A stretch of 64,000 nucleotides of DNA from assembly GCA_913056345.1 (NCBI GenBank), contig CAJXMH010000007.1, forward strand, positions 1 to 64,000. Reading direction: 5' to 3'. The position numbers and the translations under genes are program-made. Each line of letters begins with the position of its first letter. Positions within the stretch are counted from its first letter, which is position 1. This document shows, piece by piece, positions 1 to 64,000 of this stretch. The notes beneath the pieces were generated by a model that was not told the origin of the DNA, did no database searches, and was given only the letters and a program-made list of their open reading frames with translations. This DNA comes from an uncultured Flavobacteriales bacterium (GTDB lineage: Bacteria > Bacteroidota > Bacteroidia > Flavobacteriales_E > Vicingaceae).

Positions 1-42
1 AAGCTGATCATTCAATAGGAATCACCTTAGTTTTTAAAACCC

Positions 43-75
43 AAAAGGGCTCTCCAAACGGAGAGCCCTTTTTTT
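43..75. terminator. Intrinsic terminator, possibly bidirectional
   Basis: A perfect 9-bp GC-rich stem (47-55 paired with 60-68) encloses the loop AAAC. It is followed by seven T on the + strand and preceded by four A. The longer T run favours a rightward gene ending just left of the window. The hairpin also lies 22 bases past the stop of the leftward uvrA paralogue and could serve both. Confidence 0.85.
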
Positions 76-97
76 GTACGTGATTTTCTGTGTTAGC

Positions 98-2902
98 TTA
101 TTTCACAAAACGATTGGTGACAGATGCTTTACTTTTTCTAAAGGCGTCTTGTTTGCCTTGGAATAGCAGTTTACCGCCTTCATCGCCTCCCTTTGGTCCA
201 AGTTCAATCACCCAATCAGCATGATTGATTACTTCGGGATTGTGTTCGATTACAATTAAACTGTGCCCATTTTCGATTAGGGCATCAAAAGATTTTAAAA
301 GCTTGGCAATATCATGAAAGTGTAAGCCGGTTGTTGGTTCATCAAAAATAAAAACAGTGTGTTTGTTCATACCACCTTTTCCAAGGTATGAAGCTAGCTT
401 GATTCGCTGAGCTTCACCACCGCTCAAGGTAGAGGAAGCTTGTCCGAGTTTAACGTAACCTAGACCAACCTCTTGTAAAGGGCTTAAACGTTCTGCCACT
501 TTAGCGGCTTGTTTGTCCTCCTTGTATTCTAAGTAAAATTCAATTGCTTCGTCTACCGTAAGATCAAGAATATCAGCAATGTTTTTTCCATGGAATTTAA
601 TTTCTAAGATCTCTTCTTTAAAACGCTTGCCTTCACATTCTTCACAAACCAAATGAATGTCGGCCATAAACTGCATTTCTTCAATAATCTCACCTTCGCC
701 TTTACACTCTTCACATCTTCCGCCACTGACATTAAAGGAAAAATGAGCCGCTTTATATCCTCTTTTCTTAGCTAAACCCTGTGACGCAAATAAGTTTCTG
801 ATCTCATCATAGGCTTTAATATAGGTGACAGGATTAGAGCGAGATGATTTGCCGATCGGATTCTGATCAATGAACTCAACCGCTTGTATTTTTGCTAAGT
901 TCCCTTCGAGTGACTCGAATAATCCACTTTTTTCGCCATATTGGCCTAAGTGTTTTTGTATGGCGGGATATAGCACATGATTGATCAATGAGGATTTTCC
1001 TGAACCACTTAAACCACATACTACCGCCATGGCATGAAGAGGGAATGTTACATCAATACCCTTTAAATTATTCTCTCTTGCACCCTTTACAATAAGCTGG
1101 TTGTTCCACTTTCTTTCGGTTTTTGCAGGATTCACTTTTTGTATGCCTTTCAGGTACTTGGCTGTGAGGGTTTTGGTTTTAAGAATGCCCTCCATCTCTC
1201 CACTGTATACCACCTCTCCGCCTTGATATCCAGCCTCAGGACCCATGTCGATGATATGGTCTGCAGCCCTCATGATTTCCTCATCATGTTCAACCACAAT
1301 AACGGTATTACCTGCTTTTTGTAAGCCTCTTAAAACTTTAATCAAACGTTTGGTGTCTTGTGGATGTAAACCAATACTAGGTTCATCTAAGATGTACATT
1401 GAACCAACAAGGCTGCTACCAAGAGATGTGGCTAGGTTAATCCGCTGAGATTCACCACCCGATAAGGTATTAGCAGAGCGGTTAAGTGTTAGGTAACTTA
1501 CGCCTACATTGAGTAAATAATCTATTCTACTTTCTATTTCGATCAATAGCCTTTTGGCAATTTGCTTTTCATTTTCGCTTAAGCTCAAACCCTTTACAAA
1601 GGCTTTTAACTCGCTAATCGAAAGGTTTACCAAGTCGGTGACCGATTTCCCATTTACTTTAACGAAGGTGGCCTCTTTGCGTAATCTTTTACCATGGCAC
1701 ATGGGGCAACGAGTGCGCCCTCTGTAGCGGGCAAGCATAACTCGGTAATGGATCTTGTACGTTTTACGGCTTAGGTAGTCAAAAAACTCGTTTAGACCAG
1801 CGAAGTACCGATTGCCTTCCCACAGTAGATCGTATTGATGCTCGCTTAGATCGTAAATTGGCTTGTGGATCGGGAAATCAAATTTTTCTGCATGCTGGAT
1901 CAGCTCATTTTTCCAAACTTGCATTTTCTCGCCTTTCCAACAAGCAATTGCATCTTGATAAACAGATAATGACTTGTTTGGAATGACTAAGTCTTCATCA
2001 ATACCGATTACCTTTCCAAAACCTTCGCATTTAGGACACGCCCCTATTGGATTATTAAAGCTAAACAAGTGAACTGTGGGTTCAATGTACTTGACATTCT
2101 CTTCTTCAAATGCATTGGAAAAAATTCGACTTTCAATTTTGCCTTGTTTGTCTTGCAGCTGAAGTTCACATTTATTCTTTCCCTCGTAGAAAGCGGTCTC
2201 AACCGAGTCTGCAATTCTTGCCTCTTCTTCTGCAAGTTGTTTTCCGCTGATAAAACGGTCCACCATCAACATTAGCTCACCTTTTGTTTCACTTTCTTGA
2301 AGATCCTCTAGGTAGATACTTTCACCATCTTGGTAAGCTCGGCTAAATCCCTGTTGGATTAGCAGCTGGATCTGCTCAGCAAAGTCTTTTTTAGGTTTCA
2401 GCTTCACCTTCGCGGTTAGGAAGACCTTGTAGCCTTCTTCTATTTGCAAGATGTAATCTACAACATCTTGTACGCTATCGCTTTTTACTTCCTTTCCAGT
2501 ATCCGGCGAAATGGTTTTGCCAATGCGCGCATAAAGTAATTTGAGGTAGTCATAGATCTCTGTAATAGTACCTACAGTAGAACGTGAATTGGTTGAGTTT
2601 ACTTTTTGTTCTATGGCAATGGCAGGGGAAATGCCTTTAATGTAATCTACTTCAGGTTTTTCAACCTTGCCTAAAAACTGTCGTGCATAAGAGGATAGGC
2701 TTTCCACATACCTTCTTTGTCCCTCTGCATATAGCGTATTAAAAGCTAGGGAAGATTTCCCTGAACCCGACAAACCAGTGATCACAACAAGTTTGTTTCG
2801 GGGTATAACAAGATCAACATTCTTTAAGTTATGAACCCTTGCTCCTTTAATTATAATATGCTCTTTGGGATTAGCTTTTTTGAGGGTTTGATCTTGGTTC
2901 AT
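98..2902 (-). CDS. uvrA: UvrA-family excinuclease ABC subunit A (first of two UvrA in the window)
   Basis: DNA damage recognition ATPase of nucleotide excision repair. The 934-residue protein has two ABC ATPase halves. The first P-loop, GLSGSGKSS, is at about residues 43-51, and a second GLSGSGKSS lies in the C-terminal half. Signatures TLSGGESQR and TLSGGEAQR are present, as are paired CxxC zinc-finger motifs (CPKC/CPMC and CEEC/CEEC). Length matches the UvrA family (about 940). The open frame extends 29 residues upstream, but that stretch is Cys- and Tyr-rich and unlike UvrA, so the ATG at 2902 (MNQDQT) is chosen. A second UvrA C-terminus at the right edge is closer to the classical sequence, so this copy may be the divergent paralogue. 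It is divergent from an ECF sigma factor gene. Confidence 0.93.
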   Translation of the reverse strand: MNQDQTLKKANPKEHIIIKGARVHNLKNVDLVIPRNKLVVITGLSGSGKSSLAFNTLYAEGQRRYVESLSSYARQFLGKVEKPEVDYIKGISPAIAIEQKVNSTNSRSTVGTITEIYDYLKLLYARIGKTISPDTGKEVKSDSVQDVVDYILQIEEGYKVFLTAKVKLKPKKDFAEQIQLLIQQGFSRAYQDGESIYLEDLQESETKGELMLMVDRFISGKQLAEEEARIADSVETAFYEGKNKCELQLQDKQGKIESRIFSNAFEEENVKYIEPTVHLFSFNNPIGACPKCEGFGKVIGIDEDLVIPNKSLSVYQDAIACWKGEKMQVWKNELIQHAEKFDFPIHKPIYDLSEHQYDLLWEGNRYFAGLNEFFDYLSRKTYKIHYRVMLARYRGRTRCPMCHGKRLRKEATFVKVNGKSVTDLVNLSISELKAFVKGLSLSENEKQIAKRLLIEIESRIDYLLNVGVSYLTLNRSANTLSGGESQRINLATSLGSSLVGSMYILDEPSIGLHPQDTKRLIKVLRGLQKAGNTVIVVEHDEEIMRAADHIIDMGPEAGYQGGEVVYSGEMEGILKTKTLTAKYLKGIQKVNPAKTERKWNNQLIVKGARENNLKGIDVTFPLHAMAVVCGLSGSGKSSLINHVLYPAIQKHLGQYGEKSGLFESLEGNLAKIQAVEFIDQNPIGKSSRSNPVTYIKAYDEIRNLFASQGLAKKRGYKAAHFSFNVSGGRCEECKGEGEIIEEMQFMADIHLVCEECEGKRFKEEILEIKFHGKNIADILDLTVDEAIEFYLEYKEDKQAAKVAERLSPLQEVGLGYVKLGQASSTLSGGEAQRIKLASYLGKGGMNKHTVFIFDEPTTGLHFHDIAKLLKSFDALIENGHSLIVIEHNPEVINHADWVIELGPKGGDEGGKLLFQGKQDAFRKSKASVTNRFVK

Positions 2903-2956
2903 ACGTATTTGAAGAAAATTAAAGCAAAGGTAATTAGCCTTTTTTTGGTATTTTGG

Positions 2957-2968
2957 CAAAATATTTTG
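2957..2968. promoter_or_regulatory. 12-bp perfect palindrome between divergent uvrA and sigma-factor genes
   Basis: CAAAATATTTTG reads the same on both strands. It lies 55 bases upstream of the uvrA start in the 197-base gap to the sigma-factor gene. The position suits an operator or promoter element, but AT-rich palindromes arise easily by chance and no repressor is known here. Confidence 0.25.
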
Positions 2969-3099
2969 ACAATAACACAATAAAAGCAACTAAAAGCTGT
3001 TTTTATACGTATTACTTACAACTTATAAACTTTTAGCCTATAGCCTAAACATTTACTTTTTTAATCTAGCTTATAACAAAGCTCAAATTGTATATGTTT

Positions 3100-3684
3100 A
3101 TGGAATCTAATGCGAAAAGTGATCAAGTGCTCATTCGCGAGTACTTAGAGGGAAGAGAAGTTTCATTTGAAATCTTACTGAATCGTTACAAAGACCGTGT
3201 CTTTGGCTATATCTTATTTACAGTAAAGGATAAAGCCTTAGCAAACGATATCTTTCAAGAAACTTTTATGAAGGTAATTCGCACCTTGAAGAAAGGGAGT
3301 TACAATGAAGAAGGAAAGTTTCTTCCATGGGTAAACCGCATAGCCCATAACCTGATGATCGACCATTTTAGAAGGAAGAAAAAATACCCTACTACGAATG
3401 GAGGGGAAGATTTTGACATTTTCGATATTATTCCTGATCGAGATGAATCTGCAGAGGATAAGGCCATAAAAGCTCAAGCGCATGCAGGTGTCAAAAAATT
3501 AATTCACCGGTTACCGCAAGATCAAAAAGAAGTGCTGATGATGCGCATGTATTTTGATATGAGTTTTAAAGAGATCGCTGATCGAACTAATGTTAGCATT
3601 AATACAGCTCTCGGTAGAATGCGTTATGCATTAATAAACCTTCGGAAATTAGCAAAACAAGAGAAGTTGTCATTAGCAAATTAA
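3100..3684 (+). CDS. ECF-type RNA polymerase sigma factor (sigma-70 family, region 2 and region 4)
   Basis: Predicted alternative sigma factor that directs RNA polymerase to a regulon. Region 2 lies at about residues 20-90, with the typical ANDIFQETFMKV and NLMIDHFRR segments. A charged linker follows, then region 4 at about 130-180 (LPQDQKEVLMMRMYFDMSF, then a helix-turn-helix ending in ALGRMRYAL). The frame can open at a TTG at 3088, but ATG codons at 3094 and 3100 are better, and 3100 (MESNAK) gives a usual ECF length of 194 residues. The following gene encodes a 67-residue protein 61 bases downstream. No classical zinc anti-sigma gene is adjacent. The regulon cannot be deduced, though the neighbours are DNA-repair and peroxide-defence genes. 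Confidence 0.9.
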   Translation: MESNAKSDQVLIREYLEGREVSFEILLNRYKDRVFGYILFTVKDKALANDIFQETFMKVIRTLKKGSYNEEGKFLPWVNRIAHNLMIDHFRRKKKYPTTNGGEDFDIFDIIPDRDESAEDKAIKAQAHAGVKKLIHRLPQDQKEVLMMRMYFDMSFKEIADRTNVSINTALGRMRYALINLRKLAKQEKLSLAN

Positions 3685-3745
3685 TTTGCTTGATCTAACA
3701 ATATTTTAAAGCGGTTAGCGTTTTTAAGGAAACAAAAAATCGCGT

Positions 3746-3949
3746 ATGAAGAAATTTGACCACTTTGATTTCGAAGAATTAACCCACGAGGAAGACAACC
3801 TTAAAAATCAGCTATCAGCTAATCAGTTTAAAGAAGAGCAAATCAGTACTCCTGAGCAGTCAACTGTAGAATCAATCTTATCCTATTCAAAAGCACTTAG
3901 TGTAAGAAAGACAGAAAGCTTAGGTTACATTGAGCAGTTAATCAATTAA
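3746..3949 (+). CDS. Small acidic/polar protein downstream of the ECF sigma factor, unknown function
   Basis: A 67-residue soluble protein with no signal peptide or membrane segment. The N-terminal half is rich in Asp, Glu, Gln and Asn. The C-terminal third is an amphipathic stretch, SILSYSKALSVRKTES, followed by GYIEQLIN. It follows the sigma gene in the same direction with a 61-base gap and no hairpin, so co-transcription is likely. The ATG at 3746 is the only good start. Its 3' end overlaps that of the convergent nth gene by 8 bases. It could be a sigma-binding or anti-sigma peptide, but this is inference from position only. I do not recognise a named family. Confidence 0.7.
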   Translation: MKKFDHFDFEELTHEEDNLKNQLSANQFKEEQISTPEQSTVESILSYSKALSVRKTESLGYIEQLIN

Positions 3950-4577
3950 ATAAGCTCTTTCTTCCTGCTTTAGAACAAATCGGACAGGCAACAGGATCGT
4001 GAGGGCGTGCCTTACAGTACTCTCTACCAAAGAAGATGATTTGTAAATGCAGTTTGTTCCACAACTCTTTTGGAAATAGACGCTTACAATCCTTCTCTGT
4101 TTGTTCCACATTTTTTCCATTGGTTAAGGCCCAACGGTAGGCCAAACGGTGAATGTGGGTGTCAACCGGAAAGGACGGAATACCAAACGCTTGAGCCATA
4201 ACCACCGAGGCAGTTTTATGTCCCACACCTGGCAGCTTTTCTAAGGCCTGAAAGGATGGAGGTACTTCTCCGTTATATTGTTCGCTTAATATAGTAGAGA
4301 GCTCATGAATTGCTTTGGATTTTCTGGGCGATAATCCACAGGGTCTTATAATCGCTTTGATCTCATCAACTTGAAGCAGTTTCATCTCCTCAGCATTGTC
4401 TGCAAGGGCAAACAAATGCGGTGTCACCTTGTTAACTCGTTCATCAGTGCATTGCGCTGATAATAAGACAGCAATCAGGAGGGTAAAGGAATCTTTATGG
4501 TCAAGTGGTATAGGTGTTTCGGGATATAATTCCTCTAGTTTTTGGATGATAAATTCGACTTTTTCTGCCTTTCTCAT
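3942..4577 (-). CDS. nth: Endonuclease III (DNA glycosylase/AP lyase) with an atypical iron-sulfur loop
   Basis: Base-excision repair enzyme that removes oxidised pyrimidines and nicks AP sites. The 211-residue protein has the helix-hairpin-helix LEKLPGVGHKTAS with the catalytic Lys, and VDTHIHR with the catalytic Asp. Classical Nth ends in a C-X6-C-X2-C-X5-C [4Fe-4S] loop. Here the C-terminus shows C-X9-C-X2-C (CKARPHDPVACPIC) and then only ten residues with no fourth Cys. The cluster is therefore altered, incomplete or absent. The family assignment is firm and the cluster status is uncertain. It converges on the small sigma-linked gene, sharing 8 bases at the 3' end. Confidence 0.93.
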   Translation of the reverse strand: MRKAEKVEFIIQKLEELYPETPIPLDHKDSFTLLIAVLLSAQCTDERVNKVTPHLFALADNAEEMKLLQVDEIKAIIRPCGLSPRKSKAIHELSTILSEQYNGEVPPSFQALEKLPGVGHKTASVVMAQAFGIPSFPVDTHIHRLAYRWALTNGKNVEQTEKDCKRLFPKELWNKLHLQIIFFGREYCKARPHDPVACPICSKAGRKSLFN

Positions 4578-4688
4578 AGAATCAACAAAGATATTCTTAT
4601 TTAGAATTTAAGCTCTCCTAACTTGCTATAATCAAATTATTAATTATTTTGTTTGACATTAAATTGACAAAAAAACCGTCAGAAACTT

Positions 4689-5138
4689 ATGGGAAAACTA
4701 AAAATAGGAGACCAAGCTCCTGCAATCAAAAGCGTAGACCAAAATGGAAATGAATTTAAGCTCTCTGATCTTAAGGGTAGCAAAGTAGTTCTTTACTTTT
4801 ATCCAAAGGATAATACCCCTGGTTGTACTAAAGAAGCTTGTAATTTAAGAGACCATTATCAAGAGCTCAAAGATGCGGGTTTTGAGGTAGTGGGTGTAAG
4901 CGCTGATAGTCAGAAGAAGCACCAAAATTTCATTGAAAAGTACGATTTACCCTTCACCTTATTGGCCGATGAGTCTAAAGAGGTGATTCAAGCATACAAT
5001 GCATGGGGGTTGAAGAAATTTATGGGTAAAGAATATGAAGGGATTATTCGTAAGACTTTTGTAATTGATGAGGAAGGTAAAATCGAAAACATCATTGAAA
5101 AAGTAAAAACCAAGGACCACGCGTCACAAATACTATAA
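4689..5138 (+). CDS. bcp: Bcp/PrxQ-type thiol peroxidase (peroxiredoxin)
   Basis: Thioredoxin-dependent reduction of hydrogen peroxide and organic peroxides in the cytoplasm. The 149-residue protein has the PrxQ motif PGCTKEAC with peroxidatic Cys46 and resolving Cys51 five residues later, preceded by VVLYFYPKDNT. Length is typical. recA starts 26 bases downstream without a hairpin, so the two are likely co-transcribed, which would link peroxide defence with recombinational repair. I found no complete TAnnTTTG promoter in the AT-rich region upstream. Confidence 0.95.
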   Translation: MGKLKIGDQAPAIKSVDQNGNEFKLSDLKGSKVVLYFYPKDNTPGCTKEACNLRDHYQELKDAGFEVVGVSADSQKKHQNFIEKYDLPFTLLADESKEVIQAYNAWGLKKFMGKEYEGIIRKTFVIDEEGKIENIIEKVKTKDHASQIL

Positions 5139-5164
5139 ACTAAACGAGTACTAAAAAGGATAAA

Positions 5165-6172
5165 ATGGCTAAAGAAAAAACAGAAGTTGACAAGCAAAAA
5201 GAAAAAGCACTTCAACTTACTTTAGATAAGTTAGAAAAAACATACGGTAAAGGGTCCATCATGCGATTGGGAGATCAAGCCGTTGAAAATGTAGACGCAA
5301 TACCAACCGGTTCAGTAGCCCTTGATGTGGCTTTAGGAGTTGGCGGTTTGCCAAGGGGAAGGGTAATTGAAGTTTATGGACCAGAATCCTCAGGAAAAAC
5401 CACTTTAGCAATTCATGCTATAGCAGAAGTTCAGAAGCAAGGCGGAATCGCAGCATTTATTGATGCAGAACATGCTTTTGATCAGTTTTATGCTGCTAAC
5501 CTTGGAGTAGATACTGAGAACCTATTGATCTCTCAGCCAGACAATGGCGAGCAAGCATTAGAAATAACAGATAATTTGATTCGCTCAGGTGCGATTGATC
5601 TCATTATCATTGACTCTGTTGCTGCCTTAACTCCAAAAGCTGAGATAGAAGGGGAGATGGGAGATTCACGCATGGGACTTCAGGCAAGGCTAATGTCGCA
5701 GGCTTTGAGAAAGCTCACTGGAACCATTAATCGAACTGGTTGTACCTGTATTTTCATTAATCAGCTTAGGGAAAAAATTGGGGTGATGTTCGGTAATCCT
5801 GAAACAACCACAGGAGGTAATGCACTTAAGTTCTATTCATCGGTTAGAATTGATATCAGAAGAAGTTCTCAGATCAAGCAAGGAGACGAGGTGATTGGAA
5901 ACCGTGTTAAGATCAAGGTTGTTAAGAATAAAGTTGCCCCTCCTTTCCGCAAGGCAGAATTTGACATCATGTATGGAACTGGAATATCTCGTTCAGGAGA
6001 AATTATTGATATGGCGGTTGAAATGGGAATTGTTAAAAAGAGCGGAAGTTGGTTTAGTTATGGTGAAACCAAGCTGGGTCAGGGTAGAGATGCAGTTAAA
6101 CAACTGATCGAAGATAATCCTGAACTAATGGAAGAATTAGAACTGAAGATAAAAGAAGAGATGGCAGCCTAA
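5165..6172 (+). CDS. recA: Recombinase RecA
   Basis: ATP-dependent strand-exchange protein for homologous recombination and repair. The 335-residue protein has the P-loop GPESSGKT at about residues 72-79, the core motif [20 protein letters not shown], and the DNA-binding loop [27 protein letters not shown]. It has a short acidic C-terminal tail (LKIKEEM). Length is slightly below E. coli RecA (353). It lies 26 bases after bcp and ends in a strong terminator at 6195-6223. No palindromic LexA-like box is evident in the short bcp-recA gap. Confidence 0.99.
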
Positions 6173-6194
6173 CATTTTATTAATGAATAATTTT

Positions 6195-6223
6195 ATCCTG
6201 CATGTAATCATGCAGGATTTTTT
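6195..6223 (+). terminator. Intrinsic terminator of recA
   Basis: A perfect 10-bp stem, ATCCTGCATG (6195-6204) and CATGCAGGAT (6209-6218), encloses TAAT and is followed by five T. It begins 22 bases after the recA stop. Its overlap with the extreme 5' part of the next open frame argues that the TPR gene starts downstream, at 6234. Confidence 0.85.
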
Positions 6224-6233
6224 ATTTAAGAAG

Positions 6234-7310
6234 ATGAGAAATACATTATTTGGATTACTAATTCCCCTTTTGTTTTTGGCTTGTGCTGATGCTGAAAAGG
6301 GTAAAAAAGAGGAATCTACTACTGCAGTTGATCAGCAAAGTGAAACCAAGATCACGCCCATGGTGGAGGGTAAACCTGAACGACTAGTTGTGGTAAAAGA
6401 TTCACTCTTAAAGGAAATAAACCAAGCAATAAGAAAGTCGCTTAACCAGCCCGAACTTTATATAAGAAGGGCCTCAGTATATGAAAGATTTGGTGATGCA
6501 AGTTCCGCTGAAGAGGATTTGAATCGAGCTTATACCATAGATTCGACAAACTTATCAGTCTTAATTGCCCACAGTGATTATTATTTAAGAAGGGGAGAGC
6601 TAAGCCCAAGCTTGGCTTATTTGAAACAAGCAAGATACTATCATCCTGAGGCGGCAAGTGTATATCTAAAAATGGGAGAACTCTACTTGATTGGTAAGGA
6701 TAATCGGAAATCGCTTCAGAACGCTGATCTTGCCATTAAGTACGACATGTACAATGCACAAGCCTACTTTTTGAAAGGGTTTAATTTTCTTGAAATGGGT
6801 GATACAACCAGAGCAGTCAGCTCTTTTCAAACCACGGTGGAGCAAGATCCGGAGCACTTTGAAGCTTATATGCAGCTCGGCTTACTAAACAGCATCAAGG
6901 GAGATTCCATAGCCATAGACTATTTTGAGAATGCTCTAGAAGTTGAGCCCAAGAACAAAGAAGCCATGTATGGGATTGCCATGTTTCAGCAGGAAAATGA
7001 AATGTACAATGAAGCCCTAAAAACCTATCATGAAATCTTGGAGTATCATCCTAATTTCCGAGAAGCGCACTACAATTTGGGCTACGTCCACATGTATTAC
7101 TTGCAACTTTACAGGCAAGCAAGTTTGCATTTTTCTGACGCCATTGAGGTAGATCCCAATTATTACCAAGCTTATTACAATAGGGGCTATTGCTTTGAGC
7201 TGCTCGGCGATGTAAACAATGCCATTAAAGACTACCAACAATCACTTGCCATAGAGCCCAGCTACGATTTGGCTGCAAAAGGAATTAGCAGGGTGAAAGA
7301 CGGCGTATGA
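6234..7310 (+). CDS. TPR-repeat lipoprotein
   Basis: A 358-residue predicted lipoprotein. A short hydrophobic signal peptide ends in a lipobox (LLFLAC), followed by a polar linker and about seven to eight tetratricopeptide repeats over residues 60-355, for example the repeats containing NKEAMYGIAMF, FREAHYNLGYV and YYQAYYNRGYC. TPR arrays mediate protein-protein contacts, so it is probably an envelope scaffold. The open frame extends 17 residues further upstream, but those codons fall in the recA terminator. The ATG at 6234 gives a clean signal peptide. It overlaps the ABC-F gene by four bases (ATGA), indicating translational coupling. No specific role is recognised. Confidence 0.88.
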   Translation: MRNTLFGLLIPLLFLACADAEKGKKEESTTAVDQQSETKITPMVEGKPERLVVVKDSLLKEINQAIRKSLNQPELYIRRASVYERFGDASSAEEDLNRAYTIDSTNLSVLIAHSDYYLRRGELSPSLAYLKQARYYHPEAASVYLKMGELYLIGKDNRKSLQNADLAIKYDMYNAQAYFLKGFNFLEMGDTTRAVSSFQTTVEQDPEHFEAYMQLGLLNSIKGDSIAIDYFENALEVEPKNKEAMYGIAMFQQENEMYNEALKTYHEILEYHPNFREAHYNLGYVHMYYLQLYRQASLHFSDAIEVDPNYYQAYYNRGYCFELLGDVNNAIKDYQQSLAIEPSYDLAAKGISRVKDGV

Positions 7311-9178
7311 ACCTGCTAAGTGTAGAAAACATATCAAAACGCTTTGGTGAGCGTGTTTTATTTGAGGGTGTTTCCTTTGGGTTAGACCAAGGGCAAAAAA
7401 TGGCTTTGGTAGCTAAAAACGGGGAAGGGAAAACCACTTTACTTGAACTTTTAAGCAAAGAACAGTCTCCTGACGGGGGAGCAGTAACTTGGAGAAACGG
7501 AGTATCAATCGGTTTTTTAAACCAAAAGGATGAATTTGATCCTGATCTAGCGCTTAAGCAACTGTTTTACCAAGCCGATAGCGATATTTCAAAAGTAATT
7601 GAAGAGTACCACCAAGCGATGCAAGATGCCAACAATCAAGATCGCTTGCAGCGGGCATTAAATAAGATGGATTCGGCTAAAGCCTGGGACTATGAAGCAA
7701 AGATTGAAAAACTACTTTCAGTTTTTGAAATGGGTGATGTCTCCTTGGATCAGAAGGTAGGGACTTTATCAGGTGGTCAGAAAAAACGTTTATCCCTCAT
7801 CAAGATACTCTTGGACGAACCTGATTTTTTTATTTTAGATGAGCCGACCAATCATTTAGATATTCCGATGATCGAATGGCTAGAGGAATATTTTTCTCAA
7901 GAGAACATTACCTTGTTCATGGTTACTCACGATCGTTATTTCTTGAACCAAGTTTGCAATCAGATCATAGAATTAGATCAAGGACAAGCCTATAAGTATG
8001 ATGGTGGTTACGAATACTTTCTAGAAAAGAAGGCATTGCGTGAAGAAACCCAAGCAGCTGAAGTTGCTAAAGCCAAGAACCTCTATAGAAAGGAAGTAGA
8101 GTGGATGAGGCGAATGCCGAAAGCAAGAGGCACTAAGGCTAAATCAAGAATTGATCAATTCTACGACACAGAAAAGAAAGCCAAGCAAAAGCAAAAGGAA
8201 GACAAACTGCAGCTTTCTATCAAATCTGAACGTTTAGGAGGAAAGATCATAGAGTTGCATCATTTGCGTAAAAGCTATGGTGAGATCAAGATCGTGGACG
8301 ACTTTTCTTACACTTTCAAAAAGGGAGACCGCATTGGCATAGCAGGTAAGAATGGGGTGGGTAAAACCACTTTTCTCAATTTGATATTAGGAAAAGAAGA
8401 TGTAGATGGTGGCAAAGTTGTGCATGGCGAAACGGTTCAATTTGGTTATTACACCCAAAAAGGCATTGAACTAAAAGGGGACAAACGAATCATTGAAGTG
8501 GTTAAGGAAATTGCAGAAGTAATTCCATTAGAGAAGGGAAGAAAGATTACTGCTTCTCAGCTTTTAGAACGCTTTTTATTCCCACCAAAGCAGCAATATA
8601 CTTATGTTTCTAAGCTGAGTGGTGGTGAAAGAAAACGCTTGTACTTACTTACTATTTTAATGAGTAATCCCAACTTTTTGATATTAGATGAACCAACCAA
8701 TGATTTAGATATAAAAACCATTGGGGTATTGGAAAATTTTTTAAGTGATTTTCAAGGTTGCCTAATGGTTGTTTCTCATGATCGTGCTTTTATGGATCGT
8801 GTAACAGACCATATCTTCCACTTTAAAGGAGATGGTTTGATCAAGGATTTTCCAGGTACTTATAGCGCCTTAATAGAGAAGAATAAGAAGGAAGCAGTGA
8901 CTGAAAAGGCAAGCAAACCTGCCAAAGAAGAGGGTAAAGACAAACCCAAGCAAGATAATCAAGCAGAGAAACTTGGTTATATGGAGCGCCGTGAATTCAA
9001 TAAACTGGAAAAGGAGATTGAGAAGTTGGAGCAAAAGAAAGAGGAATTGACAGCCTCTCTTTCTGACTCAAAGCTTGATTCCGATGAACTTCTTTCTCGC
9101 TCAGAAGAGTTAGGTCAATTAGTAGAGGTGATTGAAACAAAAACTGCCCGTTGGATGGAATTAGCTGACCGCGCTTAA
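7307..9178 (+). CDS. uup: ABC-F family ATPase, Uup-like
   Basis: Soluble protein of two fused ABC ATPase domains without membrane segments, the ABC-F architecture. Members act on ribosomes or, for Uup, influence DNA transposition and precise excision and ribosome function. P-loops are AKNGEGKTT and GKNGVGKTT, signatures LSGGQKKR and LSGGERKR, and Walker B motifs FFILDEPTNHLD and FLILDEPTNDLD. A positively charged linker sits between the domains. A Lys/Glu-rich coiled coil fills residues 545-623, which is why Uup is favoured over EttA. It is coupled to the upstream TPR lipoprotein by ATGA. Its stop overlaps that of convergent yigZ in the tetranucleotide TTAA. Confidence 0.9.
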   Translation: MNLLSVENISKRFGERVLFEGVSFGLDQGQKMALVAKNGEGKTTLLELLSKEQSPDGGAVTWRNGVSIGFLNQKDEFDPDLALKQLFYQADSDISKVIEEYHQAMQDANNQDRLQRALNKMDSAKAWDYEAKIEKLLSVFEMGDVSLDQKVGTLSGGQKKRLSLIKILLDEPDFFILDEPTNHLDIPMIEWLEEYFSQENITLFMVTHDRYFLNQVCNQIIELDQGQAYKYDGGYEYFLEKKALREETQAAEVAKAKNLYRKEVEWMRRMPKARGTKAKSRIDQFYDTEKKAKQKQKEDKLQLSIKSERLGGKIIELHHLRKSYGEIKIVDDFSYTFKKGDRIGIAGKNGVGKTTFLNLILGKEDVDGGKVVHGETVQFGYYTQKGIELKGDKRIIEVVKEIAEVIPLEKGRKITASQLLERFLFPPKQQYTYVSKLSGGERKRLYLLTILMSNPNFLILDEPTNDLDIKTIGVLENFLSDFQGCLMVVSHDRAFMDRVTDHIFHFKGDGLIKDFPGTYSALIEKNKKEAVTEKASKPAKEEGKDKPKQDNQAEKLGYMERREFNKLEKEIEKLEQKKEELTASLSDSKLDSDELLSRSEELGQLVEVIETKTARWMELADRA

Positions 9179-9765
9179 GTTATCTTTAAGTCAAAACGAT
9201 CAAAGAGTGCTTTCAGCTGCTCAAGCTCCTTCATCTTGCAGTGCACCTTTATTTTTACTGAATCAGCCGTATGTTCCTGTTCAATCTGCAAATCATGTTT
9301 GTCAATAATAGATAATATTTCACCTAACAACTGGTAATTGGTATTCAAGGTGAAATTGGCCTTTGGCTCTACTGTTATGATACTTGCAGCAGTCAGACTT
9401 CCTTTTGCTGCAGCTCTGTATGCTTGGATCAATCCACCAACCCCAAGTTTCGTTCCTCCAAAATAACGTACAACAGCAATCAAGACTGCAGTCACCTCCG
9501 CTGATCGAATCGCGGCCAAAATGGGCATTCCTGCAGAGTTTGAAGGTTCGCCATCGTCGTTTACGAGATAATATTCTTGGTTAGCTGTGCCAAGTAGAAG
9601 ACCGCTGCAGACGTGGTTGGCTTTTGGATTTTCTTCCCTGAGTGATTCGATCAAAACCTTTGCTTCTTCAACAGACTTGATCGGATAGGCATAAGCATAG
9701 AACTTGCTGCCCTTTTCTTTCAAGAAATAAGTTGCAGGACTTTTTATGGTATGGTAGGCTTGCAT
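9175..9765 (-). CDS. yigZ: YigZ/IMPACT family protein
   Basis: A 196-residue protein of the UPF0029/IMPACT family. The N-terminal domain (about residues 1-120) carries the conserved NDDGEPSNSAGMPIL and VRYFGGTKLGVGGLIQAY motifs, and a smaller C-terminal alpha/beta domain (DUF1949-like) follows. The family is linked to translational control in eukaryotes; the bacterial role is undefined. Its start overlaps the stop of the upstream EamA gene by one base (TGATG), and its stop lies inside TTAA shared with the convergent ABC-F gene. Confidence 0.92.
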   Translation of the reverse strand: MQAYHTIKSPATYFLKEKGSKFYAYAYPIKSVEEAKVLIESLREENPKANHVCSGLLLGTANQEYYLVNDDGEPSNSAGMPILAAIRSAEVTAVLIAVVRYFGGTKLGVGGLIQAYRAAAKGSLTAASIITVEPKANFTLNTNYQLLGEILSIIDKHDLQIEQEHTADSVKIKVHCKMKELEQLKALFDRFDLKIT

Positions 9766-10634
9766 CAGGAAAAGGATATCATCAAAATAGCCAAAATAGA
9801 AAGGGCAACCCCTAATTTGTTTTTAACTGAAAAGCGCTCTTGAAAAAGAAAATAGGAAAGTAAAGTGGTAAAAATAACTACCCCCATATTGTTTATGGGA
9901 AATACCACTGAGCTTTCTAGTTGGGAGTTATTGAAGGTAAGAATCAGAAAGTAGATGGAACCATAATTGATCAAGCCCAAAGCAATACCACCAAGCCAAG
10001 TCGGTAAATGATTTAAGCCCTTTCCTTTTCGAATAACGGTAATCACTATTCCAATGCAGAAAGCTGTAATGAAAATAAGGGATGAAAATAATTTGGAATC
10101 GTTTTCGCTTTCTTGAAGGTAATATTCCTGCGTGTATTTTATGAAAGTATCAATGAAGCCTGAACCTAAAAACAGAATAAATGGAATAAAGAAAAGTTTC
10201 CAGTCAAAAGATTTCTTCTCCACTTTTGGTTTAACTGTAGCTAAATAAATGCCAATCAGGGCCACCAGGACTCCTGCTATTTTTAGAAGGTTGTAGCTAT
10301 CTCCATAGTACACAATTGCAAAAACCACTGGTACAACTAGTGCCATTTTATTGGCAATTGATGCCACTGAAGCGCCAAGTTTTTGGGCTGTAGTTGCCAT
10401 GATGTAAAACAAGCTAATAAAGAATACCCCTAAAATTAGTCCGTTAATCGACCAAGGAGATTGCAGCATCCTTGTAAAAGAAAGTTGCACATCGCTGATA
10501 AGAATGCCCACTGAGCCTGCAATGAGGTAATTCACTACAATTGCAGAAAAGGTATCTATCTTGAATCGTTCAAATGATCGAAAGACAATGAAAATAGAAG
10601 TAGAGCAGAGGATGCTTAATAAGAGATAGATCAT
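9765..10634 (-). CDS. EamA/DMT-superfamily transporter
   Basis: A 289-residue integral membrane protein with about ten hydrophobic helices in two five-helix halves, the layout of drug/metabolite (EamA) transporters. The first half ends around AGVLVALIGIYLATVKPK, the second around NKLGVALSILAILMIS. Substrate unknown. It sits between ribD and yigZ with four-base (ATGA) and one-base overlaps, so all three are one operon. Confidence 0.88.
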   Translation of the reverse strand: MIYLLLSILCSTSIFIVFRSFERFKIDTFSAIVVNYLIAGSVGILISDVQLSFTRMLQSPWSINGLILGVFFISLFYIMATTAQKLGASVASIANKMALVVPVVFAIVYYGDSYNLLKIAGVLVALIGIYLATVKPKVEKKSFDWKLFFIPFILFLGSGFIDTFIKYTQEYYLQESENDSKLFSSLIFITAFCIGIVITVIRKGKGLNHLPTWLGGIALGLINYGSIYFLILTFNNSQLESSVVFPINNMGVVIFTTLLSYFLFQERFSVKNKLGVALSILAILMISFS

Positions 10635-11671
10635 CGGTAGTAGGTGTAAAGCATGTCGGTTTCTACTTTTTCAGTTTTTTGTGGTTTAACTGTGAGCGAA
10701 GGAGCTTTGATTCCCTTTTCAAAAGTCTTCTTTCCAACAAATCGCCTGATTTCATCCCAGTAGTTTGAATTTAAGAATTCGTTTAAGGTAAAGGCACCAC
10801 CTTCAACAATAATTGATTGTATGTTCCTTTGATGCAAAACGCTCATAAGTTGGTCTAGGAAATTACCCCCGAAATCTAATTTGAGATACTCAATGTGGCC
10901 TCTTTTTTCTTCTTTAGTCTGATTAATGATTAGGGTTTCGGCTTGATCGGAAAAAACGGCTAAGCTTTGGCTTAATTCCAACTTTTGATCAATCACTACC
11001 CTCAAAGGGTTTCGGCCTTCTACCTCTCTACACGTCAAGGCAGGATTGTCAATATGAGCTGTATTCTGCCCCACTAGAATGGCATCTTCTTCTGCCCGCC
11101 ATAAATGAGAGAGTTGCTTAGAAGTGAGAGAGGTAATCCATGAGTCTGCTGCATCTGGGTCATCAGCTAGTCTCCCCAAAAAGCCATCTTGGGTTTCAGC
11201 CCATTTGAGCATGATGTAAGGACGCTTTTTTTGATGGAAACAAAAAAATCTTCGGTTTAGTAGATCTGCTTCTGACTTCAAAACAGCCTGTTTAACTTCA
11301 ATGCCTGCTGCTTTCAATTTTTCTACTCCTTTTCCATTTACAGCTTCATAAGGGTCTGCTGAGGCAATTACTACCCGAGGTATTTTCTTTTCTACGATTA
11401 GATCTGCACAAGGTGGGGTTTTACCAAAGTGCGCACAAGGTTCAAGGCTTACATATAAAGTAGCTTGCTCAAGCATACTTTGGTCTGCTACCGAGGCAAT
11501 GGCATTAACTTCAGCGTGTGGCCCTCCAAACGATTGATGAAAACCTTCGCCAATGATCCGGTTTTGGTACACAATTACACAGCCTACTCTTGGGTTGGGA
11601 GCAACAGTAAATCGCCCTTTTTCAGCCAGTTGAATGGCGCGTTCCATATACTTTTCATCGCCCTGATGCAT
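10631..11671 (-). CDS. ribD: Bifunctional diaminohydroxyphosphoribosylaminopyrimidine deaminase / 5-amino-6-(5-phosphoribosylamino)uracil reductase
   Basis: Catalyses the second and third steps of riboflavin synthesis from GTP. The N-terminal cytidine-deaminase-like zinc domain has HAE at residues 52-54 and PCAHFGKTPPC with Cys79 and Cys88. The C-terminal reductase domain starts near residue 145 (RPYIMLKWAETQDG) and includes the Gly-rich VEGGAFTLN segment. Total 346 residues, slightly short of E. coli RibD (367). The start (MHQGDEKYMERA) aligns with the usual N-terminus. A TAnnTTTG-like -10 (minus-strand TACTTTTG, 11677-11684) abuts the start, implying a very short leader. Divergent from prmC. 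Confidence 0.95.
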   Translation of the reverse strand: MHQGDEKYMERAIQLAEKGRFTVAPNPRVGCVIVYQNRIIGEGFHQSFGGPHAEVNAIASVADQSMLEQATLYVSLEPCAHFGKTPPCADLIVEKKIPRVVIASADPYEAVNGKGVEKLKAAGIEVKQAVLKSEADLLNRRFFCFHQKKRPYIMLKWAETQDGFLGRLADDPDAADSWITSLTSKQLSHLWRAEEDAILVGQNTAHIDNPALTCREVEGRNPLRVVIDQKLELSQSLAVFSDQAETLIINQTKEEKRGHIEYLKLDFGGNFLDQLMSVLHQRNIQSIIVEGGAFTLNEFLNSNYWDEIRRFVGKKTFEKGIKAPSLTVKPQKTEKVETDMLYTYYR

Positions 11672-11726
11672 AAGACCAAAAGTAGAATAAAAACCTAACT
11701 TGCAGGCCTAAAGCAAGCGTTGACTT

Positions 11727-12569
11727 ATGAAGTTAGGAGAACTGTTAGAGAAGTTGCGAACGGAGCTGCAACACATAACTGATTCGCGTGAATTAGAGGC
11801 ACATATTAGAATTCTGATCCAACATTTTTTTGGCTTAAACCGAGCAGAAGTTCAGCTTAATAAGGATAAAGAGCTGAATGAAGACAAACTCCAGCAGCTA
11901 CAGCAAGCGGTTAATGAATTGCAAGCTCACCGACCTTTAGACTACATTATTGGAGAAAGTGTGTTCCTTGGTTACCCTTTTTACGTAAATGAGTCCGTTC
12001 TGATTCCTCGCCCTGAAACAGAAGAGCTTGTAATGTTAGTAGCTGAGCATGAAACCGAATCAGACATTGCTGTGCTAGATATTGGAACGGGTAGCGGGTG
12101 TATACCCATAGGCCTCGCTTTGGAAGGTGATTATAGAGAAATTGAGGCTTGTGAAGTTTCAGAAGCAGCTTTAGAAGTTGCTCAGATCAATGTTAAAAAA
12201 TTGAACGTTAAAGTGAAGCTCTTTCAGCTTGACATCCTGCAAGAGCTCCCTTCACGCAAGTATGATGTAGTTGTGAGTAATCCACCTTATGTGTTTCAAG
12301 AAGAATTACGAGGCCTGGAACAGCATGTTAAAGAATACGAGCCCATAATTGCCTTAGCACCAAATGGGGAGCCACTTTTGTTTTATAAACGGATGATTGC
12401 CATTGCTGAGCAACTGCTAAATACCGGTGGTCGATTCTATTGGGAGATCCATGAAGAGATGGGAGAGGAGGTATGCGCTTTATTCGATAATCAAGCTTTC
12501 AAAGGGGTAAGATTACTTCAAGACATGTACGGCAGGGATCGCTTTGTAACTGCAATCTATACAGCTTAA
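11727..12569 (+). CDS. prmC: Peptide chain release factor N5-glutamine methyltransferase
   Basis: SAM-dependent methyltransferase that modifies the GGQ glutamine of release factors. The helical N-terminal domain covers residues 1-80. The Rossmann SAM-binding site, LDIGTGSGC, is near residue 117, and the diagnostic NPPY catalytic motif is at residues 185-188. At 280 residues it has the normal length. Divergent from ribD with a 55-base gap. Its TAA stop overlaps the stop of the convergent ABC exporter in TTAA at 12566-12569. Confidence 0.95.
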   Translation: MKLGELLEKLRTELQHITDSRELEAHIRILIQHFFGLNRAEVQLNKDKELNEDKLQQLQQAVNELQAHRPLDYIIGESVFLGYPFYVNESVLIPRPETEELVMLVAEHETESDIAVLDIGTGSGCIPIGLALEGDYREIEACEVSEAALEVAQINVKKLNVKVKLFQLDILQELPSRKYDVVVSNPPYVFQEELRGLEQHVKEYEPIIALAPNGEPLLFYKRMIAIAEQLLNTGGRFYWEIHEEMGEEVCALFDNQAFKGVRLLQDMYGRDRFVTAIYTA

Positions 12570-14356
12570 ACTCCCATTTGTAGGGTTTTAAGGTCGCGGT
12601 ACAGGCCGTCTTCTTTAGCTAATAACTCTTGATGGTTTCCTGATTCCACAAGTCTGCCTTCTTGAAGCACCAAAATATTATCTGCTTTTTGAATGGTGGA
12701 TAGTCGATGGGCAATCACTAAAGAGGTTCTTCCTTTCATTAACTCATCTAGCGCCTGCTGCACCAATTGTTCAGATTTTGAGTCGAGCGAACTAGTGGCT
12801 TCATCTAGGATCAAGATCTTTGGATTTTTCAAAATAGCTCTGGCGATAGCAATTCTTTGACGCTGCCCTCCCGATAATTGAACTCCACGCTCGCCTACTA
12901 AGGTATCATAACCATCAGGGAAAGCTTCAATAAACTCGACCGCATTAGCTTTTCTAGCCGCTTCTTTTACTTCTTTTTTTGATGCATCAGGATTTCCGTA
13001 AAGGATATTATCGTAAATACTTCCGCCAAAGAGCACAACATCTTGGGGAACTATAGCCATCGCTGACCGTAAATCTGCTAGCGCATATTCATTGATCTTT
13101 AGCTTGTCAATTAGGATTTCACCTTTACTTACTTCAAAGAATTTTAAGATCAAGGAAGTAATGGTTGATTTTCCTGCTCCTGATGGACCTACTAAAGCTA
13201 CTTGCTGACCTGACTCGATCTCAAAGCTGAGGTTTTTCAAAACTTCTACATCACTTCGGCTTGGGTAAGCAAAATCTACCGCTTTAAAGCTGATCTTTCC
13301 TTCAGTGATTTTTTTCGAGAACTGTTTTTCCTGCTCCTCCTCTTTGTCTTCATCAAATATCTCAAGCAGGTTTTCAGTGGCACCAATCGCTTTTTGTAGC
13401 TGGGAGTAAAGATCGGCAATGCCACCCAAAGAAGCACCAACAAATACTGAGTAAAGAATGAAAGTAAAAAGATCACCAATGCTTAGTTGGTCCTCTTGAA
13501 CAAGCACCACACCATACCAGATTACTGCTACGATTGATCCAAAAAGACAGAAGATGATAAAAGAAGCGAAAGCACCTCTCCACTTGGCGCCTTTTAAGGA
13601 AACGCCTATTACGTCGTCTGTTCTCTTTTTATAACGTAAGTATTCAAACCTTTCATTTACAAAAGCTTTAACAGTAGCAATTCCCTGTAGGGTTTCTTCT
13701 ACGATCACATTTGAGTCGGCCACTGCATCTTGGGCTTCCTTAGAAAGTTTTCTAATCTTTTTGCCAAAGAGAACCGCTACTAAAACTACAACGGGCACTA
13801 AGGCGAGCATTAACAAAGTCAGTTTGCCAGAAATATAGGTAAGTAAAGCAATCCCGATCACAATAATGATTATTTGCCTCAAAAACTCAGCAATGGTAGT
13901 GGTTAAGGTTTCTTGTAAAAGGGAAATGTCAGATGAAATACGACTGTTTAACTCCCCAACCCTTCTTTCAGAGAAGAACTTCATCTTTAGACGGATGAGT
14001 TGATAGTAAGTAGCTTGCCTAAGGCTTGCTAAGGTTTTTTGGGTAACAATAGCAAAAAGGTAAATTCTGAAAAAAGAAAAAACTGCATTTAGAAAGAATA
14101 CCCCTAAGAGTAAGAGTGCGATTCTATTAATTTGATCTAAAAAATCTGTGTTTGCCGCATCGACCAATTGGCCTGTGAGGTAAGGAAATACCATGGATGC
14201 TGCACTCGATAGAAATAAGAATACAAGACCAACCGCAAAAGTGCCCGCATAGGGCTTTACGTATTTAAATAATCGAAGTGATTTTTTTAAAGAGGCTTTC
14301 GTGATCTTCTTTTTCGCTTCATCGTCATCATTTTTTCGCCTTCCAAAACGCGCCAT
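12566..14356 (-). CDS. ABC exporter, fused membrane and ATPase domains (MsbA/lipid-exporter type)
   Basis: A half-transporter of 596 residues that should act as a homodimer in the inner membrane. Six hydrophobic helices occupy roughly residues 35-310, followed by an ATPase domain with P-loop GPSGAGKST, signature LSGGQRQR and Walker B ILILDEATSSLD. Substrate cannot be read; lipid or drug export is typical of the family. The open frame begins at a TTG at 14374, but this overlaps the -7 promoter element at 14372-14379. The ATG at 14356 (MARFGRRK) is therefore chosen. It converges on prmC with a 4-base overlap. Confidence 0.92.
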   Translation of the reverse strand: MARFGRRKNDDDEAKKKITKASLKKSLRLFKYVKPYAGTFAVGLVFLFLSSAASMVFPYLTGQLVDAANTDFLDQINRIALLLLGVFFLNAVFSFFRIYLFAIVTQKTLASLRQATYYQLIRLKMKFFSERRVGELNSRISSDISLLQETLTTTIAEFLRQIIIIVIGIALLTYISGKLTLLMLALVPVVVLVAVLFGKKIRKLSKEAQDAVADSNVIVEETLQGIATVKAFVNERFEYLRYKKRTDDVIGVSLKGAKWRGAFASFIIFCLFGSIVAVIWYGVVLVQEDQLSIGDLFTFILYSVFVGASLGGIADLYSQLQKAIGATENLLEIFDEDKEEEQEKQFSKKITEGKISFKAVDFAYPSRSDVEVLKNLSFEIESGQQVALVGPSGAGKSTITSLILKFFEVSKGEILIDKLKINEYALADLRSAMAIVPQDVVLFGGSIYDNILYGNPDASKKEVKEAARKANAVEFIEAFPDGYDTLVGERGVQLSGGQRQRIAIARAILKNPKILILDEATSSLDSKSEQLVQQALDELMKGRTSLVIAHRLSTIQKADNILVLQEGRLVESGNHQELLAKEDGLYRDLKTLQMGV

Positions 14357-14371
14357 GCACAAAATTTTTGT

Positions 14372-14400
14372 CAAATTTACCCATAAGCAAAGAGGGCAAA
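14372..14400 (-). promoter_or_regulatory. Bacteroidota-type promoter for the ABC exporter
   Basis: On the minus strand TTTG (14400-14397) is followed after 17 bases by TAAATTTG (14379-14372), matching the -33 TTTG and -7 TAnnTTTG consensus known in this phylum. It lies 15 bases upstream of the exporter ATG at 14356. Confidence 0.55.
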
Positions 14401-14429
14401 AAAAAACAATGCAATTTGTCTAAAAGTTT

Positions 14430-14462
14430 TTTGGAGAGCTTATGAAAAAATCCCTACTTTTG
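14430..14462 (+). promoter_or_regulatory. Bacteroidota-type promoter for rpmH
   Basis: TTTG (14430-14433), a 21-base spacer, then TACTTTTG (14455-14462) match the -33/-7 consensus of the phylum. The rpmH ATG follows 27 bases later. Together with the leftward promoter at 14372-14400 it makes a divergent promoter region. Confidence 0.6.
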
Positions 14463-14489
14463 CCCTCCCTTTGTTAAATACGAAAAGCT

Positions 14490-14642
14490 ATGAAAAGAAC
14501 ATATCAACCTTCAAAGAGAAAGAGACGCAACAAGCACGGATTTAGAAGTAGAATGCAATCTGCTAATGGAAGGAAAGTTCTAAACAGCAGAAGAAAAAAA
14601 GGAAGAAAAAAATTGACTGTTTCAGCTGAAAGTCGATCATAA
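14490..14642 (+). CDS. rpmH: 50S ribosomal protein L34
   Basis: A 50-residue, highly basic protein. It starts [12 protein letters not shown], then [25 protein letters not shown], the universal L34 signature, and ends in a short AESRS tail. It is one of the smallest ribosomal proteins and is easily missed by length filters. It is preceded by a consensus promoter and followed by a strong terminator, so it is a monocistronic unit. The usual partner rnpA is not next to it, and dnaA or gyrB are not in the window, so this is not an origin context. Confidence 0.98.
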
Positions 14643-14667
14643 TTTGTTTTTATATAGGTTTGAAAAA

Positions 14668-14697
14668 GGGAGTGGTATTGAACTACTCCCTTTTTTT
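14668..14697 (+). terminator. Intrinsic terminator of rpmH
   Basis: Stem GGGAGTGGT (14668-14676) pairs with ACTACTCCC (14682-14690), with one G-U pair, around the loop ATTGA, followed by seven T. It starts 25 bases after the rpmH stop. Confidence 0.85.
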
Positions 14698-14727
14698 ATT
14701 GTCTAATTTTAAAGAAAAATCAGCTAG

Positions 14728-15720
14728 ATGAAAAGAATTGCCATTAACGGTTTTGGCCGCATAGGAAGGATGACTGCAAGGGTCATCTTGCAAAAAGATG
14801 ACTTAGAATTGGTTGCCATCAATGATTTGGCAGACGCAGTAACCTTAGCTCATCTTTTTAAATACGATTCAATCCACGGTCAATTTGATGGAGAAGTAAA
14901 GGCTGAAAACGATGACTTGCTCATCAATGGTAAAGTAGTGAAGCTATTCCAAGAAAAGACACCTTTAAATCTTCCATGGAAGGAACTCAAAGTTGATTTG
15001 GTAATTGAATCGACAGGCCTATTTAGAGACCGAAGTGGGGCAGAACAACACCTTACAGCTGGAGCTAAGAAGGTTGTTATAAGTGCACCTGCTAAAGACG
15101 AAGATATAAAAACCGTAGTCTTAGGAATTAATGATTCAATTTTAGAGGGTGGAGAACGAATTGTTTCAAATGCTTCTTGTACGACCAACTCTTTAGCCCC
15201 ATTAGTTAAAATCTTAGATCAAGAGTGCAGTATTGAAAGCGGTTACATCACTACCATTCACTCCTATACAGGTGATCAACGTTTGCATGACGCCCCTCAT
15301 CGAGACCTCAGAAGAGCCCGAGCTGCAGCAGAGAGTATCGTGCCAACTACTACGGGAGCAGCTAAAGCCATTACCAAGATTTTCCCGCACTTAGATGGAC
15401 AATTAGGTGGTGCCGGGATTCGGGTTCCTGTCCCTGATGGCTCATTAACTGATTTTACCTGTGTGGTGAAAAATCCTAAATCAATTGAAGAAATAAATGC
15501 AGCTTTTAAAAATGCCTCTGAGGGCGAATTGAAAGGCATTTTAGCTTACACAGAAGACCCAATCGTTTCCGTGGATATACAAGGTAATCCTCACAGTAGT
15601 ATTTTTGATGCACAGCTCACTTCTGTGATCGGAAAAATGGTAAAAGTAGTAGGATGGTACGATAATGAGATTGGCTATTCAAATCGTTTAGTTGACTTGA
15701 TTGAGAAAGTTGTCAAGTAA
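14728..15720 (+). CDS. gap: Type I glyceraldehyde-3-phosphate dehydrogenase
   Basis: NAD-dependent oxidation and phosphorylation of glyceraldehyde 3-phosphate in glycolysis. The 330-residue protein starts with the Rossmann motif INGFGRIGRM, has Asp32 after the second strand (favouring NAD), and the catalytic SCTTNSLAP with Cys151. WYDNEIGYSNR is at the C-terminus. Length and motifs are canonical. It stands alone after the rpmH terminator, 31 bases upstream of a small secreted protein gene. Confidence 0.98.
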   Translation: MKRIAINGFGRIGRMTARVILQKDDLELVAINDLADAVTLAHLFKYDSIHGQFDGEVKAENDDLLINGKVVKLFQEKTPLNLPWKELKVDLVIESTGLFRDRSGAEQHLTAGAKKVVISAPAKDEDIKTVVLGINDSILEGGERIVSNASCTTNSLAPLVKILDQECSIESGYITTIHSYTGDQRLHDAPHRDLRRARAAAESIVPTTTGAAKAITKIFPHLDGQLGGAGIRVPVPDGSLTDFTCVVKNPKSIEEINAAFKNASEGELKGILAYTEDPIVSVDIQGNPHSSIFDAQLTSVIGKMVKVVGWYDNEIGYSNRLVDLIEKVVK

Positions 15721-15750
15721 GTTTTCGTAATTTGACTTAAAATTTTGAAG

Positions 15751-16074
15751 ATGAATAAATTACTATCTTTCTCATTCGGCATTTTATTATTTGTATCAGT
15801 TACAGCGCAAGAAAATCTTCAATTGGACACATTGTCTAAGACTTTCACTTATCAAGGAGAAAAGTTATTTGTTAAGAATAGGTTTGCTGAGGGTCATGGT
15901 TTTACAGTGAAGCAAGTTTGGGTAAATGGAAAGGAAGTTGAATCTGCTACCAATCAATCTGTTTTTGAGGTAAAAGTGGAAAACCTTGGATTAAAGGAAG
16001 GTGATGAAGTAAAAGTGGATTTGGTTCATGAAGCTTTAAGAAAACCGGTATTTCTAGGGAGAGTAAAAAAATAA
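15751..16074 (+). CDS. Small exported protein, unknown function
   Basis: A 107-residue protein with an N-terminal Sec signal peptide (hydrophobic core FGILLFVSV, likely cut after TAQ). The rest is beta-rich and Lys/Val-rich, ending in FLGRVKK, about 85 mature residues that could form one small beta-sandwich. The frame can open at a TTG at 15745, but the ATG at 15751 (MNKLLSF) gives a proper signal peptide. It follows gap by 30 bases and may be read through from it. It converges on lpxH with a 7-base gap. No family recognised. Confidence 0.8.
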   Translation: MNKLLSFSFGILLFVSVTAQENLQLDTLSKTFTYQGEKLFVKNRFAEGHGFTVKQVWVNGKEVESATNQSVFEVKVENLGLKEGDEVKVDLVHEALRKPVFLGRVKK

Positions 16075-16081
16075 AATTAGC

Positions 16082-16837
16082 TTATTTCCACTCCTTTAAT
16101 TCGAGCTTGTTACCATCAAAAACAGCATAGGACTGGTAATTCATCCACTCTCCCAGATTTACATATCGACTACTTTCGCCTACTTTCAAGTCCAGAGGCA
16201 AATGGCGGTGACCGAATATGAAGTAATCTACTCGTTCCTTTTTTAGGTATTCTTTACAGTAAATAGCCAGCCATTCGTTTTCTTCTCCCAAGAATTTTTT
16301 ATCCTCGCCTCGGTTAGCATTACGGCTTTTGCTCGACCAATAGTCAGCCAAGCCAATGCCAAAGTTTGGGTGTAAACGTGCAAAGAGCCACTGAGATAAT
16401 CGATTGGCGAAAACCTTTTTGATGAATTTATAGCCGTGATCTCCTGGACCTAAGCCGTCTCCATGTCCAATTAAGAACTCTTTGCCTTGAAAAGTTTTTC
16501 GTATTGGCTTGCGGTGCAGGGTGACGCCTAATTCTTTGGGTAAATAGTCAAAAATCCACATATCATGATTGCCTGTAAAAAGCGTGACAGGAATACCTGC
16601 GTCTGAGAATTCAGCTATCTTTCCTTGAAGACGAACAAAGCCTTTTGGTATTGCTTTTTTGTATTCAAACCAAAAGTCAAAGAGGTCTCCTACCAAATAA
16701 AGTTCTTGGCAGTCTGCTTTGATTGAGTTTAACCAGCCTACGATTTTGTCTTCTCGCTTTCTACTTGCTTGGTAGTTTGGTGCACCCAAATGGAAATCGG
16801 AAGCAAAATAGATCTTATTGCGTTTGGTTTCGCTCAA
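16082..16837 (-). CDS. lpxH: UDP-2,3-diacylglucosamine diphosphatase
   Basis: Hydrolyses UDP-2,3-diacylglucosamine to lipid X in lipid A synthesis. The 251-residue calcineurin-type metallophosphoesterase shows all metal motifs: SDFHLGA, GDLFDFW, TGNHD and FGHRHLP. The first codon must be TTG at 16837 (MSETKRNKIYFAS): there is no ATG before the first metal motif and an in-frame stop lies just upstream. Four bases follow the stop of the TlpA-like gene, so lpxH is the distal gene of the gatB unit. Confidence 0.9.
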   Translation of the reverse strand: MSETKRNKIYFASDFHLGAPNYQASRKREDKIVGWLNSIKADCQELYLVGDLFDFWFEYKKAIPKGFVRLQGKIAEFSDAGIPVTLFTGNHDMWIFDYLPKELGVTLHRKPIRKTFQGKEFLIGHGDGLGPGDHGYKFIKKVFANRLSQWLFARLHPNFGIGLADYWSSKSRNANRGEDKKFLGEENEWLAIYCKEYLKKERVDYFIFGHRHLPLDLKVGESSRYVNLGEWMNYQSYAVFDGNKLELKEWK

Positions 16838-16841
16838 AGGA

Positions 16842-17984
16842 TCAGTTTAAGACTTCAGCAAGTTTTTGTTGCAGGGCAGGTCCTCTAAGGTTTTTTCCAA
16901 TCACTTTGCCTTCTTCATCGATCAGCAAGGCAAAGGGAATACCTTTAACACCATATGCTTTGGCAGCTTCTGATTGCCAAAACTTTAGGTCGCTTACTTG
17001 CGTCCAAGTCAAATTGTCCTGCTCAATAGCTCTTACCCATGCTTCTTTGGTTCGATCTAAGGAAACCCCATAAACTGTAAAGCCTTTATCCTTGTACTTT
17101 TGGTAAGCGGCTACCACATTTGGGTTTTCTCTTCTACACGGTTTGCACCATGAAGCCCAAAAATCAATTAATACAACCTTGCCCCTCAAAGAAGATAAAG
17201 GCACTAATTCACCATCGGGATTTGGTAAATTGATCTCGGGTACAGAAGAGCCCGGAGCAAACTTGATGGCATCTTCCAACCTACTCTTAAAGCTTCTGTA
17301 AAAGGGTGAATTGCCATAGCGTTCAGCTAATGCTGCATCTGCTTTTTTATAGGTTTCAATGTTTGCTTTTCCATTGGTGGGGAGCTGCTCCATTAAGGCA
17401 ATGTTTGCGAAAAGACCAGGCTTTTCGTTGACCATGTCTCTTACTTTTGAAGCTTTTTGATTTTCAAGCTCTTGGTATTCGTTCCTAAACGACTTCATGA
17501 TCGAGTCTCGTTTAGGGCTATTGGCATATTGCTGAAAGTCTTCGTTCAATTGGTTTTGCGCCTCATTAATGTCTTGTAAAAAATGATTGAATTCAGTCAT
17601 TCTTTCTGCATTATCGCTTCCACTTACTTCAATGCCTTTAGCTGTATTTACATTTCCACTTAAGCTAACCTGATCGCCACTTTCTAAAGGTAAAATGACC
17701 GCGATGTTCTGGCTTACGTTTAATCGGTAAAATCCAATTTCAGCAGGCTGGAAGTCAAAATAAAAGGCTCCATCCTCAGAAACAAAAGCGGTATCAACAG
17801 GACCCTTTTTAGGATTGAGTAGGTCAATTAAGTAAAGTTGGCCTGTACTTAGGCCTTCCAACTTTCCACTTAAAATTCCGTTCAGCTTGCCATCTTGCTG
17901 TGCTTCAGCATTTCCGCTACCACAAGCAAAAAGTAAGGTGCTTATTAATATTGACAATAGCCATAGGTTTCTTTTCATCATCAT
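16842..17984 (-). CDS. TlpA-like thioredoxin-fold lipoprotein with DUF4369-type N-terminal domain
   Basis: A 380-residue predicted lipoprotein of the cell envelope, probably a thiol-disulfide reductase. The signal peptide ends in a lipobox (TLLFAC, Cys21). A DUF4369-like beta domain covers about residues 35-125 and a helical linker follows. The C-terminal TlpA/ResA-type thioredoxin domain has the active site CKPC (Cys280, Cys283) within FWASWCKPCRREN and a cis-Pro segment GIPFALLID. This architecture is common in Bacteroidota. Three consecutive Met codons make the exact start uncertain. The first gives an ATGA overlap with gatB. Confidence 0.9.
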   Translation of the reverse strand: MMMKRNLWLLSILISTLLFACGSGNAEAQQDGKLNGILSGKLEGLSTGQLYLIDLLNPKKGPVDTAFVSEDGAFYFDFQPAEIGFYRLNVSQNIAVILPLESGDQVSLSGNVNTAKGIEVSGSDNAERMTEFNHFLQDINEAQNQLNEDFQQYANSPKRDSIMKSFRNEYQELENQKASKVRDMVNEKPGLFANIALMEQLPTNGKANIETYKKADAALAERYGNSPFYRSFKSRLEDAIKFAPGSSVPEINLPNPDGELVPLSSLRGKVVLIDFWASWCKPCRRENPNVVAAYQKYKDKGFTVYGVSLDRTKEAWVRAIEQDNLTWTQVSDLKFWQSEAAKAYGVKGIPFALLIDEEGKVIGKNLRGPALQQKLAEVLN

Positions 17985-19441
17985 ACTTCTAGTTTTTTTC
18001 TTAGCAATTGGTTTGTCAGTTTTGGATCAGCTGCTCCTTTGCTGGCTTTCATTACTTCGCCCATAAAAAGACCCAATAGGCCTTTTTTACCATTCCGATA
18101 CTCTTCTACCTTATCGGGAAATTTATTCAAGGCTTCATCGATGAATCCTTCAAGCGCATTCGTGTCGCTTTGCTGGATCCAGTTATTCTCCTCAGCTATT
18201 TTTTGGGGAGACATTTTAGGCGACTCGATCAGTTTTGGAAAAACTTTTTGATTGGCTACCGTATTGCTTACAGCGCCATCATCCACGAGTTTAATCAAGT
18301 CTGCTAATTGCTTTGTTTTTATGGGAAATTCCTCGATTCCGATGGCGAGTTCATTTAGGTATGATTTAACCGCTCCCATCATCCAATTAGCAGCTGCTTT
18401 GTAATTCTTAGTGTGTTTGATCAGGTCTTCATAATAAAGCGCAAACTGCTTATCTTCTGTAAGAACTTCTGCATCGTAAACAGATAATTCAAGGTCTTGA
18501 ATGTATTTATTGAGCAGTTCATTAGGTAAAGGAGGGAGCTCACGCTTTACTTTCTCGATATCTGTTTCTTTAACAAAAACTGCCTGCAAATCTGGTTCCG
18601 GAAAATACCGATAATCGTGAGCCATTTCTTTGCTTCTTTGGCTTATGGTAATTCCTTTTACGGCATCAAAGCCTCTAGTTTCCATGCTAATTGAATTTCC
18701 AGCTTCTAACTCATCGATCTGCCTTTTTACTTCATATTCTATTGCGCGGAGTACATTTCTAATGGAGTTAAGGTTCTTAGTCTCTGTGCGCTCACCCAAC
18801 GTTTTACTTCCCTTCAACCTTACTGAAACATTGGCATCGCAGCGCATACTTCCCTCTTCCATGTTGCCGTCGCATACTTCAAGGTAACGTACTAGTTTTC
18901 GCACTTCGGTTACATAATTGTAGGCTTCTTGTGCCGAACGAATATCAGGCTCGGAAACGATTTCTAAAAGTGGAACTCCAGCACGATTTAAATCAATTAA
19001 AGTGTTGTAGGGGTCAAGGTCGTGAATACTCTTTCCTGAATCCTCTTCCATGTGTATTCGCGTAATACCAATGCGTTTTTCTTGGCCTGAATCGTCTTTG
19101 ATCAGGATTTCTCCCCCTGTGCATAGTGGAGTAGTGTCCTGTGTGATCTGATAACCTTTGGGCAAATCGGCATAGAAATAGTTCTTTCGCGCAAATTGAT
19201 TTTCATAAGTAATCTCTGAACCACAGGCTAAGCCTAGTCTTATACCATACTCAAGGGTCTTTTTGTTGAACATGGGCAATGTTCCCGGATGACCCAAAGA
19301 AACAGGGGAAACATTATTGTTTGGAGCTTTGCCGTATTCGGTCGAATCGGATGAATAGGCTTTACTTTTAGTTTGTAGCTGAGCATGAATCTCTAGGCCT
19401 ACAACTACTTCATATTTATCGTATTTATTTTCTTCAGGCAT
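17981..19441 (-). CDS. gatB: Aspartyl/glutamyl-tRNA amidotransferase subunit B
   Basis: Subunit of GatCAB, which converts Glu-tRNA(Gln) or Asp-tRNA(Asn) to the amidated forms. The 486-residue protein has the GatB signature VVVGLEIHAQLQT near the N-terminus, the LPKGYQITQ and HMEEDSGKSIHD motifs of the kinase-like core, and the C-terminal YqeY-like tail domain ending in PKLTNQLLRKKLE. The open frame begins at a TTG (19450), but the ATG at 19441 (MPEENKYDKYE) is the better start. gatA and gatC are not in the window. Confidence 0.96.
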   Translation of the reverse strand: MPEENKYDKYEVVVGLEIHAQLQTKSKAYSSDSTEYGKAPNNNVSPVSLGHPGTLPMFNKKTLEYGIRLGLACGSEITYENQFARKNYFYADLPKGYQITQDTTPLCTGGEILIKDDSGQEKRIGITRIHMEEDSGKSIHDLDPYNTLIDLNRAGVPLLEIVSEPDIRSAQEAYNYVTEVRKLVRYLEVCDGNMEEGSMRCDANVSVRLKGSKTLGERTETKNLNSIRNVLRAIEYEVKRQIDELEAGNSISMETRGFDAVKGITISQRSKEMAHDYRYFPEPDLQAVFVKETDIEKVKRELPPLPNELLNKYIQDLELSVYDAEVLTEDKQFALYYEDLIKHTKNYKAAANWMMGAVKSYLNELAIGIEEFPIKTKQLADLIKLVDDGAVSNTVANQKVFPKLIESPKMSPQKIAEENNWIQQSDTNALEGFIDEALNKFPDKVEEYRNGKKGLLGLFMGEVMKASKGAADPKLTNQLLRKKLEV

Positions 19442-19484
19442 GCGTGGCAAAATTAAGGATTTAAGCGTGTTAGAGGCATTTGCT

Positions 19485-20306
19485 TTAAGTAGCTGCGATG
19501 GATTTAACCAATTTTTTGAATAGCAGGGCTAATTTTGGTTCAGCTTGTGCAGCTACCTCTTGCACTTCTTCGTGTGATATTTCAACCACTTTTCCTTCAA
19601 CACCTAGATCAGAGATAACCGATGCGGCAAACACCTTTATGCCAGCATGAACCGCTACAATGGTTTCAGGAGTAGTGGACATTCCAACGGCGTCTGCACC
19701 TATATACCTAAAATATTTGTATTCGCTTTTGGTTTCATAAGTCGGACCGCTTGTTCCCAAATAAACGCCGTAGTGCAGGTTGAAATTTGCTTCTTTAGCA
19801 ATTTCTTTCGCTTTTTCAATTAATTCAAAGGCATAGGGTTCACTCATGTCAGGGAACCTAGGACCAAGTTCATCGAGATTCTTTCCTCTTAAAGGATTGT
19901 CAGGAAAAAGGTGAATGTGGTCGTTCAAAACCATAATGTCGCCAATCTCATGATCAGGGTGGAGCCCACCACTAGCATTTGATAAAAGAAGATGGCTTAC
20001 CCCTAATGCCTTAAATACCCGAATGGGGAAAGTTGCCTTTTTAAGGTCATAGCCTTCATAGTAGTGAAAGCGACCTTTCATAGCAATTACAGGCACACCT
20101 TCAAGTTCCCCTATGATCAGTTTGCCGCTGTGTCCTTCTACAGTTGAAACAGGAAAATGTGGAATTTCAGCATAATCGATTACCGTAGCCTTTTCAATAG
20201 CCTCTGCTAGCTTTCCCAAGCCTGAGCCTAATACAATGCCAATTTGAAATGTTTTATCTGTTTTTTTGCGCAAAAATTCAGCGCTCTCCTGTATAAGATC
20301 TAACAT
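19485..20306 (-). CDS. punA: Purine-nucleoside phosphorylase
   Basis: Phosphorolysis of purine nucleosides in salvage. The 273-residue trimeric-type (PNP/MTAP family) enzyme shows GIVLGSGLGKLA, MKGRFHYYEGY, LSNASGGLHP and GADAVGMSTTPE, the last including the substrate-binding Met. Length is standard. The ATG lies 29 bases inside the end of lpxK, an unusually long same-strand overlap. No alternative start occurs before the first motif, so the overlap is real and suggests translational coupling. Confidence 0.95.
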   Translation of the reverse strand: MLDLIQESAEFLRKKTDKTFQIGIVLGSGLGKLAEAIEKATVIDYAEIPHFPVSTVEGHSGKLIIGELEGVPVIAMKGRFHYYEGYDLKKATFPIRVFKALGVSHLLLSNASGGLHPDHEIGDIMVLNDHIHLFPDNPLRGKNLDELGPRFPDMSEPYAFELIEKAKEIAKEANFNLHYGVYLGTSGPTYETKSEYKYFRYIGADAVGMSTTPETIVAVHAGIKVFAASVISDLGVEGKVVEISHEEVQEVAAQAEPKLALLFKKLVKSIAAT

Positions 20307-21345
20307 ATTGATTGAGTTCTTCGGCGAAATCTAGTTCGCCATGAGGGTGAAATTTTATTTGAATAGGAAGGCAAAATACTGCAATATCTTCTAGTTTAGA
20401 AAGGTCTAATTTAACTGCATCCTTTTCTGTGGTGATTATAATTTTTTTCGGACTTAATAGGCCTTCTGTTTGTTTCAAGATACCCTTGTAATCTTTTTCA
20501 GAAAAAAAGTGATGATCTGGATAACTCAATTTATCTACTTCTTTTGAGTAGCGTTTTAGGTAAAGGTAAAGCGGTTGCGGCTTAGCAATTGCTGTTACCA
20601 GCAAAACACCCCATTGTTTTAGCTCTTTCTTCTTTAGATTCAGCTCTATTGCTTTTTGATTTAATGGCTTGAGCTTGCGGTAGCTTATGTAACTGAAAAA
20701 TACTTTTTGATAAGCCAGAGGTTTTAAGCTAGAGGTAATGCGTCTGATCTCCAAAGGCGATAGTACTGCCGGGCTTTTTGTGACAATGATAATGTCTGCT
20801 CGTTTAGCTCCTGATCTGCTTTCTCTTAAGCGTCCGGCGGGCAATAAAAAATCATTAATGTAGAGGGAACTGTAATCGGTTAGTAAAATGTTAAGGCCTG
20901 CCTTCACACTTCGGTGCTGGTAAGCGTCATCAAGCACAATGAGCTGTGGAGGCGCAGGTAGAGCTTGTAATTTTTCAATTCCTCTTTTTCGTTTTTCATC
21001 AACTGAAACATAAATTTCAGGATGTTTAGTAAAGATCTGATAAGGTTCATCTCCAATGGTAGTTGCATTGCAACTAGAGTCTGCCAAAATAAAACCTTTG
21101 GTTTTTCTGCCGTAACCCCTACTTAAGCTTGCTAATTGAAAATCAGTTTTAAAATGATTAATAATGTACTCCGTATGGGGGGTTTTTCCTGTGCCACCTG
21201 CAGATAAGTTTCCTACACAAATAATTGGGAAATGGTAGCTCTTAGAGGGCATGATTCCGGTATCATAAGCGAAATTTCGTAGCTTAGTAATCAACCAGTA
21301 AATCGCGCTAAGCGGAAATAGTAATATGCGCAAAATGAAGCTCAA
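20278..21345 (-). CDS. lpxK: Tetraacyldisaccharide 4'-kinase
   Basis: Membrane-associated kinase that phosphorylates the 4' position of the lipid A disaccharide precursor. The 355-residue protein has an N-terminal hydrophobic anchor (ILRILLFPLSAIYWLI), the P-loop region VGNLSAGGTGKTPH, the SRGYGRKTKG motif and VLDDAYQHR. It starts with TTG at 21345: no ATG precedes the anchor, an in-frame stop lies four codons upstream, and the first ATG downstream would delete the anchor. Its end overlaps punA by 29 bases. Divergent from the Nif3 gene. Confidence 0.93.
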   Translation of the reverse strand: MSFILRILLFPLSAIYWLITKLRNFAYDTGIMPSKSYHFPIICVGNLSAGGTGKTPHTEYIINHFKTDFQLASLSRGYGRKTKGFILADSSCNATTIGDEPYQIFTKHPEIYVSVDEKRKRGIEKLQALPAPPQLIVLDDAYQHRSVKAGLNILLTDYSSLYINDFLLPAGRLRESRSGAKRADIIIVTKSPAVLSPLEIRRITSSLKPLAYQKVFFSYISYRKLKPLNQKAIELNLKKKELKQWGVLLVTAIAKPQPLYLYLKRYSKEVDKLSYPDHHFFSEKDYKGILKQTEGLLSPKKIIITTEKDAVKLDLSKLEDIAVFCLPIQIKFHPHGELDFAEELNQYVRSYTGER

Positions 21346-21418
21346 TTCAACCCTTTTTTATAATTTTCGAAGTTACAGAAACTCAATCTTAGACCTAAAT
21401 TAAAATCCCTTAAGAATA

Positions 21419-22516
21419 ATGAAGATTCGTGATGTGATCAAAAGTCTTGAAGAGCTTGCTCCTCCTTCTTTACAAGAAAGTTATGATAACTCAACCTTGA
21501 TCGTGGGAGATAAGAACGCTACCGTAGAAAAGGTGCTTTTAACCTTAGATTGCACTGAAGAAGTGGTCGAGGAAGCAAAAGCTAAGGGATGCAATTTGAT
21601 TGTGGCGCATCATCCAATTGTTTTTTCAGGCTTAAAGTCTTTAACAGGAAAGAATTACATTGAACGAACCGTTATTAAGGCTATAAAAAATGACATAGCC
21701 ATTTATGCCATCCACACAAATTTGGACAATGTACAAAAGGGAGTTAACTCAAAGATTGCTGAAAAATTGGATCTAGTGAATACCGCTATTCTCAGTCCCA
21801 AAGCGGGTTATTTAACCAAGTTAACTTTCTTTTGCCCTATTCAAGATTCACCTAAGGTGCGCGAGGCAATTTTTGAAGCAGGTGCAGGACAAATAGGGGA
21901 ATACGATGCCTGTAGCTTTAACCTAAAGGGAGAAGGGACCTTTAGAGCAGGGGAAAATACCAACCCTCATGTAGGTGAAAAAGGGAATCTCCATACCGAG
22001 GAAGAACAACGGGTGGAGGTTATTCTTCCTACTTATTTAGAGGGTAAAGTAGTGCAAGCGCTTAAGGCGGCACATCCTTACGAAGAGGTAGCTTATGATC
22101 TTTATCCTCTTAAGAATAGTTGGGGGCAGGTTGGTAGCGGGATGATCGGGGAGTTGAAAGAAGAGATGGATATGGTAGATTTTTTGAAAAGCCTAAAGGA
22201 TAAATTGAATACACCGCTAATTCGCCACACTAAAGCGCACCAGCAGACAGTTAAAAAAGTGGCTTTGTGCGGAGGTGCAGGAAGTTTTTTGTTGAATGCT
22301 GCTAAAGCAAAAGAAGCAGATGTATTTATAACAGGAGATTTCAAATACCATCAGTTTTTTGATGCTGAGGATCAAATTGTGATTGCTGATGTAGGGCACT
22401 ACGAAAGTGAGCAATTTACGCCTGAACTTCTAAAAGATTACCTTGAGAAACTTGACCTAGATATAGAGTTGAACTTAAGCGGTGTGAGTACAAATCCGAT
22501 ACACTATTTAAAATAA
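21419..22516 (+). CDS. Nif3-like dinuclear metal centre protein
   Basis: A 365-residue NIF3/DUF34 protein. It has the family HHP motif LIVAHHPIVFSGLK, the NLDN motif (AIHTNLDNVQKGVN), a central insert domain (PII/CutA-like, about residues 125-230) and the C-terminal metal ligands near VALCGGAGS, TGDFKYH and DVGHYESE. E. coli and Bacillus relatives are described as GTP cyclohydrolase-like or metal-binding proteins, but the physiological role is unsettled. Divergent from lpxK. It ends directly in a hairpin terminator. In many Bacteroidota a zinc-ribbon coiled-coil gene follows immediately; here that gene is 5.6 kb away. Confidence 0.92.
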   Translation: MKIRDVIKSLEELAPPSLQESYDNSTLIVGDKNATVEKVLLTLDCTEEVVEEAKAKGCNLIVAHHPIVFSGLKSLTGKNYIERTVIKAIKNDIAIYAIHTNLDNVQKGVNSKIAEKLDLVNTAILSPKAGYLTKLTFFCPIQDSPKVREAIFEAGAGQIGEYDACSFNLKGEGTFRAGENTNPHVGEKGNLHTEEEQRVEVILPTYLEGKVVQALKAAHPYEEVAYDLYPLKNSWGQVGSGMIGELKEEMDMVDFLKSLKDKLNTPLIRHTKAHQQTVKKVALCGGAGSFLLNAAKAKEADVFITGDFKYHQFFDAEDQIVIADVGHYESEQFTPELLKDYLEKLDLDIELNLSGVSTNPIHYLK

Positions 22517-22540
22517 GAAAAAGGCCCTAAGGCCTTTTTC
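22517..22540. terminator. Intrinsic terminator after the Nif3 gene, bidirectional
   Basis: Perfect 10-bp stem GAAAAAGGCC (22517-22526) and GGCCTTTTTC (22531-22540) around CTAA, immediately after the Nif3 stop. A/T runs on both sides allow it to stop the convergent LamG gene as well. Confidence 0.8.
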
Positions 22541-22576
22541 TACTGAACTAAATTGAATCACACTTAACCACGATTC

Positions 22577-24196
22577 TTACTGCTTCATGAATTTGGAGCG
22601 GTAAATTTTTCCTCCTTTTTCAATGAAAAGGAAATATATGCCATTATCTAAGTCACTGATGTTTATTTCTTGTTTTCCAGGAGATTCTAGTACTTTCTGA
22701 CCCTTAAGGTTGAATACCTTTATAAGGTTAGCATTGTGCACTTCAGTTGGAAGGTTGATGCTGTTTACAGCAGGGTTGGGAAAGACATTAACTTCTAGTA
22801 CTGGATTTTTCGGTGAAGCCTTTTCTCCTGTGATTAATCCAAACTGAAACAACTCATCGATCTCTACTTGAGCTAATGAACGACTATACAAGCTAACATC
22901 GTCAATCAAGCCACCACCGTATAAATAGTACCTCGGTCCATTAGAGGCTTCATAGTATCCTGAGCCAACAAAAATGCGCTCATAAAAGTCTCCTGCTAAG
23001 CTGGTAGGAATAAACATGGATTCAACACGTGTACCTTCAAGATTGCCATCAACATAAATAAAAGTGGTGTCTCCATTATTTTGTGCTACCACATGGTGCC
23101 AATTAGTGTCAAGTATTGCAGAGTTAGCTGGTGTACTTAGGGGGTTTGCACTTGTTCCATCAAAGAAGGTTAAGAGATTGCCATTTGGATCCACATCTAA
23201 GCCATAACCGCGCCCTTGAACTAATCTACCATTACCTGCTGCCCCTCCGGGTATAGCATTTTTTACCCATATACTAATTGCAGCGCTAGACCAAGTTAAA
23301 CTGTAAACGTCTTTAGATGTCTTAAGAGAAGCTAGGGAAACTCCTATGTTTAAAGCGGAATCGCTAGGCATTTGATTTCGATCTTCTACTAAAGAAAACC
23401 GATTGCCATTGTTGTTTCCCAAATTGTTATCGTTGAGAGAGCTATCTTTTCCAACAGGCGTAAAAAATTTATAATCTAATTCTTTGTATAAATCAGCACC
23501 TGGTCTACTTAAAGCATATAAAGAATCTATTTGGGTTTGGCTAAGGACATCATCAAAAACCCTCATTTCGTCAAATTGGCCTGTAATTCTTCGATTCCCA
23601 AATCTTGTACCACCTACTCTTATGTTGGCTTGCGGGTTAAAAGAAGAAGGCGTGAATCCTGTCTCTGGAGTGCTCGTGTCTAAATTGCCATCAATATAGA
23701 TAGAGGTAGTGGAGCCATCATTTTGCGCCACCACAAAGTGCCATAGACCATCCTTAATATTCTGCTGGGATTGAATTGGGTTTGCACTAGATCCATCAAA
23801 AAAGCAATTTACTAAACCAGAGGGCGTCATCTCGACCCCTGCACCGCCAAAAGGAAATTGGAAAACTTGTCCATCATGCAGTTCTCTTGCCCAAAAAGTA
23901 ATGGCAGTGCCATTCCACGTTGTGTTATTGGTAGGATTCTGGGCTTCAACCCAAAAATTGCCGGCAAAGTAAGGTGCTTGGTCTCCTAAACTATCTGCCA
24001 CTCCCGGGAAAATATTGCTAGGAAGGTTTCGCCCATTGCCAGCAGGTACCAGATTTGAGTTCCCTGCAAAATCTATGTAATAATCCTGTTGGAAAGGGGG
24101 AGCATCAATTCTATTAAAGGTCCAGTGGTGAACGAGGTTTTGTCCAAAACCTGTAAGCGTTATTCCAATTAAAAAAGTAAGTAATAGTTTTTTCAT
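22577..24196 (-). CDS. Secreted double-LamG protein with T9SS C-terminal sorting domain
   Basis: A 539-residue protein predicted to be secreted by the type IX system. A Sec signal peptide covers residues 1-19 (cut near GFGQ). Two concanavalin-A/LamG-like modules follow at about residues 20-235 and 240-455. They carry matching strand pairs, WHFVVAQNDGSTTSIYIDGN near 152-171 and WHHVVAQNNGDTTFIYVDGN near 366-385, so the modules arose by tandem duplication. The Por-type sorting domain spans about 465-539 (NVFPNPAVNSINL, DLDNGIYFLFI, terminal KFMKQ). LamG domains often bind glycans, but no catalytic domain is visible. The gene is 97 bases downstream of a histidine kinase gene and co-directional with it. 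Confidence 0.9.
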   Translation of the reverse strand: MKKLLLTFLIGITLTGFGQNLVHHWTFNRIDAPPFQQDYYIDFAGNSNLVPAGNGRNLPSNIFPGVADSLGDQAPYFAGNFWVEAQNPTNNTTWNGTAITFWARELHDGQVFQFPFGGAGVEMTPSGLVNCFFDGSSANPIQSQQNIKDGLWHFVVAQNDGSTTSIYIDGNLDTSTPETGFTPSSFNPQANIRVGGTRFGNRRITGQFDEMRVFDDVLSQTQIDSLYALSRPGADLYKELDYKFFTPVGKDSSLNDNNLGNNNGNRFSLVEDRNQMPSDSALNIGVSLASLKTSKDVYSLTWSSAAISIWVKNAIPGGAAGNGRLVQGRGYGLDVDPNGNLLTFFDGTSANPLSTPANSAILDTNWHHVVAQNNGDTTFIYVDGNLEGTRVESMFIPTSLAGDFYERIFVGSGYYEASNGPRYYLYGGGLIDDVSLYSRSLAQVEIDELFQFGLITGEKASPKNPVLEVNVFPNPAVNSINLPTEVHNANLIKVFNLKGQKVLESPGKQEINISDLDNGIYFLFIEKGGKIYRSKFMKQ

Positions 24197-24215
24197 AGCT
24201 GAAGTTATTTTTAAT

Positions 24216-24223
24216 CAAAGCTA
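24216..24223 (-). promoter_or_regulatory. Candidate -7 element for the LamG gene
   Basis: Minus-strand TAGCTTTG matches TAnnTTTG and lies 19 bases upstream of the LamG ATG. The nearest upstream TTTG (24252-24249) is 25 bases away, wider than usual, so the -33 element is doubtful. Confidence 0.35.
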
Positions 24224-24293
24224 TGTAGGGCTATTGCTTTAATAGTGACAAACTTTCTGAACTGTAGTTTTCAATTTCTTAATGGAAATGCAT

Positions 24294-27164
24294 TCAAGTT
24301 TCTAGCATTTCTATTATCACTGTTGTGCCTTCCCCTCCGCCTAAGTCAGTTTCATTTTCTACTTTAATCTGGATGTTTAAATCGTAGTTTTTGTTTAAAA
24401 GATAAATCTTATCCTCTATTGCTTTATTGCCAAAAGAAAGCCCTTTACTATCCTTCTTTTTCTCTGCTTGTTTGATGCCAATTCCATTATCTTTTATTTT
24501 GATAGTCAGAAGTTGGTTGACATAATTGAACTCCACCCTAAGTTTGCGACCCGATTTTTTTGCCAGCAAGCCGTGTTTAATGGCATTTTCGACAAAAGGT
24601 TGGATTAGCATTACCGGAATTTTCAAGCTTTGGATTAGCTCCTGATCGCCGTAATAAATAATTTCATGATCGAGGTCTCCTCCAAGTCTTAATTTTTCTA
24701 ATTTCAGATACTCTTCAAGGGTTTTTACCTCTTCTTCAATTTCGATAAAATCTTTTTTTGATTGTTTGAGGTAGCTTCTGATCAAATCAGCAAAGTCGGC
24801 CAAGTACTCACTCGCTAGCTCTTTTTGATTGGAAAGAATGTAGTCCTGGATAGAGTTTAAGGCATTGAAAACAAAATGAGGATTCATTTGGGCCTGAAGC
24901 GCTTTGATCTTATGAATTTGCCTTTCTTTATCGGCTATTTCTCTTTCTCGCTCAAGCTTCTCTAAGTAAAGGTTTCGGTTGATTATAATTTTAGATATGA
25001 TAAAGGCCAGCGCAACTAAACTTATAAATAGAAGAAGATAAAACCAAGTAGACTTAAACCAAGCTTCTTGGATTTTAAAGTTAAGCATTTGGCTATCACT
25101 GCAGAATCCTGACCCTGAGCAGGCTCTAATTTCAACTTGGTAGTTGCCCGGAGCAAGTTGTTGAAAATCTAGTTTACTGAGATTTCCTGGCGACTTTGTC
25201 CAATCCGTTTCTTGATTAAGGAAGCGGTATTCGATGTAATCTTTTCCTAAGCTAGCGATGTGGTATGAATTTAATACTACGCTTATGCTGTTTTCACGGT
25301 GATCAAGTTCTTCTAGACGGTCAAAAGAAATGGGTGTTTCATTAACCTGTATTTCTTTGATCTGCAAGTTTGGCTTACTTTGATTCTTAAAGTTTTTATT
25401 GAGGTCGAGGATTTGCAGTCCATTAGGATTTACGATCCATAGTTGGTCGTCTTTCAATTTTAAACCGAGTATTTCTTTTGAAAGAAGTCCATTGCTTTGG
25501 TTGAGGTAGGACTTTTGTCTGGTCTCTTTATTGAAAAGGCATAATTCCCGGTCACTTGCTAAGATGAGCGTATTGCCGTATTCTTCAATAATGTGGAAGT
25601 CTTGTTCAAAACTTTCAACTTTTTCCCAGGTGTCACCTTTCTGCAAATAAAGGTCTTGATTTGTATCGAAAATCCACATTCCACCTCCAATTCTCGCCTT
25701 TATGCTATGGGCATAAGTGCCTTTTGTTTTATTGATCTTTACTGGCCTAAATTTCTCATCTGCTCTTGTTTTGTAGTGAAGCCCATCAATAAAGTCCACA
25801 AATAAAGTTTGACTCTTTTGATCAAAATCAATTAGCTTACACCTTTTGTAGCGGTCGGTAAAAACACTGTCATTTTTATACCTTCTTAAGGTGTGCGAAT
25901 AGGTAGCATAATAGAACCCATAGGCCTTGGCAACTCTTTTAAAACGAATTGGACTAAGTCCAAATTTGCCTTCAATTTCTTGACTGAAAGGGCTGCGTTT
26001 AAAGCTTGCTAGCACTTTAGAATTGGTGTTGTCAAAATACAGCGGACCTAGATTACTTCCTTTATAGTCTAATTTACTGAGCTCAAGACTTTCAAGGTCT
26101 AGCTCCCACAATTGTCCTTCTTGGTCTTGAAAGAAGAACTTTTCATGGCTGAAAGTAAAAGTTTGAATTTCAGTATCCCCCCAGCTTATATTTTGAATAG
26201 TCGAATTTGAAATAATCTTCACACCATGATTCAGGGTAGCAATCAGGGAGATTCTGTTATCAAGCTGATAATATTTTGAACAACTGTTTCTACTAAGTTG
26301 AAAATGTTGATTTACAAGCTTCCAATTATTGGTATTGATTAATTTGAAACCACTTTTACTAAGAAGCGCTAATGTGCTATCATTTACCTTTTGGAAGAGG
26401 TTATAGTTAGTTAAACCTGTAGTTAGCGATTTAACTTTCTGCAAGGAATAAGGCGGATCAAGCCTTATTTGGTAAATGTTAATATGCTCATTAAAAATAT
26501 TGAATATGAGCGCTTTATCATCTTCTACTACAAGTTCAATTTTTTTTTGGTCAGGCAGATCGAAGCGTTTTAGATCCTCAATTTCTCCATTGGGTTTGAT
26601 AAAAAAGAGTTCGTGTTCAGTGCTATTTTTCTCAGAACTTATGCCATAAATGCCATTTGAATTATGACCTATTTGGGGAAACTTTTTCTCTTCGAGCGTT
26701 TTTGTTTTTGCGGGTGTTTTATCGAGATCCAGGTATACTAAATTTTCAGACCCGTCTATAACCATTAAAGGATAATAGCTTAGGTCATAATAAATCGACG
26801 CTCCTGTATTTTCTGAACGATCTAAAAATAGCTCAATGGTGCCATTTTCAAAGTAAAAGATTTGTCCATTAAAATTGCTAAACCAGATTCTACCTTTCGG
26901 ATCTTCCTTTAAATTAGTGTACTCAATAGGGTAGCCTTGTAATTTGTAGTTTTTTATAGAATCTCCATTGAAGTGATATAAGCCGCTATTACTGCCAAAA
27001 TAAAGGCCACTTTTTATTTCTAAAATGTCGTAAATGGTTTTTTCTTGTAGTCCAAAAACTGCATTGAAAGAAACTGCATTGTAATTAGGTTTTTGTATTT
27101 CTGCCTTCAGGCTGAAGCACAATAAAAAGATAAAAGTGAATAGTAGTGTAGTATGTCGAAGCAT
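24294..27164 (-). CDS. Hybrid-free sensor histidine kinase, LytS-type, with large beta-propeller-like sensor domain
   Basis: Inner-membrane sensor of 956 residues. A signal peptide or anchor covers residues 1-21. A long periplasmic region of short beta repeats (about 30-610, propeller-like, for example YFGSNSGLYHFNGDSIKNY) precedes a Y_Y_Y/immunoglobulin-like domain (about 615-700). One membrane helix lies at about 707-727, followed by a short coiled coil. The His_kinase domain (LytS family) has NPHFVFNALNS with His763, the N-box ENAIKHG with Asn860 and DNGIGI near 892. No receiver or DNA-binding domain is fused. The start overlaps the stop of the response regulator gene by one base (TAATG), making them a cognate pair. 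The ligand is unknown. Confidence 0.92.
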   Translation of the reverse strand: MLRHTTLLFTFIFLLCFSLKAEIQKPNYNAVSFNAVFGLQEKTIYDILEIKSGLYFGSNSGLYHFNGDSIKNYKLQGYPIEYTNLKEDPKGRIWFSNFNGQIFYFENGTIELFLDRSENTGASIYYDLSYYPLMVIDGSENLVYLDLDKTPAKTKTLEEKKFPQIGHNSNGIYGISSEKNSTEHELFFIKPNGEIEDLKRFDLPDQKKIELVVEDDKALIFNIFNEHINIYQIRLDPPYSLQKVKSLTTGLTNYNLFQKVNDSTLALLSKSGFKLINTNNWKLVNQHFQLSRNSCSKYYQLDNRISLIATLNHGVKIISNSTIQNISWGDTEIQTFTFSHEKFFFQDQEGQLWELDLESLELSKLDYKGSNLGPLYFDNTNSKVLASFKRSPFSQEIEGKFGLSPIRFKRVAKAYGFYYATYSHTLRRYKNDSVFTDRYKRCKLIDFDQKSQTLFVDFIDGLHYKTRADEKFRPVKINKTKGTYAHSIKARIGGGMWIFDTNQDLYLQKGDTWEKVESFEQDFHIIEEYGNTLILASDRELCLFNKETRQKSYLNQSNGLLSKEILGLKLKDDQLWIVNPNGLQILDLNKNFKNQSKPNLQIKEIQVNETPISFDRLEELDHRENSISVVLNSYHIASLGKDYIEYRFLNQETDWTKSPGNLSKLDFQQLAPGNYQVEIRACSGSGFCSDSQMLNFKIQEAWFKSTWFYLLLFISLVALAFIISKIIINRNLYLEKLEREREIADKERQIHKIKALQAQMNPHFVFNALNSIQDYILSNQKELASEYLADFADLIRSYLKQSKKDFIEIEEEVKTLEEYLKLEKLRLGGDLDHEIIYYGDQELIQSLKIPVMLIQPFVENAIKHGLLAKKSGRKLRVEFNYVNQLLTIKIKDNGIGIKQAEKKKDSKGLSFGNKAIEDKIYLLNKNYDLNIQIKVENETDLGGGEGTTVIIEMLET

Positions 27165-27913
27165 TAGCTCAATCTATTTAGTACCTCTTGCTTCCTATTT
27201 CTTGCAATCGGAACAATGTTATCATTGTCCAATACGAGGTATCCACCATCTTTATGGCTGTATTGTTTGAGAAATCGCATATTGATGAAATGCGACCTGT
27301 GAGGTTTTAAGAAGGATTTATTTTCTTCCAACAGCTCAACAAAGTGTTTTAGAGGTTTTGAAATAACTTTTTTTTGCCCAGATTTTAAAGCGATCTTAGT
27401 GTACATGCCATCTGCTTCCAACTGAATAATGTCTTCTATTGGCACAAATTCAACTCCATCAGCAAGAGGTAAACCTATTTTCTCAAAGTTCTTGGTCATG
27501 AGGCTACTGTGGAGTAAGCGCAGTTGCTCTTGAATACTTTCTTGCTTTTGGTCAGCCTCTACTTTTTTGATTACTTCTTTTACTTTTTGTGGTCTGATGG
27601 GTTTCAATAAATAATCAAATGCATTCATTTCAAATGCCTTCAAGGCAAATTCCTGATAAGCGGTTGTAAATACAAGATGAAACGAGACTTCTTCTTCAGG
27701 AAGCTTGTTTAAAATGTCTGTTCCTTTTCCACCTGGCATTTCAATATCCATGAATACAAGGTCGGCTTGTTCTTTTTTTATTAGCTTAACCGCATCATTT
27801 AAATTGGATGCTTCAAAAAGCTCTAGCTTACCGTTTTCAGACTCGTACTGCTCAATAATTCCTCTTAGCAGACTTCGAGCTCTTTCTTCATCATCAACAA
27901 TTAAGATTTTCAT
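27164..27913 (-). CDS. LytTR-family response regulator
   Basis: A 249-residue two-component regulator. The receiver domain (1-120) has the acidic pair DDEE at 7-10, phosphoacceptor Asp56 in LVFMDIEMPG, and Lys in YLLKPIRP. The LytTR DNA-binding domain (about 150-247) carries the typical KPHRSHFINMRFL segment. The open frame extends six residues upstream to a weaker Met, but the ATG at 27913 (MKILIVDDEE) is the normal start. First gene of the regulator-kinase pair. The downstream LamG gene is an obvious candidate target. Confidence 0.95.
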   Translation of the reverse strand: MKILIVDDEERARSLLRGIIEQYESENGKLELFEASNLNDAVKLIKKEQADLVFMDIEMPGGKGTDILNKLPEEEVSFHLVFTTAYQEFALKAFEMNAFDYLLKPIRPQKVKEVIKKVEADQKQESIQEQLRLLHSSLMTKNFEKIGLPLADGVEFVPIEDIIQLEADGMYTKIALKSGQKKVISKPLKHFVELLEENKSFLKPHRSHFINMRFLKQYSHKDGGYLVLDNDNIVPIARNRKQEVLNRLS

Positions 27914-28072
27914 TATTCCTTTTTTACACAAAGAAGTTAGGTAAGCAAAGAAAGGCTTTTCAGCTTACAAATAAGATGTGATTTGCTGAATGGTATGTTT
28001 AGTTTGCTCAACGTCGCATAAGTGCAAATAAGCGAATCTTTAGTTGAGCTTATATAGCTCGTATTTTTTCTA

Positions 28073-28080
28073 TAATTTTG
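28073..28080 (+). promoter_or_regulatory. Candidate -7 element for the zinc-ribbon gene
   Basis: TAATTTTG matches TAnnTTTG and sits 46 bases upstream of the start at 28127, in the 213-base gap after the divergent response regulator. No TTTG is found at the normal -33 distance. Confidence 0.35.
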
Positions 28081-28126
28081 TGCTCTATTTATCATTGGTA
28101 AATCACCCAGATAACTCAAATTTATT

Positions 28127-28939
28127 ATGGCTAAAAAGGCTAATAGTTCAGAAGCAACAGTAGAACAGCGCTTGCAAGCACTTTACGACTTACAAGTAAT
28201 TGATTCAAAAATCGATAAAATTAGAACCGTAAGAGGAGAGCTTCCTTTAGAAGTTCAAGACCTTGAAGACGAAGTGGCAGGGTTAGAAACACGTGTTCAA
28301 AAGGCTGAACAAGGTATCAAGTCACTTGAAACAGAAATAGCAAATAAAAAACTCCTGATCAAAGAGTCAGAAACAGCTATTAAGAAATACGAAGAGCAGC
28401 AAAAAAATGTACGTAACAACAGAGAGTTTGACGCTATTTCTAAAGAGATGGAATACCAAGCTTTAGAAATTGAATTGGCTAAAAAGCACATCAAAGAATT
28501 TGAAGCTCAAATAGAGAATAAGAAAGAAATCAATTCTGCTTCAAAAGAAAAATTGGAGCAAACCCAAAACGAGCTTACTCACAAACAAAACGAATTAGAG
28601 GAGATCATTGCTGAGACCGAAAAAGAGGAACAAGCGCTTCTGAAACAATCAGAAAAAGCAAGTAAGGTAATAGAAGACCGTTTGCTTGCAGCTTACAAGC
28701 GAATTCGAGATAATGCTAGAAATGGCTTAGCAGTTGTTCCAGTGGAAAGAAGTGCATGTGGTGGTTGCTTTAATAAAATTCCACCACAGCGACAGTTAGA
28801 TATAAATACCCATAAAAAGGTAATTGTATGTGAGCACTGTGGAAGGATTTTAATAGATCCTAAGATGGCAGGAATTGAAGAGCCTGTTGAAGAGAAAAAG
28901 CCTAAAAGAAGAACTAAGAGAAAGACAGCCAAAAAGTAA
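28127..28939 (+). CDS. C4-type zinc-ribbon coiled-coil protein
   Basis: A 270-residue cytoplasmic protein. A long coiled coil (about residues 10-190, heptad-rich in Glu, Lys, Leu) leads to a zinc ribbon with CGGC and CEHC pairs (about residues 208-240, including FNKIPPQRQLDI). A basic tail PKRRTKRKTAKK follows. This architecture is the zf-RING_7/CT398-like family, whose role is unclear. It usually neighbours the Nif3 gene in this phylum; here the two are separated by the LamG/sensor genes. It ends in a strong terminator. Confidence 0.9.
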   Translation: MAKKANSSEATVEQRLQALYDLQVIDSKIDKIRTVRGELPLEVQDLEDEVAGLETRVQKAEQGIKSLETEIANKKLLIKESETAIKKYEEQQKNVRNNREFDAISKEMEYQALEIELAKKHIKEFEAQIENKKEINSASKEKLEQTQNELTHKQNELEEIIAETEKEEQALLKQSEKASKVIEDRLLAAYKRIRDNARNGLAVVPVERSACGGCFNKIPPQRQLDINTHKKVIVCEHCGRILIDPKMAGIEEPVEEKKPKRRTKRKTAKK

Positions 28940-28960
28940 TAAGGACTTTAAACACAAATA

Positions 28961-28991
28961 AAAAAGGAGCTAAAATTTAGCTCCTTTTTTT
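28961..28991. terminator. Intrinsic terminator after the zinc-ribbon gene, bidirectional
   Basis: A-rich flank, then GGAGCTA (28966-28972) paired with TAGCTCC (28978-28984) around AAATT, followed by seven T. A symmetric A run on the left side lets it also serve the convergent DUF5723 gene. Confidence 0.85.
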
Positions 28992-29010
28992 GTCTCAGAG
29001 TTTTACTCGG

Positions 29011-30405
29011 CTAGTCGTCATCATTTTCTGATTCTGTTTCACCAATAGCGCCTTTATATGTTGACCTTAATTCGGTTGACTTATCGCTCCCAAAAATAAA
29101 GTTGATGCCAAACCTCAATTGCAGGTGTCTGGTATGCTGAGGTCTAAAAGCCCCTAGTAAATTATCGCTTACCACATAAAGCTGCACAGGTCCCGGATTA
29201 AAGTTTAATCCAACGCCCAAGTTGTTGAAGCTTCTGTTTATGTAGCTGTAAGAAGCGGCTAGCGTAATCCATTTGGTCATTTTACGGTTATAATGCAAAG
29301 TAAAAGAGGGCTTGATACTTCTCCTGAATATTTCTGATTGGATAATTACCCCGCCAAAACTTCTTTCATTTACGCGATAATTCGCTCCGATCATGAATCT
29401 TGAAGTGAGCGGTGCAGAATAGCCGTCATTATTCGTTTCTACATCAAAAGCTTCTTCTAAAGAATCTGCAACACGATCAAAAGAAGTTTCCGAACTAGTT
29501 GTATCATCATCTCCAAATGCACTAATTTCTATTCCGCTATAAGTAAAGTTTCCTTTTGTAGTAAATGAGCTTGTAAAATCATTCCATTGAATAAACCCTA
29601 AGTCTAGGACGCTAGCGTTTAAGCTAAGTTTATCAGTAAGGTCGTAATTGGCTCCAAGGTCAATCCCAAAACCTCTATTGCCTCTCCCGGTCAGGTAATT
29701 AGACGTTCCCTCTTCTGCAAAGTCGACATTATCAAAACCAGCAGTGCGTATGTCTATATTAGCATCAGCGGTTACTGCAAAAGTGTTGGGGTCTGTAAAA
29801 ATGGAAATATCAGTTTCCTTAGAATAAATATTTTCCATTCCATAAAGGTATTTCGCTCTTGCTCCTAGCCTAAGCTTTTGAGTCAGTTGGTGGGATAAGC
29901 CAAATGCATATTCCCTGTAGTGCGCCAAATTTATACCAATCCCATTCAGGTCTGCTGAATTGTCCTCAAAAGATGCATTGCCTTCATAAACAAAGCGAAT
30001 AAAGTCTTTCGGATAGCCTAATTTAAATGACCCTACTTCAGAGACGCTGAAGCTTAATTGTGTGCGATCATTGAGGCTCAAACCAAAAGATAAAAGGTCA
30101 ATTCTTGTATTGAAGGATAGGAAGTTGTCATCCTCAACTTCGTTTAAGAGGGCGTCAAAATCCAGTAATAGATCGTTGTTTCTTTTTCTTATAATATCCG
30201 AGTAAGCAAAGCCACTGTTACTCAAGCTTAAGTAATTAGAAGAAATTCCCGGTAGCCCAAGAAACCATTTGCCGTTGAATTGGTTGGACGGATTACTATA
30301 GGCAGATTGAGGTATTTCATCTAAGTTATACATGGTAAGATCCTGCTGAGCATGAGCTAGGATACTAAACATAGAAAAGAGAAGTGCTAGTCTTATCTTA
30401 TACAT
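29011..30405 (-). CDS. DUF5723-family outer-membrane beta-barrel protein
   Basis: A 464-residue protein with a signal peptide (cut near AHAQ) and alternating beta strands throughout, ending in an aromatic-hydrophobic strand (QLRFGINFIFG) before an acidic tail ESENDDD. The N-terminal TMYNLDEIPQSAYSNP and GLPGISSNYLSLSNSGF segments are typical of DUF5723 proteins of Bacteroidota, related in shape to PorV/OmpP1-type barrels. Function unknown. It is 3 bases downstream of a 535-residue lipoprotein gene, so the two probably work together at the outer membrane. Confidence 0.82.
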   Translation of the reverse strand: MYKIRLALLFSMFSILAHAQQDLTMYNLDEIPQSAYSNPSNQFNGKWFLGLPGISSNYLSLSNSGFAYSDIIRKRNNDLLLDFDALLNEVEDDNFLSFNTRIDLLSFGLSLNDRTQLSFSVSEVGSFKLGYPKDFIRFVYEGNASFEDNSADLNGIGINLAHYREYAFGLSHQLTQKLRLGARAKYLYGMENIYSKETDISIFTDPNTFAVTADANIDIRTAGFDNVDFAEEGTSNYLTGRGNRGFGIDLGANYDLTDKLSLNASVLDLGFIQWNDFTSSFTTKGNFTYSGIEISAFGDDDTTSSETSFDRVADSLEEAFDVETNNDGYSAPLTSRFMIGANYRVNERSFGGVIIQSEIFRRSIKPSFTLHYNRKMTKWITLAASYSYINRSFNNLGVGLNFNPGPVQLYVVSDNLLGAFRPQHTRHLQLRFGINFIFGSDKSTELRSTYKGAIGETESENDDD

Positions 30406-30408
30406 GGC

Positions 30409-32016
30409 TTAGTCGATTAAAATTGTTCCTTTTAACCCAAGAGCAATATCTAGTTTATGCTCGGGAGTAAAACTCACCGTATCAGGGATAGTCTGATTGG
30501 CATTTCGGGTATCGAGTACCGCTCTTAAAAGAATTTTACTGCTGTTTGCAATATTTTGGAGTCTGTCGCGATCAACTTCGAAATCTCGTATATCACTAGA
30601 AGGGGCGTTTAATAAGCCTGGGGGTACAATAGATTCGGCACCATTTCCAAAAATAGAGTCTATTGGGGTGTAGTTGTCATCGGTGAAAACCAATTGCATG
30701 TTAGCTTCTATGGGAAATCCATTAGTAGCAGATACCCTTAGAATACCTTTTTCTAATTCGTCAATATTCTCGAAAGTAAGGTCTAAGGTGTCTACAAGCG
30801 TAAACGATTGAACAAAGCCTTCAAAAGGAATACGTAGGGATACGTCTAAGCCAATTTTACTGGTGTCAGTTAAGTAGTTGCGAATATTACCGTTGGAATT
30901 ACCATTATTGAAGGTGGCTCGAGCATCATACACGATTTCTTCAGGAAAGGAAGAGATAACCGTAGCAATATTACTATTGGAGGGCCTATTACGGTCAATC
31001 GGGATAAAGGTTGTATCAACCCCAAAACCACTTAAGTATTGAAGCGTTTGTGGATTGTTGGGAAGTACAATGTCAATGCTACGATCTGCAGGGTTTCTAG
31101 CACCTTCATTTCTTGATTTAAGGGTCTCAAATTCAAGGTCTACCGGTAAGCCATAGCTATTGAAAATAGTGACATCAAGAGATGGGTTACTCAAGAAAAT
31201 TTCACCATTTATAAAATTTCTAAAAAGGTTAATTGGAATAGTATCAATATCAAGGTCTTGGGTTTCTTGCCCTAAGAATCCTACGAATTCACGAAAATCC
31301 ATGTTTCGAATTTGACCACGAATGGTCAGATCCTCTCCCGTGGTGGAGCCGATTCCATTTGTAGGGGTAATGGTTACGCTTACCGATAGTGGTATGGTGC
31401 TGTGGTTTTGAGAACCATAAGTCATATCGATAGTGTAATCTACCAAGCTTACCAATTCTGATCTAATGGTAGGAGAAGAGCCTGTTCTTGCTGGCAGGTT
31501 GTAGTTTAAGCTAAGCGTTTGGCCATTTGCATCAATGAAACCAGGTAGTTGCACGGTAGCTTGAACATTGTGTCTGAATTCATTTTCTAGCGTTAAGGCC
31601 AAATCACCATTTTTAAGTAATAAACTGTCAATTTCCACAGTACTATTAAAGTTAATTTGTCGATTGACGGTTGGAAGGGTAATTGCGGGTCCTCCAGTAG
31701 AGGGTATGCTAGCATTTATGGATTCCGTAAAACTTTGATTGGGTAGATCTACAAAAAAGTCTCCTGCAGATGAAAATACTCTGCCATCGTAAACGACTTG
31801 TAAAATTTTGTTGTCAGGGTTTTGTTGTATGATCCCATTCGTATCTGTAGCTAGAATGATATCTTCTAGGTTTAAAGAAGAGTTTACTAGCGGAACTGCA
31901 AGTTCAGGTCTCCAGTCTTCTGTGGTGATCTTATCAAACTCAAAATAGTCTTCAGTGCAAGCTGCAAGAACGAGCGAAACTGTTATCACAGAAAGAAATA
32001 CTTTCAATCTTTTCAT
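30409..32016 (-). CDS. Large predicted lipoprotein, unknown function, paired with DUF5723 protein
   Basis: A 535-residue exported lipoprotein. The signal peptide ends in the lipobox LVLAAC (Cys20), followed by acidic TEDYFEF. The rest is rich in Thr, Ser, Asn and Asp with strand-length hydrophobic stretches, suggesting several beta-sandwich domains. No catalytic motif or known repeat was recognised. First gene of a two-gene operon with the DUF5723 barrel, separated from it by 3 bases. By analogy with other lipoprotein/barrel pairs in this phylum it may form a surface complex, but that is inference. Confidence 0.8.
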   Translation of the reverse strand: MKRLKVFLSVITVSLVLAACTEDYFEFDKITTEDWRPELAVPLVNSSLNLEDIILATDTNGIIQQNPDNKILQVVYDGRVFSSAGDFFVDLPNQSFTESINASIPSTGGPAITLPTVNRQINFNSTVEIDSLLLKNGDLALTLENEFRHNVQATVQLPGFIDANGQTLSLNYNLPARTGSSPTIRSELVSLVDYTIDMTYGSQNHSTIPLSVSVTITPTNGIGSTTGEDLTIRGQIRNMDFREFVGFLGQETQDLDIDTIPINLFRNFINGEIFLSNPSLDVTIFNSYGLPVDLEFETLKSRNEGARNPADRSIDIVLPNNPQTLQYLSGFGVDTTFIPIDRNRPSNSNIATVISSFPEEIVYDARATFNNGNSNGNIRNYLTDTSKIGLDVSLRIPFEGFVQSFTLVDTLDLTFENIDELEKGILRVSATNGFPIEANMQLVFTDDNYTPIDSIFGNGAESIVPPGLLNAPSSDIRDFEVDRDRLQNIANSSKILLRAVLDTRNANQTIPDTVSFTPEHKLDIALGLKGTILID

Positions 32017-32071
32017 ACTTAGAGGGTGTTAATTAAAGGTAAATATACTCTAATGTAAATTTTTACAAAAT

Positions 32072-32677
32072 TTAGAGAGCCAATTTTGTCTGTTTTGGAA
32101 GCAATTGAAAACTTTTACGGTGGTGTATACATGGGCCATACTTTTTAATAGCTTCTCGATGAGCTTTAGTAGGATAGCCAAAATTTTTTTCCCATTTGTA
32201 ATTAGGGAATTCTTCTGCTAATTGTTCCATGTAATGATCCCTGTATGTTTTAGCAAGAATAGATGCTGCTGCAATGCTTTTAAAGCGAGCATCTCCTTTT
32301 ATCATACAATGGTGCGCATAATCATGGTAGGGAATGAAACGATTGCCATCAATTAGCAGGCTATTAAAGTCTATTTTCAGTTGGTCAATTGCTTTGTGCA
32401 TGGCTAAAAAAGAAGCATTTAAAATATTATGCTCATCTATTTCTTTTGGGCTTAAAGAAGCGACAGCGTAATCAAGTACATTATCTTCGATCCAATACTT
32501 TAATTCGTTTCGCTTTTTTTTGGTCAATTTTTTAGAGTCATCTAGTTGACTGTTTTTTTTCTTTGGATCTAGAATAACGGCTGCAGCAAATACAGGGCCT
32601 GCCAAGCAACCTCTTCCTGCCTCATCGCAGCCTACTTCTATTTTGTCTTTCTGGTGGTAGCTCTTGAGCCTAGCCAT
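32072..32677 (-). CDS. rnhB: Ribonuclease HII
   Basis: Removes ribonucleotides and RNA primers from DNA. The 201-residue protein has the RNase HII signature VGCDEAGRGCLAGPV with Asp18 and Glu19, a further Asp in LLIDGNRF, and KGDARFKSIAAASILAK including the fourth catalytic Asp. Length is normal. Its start overlaps the stop of the glycosyltransferase gene by 8 bases, so it is carried in the polysaccharide transcript. Confidence 0.96.
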   Translation of the reverse strand: MARLKSYHQKDKIEVGCDEAGRGCLAGPVFAAAVILDPKKKNSQLDDSKKLTKKKRNELKYWIEDNVLDYAVASLSPKEIDEHNILNASFLAMHKAIDQLKIDFNSLLIDGNRFIPYHDYAHHCMIKGDARFKSIAAASILAKTYRDHYMEQLAEEFPNYKWEKNFGYPTKAHREAIKKYGPCIHHRKSFQLLPKQTKLAL

Positions 32678-33800
32678 TTTTCTGGGTTTTAAGCATGCTT
32701 TCCCAAAGAAGGTCTGCTGTTCTGCTCCATGAGAAATCTTGAGCTCTTTTTAATCCCTTTTCGATCAACTCCTGTTTAAGCTTTTTATTTTCCATTAGTT
32801 TTTGCATTGCATGGGCGATCTGCTGTTCACTCTTTGGCTTGCAAAGAATGGCGGCGTCTTGTGCTATTTCAGGCATAGAACTGACATTAGAAGTAATGAC
32901 CGGAGTGCCTGACTGAAAGGCTTCTAGTATGGGAATTCCAAAGCCTTCAAAATAGGGTAGGTAAGTTAGTCCATCAGCTGCAGCCAACATTTTACTGAGT
33001 TGTTCGTCACTTTGTCTTCCGCAGAACACTACTGAGTTTTTTGCTAGCATTTCCTGATAAAGCTCTTCCAGTTCAGTTGGCCACCATTTTCTGTTTCCAA
33101 CTACCAAAAGTTTGGTGTTATGCTTATCCGTTTTTTTAAAAAGTTCAAAAGCCTTAAAAAGGTGCTCTAAGTTTTTTCTGGGGTGCAGCGTTCCAATAAA
33201 AATAAAATAGGGATAACCATTGCTGTAGCTTGCTTTAAGCTGACTTTTTTCCTCCTCAGTTATAGGCTTAAAGCTTTCTAATGCTCCATTATACACCACA
33301 TCAATTCTATCAGTTTTTATTCTATAGGTTCTACAAATGTCAGCTTTAGAAAAGGCAGAAACTGTGGCAATTCTGCTTGCACGTTGTGCAAATTTTGGGA
33401 AATAGTGTCGTAAATATTTTCGGTGGCTTGCAATTATATTTTCAGGATGGTGTACGAAATTTAGGTCGTGAATTACCCCTAAGCTAGGACAGTTTAATTC
33501 TGGGGGAATCCACCCTTCCGGGGAGAGAAAAAGGTCGTAAGAGCCTTTGTTTACAAACTTTTTAAGGCGTAATTCAAACCAGATCCACCAAAGTATCGGA
33601 TGACGAGCCGGCGGACTTAGTTTATGGAAGCTAACGTTGGACGGAAAATTGAACCCTGAAGGAGGCTTTCGGTCGAATATGAAGTCAAAATGATGTTCAG
33701 AATGCTTCTCGCAAATGAGCTTTAAGCTTTCAAAAGTAAATCTAGCGATACCATCCATTTTTCCTGGAACAAGCAATCGCGTATTTACTGCTATGCGCAT
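32670..33800 (-). CDS. Glycosyltransferase family 4
   Basis: A 376-residue GT-B fold glycosyltransferase. The C-terminal half carries FIGTLHPRKNLEHLF, and the donor-binding EX7E motif FEGFGIPILEAFQSG. GT4 enzymes transfer sugars from nucleotide donors with retention, typically in surface polysaccharide synthesis. It sits between a methyltransferase gene (3 bases upstream) and rnhB, next to flippase, Wzz-like and ligase genes. Donor and acceptor unknown. Confidence 0.92.
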   Translation of the reverse strand: MRIAVNTRLLVPGKMDGIARFTFESLKLICEKHSEHHFDFIFDRKPPSGFNFPSNVSFHKLSPPARHPILWWIWFELRLKKFVNKGSYDLFLSPEGWIPPELNCPSLGVIHDLNFVHHPENIIASHRKYLRHYFPKFAQRASRIATVSAFSKADICRTYRIKTDRIDVVYNGALESFKPITEEEKSQLKASYSNGYPYFIFIGTLHPRKNLEHLFKAFELFKKTDKHNTKLLVVGNRKWWPTELEELYQEMLAKNSVVFCGRQSDEQLSKMLAAADGLTYLPYFEGFGIPILEAFQSGTPVITSNVSSMPEIAQDAAILCKPKSEQQIAHAMQKLMENKKLKQELIEKGLKRAQDFSWSRTADLLWESMLKTQKNG

Positions 33801-33803
33801 GTA

Positions 33804-34622
33804 TTAGATTTTGTCAACCATGAAGTTGATTCCAAAGAAAAAGTACTCCTTTAGGAAGTTGTTTTTTTTCCAGATCTCTTGCTCCTTATTGATTCTATCT
33901 TCTGCCCCTTCATTAGGAAACATGAACGGAAGGTAGTACCTAATGTATTGAACACTTTTTTGGTTGATCTGAAATCCTTCCTTTTTAAAAGCCTTATTCC
34001 AAGTACTTAAACTTCTAATGTTTTCGTTTCCAAGCAGAATCTTCTTGTCAAGTTTTTCGTCGTATATCTCAATAATTCTTTTATTTCCTCTTTGTAGGAA
34101 CAGTTTGGCGTTCTGGATCACATTATTGCCATTTTCTTCAATGATCAACAATTTACCTTTTGAGCTTAGCACCTGATTCAAGATTTGCAGTGCTTTCGAA
34201 AGAGGCTCTAGGTGATGTAAGGTGTCCTGAATAATGATTAGATCGTAACTCCCTTCATCAAATTGATGGTCAAATATATCTTCATAGGAATAGGTGAACT
34301 TGCTTACATCTCCAAATTGACTCCAGTAATTGAGGCGCTTTGGAATTTGCTTAATATAATGTTCGAGCGTTGTGCCATGGGAACTAATTCCATTCATGGA
34401 AAGGAAGATTGCAGTGGTGCCAAAGCCACAGCCACAATCCCATATTTTTAGGTTTGGGTCATCAATATGGTCGTAGATATATTGCAGTCTCTGTGTAAAA
34501 TAGGCTTTCCTGTAAGCCAATTTTGCAGGGTCCTCCAAATACTTATAATAATACCTTAAATCTTCGTTGTGTTTTAGCTCTTCTAGCAAATGTCCAAAGA
34601 ACTCTTCAACTGTAATCTTCAT
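33804..34622 (-). CDS. Class I SAM-dependent methyltransferase
   Basis: A 272-residue soluble enzyme. SAM motif I is DCGCGFGTTAIF (about residue 65), later motifs are YDLIIIQDTLHHLEP and KGKLLIIEENG. The helical flanks and location in a polysaccharide cluster suggest methylation of a sugar or lipid intermediate, but the substrate cannot be read. An upstream GTG (34643) overlaps a TATATTTG promoter-like element, so the ATG at 34622 (MKITVEEFFG) is chosen. Divergent from the flippase gene. Confidence 0.85.
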   Translation of the reverse strand: MKITVEEFFGHLLEELKHNEDLRYYYKYLEDPAKLAYRKAYFTQRLQYIYDHIDDPNLKIWDCGCGFGTTAIFLSMNGISSHGTTLEHYIKQIPKRLNYWSQFGDVSKFTYSYEDIFDHQFDEGSYDLIIIQDTLHHLEPLSKALQILNQVLSSKGKLLIIEENGNNVIQNAKLFLQRGNKRIIEIYDEKLDKKILLGNENIRSLSTWNKAFKKEGFQINQKSVQYIRYYLPFMFPNEGAEDRINKEQEIWKKNNFLKEYFFFGINFMVDKI

Positions 34623-34642
34623 GAGCCTTTTCAAAAGAGGCA

Positions 34643-34650
34643 CAAATATA
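34643..34650 (-). promoter_or_regulatory. Candidate -7 element for the methyltransferase/glycosyltransferase operon
   Basis: Minus-strand TATATTTG matches TAnnTTTG, 20 bases upstream of the methyltransferase ATG. No clear TTTG is found at the -33 position. Confidence 0.35.
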
Positions 34651-34714
34651 CAGAGCTAATCCTAAAAAAGCAGTTATATGCTTTACTTTGCCTGCAAAAT
34701 ACAGCCTAAAGTTC

Positions 34715-36157
34715 ATGCAACGTAAGTTTGTCGGAAATCTCTTATTTGTCCTCTTTCTTAATTTACTGATCAAACCGTTTTGGATTTTAGGAATTGATGT
34801 CGCTGTTCAGAATAGGGTAGGAGCAGAAGACTATGGACTTTATAATTCCATTTTTGGGTTTTCGATCTTGCTCAATATCGTACTCGATTTTGGCATTACC
34901 AATTACAATAACCGCAACATAGCCCAGCATAACCATATGCTAAAGCGTTATTTTTCAGGAATATTCAACGTAAAGCTAATTCTTGGTCTGATCTATTTTT
35001 TAGTCACCTTATTGTTCGGCTTGATTATCGGATACGGGGAAAAGGCCATCAAGCTTCTGTTCATCTTAGCCATCAATCAGTTTTTAGCTTCTATGATCTT
35101 GTATTTACGTTCTAACATTTCAGGCTTGCACCTATTTAAGCTCGAGGGCCTTTTGTCAATTTTGGATCGTACGCTTATGATCTTAATTTGCGGAACCTTG
35201 ATTTGGGGAGGTATCGCTGAGCAGTCTTTTCAAATAGAATGGTTCGTATATGCTCAATTTGTCTCATACTCACTAACGGCTTTTGTAGCTTTTCTAGTAG
35301 TCTTGTCTAAAGCCAAGTTTTTTAAGATAAAATTCGATTGGATCGTATTTCGATTGATCATCAAACAAAGCTTACCATTTGCATTGCTTGTTTTATTAAT
35401 GTCTTTCTATTATCGCCTTGACGCAGTAATGATTGAACGGCTACTACCTGACGGTAAATACCAAACTGGGGTTTATGCTCAGGCCTACAGGTTATTGGAG
35501 GGATTCAACATGTTTGGCTATTTGTTCGCAGGTTTGTTATTGCCTATTTTTTCAAGAATGATCAAAGAAAAGCAGGCTGTAAGCGGTTTGGTAAGAACTG
35601 CCTTTAATTTAATTTTTATACCCGCTTGTGCTGTGGCTACTGTTTCGCTTATTCATCCTCAATCAATCATGGATTTGCTCTATTGGGAAAATGTAGAGGA
35701 ATCAGCTAAGGTATATGAAGTCTTGATGCTGTCTTTCGTTGCCATTGCTTTAACTTATATCTATGGTACACTTCTCACTGCCAATGGCAATTTAAGGGCT
35801 CTAAATAAAATCTCTTTAGTAGGCTTGCTTATTAACTTTGGTTTAAATTGGACCCTAATACCAAATTATGGAGCATTTGGGGCAGCTGTGGCAACCTTAA
35901 TCACCCAATGTGTAATCATTTTGCTGCAAATCATGACCGTAAAAAAGGAGTTTCAAATTGGTTATTCTAGTACTTTCATCATTAAAGCATCCTTATTAGC
36001 ACTACTTGGTTTAGGCTTTGCTGCCTTGAGCCGAGATTGGTTGGATTCTTTTATTCTTCATATTCTTTTGGTTTTTGTAGTGTTTGGAGCATTAACTTTT
36101 TTGTTAGGGCTTATAAAAATTAGTGAAATAAGGCAAATAATCAAACAAAGGTCTTGA
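34715..36157 (+). CDS. Polysaccharide flippase (Wzx/MATE-like)
   Basis: A 480-residue integral membrane protein with about 12-14 hydrophobic helices and the N-terminal signature of polysaccharide biosynthesis exporters (VGAEDYGLYNSIFGF, followed by FGITNYNNRNIA). It is predicted to flip lipid-linked oligosaccharides across the inner membrane. The open frame begins at TTG (34688), but the ATG at 34715 (MQRKFVGNL) is the likely start. First gene of a rightward flippase, Wzz, Wzz, ligase unit. Confidence 0.9.
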   Translation: MQRKFVGNLLFVLFLNLLIKPFWILGIDVAVQNRVGAEDYGLYNSIFGFSILLNIVLDFGITNYNNRNIAQHNHMLKRYFSGIFNVKLILGLIYFLVTLLFGLIIGYGEKAIKLLFILAINQFLASMILYLRSNISGLHLFKLEGLLSILDRTLMILICGTLIWGGIAEQSFQIEWFVYAQFVSYSLTAFVAFLVVLSKAKFFKIKFDWIVFRLIIKQSLPFALLVLLMSFYYRLDAVMIERLLPDGKYQTGVYAQAYRLLEGFNMFGYLFAGLLLPIFSRMIKEKQAVSGLVRTAFNLIFIPACAVATVSLIHPQSIMDLLYWENVEESAKVYEVLMLSFVAIALTYIYGTLLTANGNLRALNKISLVGLLINFGLNWTLIPNYGAFGAAVATLITQCVIILLQIMTVKKEFQIGYSSTFIIKASLLALLGLGFAALSRDWLDSFILHILLVFVVFGALTFLLGLIKISEIRQIIKQRS

Positions 36158-36209
36158 ATGGATGTAATCCAATTTGACTATTTTTGGCCTCTTTAATTTA
36201 AAGGGCATT

Positions 36210-37202
36210 ATGAGTCAAGGTGACTACGATATAAACTCCCAGGGAATAGTTTTCTTTATAAGAAAATGGAAATCGGTGTTGCTTACTACATCGATTTTGG
36301 CTTTTCTTATCTCAATGGCATTCTCATTCTTCATAGAGGATAAGTATAAGTCTTCAGTTGTTCTTTTCCCTTCTACTACTTCCTCTGTCTCAAGAGCTCT
36401 GCTTAATGATGAAAATTACAAAGAGAAAGATTTTCTTGAATTTGGAGAGGAGGAAGAGGCTGAACAAATGATTCAAATCCTTAAATCTGATGCCATTCGT
36501 CAGCATATTATAGAAAAATATGATCTGATGAACCACTATCAAATCGACCCTGAGAGTGAGTTCAAGCAAACCCAGTTATATAAAGAGTACGAGCGAAATA
36601 TTGATTTTTTCAGAACTAAATTCATGTCAGTTGAAATCGAGGTTCTAGATACAGATCCTGTTATGGCGGCTAACATAGCCAATGAAATAGCGGGCATGCT
36701 GGATTCTGTTAAAAATACGATGTTAAAGCGCGTTGCCCAACAAGCTTTTAAAATCGTAGAGAAAGAATACAAGACTTTGGTTACTGAGATCGATCAAATG
36801 GAAGACACCTTGAATCATATTCGATCTTTAGGAGTACAAGATTATGAGACCCAAGTAGAGGTTCTTAGCGACCAATATGGAGCAGCATTGGTTAAAAATA
36901 ATACAGCTGCTGCAAACAAACTGAACGCTAGGCTAGATACCCTTTCCAAATATGGAGGAAAATATTTGAGTCTTGTGCAACAGCTAGAGTACGAGCGAGA
37001 AAAACTCAGTGATATGCGTGAGATTTACGCAGAAGCAAGGGTAAATGCTGAAACAACCATAGATCAAAAGTTTGTGGTAAATAAAGCATATCCGGCTGAA
37101 AAGCCAACCTACCCAATCCGTTGGTTGATCATTTCGGTCTCGACGTTGGCAACCTTTTTATTTACTATGATCGTACTGATCCTTTTAGATCCCAAATCTT
37201 AA
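36210..37202 (+). CDS. Wzz-like chain-length/polysaccharide co-polymerase protein 1
   Basis: A 330-residue inner-membrane protein with membrane helices near both ends (about residues 22-42 and 303-325) and a large periplasmic coiled-coil domain, the PCP/Wzz topology. The segment YPAEKPTYPIRWLI just before the second helix is the usual Pro-rich motif. It lacks a C-terminal tyrosine kinase domain. The upstream TTG (36174) is rejected in favour of the ATG at 36210. It probably sets the length of the exported glycan. Followed after 3 bases by a second Wzz-like gene. Confidence 0.85.
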   Translation: MSQGDYDINSQGIVFFIRKWKSVLLTTSILAFLISMAFSFFIEDKYKSSVVLFPSTTSSVSRALLNDENYKEKDFLEFGEEEEAEQMIQILKSDAIRQHIIEKYDLMNHYQIDPESEFKQTQLYKEYERNIDFFRTKFMSVEIEVLDTDPVMAANIANEIAGMLDSVKNTMLKRVAQQAFKIVEKEYKTLVTEIDQMEDTLNHIRSLGVQDYETQVEVLSDQYGAALVKNNTAAANKLNARLDTLSKYGGKYLSLVQQLEYEREKLSDMREIYAEARVNAETTIDQKFVVNKAYPAEKPTYPIRWLIISVSTLATFLFTMIVLILLDPKS

Positions 37203-37205
37203 GTT

Positions 37206-38171
37206 ATGAGTAGTACTAAAGGGAAAGATTATTTTGATAGTAGCATAGACATTATTGGCTTTGCTGTAAGGCAATGGAAACTATTATTGGGTGTAGCGAT
37301 TATTTCAGGAGCGATGGCTGCAGTTTTCTCGGGCCCCCAGTTTATTGCACCAAAATTTACTTCTGAAGCAGTTATTTATCCTGCTAATTTAGGTGGATAT
37401 TCTGGAGAAACCCGATTGGAGCAAATGCAACAATACCTCGAATCAAATGTAATTAGAGATTCTATTATCAAGCGATTCAAGCTCTATGAAGAATATGAAA
37501 TTGATTCAACCAAACCTACTTCGAAAGCGTCACTAATTGAACGCTATTCTGAGCATGTAGGGTTTGAAGAAACTGAGTTTGAATCGATCAGTGTTTCTGC
37601 AACATCTAATAATCCTGTGAAAGCCAAAAAAATGGTTGATGCTATTCTTGATCTTTTAAATGAAACTATTAGACAAACAGAAAGAGAGAAGTATTGGGAA
37701 ATAGTTCTTATAAACAAGCGATTGCTTGATAATAAAAAAGTGCAATTGGATAGCCTGCAGGATTTGATACGAGAATACAGTACAAAGTATGGTTTGCTCG
37801 ATTATATTGAGCAATCAGAAGAGGTAACTGAAGGTTACGTTCAATTTCTGCTTTCAGGAAAAAAGGGCAAGGATTACGAAGAGGTAAAGGCTTTATACAA
37901 AAACTTAGAAAAGCACGGCAGAGCATTTCACAACATGCACGCCCAGCTAAATACTGTTAACGATGAATATATGAATCGCTTACACGGTTATGAGCATGCC
38001 ATGAAGGATTACACCAAAGTCCAAACCTATACCAATGTTTTAGTAAAACCCGAAGTTCCTGATAAGAAGACTTATCCAATCAGATGGTTGATCGTGCTTG
38101 GTTCTATGGCTGCAGCAACTGGATTTACTTTTGCACTTTTATTAATCTTAGGATACCACAAGAGTAGCTAA
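37206..38171 (+). CDS. Wzz-like chain-length/polysaccharide co-polymerase protein 2
   Basis: A 321-residue PCP-type protein similar in plan to its upstream neighbour: a membrane helix at about 25-45, a Glu/Lys-rich coiled-coil periplasmic region, the Pro-rich segment VPDKKTYPIRWLI, then a terminal helix (about 295-315). No kinase domain. The pair likely arose by duplication and has diverged strongly in the middle. Its stop overlaps the ligase start in TAATG. Confidence 0.85.
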   Translation: MSSTKGKDYFDSSIDIIGFAVRQWKLLLGVAIISGAMAAVFSGPQFIAPKFTSEAVIYPANLGGYSGETRLEQMQQYLESNVIRDSIIKRFKLYEEYEIDSTKPTSKASLIERYSEHVGFEETEFESISVSATSNNPVKAKKMVDAILDLLNETIRQTEREKYWEIVLINKRLLDNKKVQLDSLQDLIREYSTKYGLLDYIEQSEEVTEGYVQFLLSGKKGKDYEEVKALYKNLEKHGRAFHNMHAQLNTVNDEYMNRLHGYEHAMKDYTKVQTYTNVLVKPEVPDKKTYPIRWLIVLGSMAAATGFTFALLLILGYHKSS

Positions 38172-39619
38172 TGGATAGCTATTTGAAATCAAATTGGGTG
38201 CTTATTTTAAGCTTCCTATTTATTATGACTAATACTGCTTTAATCGCACTAGAGCAATATTGGTTTGCGGCGGTTCCCTTTGCTTTGGCCTTGCTCATGT
38301 TAGCCTTTGTGGCCACTGATAAATTAATGTGGGTAATTGTTTTCACCACTCCATTGTCACTCAATCTTGAAGAATTGGAGTTTGGAGGTATTGGAATGTT
38401 TCTACCCACTGAACCTTTACTTTTTGGGGTCTTGATCATTTTCTCATTAAAGCTATTGTATGATCGCACCTTCGATAAAGAGGTGCTCAAACACCCTTTA
38501 AGTATTGCGATTTTAATCAATTTGTCTTGGCTTTTTATCACCACTCTTACTAGCACAATGCCAATTGTTTCAATTAAGTTTCTACTGGCCCGATCTTGGT
38601 TTGTTGTGGCCTTTTTCTACATTGGTTCGCAATTATTTAAAAAAGAGCAGAATATTAGAACCTTTTTTTGGCTCTATCTTATACCCCTGACAGGCGTGGC
38701 TATCTATACTTTTATTCACCATAGCTTGTACAGTTTTGAAGAAAGGCCTGCCCATTGGGTTATGCAACCCTTCTTTAAAGACCACACTGTTTATGGAGCA
38801 GTACTTGCCATGATGTTTCCTACCCTACTTTGTCTAATTTCATTAAAAAGATATCGTCGTTTTAGACCCATTTTAGTGATTATGCTCACTGCCTTGAGCC
38901 TTGGTATCATCTTTTCTTATGGCCGGGCAGCCTGGATTAGCTTAGTAGCTGCTTTTGCCGTTTCTCTTATTTTCTTGCTGCGTTTAAAGACTTCATTCGT
39001 GCTTTCATCCGCAGGGTTTTTAGCTATTGTAGCAGGTATTTTCTGGTCAGATATTGTTGATGTTTTAGAGGAAAATAAGCAAGACTCAACTTCTGAGAAT
39101 TTAACGGAACATGTTCAATCTATCACAAATATCTCCACAGATGCTTCTAATTTAGAGCGGATCAATAGATGGAATTCGGCCATTGAAATGTTTGAGCGTA
39201 AGCCAATATTTGGTTGGGGACCTGGCACTTACGCTTTTCAATATGCTCCTTTTCAATCCAGCGAGGACTTAACAATCATAAGTACCAATGCAGGAGATAT
39301 GGGTAATGCACACTCTGAGTTTATTGGTCCCTTGGCAGAGGCAGGTGTTTTTGGTACTTTGACTTTTGCGCTTATCATTATACTATTTTATGTGAGAGCC
39401 TCTAAGCTATACTTTAGGCTGCCAAAAGGAGAAAAGCGCACAATTGTGTTTTACACCATACTGGCTTTCACTTCATACATCATCAATGGTACACTAAACA
39501 ATTTTTTAGATACAGATAAGGCATCTGTTCCCTTTTGGGCCTTTATTGCTATTATTACCGTGCTTGATCTACAGAATAATAAACAGCTTAAGCAAGAAAC
39601 TCAGCCCCAAGCAGCGTAA
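38171..39619 (+). CDS. O-antigen ligase/polymerase family membrane protein
   Basis: A 482-residue integral membrane protein with about 11-12 hydrophobic helices and a large extracytoplasmic loop (about residues 300-375). The Wzy_C-type motif NRWNSAIEMFERKPIFGWGP lies in the loop and the conserved His in GNAHSEFIGPLAEAG. It is predicted either to polymerise or to ligate surface polysaccharide. Coupled to the second Wzz-like gene by one base. Its last 32 bases overlap the end of the convergent phosphatase gene. Confidence 0.85.
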   Translation: MDSYLKSNWVLILSFLFIMTNTALIALEQYWFAAVPFALALLMLAFVATDKLMWVIVFTTPLSLNLEELEFGGIGMFLPTEPLLFGVLIIFSLKLLYDRTFDKEVLKHPLSIAILINLSWLFITTLTSTMPIVSIKFLLARSWFVVAFFYIGSQLFKKEQNIRTFFWLYLIPLTGVAIYTFIHHSLYSFEERPAHWVMQPFFKDHTVYGAVLAMMFPTLLCLISLKRYRRFRPILVIMLTALSLGIIFSYGRAAWISLVAAFAVSLIFLLRLKTSFVLSSAGFLAIVAGIFWSDIVDVLEENKQDSTSENLTEHVQSITNISTDASNLERINRWNSAIEMFERKPIFGWGPGTYAFQYAPFQSSEDLTIISTNAGDMGNAHSEFIGPLAEAGVFGTLTFALIIILFYVRASKLYFRLPKGEKRTIVFYTILAFTSYIINGTLNNFLDTDKASVPFWAFIAIITVLDLQNNKQLKQETQPQAA

Positions 39620-40814
39620 TATCATCTTCCACTTCTGATTGCTTTTTAAGGCTCATGGCAAGCGCCTCAATTTGGGAAACGATTGCCTCAATTGATTGTG
39701 CATGTTGGAATAAGTGTTGGATTCCTGCAATACCTATTTGTCTTCCTTTCTGTTCAAGCTCTGTTAAGCCATCCGTAAAGCATACTAATTTATCTTCAGC
39801 TTTTACTTTGATAGATGCCGTTTCAATAGACGGTAGTTTGTCGAACATGCCTAGAACAGTGCAGCCTTTTTTCAACTCCACATTTTCATTTTCTCTTATT
39901 AGAATAGCAGGGTGGTGTCCTGCGTTAAGGTAGTTAAGTGTTTTTGTCTCTGCATTGTAAATAGCAATGAATAGGGTTATGAATTTCTCGTACTTTGCTG
40001 ACTCAATAATTTTTTGATTACATGCTAGTACAAGCTGTTCCAAACTACTTTTAACATTGATCAAAGCCCTTAGGTTGGCTTGGAAGTTTGCCATAAGTAA
40101 AGCAGCTGAAAATCCTTTTCCAGAGACATCTGCAATACAGAGGGCAGTTCTATTTTGGTCTATTTTGATTACATCGTAGTAGTCACCCCCAACTTCATTG
40201 TGTGGTTTGTAAATTGATTTGATACAGAGCTTCTCTTCCATGGGCAGTTGCCTTGGAAAAAGTAAGCTTTGCATTTTTTGTGCAAGTTCAAGCTCTTTTT
40301 TAACTTCAACTTGCTTGATAAATTCTTTATTGAGCCTTTTGTTTTCTAAGGCCACCACAATAATGTTAGCAAGGGTTTGAATAAATTTTAAGTGCTTTAT
40401 TATTGGGCTGATCTCAATTTTTTCACCATCAAGATCTGCAAGAAGCAAGTAAGCAAGGGGCTTTTTTTTATGAAAGACAGGAATTACAATATCAAATACT
40501 GCAAGCGACTTATTGGATTCGGAGTTTAGCACTTCAATGCTCGGGTAGTCTTGGGCTATTTGCTCAAGATCAACCTGTTTTGCTGCCTTCTCTTTAACTC
40601 CCTCCACTAGCGAGAGTTGCCATTTCTTATCAAATGTATAAAGTGCGAATTTTCCAATTAAGAGTTCTACTTTTAACGCATGAGTAAGTATTGCAAATAG
40701 TTCCTGCTTACTCTTGTTGTGATTGATCGAGTTCGTGATTTCCAACAAGGTGTTTAGCTTCAGGTTTGAAAGCTTTAAACGACCTTTTGCCCGTTTAGTC
40801 TTTTCTTCAGTCAT
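39588..40814 (-). CDS. GAF-like/PP2C (SpoIIE-type) serine phosphatase
   Basis: A 408-residue cytoplasmic protein. A GAF-like sensor region covers about residues 20-165, a short coiled coil about 165-190, and a PP2C/SpoIIE phosphatase domain 190-408. Metal-binding motifs are GGDYYDV, IADVSGKGFSAALLMA and FTDGLTE. Such enzymes usually dephosphorylate anti-sigma antagonists in partner-switching pathways. No anti-sigma kinase or STAS gene is near. The start overlaps the LpxD-paralogue stop by 8 bases, so it is the last gene of the lipid A operon. Its 3' end overlaps the ligase gene by 32 bases. Confidence 0.9.
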   Translation of the reverse strand: MTEEKTKRAKGRLKLSNLKLNTLLEITNSINHNKSKQELFAILTHALKVELLIGKFALYTFDKKWQLSLVEGVKEKAAKQVDLEQIAQDYPSIEVLNSESNKSLAVFDIVIPVFHKKKPLAYLLLADLDGEKIEISPIIKHLKFIQTLANIIVVALENKRLNKEFIKQVEVKKELELAQKMQSLLFPRQLPMEEKLCIKSIYKPHNEVGGDYYDVIKIDQNRTALCIADVSGKGFSAALLMANFQANLRALINVKSSLEQLVLACNQKIIESAKYEKFITLFIAIYNAETKTLNYLNAGHHPAILIRENENVELKKGCTVLGMFDKLPSIETASIKVKAEDKLVCFTDGLTELEQKGRQIGIAGIQHLFQHAQSIEAIVSQIEALAMSLKKQSEVEDDITLLGAEFLA

Positions 40815-41736
40815 TCTTTTGTTGCTTGATGAAGTCGGGAAGTCTCCGCAATGCCGCCATTTCGCGATATTTTTCTTTAAACTCTACAGCAGGAGCTCCT
40901 GCATAAACTTTACCTGCTTCAAGATCTTTTGAGACACCACTTTTAGCGGATACAACTACTTGGTCACCAATTTCAATGCCTGAGGTTATGCCTACCTGGC
41001 CCCAAAGGGTTACATTATTGCCAATGGTTACGCAGCCAGCTATGCCTGTATGCGCAGCTATCAAACAGTTGTTTCCAATCTCCGTATCGTGGCCGATTTG
41101 AACAAGGTTGTCTATTTTGCTGCCCTTGCCAATTTTGGTAACCGCTGTTACCCCTCGGTCAACACTGCAGTTGGCCCCAATCTCTACTTGGTCCTCGATA
41201 TGCACTGAACCGGCAGAAAGCAAACGATCATAGCGATCAGGTCTTTTTTTGTAATAAAAGCCGTTCGACCCAATCACAGAACCTGCTTGAATGATAACCT
41301 CATTACCTATTTTACAATGGTCATGAATAACCACATTGGGATATATGATGCAATTATCACCTATGCTTACTTCTTTGCCAATCACTGCCGAAGGATGAAT
41401 TTTACAGTTTTTTCCTAAGGTATAGGTATCTTCTTTTAAGAAGAAAGCAAAGGGATTAAAATAATTCAATAAAAAATTAAAACTTCTAAAAGGATCTTCG
41501 CAAACTACGATTCCTTTCCCTTTCTCTACCTCTACTTCTTTATTGATTAGAACAACCGTTGCAGCAGATTGTAGCGCTTTCTCGTAATATTTGGGATGAT
41601 CAACAAAAACAATATCCCCCTTTTCAACACGGTGAATTTCATTAATGCCATTTACCTCTAGCGTTTCTTCTCCTTTGAAAGGAGCTTCTAGAAGATCAGC
41701 AAGTTCTTTTAGTGATAGGGAGCGGTTAAATTTCAT
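40807..41736 (-). CDS. LpxD-like acyltransferase paralogue
   Basis: A 309-residue protein with an LpxD-like N-terminal domain (about 1-100) and a left-handed beta-helix of hexapeptide repeats (105-285), ending in a short helix. The catalytic His position is kept in NLVQIGHDTEIG (His216), but the DGFGF motif of true LpxD is NGFYY here, and it is 41 residues shorter than the LpxD at 45134. It may N-acylate a different substrate or a different lipid A position. Bacteroidota often carry such a second copy beside efp. It is 3 bases after efp. Confidence 0.82.
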   Translation of the reverse strand: MKFNRSLSLKELADLLEAPFKGEETLEVNGINEIHRVEKGDIVFVDHPKYYEKALQSAATVVLINKEVEVEKGKGIVVCEDPFRSFNFLLNYFNPFAFFLKEDTYTLGKNCKIHPSAVIGKEVSIGDNCIIYPNVVIHDHCKIGNEVIIQAGSVIGSNGFYYKKRPDRYDRLLSAGSVHIEDQVEIGANCSVDRGVTAVTKIGKGSKIDNLVQIGHDTEIGNNCLIAAHTGIAGCVTIGNNVTLWGQVGITSGIEIGDQVVVSAKSGVSKDLEAGKVYAGAPAVEFKEKYREMAALRRLPDFIKQQKND

Positions 41737-41739
41737 TTT

Positions 41740-42303
41740 CTATTTAACTCGTTCTGAATAAGAGGCTGTTCTAGTGTCAATTTTGATTCTATCTCCTTCG
41801 TTTATAAATAGAGGAACCCGAACTTCAGCTCCTGTTTCAACTTTGGCAGGTTTGGTTGCATTGGTTGCTGTATCTCCTTTAATACCTGGCTCTGTATAGG
41901 TAATCTCTAATTCTACAAAAGGGGGTAAGTCACATGCTAACGGCCTTTCTTCTTCAGCGTGGAACATGATCTCTACATCGTTCCCTTCTTTTAAGAACTG
42001 AGGAGCATTGATCATCTCTTCTTGCAGGAAGGTTTGTTCGTAGTTTTCTTTGTTCATAAAGTGATAGCCGCTATCATCTTGAAATAGGTATTGGTATTTT
42101 CTCGTTTCGATTCTTACCGGCTCTATTTTAACTCCTGAATTAAAGGTGTTGTCAATAATCTTTCCCGTGCTCAAGCTTTTTAGCTTGGTTCTTACAAATG
42201 CTGGTCCCTTCCCTGGCTTTACATGTTGAAATTCCAATATGGTGTACAAGTCATTGTTGTACTTCATGCATAAACCGTTTTTAAAATCTGCTGTAGTAGC
42301 CAT
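41740..42303 (-). CDS. efp: Translation elongation factor P
   Basis: Relieves ribosome stalling at consecutive prolines. The 187-residue three-domain protein shows the KPGKGPAF loop with Lys32 at the modifiable tip, the ESxG-equivalent LDLP-like [16 protein letters not shown] region and the C-terminal signature RTASYSERV. Normal length. An own promoter element may lie at 42320-42327. No efp-modifying enzyme gene is visible here. Confidence 0.97.
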
Positions 42304-42319
42304 AAAATATCTATTTATT

Positions 42320-42327
42320 CAAATATA
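42320..42327 (-). promoter_or_regulatory. Candidate -7 element for efp
   Basis: Minus-strand TATATTTG matches TAnnTTTG, 16 bases upstream of the efp ATG in the 39-base gap after the ABC ATPase gene. No matching -33 element is seen. Confidence 0.35.
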
Positions 42328-42342
42328 AGTGATTCATTGTTA

Positions 42343-42966
42343 TTAATTGATTTCTTTAAAGTCAGACAAATTTAAGCTTGCTGTTGGAAGAGGGAGTTCC
42401 TTATCTTTTTCATTTGTAGCCACCAAAATCAGGCGGTTATTGCGATGTTTTTCAATTAAATGCTGATAAAAATCAATTCCCTTTATATCAAGATTAGAAC
42501 AAGGTTCATCCAATAAAACTATGGGTGTATCGCTAAGCAAGGCTAAGCCTAATTTAAGACGTTGTTTCATGCCTGAGGAGAATTGATGTATGTATTTATC
42601 TCCCGACTGTGATAGGTAAGTTTCTTTCAAGAAGAAGTCGGCGTCCGCCTGATCAATCAATGGCTTGAAGTGCAGACTTAATTTTAACAATTCATTCAGG
42701 GTAAGCTGCTCAGGCAAGTTTTGATAGGGTGCTGCAAAGCTGATGTATTTGTATGCTTCCTCTGCAGGAATCTTCACCTTTGCCTCAAAATGAACCGTGC
42801 CCTCTGTTGCTAATTCTGCCTGCGCTATAATTTTCAATAGAGTAGATTTACCACTTCCATTTGCTCCTAATAGGCCAAAAAGACCATTTTGCAAGCTAGC
42901 GTCAACTTTTCTAAAAATCCATTCCTTTTTGAACCTTTTGCCAATATTAGCTAGTTCAATCTTCAT
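42343..42966 (-). CDS. Orphan ABC-transporter ATP-binding protein inside the lipid A operon
   Basis: A 207-residue single ATPase domain with P-loop GANGSGKST, Walker B TPIVLLDEPCSNLD, and the unusual signature FSSGMKQR in place of LSGGQ. A compact CcmA-like ATPase of this kind normally needs a membrane partner, but none is encoded nearby. It lies one base downstream of the lpxA stop and 39 bases before efp, so it is carried in the lipid A transcript. A role in envelope lipid export is possible but unproven. Confidence 0.88.
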   Translation of the reverse strand: MKIELANIGKRFKKEWIFRKVDASLQNGLFGLLGANGSGKSTLLKIIAQAELATEGTVHFEAKVKIPAEEAYKYISFAAPYQNLPEQLTLNELLKLSLHFKPLIDQADADFFLKETYLSQSGDKYIHQFSSGMKQRLKLGLALLSDTPIVLLDEPCSNLDIKGIDFYQHLIEKHRNNRLILVATNEKDKELPLPTASLNLSDFKEIN

Positions 42967-42967
42967 T

Positions 42968-43741
42968 TTAGCTGATTGGCCCTCGAATAATGCCTTTTTC
43001 GGAAGTTTTGATAAAATTTAAAATTTGACCTTTCTCTTCACTCTCATCAAAATTGGTCTCAATTTCTTCAAGCGACTTGCTGAGGTTGGTTCCCATAACA
43101 TAAATTTTCCTGTAGATGTCTTCTATGGCAGTAATGACCTCATTTTCAAATCCCCTTCTTCGTAAACCAATAGAATTTACTCCTGCGAAGCTCAAAGGCT
43201 CTCTGGCGGCCTTGATGAAAGGGGGTACATTTTTCCTTACTAAGGAGCCCCCTGCTACAAAAGAATGCGCGCCTATGGTTACAAATTGTTGAACTGCAAC
43301 CACTCCCTCTAGGATAGCATAGTCTTCTATTGTGACGTGTCCCGCGATGTTAGCTGTATTTGCAAGAATAACATGATTGCCGACTTTCACATCGTGAGCT
43401 ACGTGAACGTAAGCCATAAGCAGGCAATGACTGCCTACCTCTGTTTTAAATCGATCTTTAGTCCCGCGGTTAATGGTAACACACTCTCTTACTGTAGTAT
43501 AATCACCAATCACGGCAGTGGTTTTTTCACCTTCGAATTTCAAATCTTGCGGGATAGCTGAAACGACTGCTCCTGGAAATATTTTACAATTTTTCCCAAT
43601 CCTTGCTCCATCCATGATGGTCGCATTTGGTCCAATCCAAGTGTTATCTCCAATTATAACATCTCCCGCAATGTAAGCAAATGGTTCTATGGTTACATTA
43701 TTTCCGATCTTAGCATCTGGGTGGACAAAGTTCTGGTTCAT
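42968..43741 (-). CDS. lpxA: UDP-N-acetylglucosamine O-acyltransferase
   Basis: First step of lipid A synthesis, 3-O-acylation of UDP-GlcNAc. The 257-residue hexapeptide beta-helix protein has the catalytic His116 in VHVAHDVKVG, and a helical C-terminus (IEDIYRKIY). Length is close to E. coli LpxA (262). Its start overlaps the lpxC-fabZ stop in TAATG. Confidence 0.96.
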   Translation of the reverse strand: MNQNFVHPDAKIGNNVTIEPFAYIAGDVIIGDNTWIGPNATIMDGARIGKNCKIFPGAVVSAIPQDLKFEGEKTTAVIGDYTTVRECVTINRGTKDRFKTEVGSHCLLMAYVHVAHDVKVGNHVILANTANIAGHVTIEDYAILEGVVAVQQFVTIGAHSFVAGGSLVRKNVPPFIKAAREPLSFAGVNSIGLRRRGFENEVITAIEDIYRKIYVMGTNLSKSLEEIETNFDESEEKGQILNFIKTSEKGIIRGPIS

Positions 43742-45132
43742 TATGTGTTTTCTTTTACTATTTGAGCCATCAACTCTCCTTCTGCAACTAATTTATCTCC
43801 AACGAAAGCTTTAGCCATCATATTCACTATTCCTCGTCGAATAGGCCCCATTAAGTCGAGCCTAAATACTAAGGTATCGCCAGGAACAACTTTACGTTTA
43901 AATTTTACTTTATCGATCTTGAGAAAATAGGTGAGGTATTTCTCAGGTTCCTCTACGGTATTCAGTGCTAAGATTCCACCTGTTTGCGCCATCGCTTCAA
44001 TCTGTAATACACCCGGCATAACCGGAGCACCCGGAAAGTGTCCTTGAAAGAACTGTTCGTTCATTGTAACACTTTTCACTCCTACTACATGCGTATCGGT
44101 TAATTCAATGATCTTATCAACTAAAAGCATGGGGTAACGGTGCGGAAGAATTTTTTCAATACCATTTACATCATAGATGGGTTCTGCATTAGGGTCATAT
44201 TTGGGTGCCCTTTGTTTTCTCTGCTTAATTTCTTTTTTGATGATCTTTGCAAAATCAACATTCCCCTTGTGGCCGGGTCTTGCAGCAAGAATGTGCCCTT
44301 TAATTGGTTGGCCTACTAGTGCCAAATCACCTACAATATCGAGTAGTTTGTGCCTTGCAGGTTCATTTTGAAAATGAAGGTCTACATTATTTAAAACTCC
44401 AATTCCCTTAACTTCAACCTTAGGCTTATTGAGCAATTCAGCCAGCTCGTCCAACTTGTCTTGCGGCATTACTTTATCAACTAGCACTATTGCATTGTCC
44501 AAGTCACCCCCTTTGATGAGGTTGTTTTTGGCTAGGTATTCCAATTCTCTTAGAAAAACAAAAGTGCGGCACTTTGAAATGTCTTCTTCAAATTCACCTA
44601 GGTGATACATGTGCGCATGTTGGGTTCCAAGTACTTTAGAATTGTAATCTACCATTACGGTAAGTCTAAACTCATCTTGTGGAACTGCTAGCATTTCTGT
44701 TTGTCGGTCAAGATCCTCATAGGTGAGGTTCTCGTCAACAATAAAGTAATCTTTTTCTGCTTCTTGCTCTTGAATGCCCGCTGCCTTTAAACTTTCTAGA
44801 AAAAAATGGGCACTTCCATCTAAAATGGGTACTTCAGGTCCATCAATCTCTATCAGTAGATTATCAATTCCCATTCCATAAGCGGCAGCTAACAAGTGTT
44901 CCGTGGTATGCACACGAGCCCCATTTTGCTCCAAAGTAGTTCCTCTTGATGTATCTACTACATGATCTACATCTGCTTTGATCAAAGGTTTGCCTTCAAC
45001 ATCAATACGCTGAAAAACATAGCCGTGATTGTCTGGTGCAGGTTTAAAGGTAATGGTTGCTTTTTTTCCTGTATGTAAGCCTACTCCCTGAAGAGAAGCT
45101 TCTTGTTTAATGGTTTGTTGTTTGTCGCCCAT
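43741..45132 (-). CDS. lpxC/fabZ: Fused UDP-3-O-acyl-N-acetylglucosamine deacetylase / 3-hydroxyacyl-ACP dehydratase
   Basis: A 463-residue bifunctional protein characteristic of Bacteroidota. The LpxC half (1-305) has zinc ligands His79 (TTEHLLAA), His261 and Asp265 (HKLLD). The FabZ half (about 320-463) has LPHRYPMLLVDK, FFQGHFPGAPVMPGV with catalytic His365 and Glu379. The fusion joins the committed lipid A step with fatty acid elongation. It is 1 base downstream of lpxD and overlaps lpxA by one base. Confidence 0.97.
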   Translation of the reverse strand: MGDKQQTIKQEASLQGVGLHTGKKATITFKPAPDNHGYVFQRIDVEGKPLIKADVDHVVDTSRGTTLEQNGARVHTTEHLLAAAYGMGIDNLLIEIDGPEVPILDGSAHFFLESLKAAGIQEQEAEKDYFIVDENLTYEDLDRQTEMLAVPQDEFRLTVMVDYNSKVLGTQHAHMYHLGEFEEDISKCRTFVFLRELEYLAKNNLIKGGDLDNAIVLVDKVMPQDKLDELAELLNKPKVEVKGIGVLNNVDLHFQNEPARHKLLDIVGDLALVGQPIKGHILAARPGHKGNVDFAKIIKKEIKQRKQRAPKYDPNAEPIYDVNGIEKILPHRYPMLLVDKIIELTDTHVVGVKSVTMNEQFFQGHFPGAPVMPGVLQIEAMAQTGGILALNTVEEPEKYLTYFLKIDKVKFKRKVVPGDTLVFRLDLMGPIRRGIVNMMAKAFVGDKLVAEGELMAQIVKENT

Positions 45133-45133
45133 T

Positions 45134-46186
45134 CTATTTCTCCGAATGCGATTTAAGGTTTGCTAGCTCTTTCTCAAGAGCGTCTATTTTTTCATTTAGT
45201 TCAGGTAGCTTTCTGAATAAAACATAAGAACGCTTATAATCTCCAATTCCAATAGCTGGTGAACCCTGAACAATTGAGTTTTCAGTTTTAATGCTGTGCC
45301 CGATGCCACTTTGGGCTGCAATTTTTACTCCGTCGGCTATTTTAATATGCCCTACTATACCAACCTGACCACCGATCATGCAATTTTTTCCAATCTTAGT
45401 AGATCCTGCAATGCCTGTTTGAGCAGCAATTACGGTGTTTTCTCCAATTTCTACATTATGAGCAACCTGGATCAGGTTGTCAAGTTTAACGCCTTTTCGA
45501 ATGATGGTTGATCCTAAAGTTGCACGGTCAATGCAAGTATTGGCACCTATTTCAACGTGGTTTTCAATAATCACATTCCCAATTTGTGCTACTTTATGGT
45601 AATTGTTTTCGCTATTAGGCGCAAAACCAAAACCGTCTGCTCCAAGCATAACGCCTGCATGAAGAATGCAATCACTGCCTACTTTAGTTTCAGGGTATAG
45701 TTGAGCTCCTGAAAAGATCATGGTGTTTTCACCAACGGTGCAGTTGTCTCCAATACTGCAATTGGCAAAAAGTTTGACATTGTTTCCAATTTTAACATTC
45801 TCTCCAATGCTTACAAAGTCAGCGATGTATGTGTTTTCTCCAATTTCAGCTGTGGCGCTGATATTGGCAAATTTTGATGCGCCAGTCTTGTTGTATTTTA
45901 CTTGATTATAAAGTTCTAAAAGCTTGCCAAAACAGCTGTAAGCATCATCAACTCTTAAAAGCGTTACTCCTTCTTTTACGCTTTTTTCTAGCTTGAAATC
46001 ACGATTTAAAATTACGATCGATGCATCTGTTTCGTAGAGGTATTCGGCATACTTAGGATTGGCCAAAAAGGAGATACTGCCCGGCTTTCCTTCTTCTATC
46101 TTAGACACTGATGAAACTTCTGCATCAGGGTTTCCTTCAATTGTGCCTTCAAGAATTTCAGAGATTTGGCGGGCCGAAAATTTCAT
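45134..46186 (-). CDS. lpxD: UDP-3-O-(3-hydroxyacyl)glucosamine N-acyltransferase
   Basis: Third step of lipid A synthesis, N-acylation. The 350-residue protein has the uridine-binding N-terminal domain (1-100), the hexapeptide beta-helix (about 110-320) with the GADGFGF motif (about 182-188) and catalytic His243 in [12 protein letters not shown], and a C-terminal helix. Length is as in other LpxD proteins. It is the canonical copy, in contrast to the paralogue at 40807-41736. Confidence 0.95.
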
Positions 46187-46216
46187 GTTTCAAAAATAGT
46201 AATTATTTGAAGCTGG

Positions 46217-47485
46217 CTAAGAAAGCCGCTTTGCCAAGTTATTAACCATAGATTGTTTGGGGTAGCATAAGAAATGTTTCTTAACAGATTCTGATAAGAC
46301 TCTGATATTTAATTGGTCAGAAGCAATAGCTATATCCTTCACGCTGCCGTCTTTGAAGAGTAAGTTGATTTTGTCTGCCTTTGGTTGGTAGGCATTATTG
46401 GTGATTGAATCTGCAAAAGTGAAATACTCCAGATCATTTTGATCTAAACCAATTTTAAGTAGCTTTTCTTTAGTTCTACCTTTTTCCTTTGCACTGAAAG
46501 CTTGATTTTGCAAAGTGATTTTATATAGTTTACGCTCTAGCAGGGATTGACATAGCGATGATAATATGGGATCGGAATGATTTACCCACTCTTTTATCGA
46601 AGCTGTTATGTCAAAATCGTCAAGTTTGGCAAATTGTTTTAATGCTTCTTGTCTTACTTCTAATTCTTTTGGTCCTATGGAGCTATTCAGAAAGTAAGCT
46701 AATGCTTCTGTTGCAAAAAGATTCTCTCCTTGATTAGAAAGTGCTTTAGCTCTTTTTAAGATCCTCACCAATAGGTTTTCTGCCGAAAGGACCGTTTTGT
46801 GTAAGTATACTTGCCAATACATTAGCCTTCTGGCGATTATAAATTTCTCAACAGAATAAATTCCTTTCGCTTCAACGCAAAGGTTACCATCTTTTACATT
46901 CAGCATTGAAATAATTCTATCTGAATTGATTACACCCTCAGAAACGCCCGTAAAAAAACTGTCTCGCTTCAAATAATCTAAGCGGTCCATGTCTAATTGG
47001 GAAGAGATCAACTGATGTAAAAATGGTTTTTCAGGATATTGATCAGCAAAAATTCTAATAGCGAGATCTAATTTTCCTTTAAATTCTTCATTTAAGCTTT
47101 TCATAAAAGCTTTCGAAAGCGACTCGTGAGTTATTCCTTTTACAATGCTGTACTCCAAGGCATGTGAGAAAGGCCCATGACCAATATCATGCAGCAAGAT
47201 TCCTAAAGCAGTAGCCTTTTCTTCTTGTTTTGTGATTCGATGTCCTTTTGAACGAATTACCTCAATTGCTTTTAAGGTCAAGTGCATAGCTCCTAAAGCA
47301 TGATGAAAACGAGTATGCAGTGCTCCGGGGTAAACCAAATGTGTTAAACCCAATTGCTTGATTCTTCTTAGCCGTTGAAAGTAAGGGTGTTCAATGATGT
47401 CAAAAATCAGGTCGAAGGGAAGTGAAATAAAACCGTAGACAGGGTCGTTTATTATCTTCTTCTTATTGAAATGATCTGTGTCCAA
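46217..47485 (-). CDS. HD-domain phosphohydrolase (dGTPase/SAMHD1-like)
   Basis: A 422-residue protein with the HD motif set: TRFHHALGAMH, LLHDIGHGPFSHALE, and a later Asp in LDMDRLDYLKRD. The SAMHD1-like C-terminal half points to nucleotide triphosphohydrolase activity, substrate unverified. The gene must start at TTG 47485: an in-frame stop lies six codons upstream and the next Met is residue 67, inside the HD motifs. First gene of the lipid A operon, divergent from porX. Confidence 0.9.
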   Translation of the reverse strand: MDTDHFNKKKIINDPVYGFISLPFDLIFDIIEHPYFQRLRRIKQLGLTHLVYPGALHTRFHHALGAMHLTLKAIEVIRSKGHRITKQEEKATALGILLHDIGHGPFSHALEYSIVKGITHESLSKAFMKSLNEEFKGKLDLAIRIFADQYPEKPFLHQLISSQLDMDRLDYLKRDSFFTGVSEGVINSDRIISMLNVKDGNLCVEAKGIYSVEKFIIARRLMYWQVYLHKTVLSAENLLVRILKRAKALSNQGENLFATEALAYFLNSSIGPKELEVRQEALKQFAKLDDFDITASIKEWVNHSDPILSSLCQSLLERKLYKITLQNQAFSAKEKGRTKEKLLKIGLDQNDLEYFTFADSITNNAYQPKADKINLLFKDGSVKDIAIASDQLNIRVLSESVKKHFLCYPKQSMVNNLAKRLS

Positions 47486-47570
47486 ATGAGATTTGATTAA
47501 CTAATTTTATATCAATGAATTTGTCGGGTCTAAAAAAATTGCTCGAATTTGCTAAACCAATCTAAAACGC

Positions 47571-49124
47571 ATGACGAATATAAGAATACTCTGGGCTGAT
47601 GACGAAATTGATCTATTAAAGCCTCACTTGATCTTTTTGAGAGAAAAGGGCTATGAAGTTGTTGCCGCAACCAGTGGAGGCGAGGCTTTGGATCTGATTC
47701 AAGAGCAGCGTTTTGATATTGTTTTTCTTGATGAGAATATGCCTGGTCTTTCAGGCTTAGAAACCTTAAGCCAAATAAAGGGCCATTTTCCTTCATTGCC
47801 CGTGATCATGATTACCAAGAGTGAAGAAGAAAGCATAATGGAAGAAGCGATTGGATCAAAAATATCAGATTACTTAATTAAACCGGTTAATCCCAACCAG
47901 ATCTTGTTGACTTTGAAAAAGCACCTCGACACTGCAAGAATAGTGAGCGAAAAGGCAATAACAGGTTATCAGCAAGCATTTAGAAACATCGGGATGAGCT
48001 TGCACCATAACATGACTTTTGAAGAATGGCAGGAGGTTTACAATAAATTGATCTATTGGGAGCTTGAGCTCGAGAAGTCAGATAATGACGGAATGGCTGA
48101 GATATTAAACACCCAAAAAGCTGAAGCAAACCAATTGTTTGCTCGTTTTATAGAGGAGAATTATCAAGATTGGTTGCAGAAGCCCGAAGATGCTCCTTTG
48201 ATGAGCCATACCGTATTTAAGGAAAAAATATTCCCTCAAATAAAACCTGAAGAAACGGTTTTTATGATCGTTCTCGATAATTTAAGACTTGACCAATGGC
48301 GTGTGATCAAGCCTTACATTGAAGAGCTTTTTTGGTTGGAAGAAGAGGATAACTATCTCAGTATTTTACCTACCACTACGCAGTACGCAAGAAATTCACT
48401 TTTTGCAGGCTTACTGCCGGCGGAAATTGAAAAACTATATCCTAACTTATGGTTGAATGATGAGGATGAAGGGGGTAAAAACCTCCACGAGAAGGAACTG
48501 ATAGCCCATCAATTAAAACGTTTGGGTAAAGAAACAAATTTCAATTACCGTAAGGTTCTTAATCCAAAGTTTGGACGTAAGGTAGTGGGTGAAATTCCAA
48601 ATCAAATGAATAATGCTTTCAATGTTATCGTATATAATTTCATTGATATGCTTTCGCACGCTAGGACTGATACGGATGTGATCAAAGAGCTGGCAGAAGA
48701 TGAATCTGCCTACAGGTCATTAACCCTATCTTGGTTTGATAATTCCACCTTAAAAGATGCCTTGAAGGAAATCGCGCATAGAGGTGGCAAGGTGGTCATA
48801 ACCACCGATCATGGCTCAATAAAGGTAAAAGAGGCTTCTAAAATCATTGGCGATAAGACTGTAAATACCAATCTTCGCTACAAGCAAGGTAAAAATTTAA
48901 CCTATGAGGAAGATGAAGTTTTTGCAGTAAGTAAGCCAAAAGATGCCTTTTTGCCTCAAGTGAATGTAAGCCAATCTTTTGTGTTTGCTAAGAACGATTA
49001 TTTCTTTGCCTATCCAAATAATTTTAATCATTACGCCCAATACTATAAAAATACCTTCCAACATGGAGGTATTTCACTTGAGGAAATGGTTGTGCCTTTG
49101 GTTACTTTAAGTCCTAAGAAGTAA
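47571..49124 (+). CDS. porX: PorX: response regulator with PglZ domain, T9SS regulator
   Basis: A 517-residue protein matching P. gingivalis PorX (518 residues) in layout. The receiver domain (1-120) has phosphoacceptor Asp54 in IVFLDENMPG, followed by a helical linker. The PglZ (alkaline phosphatase-like) domain occupies about 200-517, with the TTTQYARNSLFAG nucleophile loop and DHGSIKV. PorX works with PorY and an ECF sigma factor to control type IX secretion genes. It is immediately followed by tsaE (zero bases between) and is divergent from the HD gene. The LamG protein at 22577 is a likely T9SS client. Confidence 0.92.
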   Translation: MTNIRILWADDEIDLLKPHLIFLREKGYEVVAATSGGEALDLIQEQRFDIVFLDENMPGLSGLETLSQIKGHFPSLPVIMITKSEEESIMEEAIGSKISDYLIKPVNPNQILLTLKKHLDTARIVSEKAITGYQQAFRNIGMSLHHNMTFEEWQEVYNKLIYWELELEKSDNDGMAEILNTQKAEANQLFARFIEENYQDWLQKPEDAPLMSHTVFKEKIFPQIKPEETVFMIVLDNLRLDQWRVIKPYIEELFWLEEEDNYLSILPTTTQYARNSLFAGLLPAEIEKLYPNLWLNDEDEGGKNLHEKELIAHQLKRLGKETNFNYRKVLNPKFGRKVVGEIPNQMNNAFNVIVYNFIDMLSHARTDTDVIKELAEDESAYRSLTLSWFDNSTLKDALKEIAHRGGKVVITTDHGSIKVKEASKIIGDKTVNTNLRYKQGKNLTYEEDEVFAVSKPKDAFLPQVNVSQSFVFAKNDYFFAYPNNFNHYAQYYKNTFQHGGISLEEMVVPLVTLSPKK

Positions 49125-49562
49125 ATGCAAGTCCTTTCAAATTCGTCTATTAGCTTAGAGGAAAGCTCGAAATTTATTGAACAAGAACTCCTTGGTTGTT
49201 TCGATCACTCGAACTTCATTGTTTTTAGAGGCCAAATGGGAGCAGGAAAGACCACACTGATCAAAAAAATCTGTAATTTTCTAGGAGTAGAGGAATCAGT
49301 TAGTTCGCCTACCTTTTCTTTGGTCAATCAATATTCTACTGCTAAAGGGCAGCTAGTTTATCATTTTGATTTTTACCGAATAGAGGAAGTAGAAGAGGCT
49401 TTTGACTTTGGTGTGGAAGAATATTTTGATAGCGAAGCAATTTGTTTGGTGGAATGGGCCGAAAATGTTGAGGAACTTTTACCAAATAAACGAGTAGAAG
49501 TTCAAATTGAATTAACTTTAGAGGAAGAAAAAAGAGAATACACCATAAGTTTACATTCCTAA
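49125..49562 (+). CDS. tsaE: tRNA threonylcarbamoyladenosine biosynthesis ATPase TsaE
   Basis: ATPase of the t6A tRNA modification complex with TsaB and TsaD. The 145-residue protein has the P-loop GQMGAGKT at 36-43, the switch segment SSPTFSLVNQY, and the VYHFDFYRIE and CLVEWAEN motifs. Standard length. It directly abuts porX and overlaps ald by one base (TAATG). Confidence 0.95.
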   Translation: MQVLSNSSISLEESSKFIEQELLGCFDHSNFIVFRGQMGAGKTTLIKKICNFLGVEESVSSPTFSLVNQYSTAKGQLVYHFDFYRIEEVEEAFDFGVEEYFDSEAICLVEWAENVEELLPNKRVEVQIELTLEEEKREYTISLHS

Positions 49563-50779
49563 TGGCTGAAGATATTGTAAAATCACTTGCTCGATCTGCA
49601 ACAAAACTGTTGCCACAAGAAGAACGAGCGGAAACTAAGAAAAAGCAGAGTCAATTATTTATTGGTGTTCCTAAGGAGTCTTCACTTCAAGAAAAACGTG
49701 TTCCTTTAGTTCCTCAGGATGTAGAACTATTGGTTAACAATGGGCATCAGGTTTTGATTGAAAGCAAGGCAGGTGCAAAAGCAAACTTTAGCGACCACGA
49801 TTACAGTGAAGCAGGAGCTGACATTGTTTTATCTAGAAACGAAGTGTTTAAAGCCGATACCATTTTGAAGGTTGAGCCGCTTTCTCATGAAGAAATAGAT
49901 CTAATGCAAAGAGGGCAGACCTTAATTTCCGCTTTACAGCTTCCTGCTCAGCCAAAAAACTTTTTACAGAAACAAATCGATAAGAAAATTACTGCAATTG
50001 CGTATGAATTCATTTCTGATAATACAGGCCGCTTTCCTGTAATCAGAGCCATGAGTGAAATTGCTGGAAACACCGCCGTTTTAATAGCAGCGGAATATTT
50101 GAGCAATGTAAACGGTGGAAGTGGTCATATGCTCGGCGGTATATCAGGTGTAAAGCCAACCGAGGTGGTGATTTTTGGAGCAGGGGCAGTTGCAGAAAAT
50201 GCAGCCCGTGCAGCACTCGGTCTTGGAGCATCTGTCAAAGTTTTTAGTAATAATACTTCAAAGTTGAGAAGACTGCAAGAGGGCGTTGGATGTAGGATCT
50301 TTACTTCCACTTTGCAACCAAAAGTGATTGAATCTGCCTTAAAAACTGCTGATGTTGCCATTGGAGCTATTCGATCAGAATCAGGAAGGACGCCTTTGGT
50401 GGTCAGTGAAGAAATGGTTTCTAAGATGCCTCAGGGTTCTGTAATTGTAGATGTGAGCATTGATCAGGGAGGTTGTTTTGAAACTTCTAGGGTAACTACT
50501 CATGCTTCACCCACTTTTAGTTTGCATGGTGTTACACATTACTGTGTGCCAAACATTGCGTCTCGGGTGGCTAGAACCGCTTCCTACGCGCTTAGTAATT
50601 TGTTCGCACCGGTAATTCTCGATTTAGGTGAAGGGGGAGGGATTGATCGCTGCATTAAACAAACTTTCTCAATCCGTTCAGGAATATATCTTTATAGGGG
50701 AATGCTAACCAACCGGTATTTAGCGGAAAATTTTAAATTGCCATATAAAGACTTAGACCTACTTTTGGCAGCTATATAA
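49562..50779 (+). CDS. ald: Alanine dehydrogenase
   Basis: NAD-dependent oxidative deamination of alanine (AlaDH/PNT family). The 405-residue protein has GVPKESSLQEKRVPLVPQ, the NAD-binding GAGAVAENAARAALGLGA region and the central SVIVDVSIDQGGCFET segment. The N-terminus extends about 33 residues beyond the usual MxIGVPKE start (charged, Gln/Lys-rich), which is common in this phylum. Third gene of porX-tsaE-ald, followed after 10 bases by a small membrane protein gene. Confidence 0.93.
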   Translation: MAEDIVKSLARSATKLLPQEERAETKKKQSQLFIGVPKESSLQEKRVPLVPQDVELLVNNGHQVLIESKAGAKANFSDHDYSEAGADIVLSRNEVFKADTILKVEPLSHEEIDLMQRGQTLISALQLPAQPKNFLQKQIDKKITAIAYEFISDNTGRFPVIRAMSEIAGNTAVLIAAEYLSNVNGGSGHMLGGISGVKPTEVVIFGAGAVAENAARAALGLGASVKVFSNNTSKLRRLQEGVGCRIFTSTLQPKVIESALKTADVAIGAIRSESGRTPLVVSEEMVSKMPQGSVIVDVSIDQGGCFETSRVTTHASPTFSLHGVTHYCVPNIASRVARTASYALSNLFAPVILDLGEGGGIDRCIKQTFSIRSGIYLYRGMLTNRYLAENFKLPYKDLDLLLAAI

Positions 50780-50789
50780 AGCATATTTT

Positions 50790-51185
50790 ATGAGTTTTTG
50801 GAGAAGGTTTAGGTTGTATTTATTAGGGGTTGGATTAGGTCTTATACTCGTTATGATATTTTTTGGCTCAAGAGATTGGACGTCTTGGACGCCAGAATCT
50901 AGAGTTTTAACTGCGATTGACAGTTCCTCTGTGAGTATTTCAGATCGTGCCAACTGCCAACTGAAATGTTTGAATCTAGATCAAGCTAAGTTGCTAGAGA
51001 TTCAAGCCCAAGCTAAGGTAGATTTTAGTGAAAGTAATGCAAAAGCAAAGCCTTGTCCTGTTTACCGTCTTGATTCACGATTTGAGGAACGTGACTATCA
51101 ATTAATTTGGGAGGTATGTGAAAGTGCTGAGGAAGTGCGATTGCTAAATTTAATTAAGGTAGGTCACACTTGCGCTTGCGGTTAA
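50790..51185 (+). CDS. Small single-helix membrane protein, unknown (possibly DUF4258-like)
   Basis: A 131-residue protein with one N-terminal membrane helix (LLGVGLGLILVMIFF) and a soluble C-terminal part with five Cys residues, including a terminal HTCACG. Short proteins of this shape, sometimes labelled DUF4258, are found downstream of ald in related genomes, which I recall only loosely. It follows ald by 10 bases and its stop directly abuts the stop of the convergent gene. Function not recognised. Confidence 0.7.
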   Translation: MSFWRRFRLYLLGVGLGLILVMIFFGSRDWTSWTPESRVLTAIDSSSVSISDRANCQLKCLNLDQAKLLEIQAQAKVDFSESNAKAKPCPVYRLDSRFEERDYQLIWEVCESAEEVRLLNLIKVGHTCACG

Positions 51186-51755
51186 CTAACAACCTAAACG
51201 TAGATCAACCATGTTGTTTACTTTTTGAAAAAAGTTTTGAGGGCTGTAAGTGCGCCAACTCACATCGTTTAGGCTTCCGCCTGAAACCATATAGTAATCA
51301 ATATTGGCAGCTTGGAAGTCGTCCATAACATGCTCTCTAAAATTGATAAAAGCAATCCAACCGTCTTCCACATCTTCAAACCACTCTTCATAGTAAGAGT
51401 CGTCTGAGTAATGAAAGTTTAAAACGTTTTCTCCTATCATAATAAACTTATCAATGCCTTCTCTAATCAGTTCATCAATGATGTTGCGTTTTAAGAACAT
51501 AATGTCATTGTGAAGAAGATCATTCCATTCACCAATCAATTCAATAACGGTGTAGCCATCATCGTAATCTACCATCAGGATCTTAATGAAAAGCGTTGGT
51601 GATTCAATTTCGTCCCACTGCGGATGAATCAGGTGGTCGTAAATTGCATGCGTAAACTCAAATTCACTATAAATTCTACCATAAAAAGGAGAACGCTGAT
51701 CTTCTGAAGCAATGTAGTAATCCCTCCAATTATAATGTGGCTCAATAGCGTGCAT
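51186..51755 (-). CDS. Conserved Bacteroidota protein of unknown function
   Basis: A 189-residue soluble protein very rich in Asp, Glu, Trp and Tyr, starting MHAIEPHYNWRDYYIASED. The middle FLKRNIIDELIREGIDKFIM looks like an alpha/beta fold. I recognise the sequence type as widespread in Bacteroidota but without a known function. It lies 32 bases downstream of murQ in the same direction and may be its operon partner. Confidence 0.8.
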   Translation of the reverse strand: MHAIEPHYNWRDYYIASEDQRSPFYGRIYSEFEFTHAIYDHLIHPQWDEIESPTLFIKILMVDYDDGYTVIELIGEWNDLLHNDIMFLKRNIIDELIREGIDKFIMIGENVLNFHYSDDSYYEEWFEDVEDGWIAFINFREHVMDDFQAANIDYYMVSGGSLNDVSWRTYSPQNFFQKVNNMVDLRLGC

Positions 51756-51787
51756 ATGCTAAATGACGATTGAAAAAAGGGATTGTT

Positions 51788-52585
51788 TTAAAAATTTGAA
51801 ATAGCATTTCTCACACTGCCGTACTTTTCTAAGAGTTCCTTAGCTTCATCATAAGTTACGGCCAATTCTTGCATGAGCATTTGGATACCTCTTTTAATCA
51901 ATTTGTTGTTGCTCAACTGCATGTCTACCATTTTGTTTCCCTTAACTCTTCCAAGTCGCACCATCGTGGCAGTTGAGATCATATTGAGCACAAGCTTTTG
52001 GGCGGTTCCTGCTTTCATGCGAGTACTTCCCGTCACAAATTCAGGGCCTACGATCACTTCTATTGGATCATCTACAGCATGAGCTAAAGGAGAGTCATTG
52101 TTGCAGCAAATACAAGCGGTTGCAATACCATTAGCACTGCATTTTTCCATAGCTCCAACTACATAAGGAGTTGTTCCTGAGGCAGCAATGCCAATTACGA
52201 AGTCTTGTTCACTTATGTGATAGTTCTGCAAGTCCTTCCAACCCAGTTCAGGGTCATCTTCAGCAAATTCCTTGGCTTTTCTAATGGCCGAATCACCTCC
52301 TGCAATTAAGCCGATCACGAGATCAGGGCTTACTCCAAAAGTTGGAGGGCATTCAGAGGCATCAACAATCCCCAATCGACCTGAAGTACCGGCGCCTAGG
52401 TAAAATAGGCGACCACCTTCATGCAATCGGTTTACAATTTTAGGCACAACTTCAGCGATTTGTGGAATTACTTTTTCTATAGCATAGGGAACTATTTTGT
52501 CTTCTTTATTGATATTTGAGAGTAGTTGTGCTACACTCATTTTTTCTAGCTCTTGGTATTTCGATTCTGATTCTGTTGTGCTCAT
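51788..52585 (-). CDS. murQ: N-acetylmuramic acid 6-phosphate etherase
   Basis: Cleaves MurNAc-6-phosphate to GlcNAc-6-phosphate and lactate in cell-wall recycling. The 265-residue SIS-fold protein has RLFYLGAGTSGRLGIVDASE with the catalytic Glu, VIGIAASGTTPYV and GSTRMKAGTAQKLVLN. It is shorter than E. coli MurQ (298), mostly at the C-terminus, as in relatives. No anhydro-MurNAc kinase gene is nearby. Confidence 0.94.
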   Translation of the reverse strand: MSTTESESKYQELEKMSVAQLLSNINKEDKIVPYAIEKVIPQIAEVVPKIVNRLHEGGRLFYLGAGTSGRLGIVDASECPPTFGVSPDLVIGLIAGGDSAIRKAKEFAEDDPELGWKDLQNYHISEQDFVIGIAASGTTPYVVGAMEKCSANGIATACICCNNDSPLAHAVDDPIEVIVGPEFVTGSTRMKAGTAQKLVLNMISTATMVRLGRVKGNKMVDMQLSNNKLIKRGIQMLMQELAVTYDEAKELLEKYGSVRNAISNF

Positions 52586-52604
52586 TAATTAAATGGAGTT
52601 TTCC

Positions 52605-53624
52605 TTAAAGTTGCTTGAGGCTCTCAATGAAAGCCTTTAAATTACCATTATAATTTGATTCTAATACTGAACTTAAGCTATCTTGACTTTCATGGTAAGT
52701 TGAAATACCTGAAAAGAAAGCATTGTTTGGGTTGAAACCTTGGAGTTTGCTTTCTTGACCTGCTTTTTGAGAATAATATTTTGACCTGAGGAGGTTCTGT
52801 TTATATTCCTCTAATAACATGTATTTTAGGTGGCGTTTCTCTTCTAGTGTAGCGTTCTCTGGGAAATTACTATAAAGCGAATCTAGGCTGTTTTTGGCTT
52901 GAGAGCTAAGAGATTTGAACCATTTCTTTCGATCGAGTGAGGCTAAGTATGAAGCTAACACCTTGCTATCCTTTCCAAAACGATCTTTCAAAAATCTTTT
53001 TGCTCCTTCTCTTCCAATAAAAGTTGCTAGGTTTTCATTCAATTTGTTTTCATTTTTTAGAAAAATGGTAGCATGTGTGAGTTCATGAATAATTAGTTCG
53101 CTTAGCCTTCCCTCGCTCTTATTAAGCATAGAAGATAAGATCGGGTCTTTGAACCATCCTAAAGTTGACCATGCACTTACTTCGTCAATTTCAGTGTCAA
53201 AACCTTGCTGTTTGAGCTTTTCGGCTTCCTCTTTTGCTAAATCATAATTGAAGAAGCCTTTGTAAGCAAAATTTCCCGCTAGGGGGAAAGACCATTGATA
53301 GGCTTTGATTTTAAATTCAGGACTAGCGGTAACCACCCAAAGGATCGGTTCTCCTTTCTGATCATAGTAAGTGGTGTAGTTTTTTGATTCCGATAAGCCT
53401 AATGTAGTTTGGGCATATTCTCGCACAGATGATATGAAACGAAACTTCTCTTTTACGGAGTCAGCTATGCTGGATTTTTCCATTAACTCTTGGACCGGAA
53501 CAGCATTCCATAACACTTCAGCCTGACCTTTAGCTTGCTTTAGCCCATAGCTAAGACTTTTAAAGTGGTAAGCAAGGTAGATAAGCAATAGAAGGAGTAA
53601 TGAGGCAAAAAGGCGCTTGATCAC
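52605..53624 (-). CDS. Putative zinc aminopeptidase (PF10023-type)
   Basis: A 339-residue protein with an N-terminal membrane anchor (LLLLLLIYLAYHF) and a zincin motif HELTHATIFLKNE followed by NENLATFIGREGA, giving His, His and Glu ligands. The layout matches the putative aminopeptidase family PF10023, but no substrate is known. It starts with GTG in a GTGA overlap with the marC stop. No ATG precedes the anchor. Confidence 0.82.
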   Translation of the reverse strand: MIKRLFASLLLLLLIYLAYHFKSLSYGLKQAKGQAEVLWNAVPVQELMEKSSIADSVKEKFRFISSVREYAQTTLGLSESKNYTTYYDQKGEPILWVVTASPEFKIKAYQWSFPLAGNFAYKGFFNYDLAKEEAEKLKQQGFDTEIDEVSAWSTLGWFKDPILSSMLNKSEGRLSELIIHELTHATIFLKNENKLNENLATFIGREGAKRFLKDRFGKDSKVLASYLASLDRKKWFKSLSSQAKNSLDSLYSNFPENATLEEKRHLKYMLLEEYKQNLLRSKYYSQKAGQESKLQGFNPNNAFFSGISTYHESQDSLSSVLESNYNGNLKAFIESLKQL

Positions 53625-54268
53625 TGTTGAGCGCTTTTAAGAATGTCGATGAGAATAGGTTTCATTCCACTAAAGAAAAACTCTACTGCAATTACCATCA
53701 CGATAAGCCCCATAAGACGCATCATGATCTTATTGCCTGTTTCACCAAGCCATTTAATAATGGTAGAAGAACTCCAGAGAATTAGAAAGGTGATTAAGCA
53801 AACTGCTAATATTACGGCGATTAAAATTCCTTTCATTTGTAGGTCTTTGGCATCGTCCATTAATACAATTGCATTGGTAATAGCTCCAGGTCCACAAATC
53901 ATTGGTATCGCTAAGGGAGTTACTGAAATATCAGTAACGTAAGTTTTTCGTGTGGACTCCTTGCTCATTTTTACTTTCACTAATCTTGCTTGAAGCATGT
54001 CATATCCCATCATGAAGAAAATGACGCCACCGACGACTCTAAAGCTATCGACTGAAATGCCAAAGAATTTAAATAAAAGTTGTCCTGAAAAAGCAAAGGC
54101 AATAAGTGATAGAGCTGCTACGATGGTCGCTTTTTGAGCAGTGTTCCTCCGTTCTTCAGTACTCAAACTTCCTGTCATGGTCATAAAGACGGGCATCACA
54201 CCAAGTGGATTCATCAGTGTGATGAAAGAGGTGAAGCATAAAAGAGCAAAACTTAAATAGAGTTCCAT
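53621..54268 (-). CDS. marC: MarC-family membrane protein
   Basis: A 215-residue integral membrane protein with six hydrophobic helices and MarC-family signatures: TLMNPLGVMPVFMTMTGS, TPLAIPMICGPGAIT and the end VIAVEFFFSGM. Family members have no settled function (earlier thought to give multiple antibiotic resistance). Divergent from an SDR gene, with the aminopeptidase gene overlapping downstream. Confidence 0.9.
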   Translation of the reverse strand: MELYLSFALLCFTSFITLMNPLGVMPVFMTMTGSLSTEERRNTAQKATIVAALSLIAFAFSGQLLFKFFGISVDSFRVVGGVIFFMMGYDMLQARLVKVKMSKESTRKTYVTDISVTPLAIPMICGPGAITNAIVLMDDAKDLQMKGILIAVILAVCLITFLILWSSSTIIKWLGETGNKIMMRLMGLIVMVIAVEFFFSGMKPILIDILKSAQQ

Positions 54269-54364
54269 TACTTTTTAGTGCAAAGTTGGAAATTAATCTA
54301 GGAATCATCGGGTATTTCTTGAATAAAACTCAGTTTATTAATACATTCATTCTTTTTAATAGAT

Positions 54365-55069
54365 ATGGAGATGAAAGATAAAAATGTACTGATAACAGGT
54401 GGAAGTTCAGGCTTAGGGAAAGCAATGGCTAAAATGCTCATTGGAAAGGGAGCTAATGTAGCGATAACAGGCAGAGATAAAGCCAAACTTGAGCAGATTG
54501 CAAAAGAGATCGGGGCAATATCCATTCATGCTGATGTTTCAATAGAACAAGATGTATTGCGTACCTACTCTTATTTTCTTCAGAAGTTTGAACGTTTAGA
54601 TGTACTAATCAACAATGCAGGAATTGGTGCCCAGCGCTATGCGATAGATGAGTTGGATATTGAAGCTATGAAAAAGGTCTACGAAGTAAATGTTTTTGGT
54701 GCCGCTATGATGGCCAAGGAAGCGGCTAAGTTATTTAAAAAGCAAAAGCATGGTGACATTGTGAATATTGCCTCAACCGCCTCTTTAAAGGGATATGCTG
54801 GTGGAACCATTTACAGCTCTTCAAAATTTGCACTAAGAGGATTAAGTCAAGATTGGCAAGCAGATCTGAGACCTTATAATGTTAGGGTGATCAATGTAAA
54901 TCCAAGCTATGTTCCAACAGCGTTCAACAATCCATCAAGAGAAGAAAGGGAAGAGGAGGCCAATAAACTCACTTCAGATGAGATTGCTCATGCGGTTGTG
55001 GCTGCTTTAGAAATGGACTCAAGGGGGTACATTCCAGAACTTACCGTTCATGCTACTAATCCATTTTAG
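54365..55069 (+). CDS. Short-chain dehydrogenase/reductase
   Basis: A 234-residue classical SDR: cofactor loop TGGSSGLGKAM, NNAGIG, and the Ser-Tyr-Lys catalytic set around IYSSSKFALRG. The basic residues after the second strand (TGRDKAK) favour NADPH. Substrate unknown. A second Met two codons downstream makes the exact start uncertain. Converges on the deacetylase gene with a 3-base gap. Confidence 0.92.
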   Translation: MEMKDKNVLITGGSSGLGKAMAKMLIGKGANVAITGRDKAKLEQIAKEIGAISIHADVSIEQDVLRTYSYFLQKFERLDVLINNAGIGAQRYAIDELDIEAMKKVYEVNVFGAAMMAKEAAKLFKKQKHGDIVNIASTASLKGYAGGTIYSSSKFALRGLSQDWQADLRPYNVRVINVNPSYVPTAFNNPSREEREEEANKLTSDEIAHAVVAALEMDSRGYIPELTVHATNPF

Positions 55070-55072
55070 ATT

Positions 55073-55975
55073 TTAATCGAATATTTCTCTAGCCACTCTG
55101 TAAGTATTTGCATGCGCCTCTACAATATTTTTTATTTTAGGCGAATAACCTCCACCCATGCAGGCCATGAGTGGTATGTTTTGTTTTTTGGCAGTTTCCA
55201 ATACAAAGCGGTCTCTTCTTTTACAGTCTTTCAAACTTACTCCTAACCGACCAAGTTTATCGCCTTCTAAAATGTCAACGCCTGATTGATAGAATATAAA
55301 ATCAGGTTTTACCTTGGCAATCAAATTCGGCAGGTAGTGGTGTAGCAATTCAAGATATTTGTTACCGTTAATTCCATCTTCAAGTCCAACATCTAGATCG
55401 GATTTCTCCTTTTTTAAGGGGTAATTATGTGCCCCATGCATACTGAAGGTAAAGACACTCTCATCTTGCTCAAAGATCTTTGCTGTGCCATTGCCTTGGT
55501 GCACATCTAGGTCAACTACTAAAATTTGTTTTGCAAGTTTTTTACGCAATAAGTAAGAAGCGGAGATTGCAATGTCGTTTAACAAACAAAAGCCCTCTGC
55601 TCGATCTGCATAGGCGTGGTGGGTGCCTCCGGCAATGTTGAAGGCAATGCCATTTTCTAAGGCAAATAAAGAAGCTTGCAAGCTTCCTCCAGTAATAACT
55701 AATTCTCTTTCGATCAGTTGCTTTGAGTGTGGAAACCCAGACCGAAGTTGTTCTCTTCTTTCAAGTTTTAAAGTTGAAAGTCTTTCCCAATAGTTGGGGT
55801 CATGCACTGTGAGCAGCTGATCAACTTCTAAAGGTTCAGGAGCAAAAAAATTTTCTTTGTTGAAGCTGCCCTCATACTTTAATTGCTGAGGCAGAAGTTC
55901 ATACTTTTCCATCGGAAAACGGTGCTTTTCCGGCAACGGGTGAACATAAATGGGGTCCCAAGCAATTTTGATCAA
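55073..55975 (-). CDS. Histone deacetylase-family (acetoin utilisation/amidohydrolase) protein
   Basis: A 300-residue arginase-fold deacetylase. Motifs are AGGTHHAYADRAEGFCLLND (His pair), VVDLDVHQGNGTA (zinc ligands Asp, His) and FSMHGAHNYP. It likely deacetylates protein lysines or small amides; substrate unknown. It starts with TTG at 55975: an in-frame stop lies five codons upstream and the only nearby ATG (residue 23) would drop the conserved PLPEKHRFPMEKY start. Confidence 0.9.
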   Translation of the reverse strand: MIKIAWDPIYVHPLPEKHRFPMEKYELLPQQLKYEGSFNKENFFAPEPLEVDQLLTVHDPNYWERLSTLKLERREQLRSGFPHSKQLIERELVITGGSLQASLFALENGIAFNIAGGTHHAYADRAEGFCLLNDIAISASYLLRKKLAKQILVVDLDVHQGNGTAKIFEQDESVFTFSMHGAHNYPLKKEKSDLDVGLEDGINGNKYLELLHHYLPNLIAKVKPDFIFYQSGVDILEGDKLGRLGVSLKDCKRRDRFVLETAKKQNIPLMACMGGGYSPKIKNIVEAHANTYRVAREIFD

Positions 55976-56017
55976 GGCTCTTTTTTATGCAAGAAACAAA
56001 GAAGGTAAGGAAAAGAT

Positions 56018-56902
56018 TTAGCCTTTGTTCCTTCCTCGTACTTGTTTCTCGATGATATCCCACATTTCTTCCGGTACCGCTTCTAGCCCTGTAAATTCAC
56101 CAGCATTGTAAAGCCATTCTCCGCCGTCAATAGTAACTACTTCTCCATTTACGTAAGCAGAAAAGTCAGACATTAAATAAGCCGCTAAGTTGGCTAGTTC
56201 TTGGTGTTCACCATAGCGTTTTAGGGGAATGCGGTTTACTGGATCAATCTTTTCTTTTAAGCCTTCGGGAAATAAGCGACTGAAAGCTCCTTGAGTAGGG
56301 AAGGGGCCGGGTGCAATGGCATTGGTTCTGATCTTGTACTTGGCCCATTCAGCTGCTAGTGATCGTGTGAGAGAAAGTACTCCACCTTTTGCTACCGCAG
56401 AAGGCACCACATAGCCTGAACCTGTCCAGCTGTAAGTTGTCACAATATTGAGCATGGTAGCTGGCAGCTTCTGTTCAATCCAATATTTACCTAAGATCAG
56501 CGAGCAATTGTAACTGCCCTTTAAGACAATGTCTACAATCACGTCAAATGCCTTAGGTGAAAGCCTTTCCGTAGGACTTATAAAATTACCTGCTGCATTG
56601 TTGACGAGGCCGTTCACCTCTCCAAATTCTTTAACCCCTGCCTCTAAAACAGCTTCAACTTCTTGCGGCTTTCGAACATCACATGCAATACCAATTATTT
56701 TACCTGCATCTGGATTAGCTTCAGTCAACTCCTTCACAGTAGCATCTAATACTTCTTGTTTTCTGCTAGCAATAATTACATTGGCCTGAAGTTTCAAAAA
56801 GTATTCACTCATGGATTTACCAAGACCTGTGCCTCCTCCAGTAACTAAAATGGTTTTTCCTTTAAGCTCCTCAGCCTTGAACATGGGTTCTTTATATTTC
56901 AT
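56018..56902 (-). CDS. SDR oxidoreductase, 2,4-dienoyl-CoA/enoyl-CoA reductase-like
   Basis: A 294-residue SDR with TGGGTGLGKSM cofactor loop, NNAAGNFISPTERLS and a C-terminal VNGEVVTIDGGEW. The NNAAGNF motif and length resemble the peroxisomal-type 2,4-dienoyl-CoA reductase family of fatty acid beta-oxidation. The frame extends 31 residues further upstream into the preceding gene, but the ATG at 56902 (MKYKEPMFKAEE) is the natural start. Two bases downstream of a small membrane protein gene. Confidence 0.88.
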   Translation of the reverse strand: MKYKEPMFKAEELKGKTILVTGGGTGLGKSMSEYFLKLQANVIIASRKQEVLDATVKELTEANPDAGKIIGIACDVRKPQEVEAVLEAGVKEFGEVNGLVNNAAGNFISPTERLSPKAFDVIVDIVLKGSYNCSLILGKYWIEQKLPATMLNIVTTYSWTGSGYVVPSAVAKGGVLSLTRSLAAEWAKYKIRTNAIAPGPFPTQGAFSRLFPEGLKEKIDPVNRIPLKRYGEHQELANLAAYLMSDFSAYVNGEVVTIDGGEWLYNAGEFTGLEAVPEEMWDIIEKQVRGRNKG

Positions 56903-56904
56903 AT

Positions 56905-57261
56905 TTAAGTTTTTTGTTGATTTTCGTTTTGATCCAATTTGTTGAAAAATGAATTGATCAGGGATAAGATGATGCTGAATAATAAGGCCCACCAAAAACT
57001 CCCAACTTCAAAGCCACTGATTAAATCATCTGCTAATAGTATGATCACGGCGTTTATAACAAGCAAAAAGAGGCCAAGTGTTACAACTGTAACAGGTATG
57101 GTAAGAATAATCAATAGTGGTTTCAAGAAATTGTTAAGTAGCGCTAAAACAACAGCAACTACAATGGCAGTCAAGAAATCTTGCAGTTCAACTCCCGGGA
57201 GAATATAGGCTGTAACCAAAACAGCTATAGCGTTGGCGAAAAGTTTGGCAATCCATTTCAT
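56905..57261 (-). CDS. Phage holin family 4-type small membrane protein
   Basis: A 118-residue protein with four hydrophobic helices and the LPGVELQDFLTAIVVA and FLKPLLIILTIPVTVVTLGLF segments typical of the widespread PF04020 group, called phage holin family but chromosomal. Function unknown. First gene of a pair with the downstream SDR. Confidence 0.85.
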   Translation of the reverse strand: MKWIAKLFANAIAVLVTAYILPGVELQDFLTAIVVAVVLALLNNFLKPLLIILTIPVTVVTLGLFLLVINAVIILLADDLISGFEVGSFWWALLFSIILSLINSFFNKLDQNENQQKT

Positions 57262-57303
57262 TTTGGTGGTAGTTTATTTTCCTAAAGTTAAGGAATTCAT
57301 TTG

Positions 57304-58572
57304 CTATTGACTTACCATTTGCATGAGTTGAGCACAGAAAATGGCTCCAAAGGTTCCTACTGCGTAGCCAAAAACAGCTAGAAGAACTCCCACAGGAGCA
57401 AGTGCTGGACTAAAAGCCGAAGCAACGATTGGTGCTGAGGCGGCACCGCCCACATTGGCTTGGCTGCCTACCGCCACAAAAAAGAAAGGCGCCTTGATGA
57501 TTTTCGCCACAAGCAACAAGATGATTACGTGAGTTAACATCCATAAAAGGCCAACTACAAAAAGTCCTAGGTTTTCAAAGATGGCGGTTACGTCCATCTT
57601 CATACCGATGGTAGCTACTAGAACATAAAGAAATGCGCTACCGAACTTTGACGCTCCCGCACCTTCATATTTTTTAAGCTTGGTGAATGATAGAATCAGG
57701 CCGCTAATTGTCGCAATTACTACAATCCAAAAGAAACTACTTGCCATTGAGGTTAAGCGGTATTCACTTAGTATTTCTTTTTTGGTTTCCATAAAAGGTG
57801 TGATCAGATCTGCGCCTAAATGCGCTAAAGCTGTTCCCCCAAAACCGATGGCACAAATTACCATCATATCCGTTAAGTTTGGAATTTTAGAAATGCTCGA
57901 GCGATAGTTTTGAATGCTCTCTTTAACTTCAGTAATGGCTGAGGCATCCGCCTTAAAAAAGCGATCTACCTTTTCAGAAACTCCTGCACCTACTAATAAA
58001 AAGGCCATCCAAATGTTGGCAACAATCACGTCAACCGTGATCATGGCAGAGAAAAGCTCGTCACTTGCTCCGTAAATTTCTTTCATGGCAGTTTGGTTCG
58101 CCCCTCCGCCAATCCAACTTCCTGCAACGGTGGCAAGTCCACGCCAAACTTCTTCTGGGCCACTGCCGCCAATTATTTCAGGAGCGAAAGCGGAAACAGC
58201 TATGATTGCTATAGGCCCTCCAAGCACAATGCCCAATGTGCCAGCAAAAAACATAATGATGGCCTTTGGGCCAAGTTTTAAGATTCCTTTGAAGTCAATA
58301 CTCAAGCAAAGTAAGACCAAACTACTAGGAAGTAAATAGCGAGAGGCTACGAAATATAGATTAGAAGCATCTCCTGAAATGATACCCATAGAATTTAAGA
58401 CTGAGGGCAGAAAATAGCAGAGGAGTAGGGCAGGAATAAATTTGTAGAACTTTTGCCATAAGGGATTTTTACTGCTAGAAGTAAAAAAGATAAAAGCCAA
58501 TAGAATCATTAAGATTCCTAATACAATCGCATCGTTGGTAAAGAGTGCTTCAGTATTTCCACTTGTGTGCAT
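57304..58572 (-). CDS. DUF819-family membrane protein
   Basis: A 422-residue integral membrane protein with about ten to twelve helices. The segments GSWIGGGANQTAMKEI and VGSQANVGGAASAPIVASAF, each a Gly/Ala-rich re-entrant-like stretch, resemble YjcL-type DUF819 proteins, whose substrate is unknown. The inverted-repeat topology suggests a transporter. Stands alone upstream of the holin-like/SDR pair on the same strand. Confidence 0.85.
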   Translation of the reverse strand: MHTSGNTEALFTNDAIVLGILMILLAFIFFTSSSKNPLWQKFYKFIPALLLCYFLPSVLNSMGIISGDASNLYFVASRYLLPSSLVLLCLSIDFKGILKLGPKAIIMFFAGTLGIVLGGPIAIIAVSAFAPEIIGGSGPEEVWRGLATVAGSWIGGGANQTAMKEIYGASDELFSAMITVDVIVANIWMAFLLVGAGVSEKVDRFFKADASAITEVKESIQNYRSSISKIPNLTDMMVICAIGFGGTALAHLGADLITPFMETKKEILSEYRLTSMASSFFWIVVIATISGLILSFTKLKKYEGAGASKFGSAFLYVLVATIGMKMDVTAIFENLGLFVVGLLWMLTHVIILLLVAKIIKAPFFFVAVGSQANVGGAASAPIVASAFSPALAPVGVLLAVFGYAVGTFGAIFCAQLMQMVSQ

Positions 58573-58625
58573 GAGCTTAGATTTTAAAGGGTAGAAAGAT
58601 AAGATTTGTTACTGAATCAATATGC

Positions 58626-59501
58626 TTACTCAGAAGAACGAAGGCACTTGTATAACACCTTTAATTCATCAACTTTGTCTTCATACCCTGATTTATGATA
58701 ACTCACTATAAGAGAAACGATCATGCGTCCAATGATCTTCAAAGGTTTACAAGGTAGGTAGAAATAATCATCATCTTCGAGTTTGAGTTCTTTTACGAAG
58801 TTTCGAATGTCCTTCTCTTCAAAGAAGGCGCCTTTATTGAATGGATTGATGTAAAAAAGCACATCTTCTTTTTTAACATCGCCTAAAAATGCGAGAGGAA
58901 CACTAGTGTACCCTAAAACAAAGTGTTCTGGTAAATCTATTCCATAAATGGGTACCTTTAGGCGTCTAGCTACTTCAAGGTAAAGAATTGAAAGGCTAAG
59001 TGGGTTACCTCTTCTGCTATCTAACACATTGTTGATGTAGTAATTCTGAGGAGAGTGAAAACTCTTTTTATTTCCGCTAAAGCCGTAAATTTCAAAAAAG
59101 ACCTTATTAAATACTCCTGCCTTTTCCATAGCTGTATAATCTTGATTGAGCTCAATCCATACATCCTGCGTTAATTGGGCTACAAATTCTTCTATCTTAT
59201 TTCGATCAAGATCTGCATATTGAAGCTGGCTGATCAGAATAGCTGCTTCGAGTAAGTTTTTTTCTTCACTTAGTCGCCATTGCTTAAAGTTTTTGACAAC
59301 CTCTTGAAAATTAATTTGGTGAATTATCCCCTCTATCCTTTTTTGTAAGATAGCATTGAAGGAAGTCTCCCATGCGCTTTCTAAAAAAGGCACTGCCTCT
59401 TCACCAAGCTCAAGTAATTCTTCACTTACCTGACCGTAGATGTTTTCATCTGGGTCATCTAACAAAGCGATTAAAGCAGCTATTTTACTCTCAGCCATCA
59501 T
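58626..59501 (-). CDS. SirB1/transglutaminase-like protein
   Basis: A 291-residue soluble protein. The N-terminal 90 residues are helical (HEAT-like: IAALIALLDDPDENIYGQV). The Transglut_core2-type core follows, with RRGNPLSLSILYLEVARRL and LPEHFVLGY. The position normally held by the catalytic Cys is Ser in the SLSIL segment while the His (EHF) is kept, as in SirB1-type relatives thought non-enzymatic. The frame's first codon (TTG 59510) is replaced by ATG 59501; ATG 59498 is also possible. Confidence 0.83.
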   Translation of the reverse strand: MMAESKIAALIALLDDPDENIYGQVSEELLELGEEAVPFLESAWETSFNAILQKRIEGIIHQINFQEVVKNFKQWRLSEEKNLLEAAILISQLQYADLDRNKIEEFVAQLTQDVWIELNQDYTAMEKAGVFNKVFFEIYGFSGNKKSFHSPQNYYINNVLDSRRGNPLSLSILYLEVARRLKVPIYGIDLPEHFVLGYTSVPLAFLGDVKKEDVLFYINPFNKGAFFEEKDIRNFVKELKLEDDDYFYLPCKPLKIIGRMIVSLIVSYHKSGYEDKVDELKVLYKCLRSSE

Positions 59502-59583
59502 GCTTAACAAAGTTAGCTAAAGCAAGACCGCTTGATTTCAAAGACTCAAGAGTTATTCACGCTGAGGTGTTTATTGCTTGGGT

Positions 59584-60456
59584 TTACTTTTTAGGCACTA
59601 GTCGATCTAAAACTTGTTCAATCAGTTTATTGATCACGGGCTTGTAATCTTTGCTAAATGAATTAGCGTAGCGGTTTGCAACAACAGCACAAACTGTGCA
59701 GGCTTTATGCCCCATGGCTTTGCTCAAGCCGTAAAGGGCAGAGGTTTCCATCTCGTAGTTTACTATTCGGTGATTGTTGTAGTTGAATGAACGCAGGCTT
59801 TCATTGAGGTTTGGCTCCTTTAAAGGAATCCTCAATTCTCTTCCTTGTGGAGCATAAAAACCATTTGCTGTGATGGTTATACCGGGATTAAAGCCTTCTC
59901 CAATTTTTTGCACGAATTCTTTTTTGCCACTTACGAGGTAGGGCCTATTTAATTGATCAGGCCATTCGCATTGCCTTTTGATTTCCTTCAATAAATCATC
60001 ATCTTCTTCAGATGGTTTTACCGCATAGAAGTTCATTAATCCATCAAGTCCAAAGGCATGCGTAGAAACCACTACTTGATCTGCTGGCACATCTTCTTGT
60101 AAAGAGCCGCAAGTACCAATGCGGACTATTTCAAGTGAAGTAAGTTTTTCTTTGATTTCCCTTTTCTGGAGATCAATATTTACTAAGGCATCCAATTCGT
60201 TCATTACAATGTCGATGTTGTCGGTGCCGATTCCGGTGGCTAAAGCAGTTATCTTTTCACCTCTAAAAGTGCCTGTGTGGGTAACAAACTCTCTATTTTC
60301 AACCACATGTTCTATACTATCAAAGTGCAGTGAAATCTGTTTTATTCTTCCTGGGTCTCCTGCCACAATAATTTTATGCCCAATTTGATGAGCTTGTAAG
60401 TTAAGATGATAAATAGCTCCATTGGGGCTAAGTACTAGTTCAGATGGATGTAACAT
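59584..60456 (-). CDS. Nucleoside phosphorylase (uridine phosphorylase-like)
   Basis: A 290-residue member of the PNP/UDP family: VAGDPGRIKQIS phosphate loop, ALATGIGTDNIDIVMNE, RIGTCGSLQED, and NYEMETSALYGLSKAMGHKA with the ribose-binding Met-Glu. Likely salvages pyrimidine nucleosides, but base specificity is uncertain. Divergent from the universal stress protein gene. Confidence 0.9.
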   Translation of the reverse strand: MLHPSELVLSPNGAIYHLNLQAHQIGHKIIVAGDPGRIKQISLHFDSIEHVVENREFVTHTGTFRGEKITALATGIGTDNIDIVMNELDALVNIDLQKREIKEKLTSLEIVRIGTCGSLQEDVPADQVVVSTHAFGLDGLMNFYAVKPSEEDDDLLKEIKRQCEWPDQLNRPYLVSGKKEFVQKIGEGFNPGITITANGFYAPQGRELRIPLKEPNLNESLRSFNYNNHRIVNYEMETSALYGLSKAMGHKACTVCAVVANRYANSFSKDYKPVINKLIEQVLDRLVPKK

Positions 60457-60557
60457 AAAACCTCTTTTTTGCTAAACTAAGTAAAAATTGAAAAGCTAGT
60501 GTAATTCCTATTCTGATGAAAATAATTTCTATATTTTCGTAGTAAATACCACCAAAC

Positions 60558-61463
60558 ATGAAACGAAAAATAGACATCAACAAAATTTTAATTCCAATTG
60601 ATTTTTCTGAGACTTCGAAAATGGCACTTGAACATGCCGTTAACCTTTGTGGTAAGTTTCAGGCAGAACTCTATTTGTTGCACGTTTTTACGCCGCTTTC
60701 TGCAGATGTGTTCCCTATGATGGATGCAGCGGCTCAATATTCTGAAGTAAAAGAAGCAGCGAAAGAGCAACTAGATAAGATTGCTTCAGACTTTAACGAG
60801 AGAATGGGAGTTACAGTAAACATTGAAATTAGAGATGGAAGCCCTAGCAAAGAGATTGTGACAGCAGCCAAAGAGTTGGATGTTGATATGATCGTGATGG
60901 GAACCCATGGAGTTAGCGGTTTAGAAGAGTTTTTCTTAGGGAGTAATGCCTATAGAGTGGTAACTTCTTCTTCTGTACCTGTTTTCACTATTCAAAAACA
61001 TGCAGACAAGTTTGGTTACCAAAACATTGCATTACCATTAGATAGTACTTCACATACCCGAGATAAGGTTTCTGAAGCAGCCTATTTTGCCAAACATTAC
61101 GGAGCAACAATTCACATAGCGGCGCTAATTACTGAAGAGCACGAGGAAGAAAAGGCTCGTTTTAACTTGAAAGTAAAACAAGTTGAAGAGTATTTGGAAA
61201 ATGAAGGAATTTCTTACTTGACAAGTACTAAGCACGGTGATAATATTGCTAAAATGACCATGGAGCATGCTAAAGAAAATGATGCGGATCTGATTTTCAT
61301 CATGACGGAGCAAGAAGCCTCAACTGGTTTGTTTGTTGGTCCTTATGCGCAGCAGGTAGTGAATCATTCACAAATTCCGGTAGTTAGTGTAACTCCTTTA
61401 GAGGTCGTAAGTAGTTTTGGACAAGATCAATTGGGTGGAGACTACCGTCCTTTTTACATTTAA
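60558..61463 (+). CDS. Tandem universal stress protein (two UspA domains)
   Basis: A 301-residue protein with two UspA folds (about 6-145 and 150-285). The first has the ATP-binding pattern MGTHGVSGLEEFFLGSN. In the second the equivalent region is IMTEQEASTGLFVGPY, which lacks the canonical Gly-rich loop, so only the first half is likely to bind nucleotide. Followed after 10 bases by cinA in the same direction. Confidence 0.92.
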   Translation: MKRKIDINKILIPIDFSETSKMALEHAVNLCGKFQAELYLLHVFTPLSADVFPMMDAAAQYSEVKEAAKEQLDKIASDFNERMGVTVNIEIRDGSPSKEIVTAAKELDVDMIVMGTHGVSGLEEFFLGSNAYRVVTSSSVPVFTIQKHADKFGYQNIALPLDSTSHTRDKVSEAAYFAKHYGATIHIAALITEEHEEEKARFNLKVKQVEEYLENEGISYLTSTKHGDNIAKMTMEHAKENDADLIFIMTEQEASTGLFVGPYAQQVVNHSQIPVVSVTPLEVVSSFGQDQLGGDYRPFYI

Positions 61464-61473
61464 TTAAACAGGC

Positions 61474-62733
61474 ATGAATGTAGAATTGGTCACCATTGGT
61501 GATGAAATTCTGATTGGTCAAACCATAGATACCAATTCTGCTTGGATGGCAAAGCAGCTTAACTCACTAGGCGTCAAGGTTGCCCAAATCATTTCTGTTA
61601 AAGATGAGAGAGAGGCCATTCTAGATCAACTTTCTACTTCATTTGAACGTGCCGATCTTGTTATTACCACTGGCGGATTAGGTCCCACTAAAGACGATAT
61701 AACCAAACAAGTTTTATGTGACTTTTTTGATACCGAGCTTTACCGAAATGCTGAGGTATTAGAAAGGATAGAGGATTATTTTCGGTCAAGAAATAGGGTA
61801 ATGCTCGAAACCAATCGTCAACAGGCAGATTTACCAAAAGCCTGTGAAGTCTTGACTAATTTAGTCGGTACAGCCTCAGGTATGTGGTTTGAGAAGAAAG
61901 GTAGGGTAGTTGTCTCAATGCCTGGTGTGCCTTATGAAATGAAGCATTTGATGTCTGAAGAGGTACTACCAAGAATTAAGGACCGATTTGACTTGCCAAC
62001 ACTTTTTCATCACACTATCATGACAGAGGGTATTGGTGAATCTTTTTTAGCTGAACAGGTTAAAGAGTGGGAAGATAGTCTAAGTTCTGAAGGTATTCAC
62101 TTGGCTTACTTGCCATCGCCCGGAATAGTAAAACTTCGTTTAAGTGCCGAAGGTGATGAGTTAGCTCAGCTAAAGGAAAAGATACTAAAGAAGTCAAAAG
62201 AGTTTAAGCAGTTAGTGCCCCAATATATTTTTGGAGATAACGACATTAAGGCCGAAGAAGCGCTAGGAGTTCAATTAAAAAAACAACAAAAGACTATTGC
62301 TACAGCAGAGAGTTGTACGGGTGGTTACTTAGCGCATTTACTTACAAGTGTCCCTGGAAGTTCTGAATATTTTAAAGGCAGTGTTGTTTCCTACGCCAAT
62401 GAGGTAAAAATGAACACGCTCAATGTAAGCGAGGAATCTTTGAATACACTAGGAGCAGTAAGCCAATCAGTAGTCGAACAAATGGCCCAAAATGTAAGGC
62501 AGAAAATGAATGCAGATTTTGCACTCGCGACTTCTGGGGTTGCAGGGCCTGAAGGAGGTACCGATCGTAAACCCGTAGGAACCGTTTGGATTGCGTTAGC
62601 AACGAAAGAGGGGGTATATGCTAAGCGTTTTCAATTTGAACAAAACCGCGAAAGAAATATCAGAAGATCTGCTTTGGCAGCAATAGGAATGCTTAGAAGA
62701 TACCTAGAAGGTCATCTAGAAATTCGGACTTAA
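61474..62733 (+). CDS. cinA: CinA-family nicotinamide-nucleotide amidohydrolase
   Basis: A 419-residue two-domain CinA. The N-terminal COG1058/MoCF-like domain (1-170) has GDEILIGQTIDTNS and TTGGLGPTKDDITK. The C-terminal deamidase PncC-like domain (about 255-419) has TAESCTGGYLAHLLTSVPGSS and ATSGVAGPEGGTDRKPVGTVW. Acts in pyridine-nucleotide recycling. The last 18 bases overlap the 3' end of the convergent LOG gene. Confidence 0.95.
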   Translation: MNVELVTIGDEILIGQTIDTNSAWMAKQLNSLGVKVAQIISVKDEREAILDQLSTSFERADLVITTGGLGPTKDDITKQVLCDFFDTELYRNAEVLERIEDYFRSRNRVMLETNRQQADLPKACEVLTNLVGTASGMWFEKKGRVVVSMPGVPYEMKHLMSEEVLPRIKDRFDLPTLFHHTIMTEGIGESFLAEQVKEWEDSLSSEGIHLAYLPSPGIVKLRLSAEGDELAQLKEKILKKSKEFKQLVPQYIFGDNDIKAEEALGVQLKKQQKTIATAESCTGGYLAHLLTSVPGSSEYFKGSVVSYANEVKMNTLNVSEESLNTLGAVSQSVVEQMAQNVRQKMNADFALATSGVAGPEGGTDRKPVGTVWIALATKEGVYAKRFQFEQNRERNIRRSALAAIGMLRRYLEGHLEIRT

Positions 62734-63411
62734 TTCAGAATCTTCGTAGAAGTTTTCTATGTGTTCTACAGCTTCTTCTACAGTATCTACCAGGTAAAAA
62801 AGCTCAAGATCCTCTTTGCTAATGTTGTTATTAGCCTCTAAAAGAGTGTTTTTGATCCATTCCAATAAGCCTTCCCAAAAGCTTTTTCCCATTAAGATGA
62901 TTGGGAATCGATTAATTTTTTTAGTTTGAATTAAGGTAAGGGCTTCAAAAAGTTCATCAAGCGTACCAAAACCTCCCGGTAATACTACAAAGCCTTGAGC
63001 ATATTTGACAAACATTAGTTTCCTCACAAAAAAGTAGTTGAATTGCAGCGACTTGTCTTGATCGATATAGCGGTTGTTGTTTTGCTCAAAAGGCAGGTCT
63101 ATATTCAAACCAACTGACTTTCCGCCTGCACGATGTGCTCCTCTGTTTGCAGCTTCCATTACTCCTGGTCCGCCCCCTGTAATCACTCCATAACCTTTTA
63201 GGCACAAGAGGTAAGCTAGATTGTCTGCAATTTTATAGTATTTATGATCTTCAGGTGTTCGTGCAGAACCAAAAATAGAGACGCAAGGGCCAATTTTTGA
63301 AAGAGATTCAAAGCCGTTTACAAACTCTGACATGATTTTAAAAACTGCCCAAGAGTCGTTGCTTTTTATAGCTGACCATCGTTTGTCAGATAGTTCTCTT
63401 TTTGATCTCAT
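62716..63411 (-). CDS. LOG-family protein (TIGR00730-type, lysine decarboxylase-like motif)
   Basis: A 231-residue Rossmann-like protein with [14 protein letters not shown] and the phosphoribohydrolase motif [14 protein letters not shown]. Family members cleave cytokinin or purine nucleotides to the base and ribose 5-phosphate; specificity here is unknown. The start overlaps the uvrA stop by four bases (ATGA), so the two are coupled. Confidence 0.92.
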
Positions 63412-64000
63412 ATGCTTAATTCTTCTTTTAAATACTTTCCAGTCAAGCTTTTCTTTGATTTAGCAATTTGCTCTGGGGTTCCGCTTGCGATTATTTCACC
63501 ACCTTTCTTTCCTCCCTCAGGACCAAGGTCAATTACATGGTCAGCTACCTTAATAATGTCCAAATTATGTTCAATAATTAAGACGGTGTTTCCTGTATCC
63601 ACCAATTGATTTAGCACTTTTAAAAGTATTCTTATATCTTCAAAATGCAGCCCGGTTGTAGGTTCGTCTAAAATGTAAAAAGTTTTACCTGTGCTACGTT
63701 TAGCCAGCTCTGAAGCCAATTTAACGCGCTGAGCTTCACCACCTGAAAGCGTGGTAGAAGACTGACCTAGATGAACATAGCCCAATCCAACTTTTTGCAA
63801 GGTTTTTACCTTTTGTAGAATTGAAGGGACATTCTCAAAAAAGTCTACTGCTTGATCAATGGTCATGTTTAGCACATCATTGATGGATTTGCTTTTATAC
63901 CTTACCTCAAGGGTTTCTCTATTGTAACGTCTCCCTCTGCACTCAGGGCATTCCACATAAACATCAGGTAAAAAATTCATTTCAACCGTCATAACTCCTG
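63408..64000 (-). CDS. uvrA: UvrA, 3' end only (gene continues beyond the right edge)
   Basis: The C-terminal ~197 residues of a canonical Uvr[17 protein letters not shown] with the second CxxC pair, [17 protein letters not shown] signature, [16 protein letters not shown] Walker B, and [15 protein letters not shown]. The Met at 63992 is internal; the frame stays open to the window edge. It is a different locus from the UvrA at the left edge. Confidence 0.95.

Follow-up and report, generated by a model that had tools for sequence, protein, structure and literature searches.

Introduction

Lipid A with a hybrid backbone of diaminoglucose and glucosamine (GlcN3N-GlcN) was found in Capnocytophaga canimorsus, whose lipid A is of low endotoxicity. 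It carries 16:0(3-OH) in amide linkage at position 3', i15:0(3-OH) in ester linkage at position 3, and i17:0(3-OH) at position 2 and as the primary chain at position 2' (Ittig et al., 2012; PMC3342949). This hybrid is also reported from Zunongwangia profunda, where it is a minor component (PMC9470727). In Acidithiobacillus, GnnA and GnnB produce the nucleotide sugar UDP-GlcNAc3N (PMC3342949). A second acyltransferase was expected in C. canimorsus, and Ittig et al. (2012; PMC3342949) named “lpxA prime”, a gene of the lpx operon, by best BLAST hit. These papers, and PMC6286764 for the roles of LpxD residues, are cited here from the accessible parts of their text. A literature search returned no description, in the accessible parts of the sources, of the LpxD paralogue analysed below.

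The paralogue, called lpxD2 here, lies in a window of 64,000 nucleotides, the whole stretch of DNA that was analysed. With LpxD of Escherichia coli (3eh0, 4ihf) and Chlamydia (2iu8) its product shares the N-terminal LpxD domain, the beta-helix, the catalytic His, the oxyanion Gly, the Asp that contacts the acyl 3-OH and the uracil clamp, whereas it is without the Asn and phosphate-His contacts, has Tyr-Tyr after the equivalent of E. coli F183, is shorter and falls in a separate clade. Its beta-helix superposes on the helices of LpxA, including Leptospira LpxA (3hsq); unlike LpxA, it has an LpxD-type N-terminal domain, scores below the cut-off of the LpxA profile and leaves the LpxA C-terminal domain unmatched. 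LpxD2 resembles lpxA prime in being put forward as a second acyltransferase connected with the GlcN3N unit of hybrid lipid A, but PMC3342949, in its accessible text, places lpxA prime in the lpx operon, whereas C. canis and C. felis have LpxD2 at another location. As in the Acidithiobacillus pathway named in that text, this genome is predicted to encode a MocA protein resembling GnnA and a DegT protein resembling WbpE/GnnB; here, by contrast, neither gene is linked to lpxD2 and the activities are predicted.

Results

The lpxD2 gene and its locus

The first-pass annotation had placed an LpxD paralogue at 40807-41736. These coordinates are correct and delimit an ORF of 309 aa on the minus strand which, as also noted there, is shorter than the true LpxD of the window (350 aa). 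The features of the gene and its neighbours are as follows.

40807..41736, minus strand: lpxD2, LpxD paralogue of 309 aa (ORF with ATG start; domain, profile, alignment and fold matches)
41440..41736, minus strand: N-terminal uridine-binding domain, residues 1-99, with the F44/Y50 uracil clamp and E33 kept (domain match, alignment; roles from the accessible text of PMC6286764)
41596..41598, minus strand: His47 codon, in place of LpxD Asn (Chlamydia N46, E. coli N44) (alignment and residue counts)
40885..41439, minus strand: left-handed beta-helix, about residues 100-284 (Pfam Hexapep, structure model, LpxA beta-helix superposition)
41251..41265, minus strand: NGFYY loop, residues 158-162, F160 corresponding to E. 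coli F183 (translation, alignment, residue counts)
41089..41091, minus strand: His216 codon, predicted catalytic base (E. coli H239) (alignment; 64/64 in the clade)
41002..41004, minus strand: Trp245 codon, in place of LpxD Gly/Ala (W in 61/64 of the clade vs. G in 67 and A in 12 of 80 LpxD)
40978..40980, minus strand: Gly253 codon, where LpxD has the phosphate-binding His (Chlamydia H284, E. coli H276) (alignment and residue counts)
41740..42303, minus strand: efp, elongation factor P, 3 bp upstream of lpxD2 (domain and profile match)
42343..42966, minus strand: ABC transporter ATP-binding subunit (domain match)
42968..43741, minus strand: lpxA (profile match)
43741..45132, minus strand: lpxC/fabZ fusion (profile match)
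45134..46186, minus strand: lpxD, housekeeping copy with DGFGF, 350 aa (profile match, tree)
39588..40814, minus strand: SpoIIE-type phosphatase, overlapping the lpxD2 end by 8 bp (ORF and domain match)

The genes are tightly packed; read along the minus strand, they are lpxD, lpxC/fabZ, lpxA, ABC ATPase, efp, lpxD2 and the SpoIIE gene. The assignment of the product to the LpxD type was borne out by Pfam matches to PF04613 (LpxD) and to hexapeptide repeats, and by the NCBIfam LpxD equivalog model TIGR01853, which accepts it at 279.9 bits (cut-off 242.5). His216, which the annotation had regarded as the retained catalytic residue, occupies in the alignment the position of the catalytic His in LpxD proteins of known structure. 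The translations likewise confirm NGFYY in place of the DGFGF of the LpxD at 45134-46186, to which LpxD2 is 32% identical. The NCBIfam LpxA model scored 84.4 bits, below its cut-off of 231.05, and the Pfam domain search gave no match to the LpxA C-terminal domain PF13720.

Beside the SpoIIE gene, window positions 34688-39619 hold genes predicted from sequence to be flippase-like, chain-length-like (two) and ligase-like; in several further families LpxD2-SpoIIE is followed downstream by the same set (clusters c3, c4 and c5). The ABC transporter ATPase gene (42343-42966), here between lpxA and efp, is likewise beside efp in loci L162, L165, L168, L169 and L181, and an ABC hit was present in only 6 of the 80 loci of named relatives described below.

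The AlphaFold model of LpxD2 has a mean pLDDT of 88, and its best fold match is LpxD (Foldseek E 6.3e-22; Z 28.1). Over the whole chain the rmsd is about 18 Å, but the beta-helix by itself superposes on LpxA at 1.3-1.8 Å in the best rows; the N-terminal domain is thus positioned differently in the model, or its position there is uncertain. With medians of 312 residues for LpxD2 and 346 for LpxD, the paralogue is about 35 residues shorter, which would be close to two 18-residue coils.

Distribution, neighbours and phylogeny

LpxD2 is present in 179 of the 247 sampled genomes of its own class and in none of the sampled genomes outside the class. At E <= 1e-60 it was counted in 171 genomes; this threshold missed 8 genomes in which the match is split in two pieces, so the counts use 179. 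Genomes G373, G387 and G388 were counted as LpxD2-negative. In a phylum sample of 148 genomes, matches of at least 276 bits were found in 24 genomes, all of the same class, and the next best match was 184 bits.

In a quick-method tree of 91 rows, LpxD2 formed a single clade (36/36 rows, SH-aLRT 100) on a long stem; housekeeping LpxD, whether of the class or from beyond it, grouped apart from this clade. Chance is excluded as the source of the observation. A recent local duplication as the origin of lpxD2 was rejected because the clade is class-wide. On these sequences, the TIGR01853 equivalog model gives the same name to two different clades, and members of the LpxD2 clade are listed as LpxD in databases.

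Some genomes of family f5 carry a third LpxD-type paralogue of 330-333 aa (L322, L323, L324, L325 and L327), with DGFGF/Y and without the FxxNPKY motif, which forms its own clade (SH-aLRT 99). The LpxD-like proteins of family f22, about 300 aa long (L320, L321, L346 and L347), did not give the pattern of the catalytic-His context.

The neighbourhood was compared in 80 loci of named relatives, whose titles assign nearly all of them to the Flavobacteriales or to unplaced Bacteroidota and some of which are short contigs, and in 36 further loci picked to spread across the families of the class. Near LpxD2, the 80 loci held LpxD in 70, LpxA in 72 and EFP in 73. The 36 further loci had lpx genes nearby in 7, EFP in 16 and SpoIIE in 14. 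The location in a lipid A operon that the first-pass annotation described thus holds for the window and for most Flavobacteriales loci, but lpx genes lie near LpxD2 in only 7 of the 36 loci from the wider class. Capnocytophaga canis and C. felis (L048 and L079) carry LpxD2 outside any lpx operon; the gene that precedes it there is presumably WbqC-like. We therefore dropped the equation of lpxA prime with lpxD2, and lpxA prime may be another gene.

Conserved and altered residues

Residue positions were set by alignment to Chlamydia LpxD, with roles taken from the accessible text of PMC6286764, and were counted in 64 LpxD2 and 80 LpxD from many families; one truncated LpxD2, the odd proteins of about 300 aa and the third paralogues were left out. 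The catalytic residues are conserved. The base His216 (E. coli H239), the oxyanion Gly234 (E. coli G257) and Asp209, which contacts the acyl 3-OH (E. coli D232), were each found in 64/64 LpxD2. So were Tyr50 of the uracil clamp and Glu33, a ribose contact in Chlamydia; the other clamp residue, Phe44, was kept in 62/64 and is Tyr in the other two. Since the catalytic residues are invariant in the clade, a dead paralogue was rejected, and LpxD2 is probably enzymatically active. The Gly of the acyl-pocket floor (Gly267) is common to LpxD2 (61/64) and LpxD (80/80), so nothing in these alignments points to a different chain length as the main change.

The acceptor contacts are altered. At residue 47, the site of E. 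coli Asn44 (phosphate and sugar contact), the listed letters among the 64 LpxD2 were H in 46, V in 9, I in 5 and L in 2. Residue 253, the site of the phosphate-binding E. coli His276, is His in 79/80 LpxD, whereas His is not among the four commonest letters in LpxD2, which were D (24), G (20), K (4) and T (4); the H276A mutation lowers the kcat of E. coli LpxD 32-fold (PMC6286764, accessible text). The site of Trp245 is W in 61/64 LpxD2, and G in 67 and A in 12 of 80 LpxD. Tyr161, the residue that follows the equivalent of E. coli F183, is Tyr in 64/64 LpxD2 as against Gly in 79/80 LpxD, and may fill the space of the 3-O-acyl chain.

The altered loop to which the first-pass annotation drew attention is real, and can be described more closely: NGFYY is a variant of DAFYY, the usual form in the clade, and of its five residues only Y161 is invariant across the 64 LpxD2. 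Judged from the alignments, the changes at residues 47 and 253, in phosphate and sugar contacts, tell more about specificity than the loop does. With the clamp, the base, the oxyanion Gly and the acyl 3-OH contact kept and the phosphate His and the Asn lost, the pattern suggests a UDP-sugar acyltransferase with an acceptor other than that of LpxD. The nucleotide and the 3-hydroxyacyl donor would be retained, and the sugar part of the acceptor would be altered.

Association with a GnnA-like gene

There are two MocA-type genes in the source genome. For one of them, C6:123874-124857, the top NCBIfam model was UDP-GlcNAc 3-dehydrogenase at 177 bits, far below the cut-off of 450, and so its GnnA identity is one that we infer. 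Against PDB sequences its product scored 178.7 bits with 7bvj, which we take to be Acidithiobacillus GnnA, and 67.3 bits with the next.

Among the 247 class genomes, the GnnA-like gene was found at E <= 1e-75 in 153/179 LpxD2-positive and 8/68 LpxD2-negative genomes, and at E <= 1e-30 in 173/179 and 27/68, respectively. Thus 6 of the 179 LpxD2-positive genomes gave no hit at 1e-30, and G153 likewise has LpxD2 and no GnnA hit. In the 13 families with both LpxD2 states, the gap in GnnA score was wide in 8, slight in 2 and absent in 3. The DegT gene (GnnB/WbpE-like) was present in 170/179 LpxD2-positive and 48/68 LpxD2-negative genomes; it does not follow LpxD2 closely, so it was set aside as support and served as a control. 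It was kept in 24 of the 27 LpxD2-negative genomes of the 13 mixed families, and gene decay there is therefore not general.

The state of the GnnA-like proteins was scored at 12 signature sites (GxGxxG, EKP, H/E/R of GHVER, and D...HD) with the C6:123874-124857 protein of the genome itself as reference. Sequences were picked from the listed matches, not at random. “Intact” stands for at least 11/12 sites, or all sites present in fragments, and “degraded” for at most 8/12; one degraded case is a fragment with 3 of 9 present sites. All 45 proteins checked from LpxD2-positive genomes were intact, distant ones included (32 + 13). Of 25 homologues checked from LpxD2-negative genomes, own family included, 12 were intact, 12 were degraded and 1 had lost both His. 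Within the class sample, where 17 of the 27 LpxD2-negative homologues found at 1e-30 were checked, the figures were 7, 9 and 1. Degraded versions occurred in families f44, f45 (genus g140) and f77 and in genus g88 of the own family.

In lineages with no LpxD2, loci L268, L270, L274, L277-L279, L282, L285, L287, L288, L290 and L291 hold GnnA-like MocA homologues whose frames are open but whose NAD-binding and catalytic sites are gone. From their sequences, these are apparently pseudoenzymes kept in several families.

Genus g90, of the own family, is without LpxD2 in 7 of 8 genomes. Five of these seven have a full-length GnnA homologue, intact in 5/5, one has it in two pieces and one gave no hit. 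Taken with the counts above, the pattern looks like a one-way dependence, in which LpxD2 is rarely found where an intact GnnA-like enzyme is missing and GnnA can outlast LpxD2. A phylogenetic independent-pairs test on an LpxD tree, with a sample enriched in exceptions, was not significant (median p 0.375); of 6 supported pairs, the two genes changed in parallel in 3.8 on average and in opposite directions in 1.2. None of 116 loci had a GnnA-like or DegT gene in the vicinity of LpxD2.

Discussion

The first-pass annotation had offered three options for the paralogue: acylation of another position, of another sugar nucleotide, or with an acyl chain of another length. Of these, the sugar nucleotide is favoured by the residue pattern and the GnnA-like association, and chain length, to which nothing points as the main difference, seems less likely. 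LpxD2 would be an N-acyltransferase built on a left-handed beta-helix and, like LpxD, presumably a trimer. Its N-terminal domain would still bind a UDP-sugar, and the enzyme would still use the catalytic His and a 3-hydroxyacyl donor. Its acceptor would differ from that of LpxD and would most likely be UDP-GlcNAc3N, formed from UDP-GlcNAc by the GnnA-like dehydrogenase and the GnnB-like aminotransferase. LpxD2 would add an amide-linked 3-hydroxyacyl chain to the 3-amine, and the product would feed the diaminoglucose unit of hybrid GlcN3N-GlcN lipid A. We infer the acceptor, the acylated position, the donor and the production of GlcN3N by this organism. That LpxD2 acylates the 3-amine of UDP-GlcNAc3N to build the hybrid diaminoglucose lipid A that has been reported in Flavobacteriaceae is a tentative assignment, to which we give somewhat less than an even chance.

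The GnnA association would be equally accounted for if LpxD2 were the 2-N-acyltransferase of the diaminoglucose branch, acting after LpxC on UDP-3-N-acyl-GlcN3N, with LpxA or a second LpxA acylating the 3-amine and LpxD serving the GlcN branch. This would keep both LpxD ancestry and N-acyltransferase chemistry and allow a role for lpxA prime (Ittig et al.; PMC3342949, accessible text), but positions 2 and 2' of C. canimorsus lipid A share the primary chain i17:0(3-OH), as one LpxD would give (same source), and it would be strange to lose the phosphate His if the 2-position geometry were unchanged; we regard this route as unlikely. Somewhat less probable still is an LpxD isozyme that acts on the usual UDP-3-O-acyl-GlcN and differs in acyl chain or expression. 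The score above the LpxD equivalog cut-off, the kept catalytic residues and the place of lpxD2 in the lpx operon here all agree with an isozyme, and Francisella LpxD1 and LpxD2 are reportedly such a pair. Yet the acceptor contacts are altered clade-wide while the pocket-floor Gly is the same as in LpxD, the H276A mutation costs the E. coli enzyme 32-fold in kcat (PMC6286764, accessible text), and the GnnA association would be left unexplained.

Two further readings move LpxD2 away from lipid A. If it transferred a short (acetyl) chain to UDP-GlcNAc3N or a related compound, it would serve a polysaccharide, like the beta-helix 3-amino-sugar N-acetyltransferases; Pcryo_0615 (8e62) and QdtC (3fs8) are among its fold neighbours, Trp245 might narrow the acyl channel, and in many families the gene lies away from lpx genes. 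The Asp for the acyl 3-OH in 64/64, the pocket-floor Gly in 61/64 and the lpx-operon location in most Flavobacteriales loci argue against acetyl transfer, and of the readings weighed here it is the one that we find most improbable. Alternatively, LpxD2 could be an acyltransferase for another lipid or envelope product, with the GnnA association arising from shared ancestry and joint loss in some lineages. The non-significant independent-pairs test, the lack of physical linkage to GnnA or DegT genes and the excess of EFP and SpoIIE over lpx genes as neighbours in the 36 wider loci speak for such a product. The joint patterns within 8 to 10 of the 13 mixed families, with DegT kept in 24/27, and the conserved uracil-clamp residues speak against it, and it too seems unlikely, if the least so of these alternatives. 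Some form of GnnA-dependent acyl transfer, whether to the 3-amine, to the 2-amine or of an acetyl group, is likely.

Acylation of the UDP-GlcNAc3N 3-amine would, if true, explain how these bacteria build the hybrid diaminoglucose-glucosamine backbone and fill a gap in hybrid lipid A synthesis. A dedicated UDP-GlcNAc3N 3-N-acyltransferase would then be an undescribed lipid A step spread through the whole class, a proposal that we put forward a shade more cautiously than the assignment itself. Many genes currently called lpxD would be misnamed, and LpxD2 would offer a single-gene marker by which GlcN3N lipid A could be predicted from genome sequences. Even with the acceptor wrong, LpxD2 would be a class-wide conserved acyltransferase with altered acceptor contacts, and directly testable.
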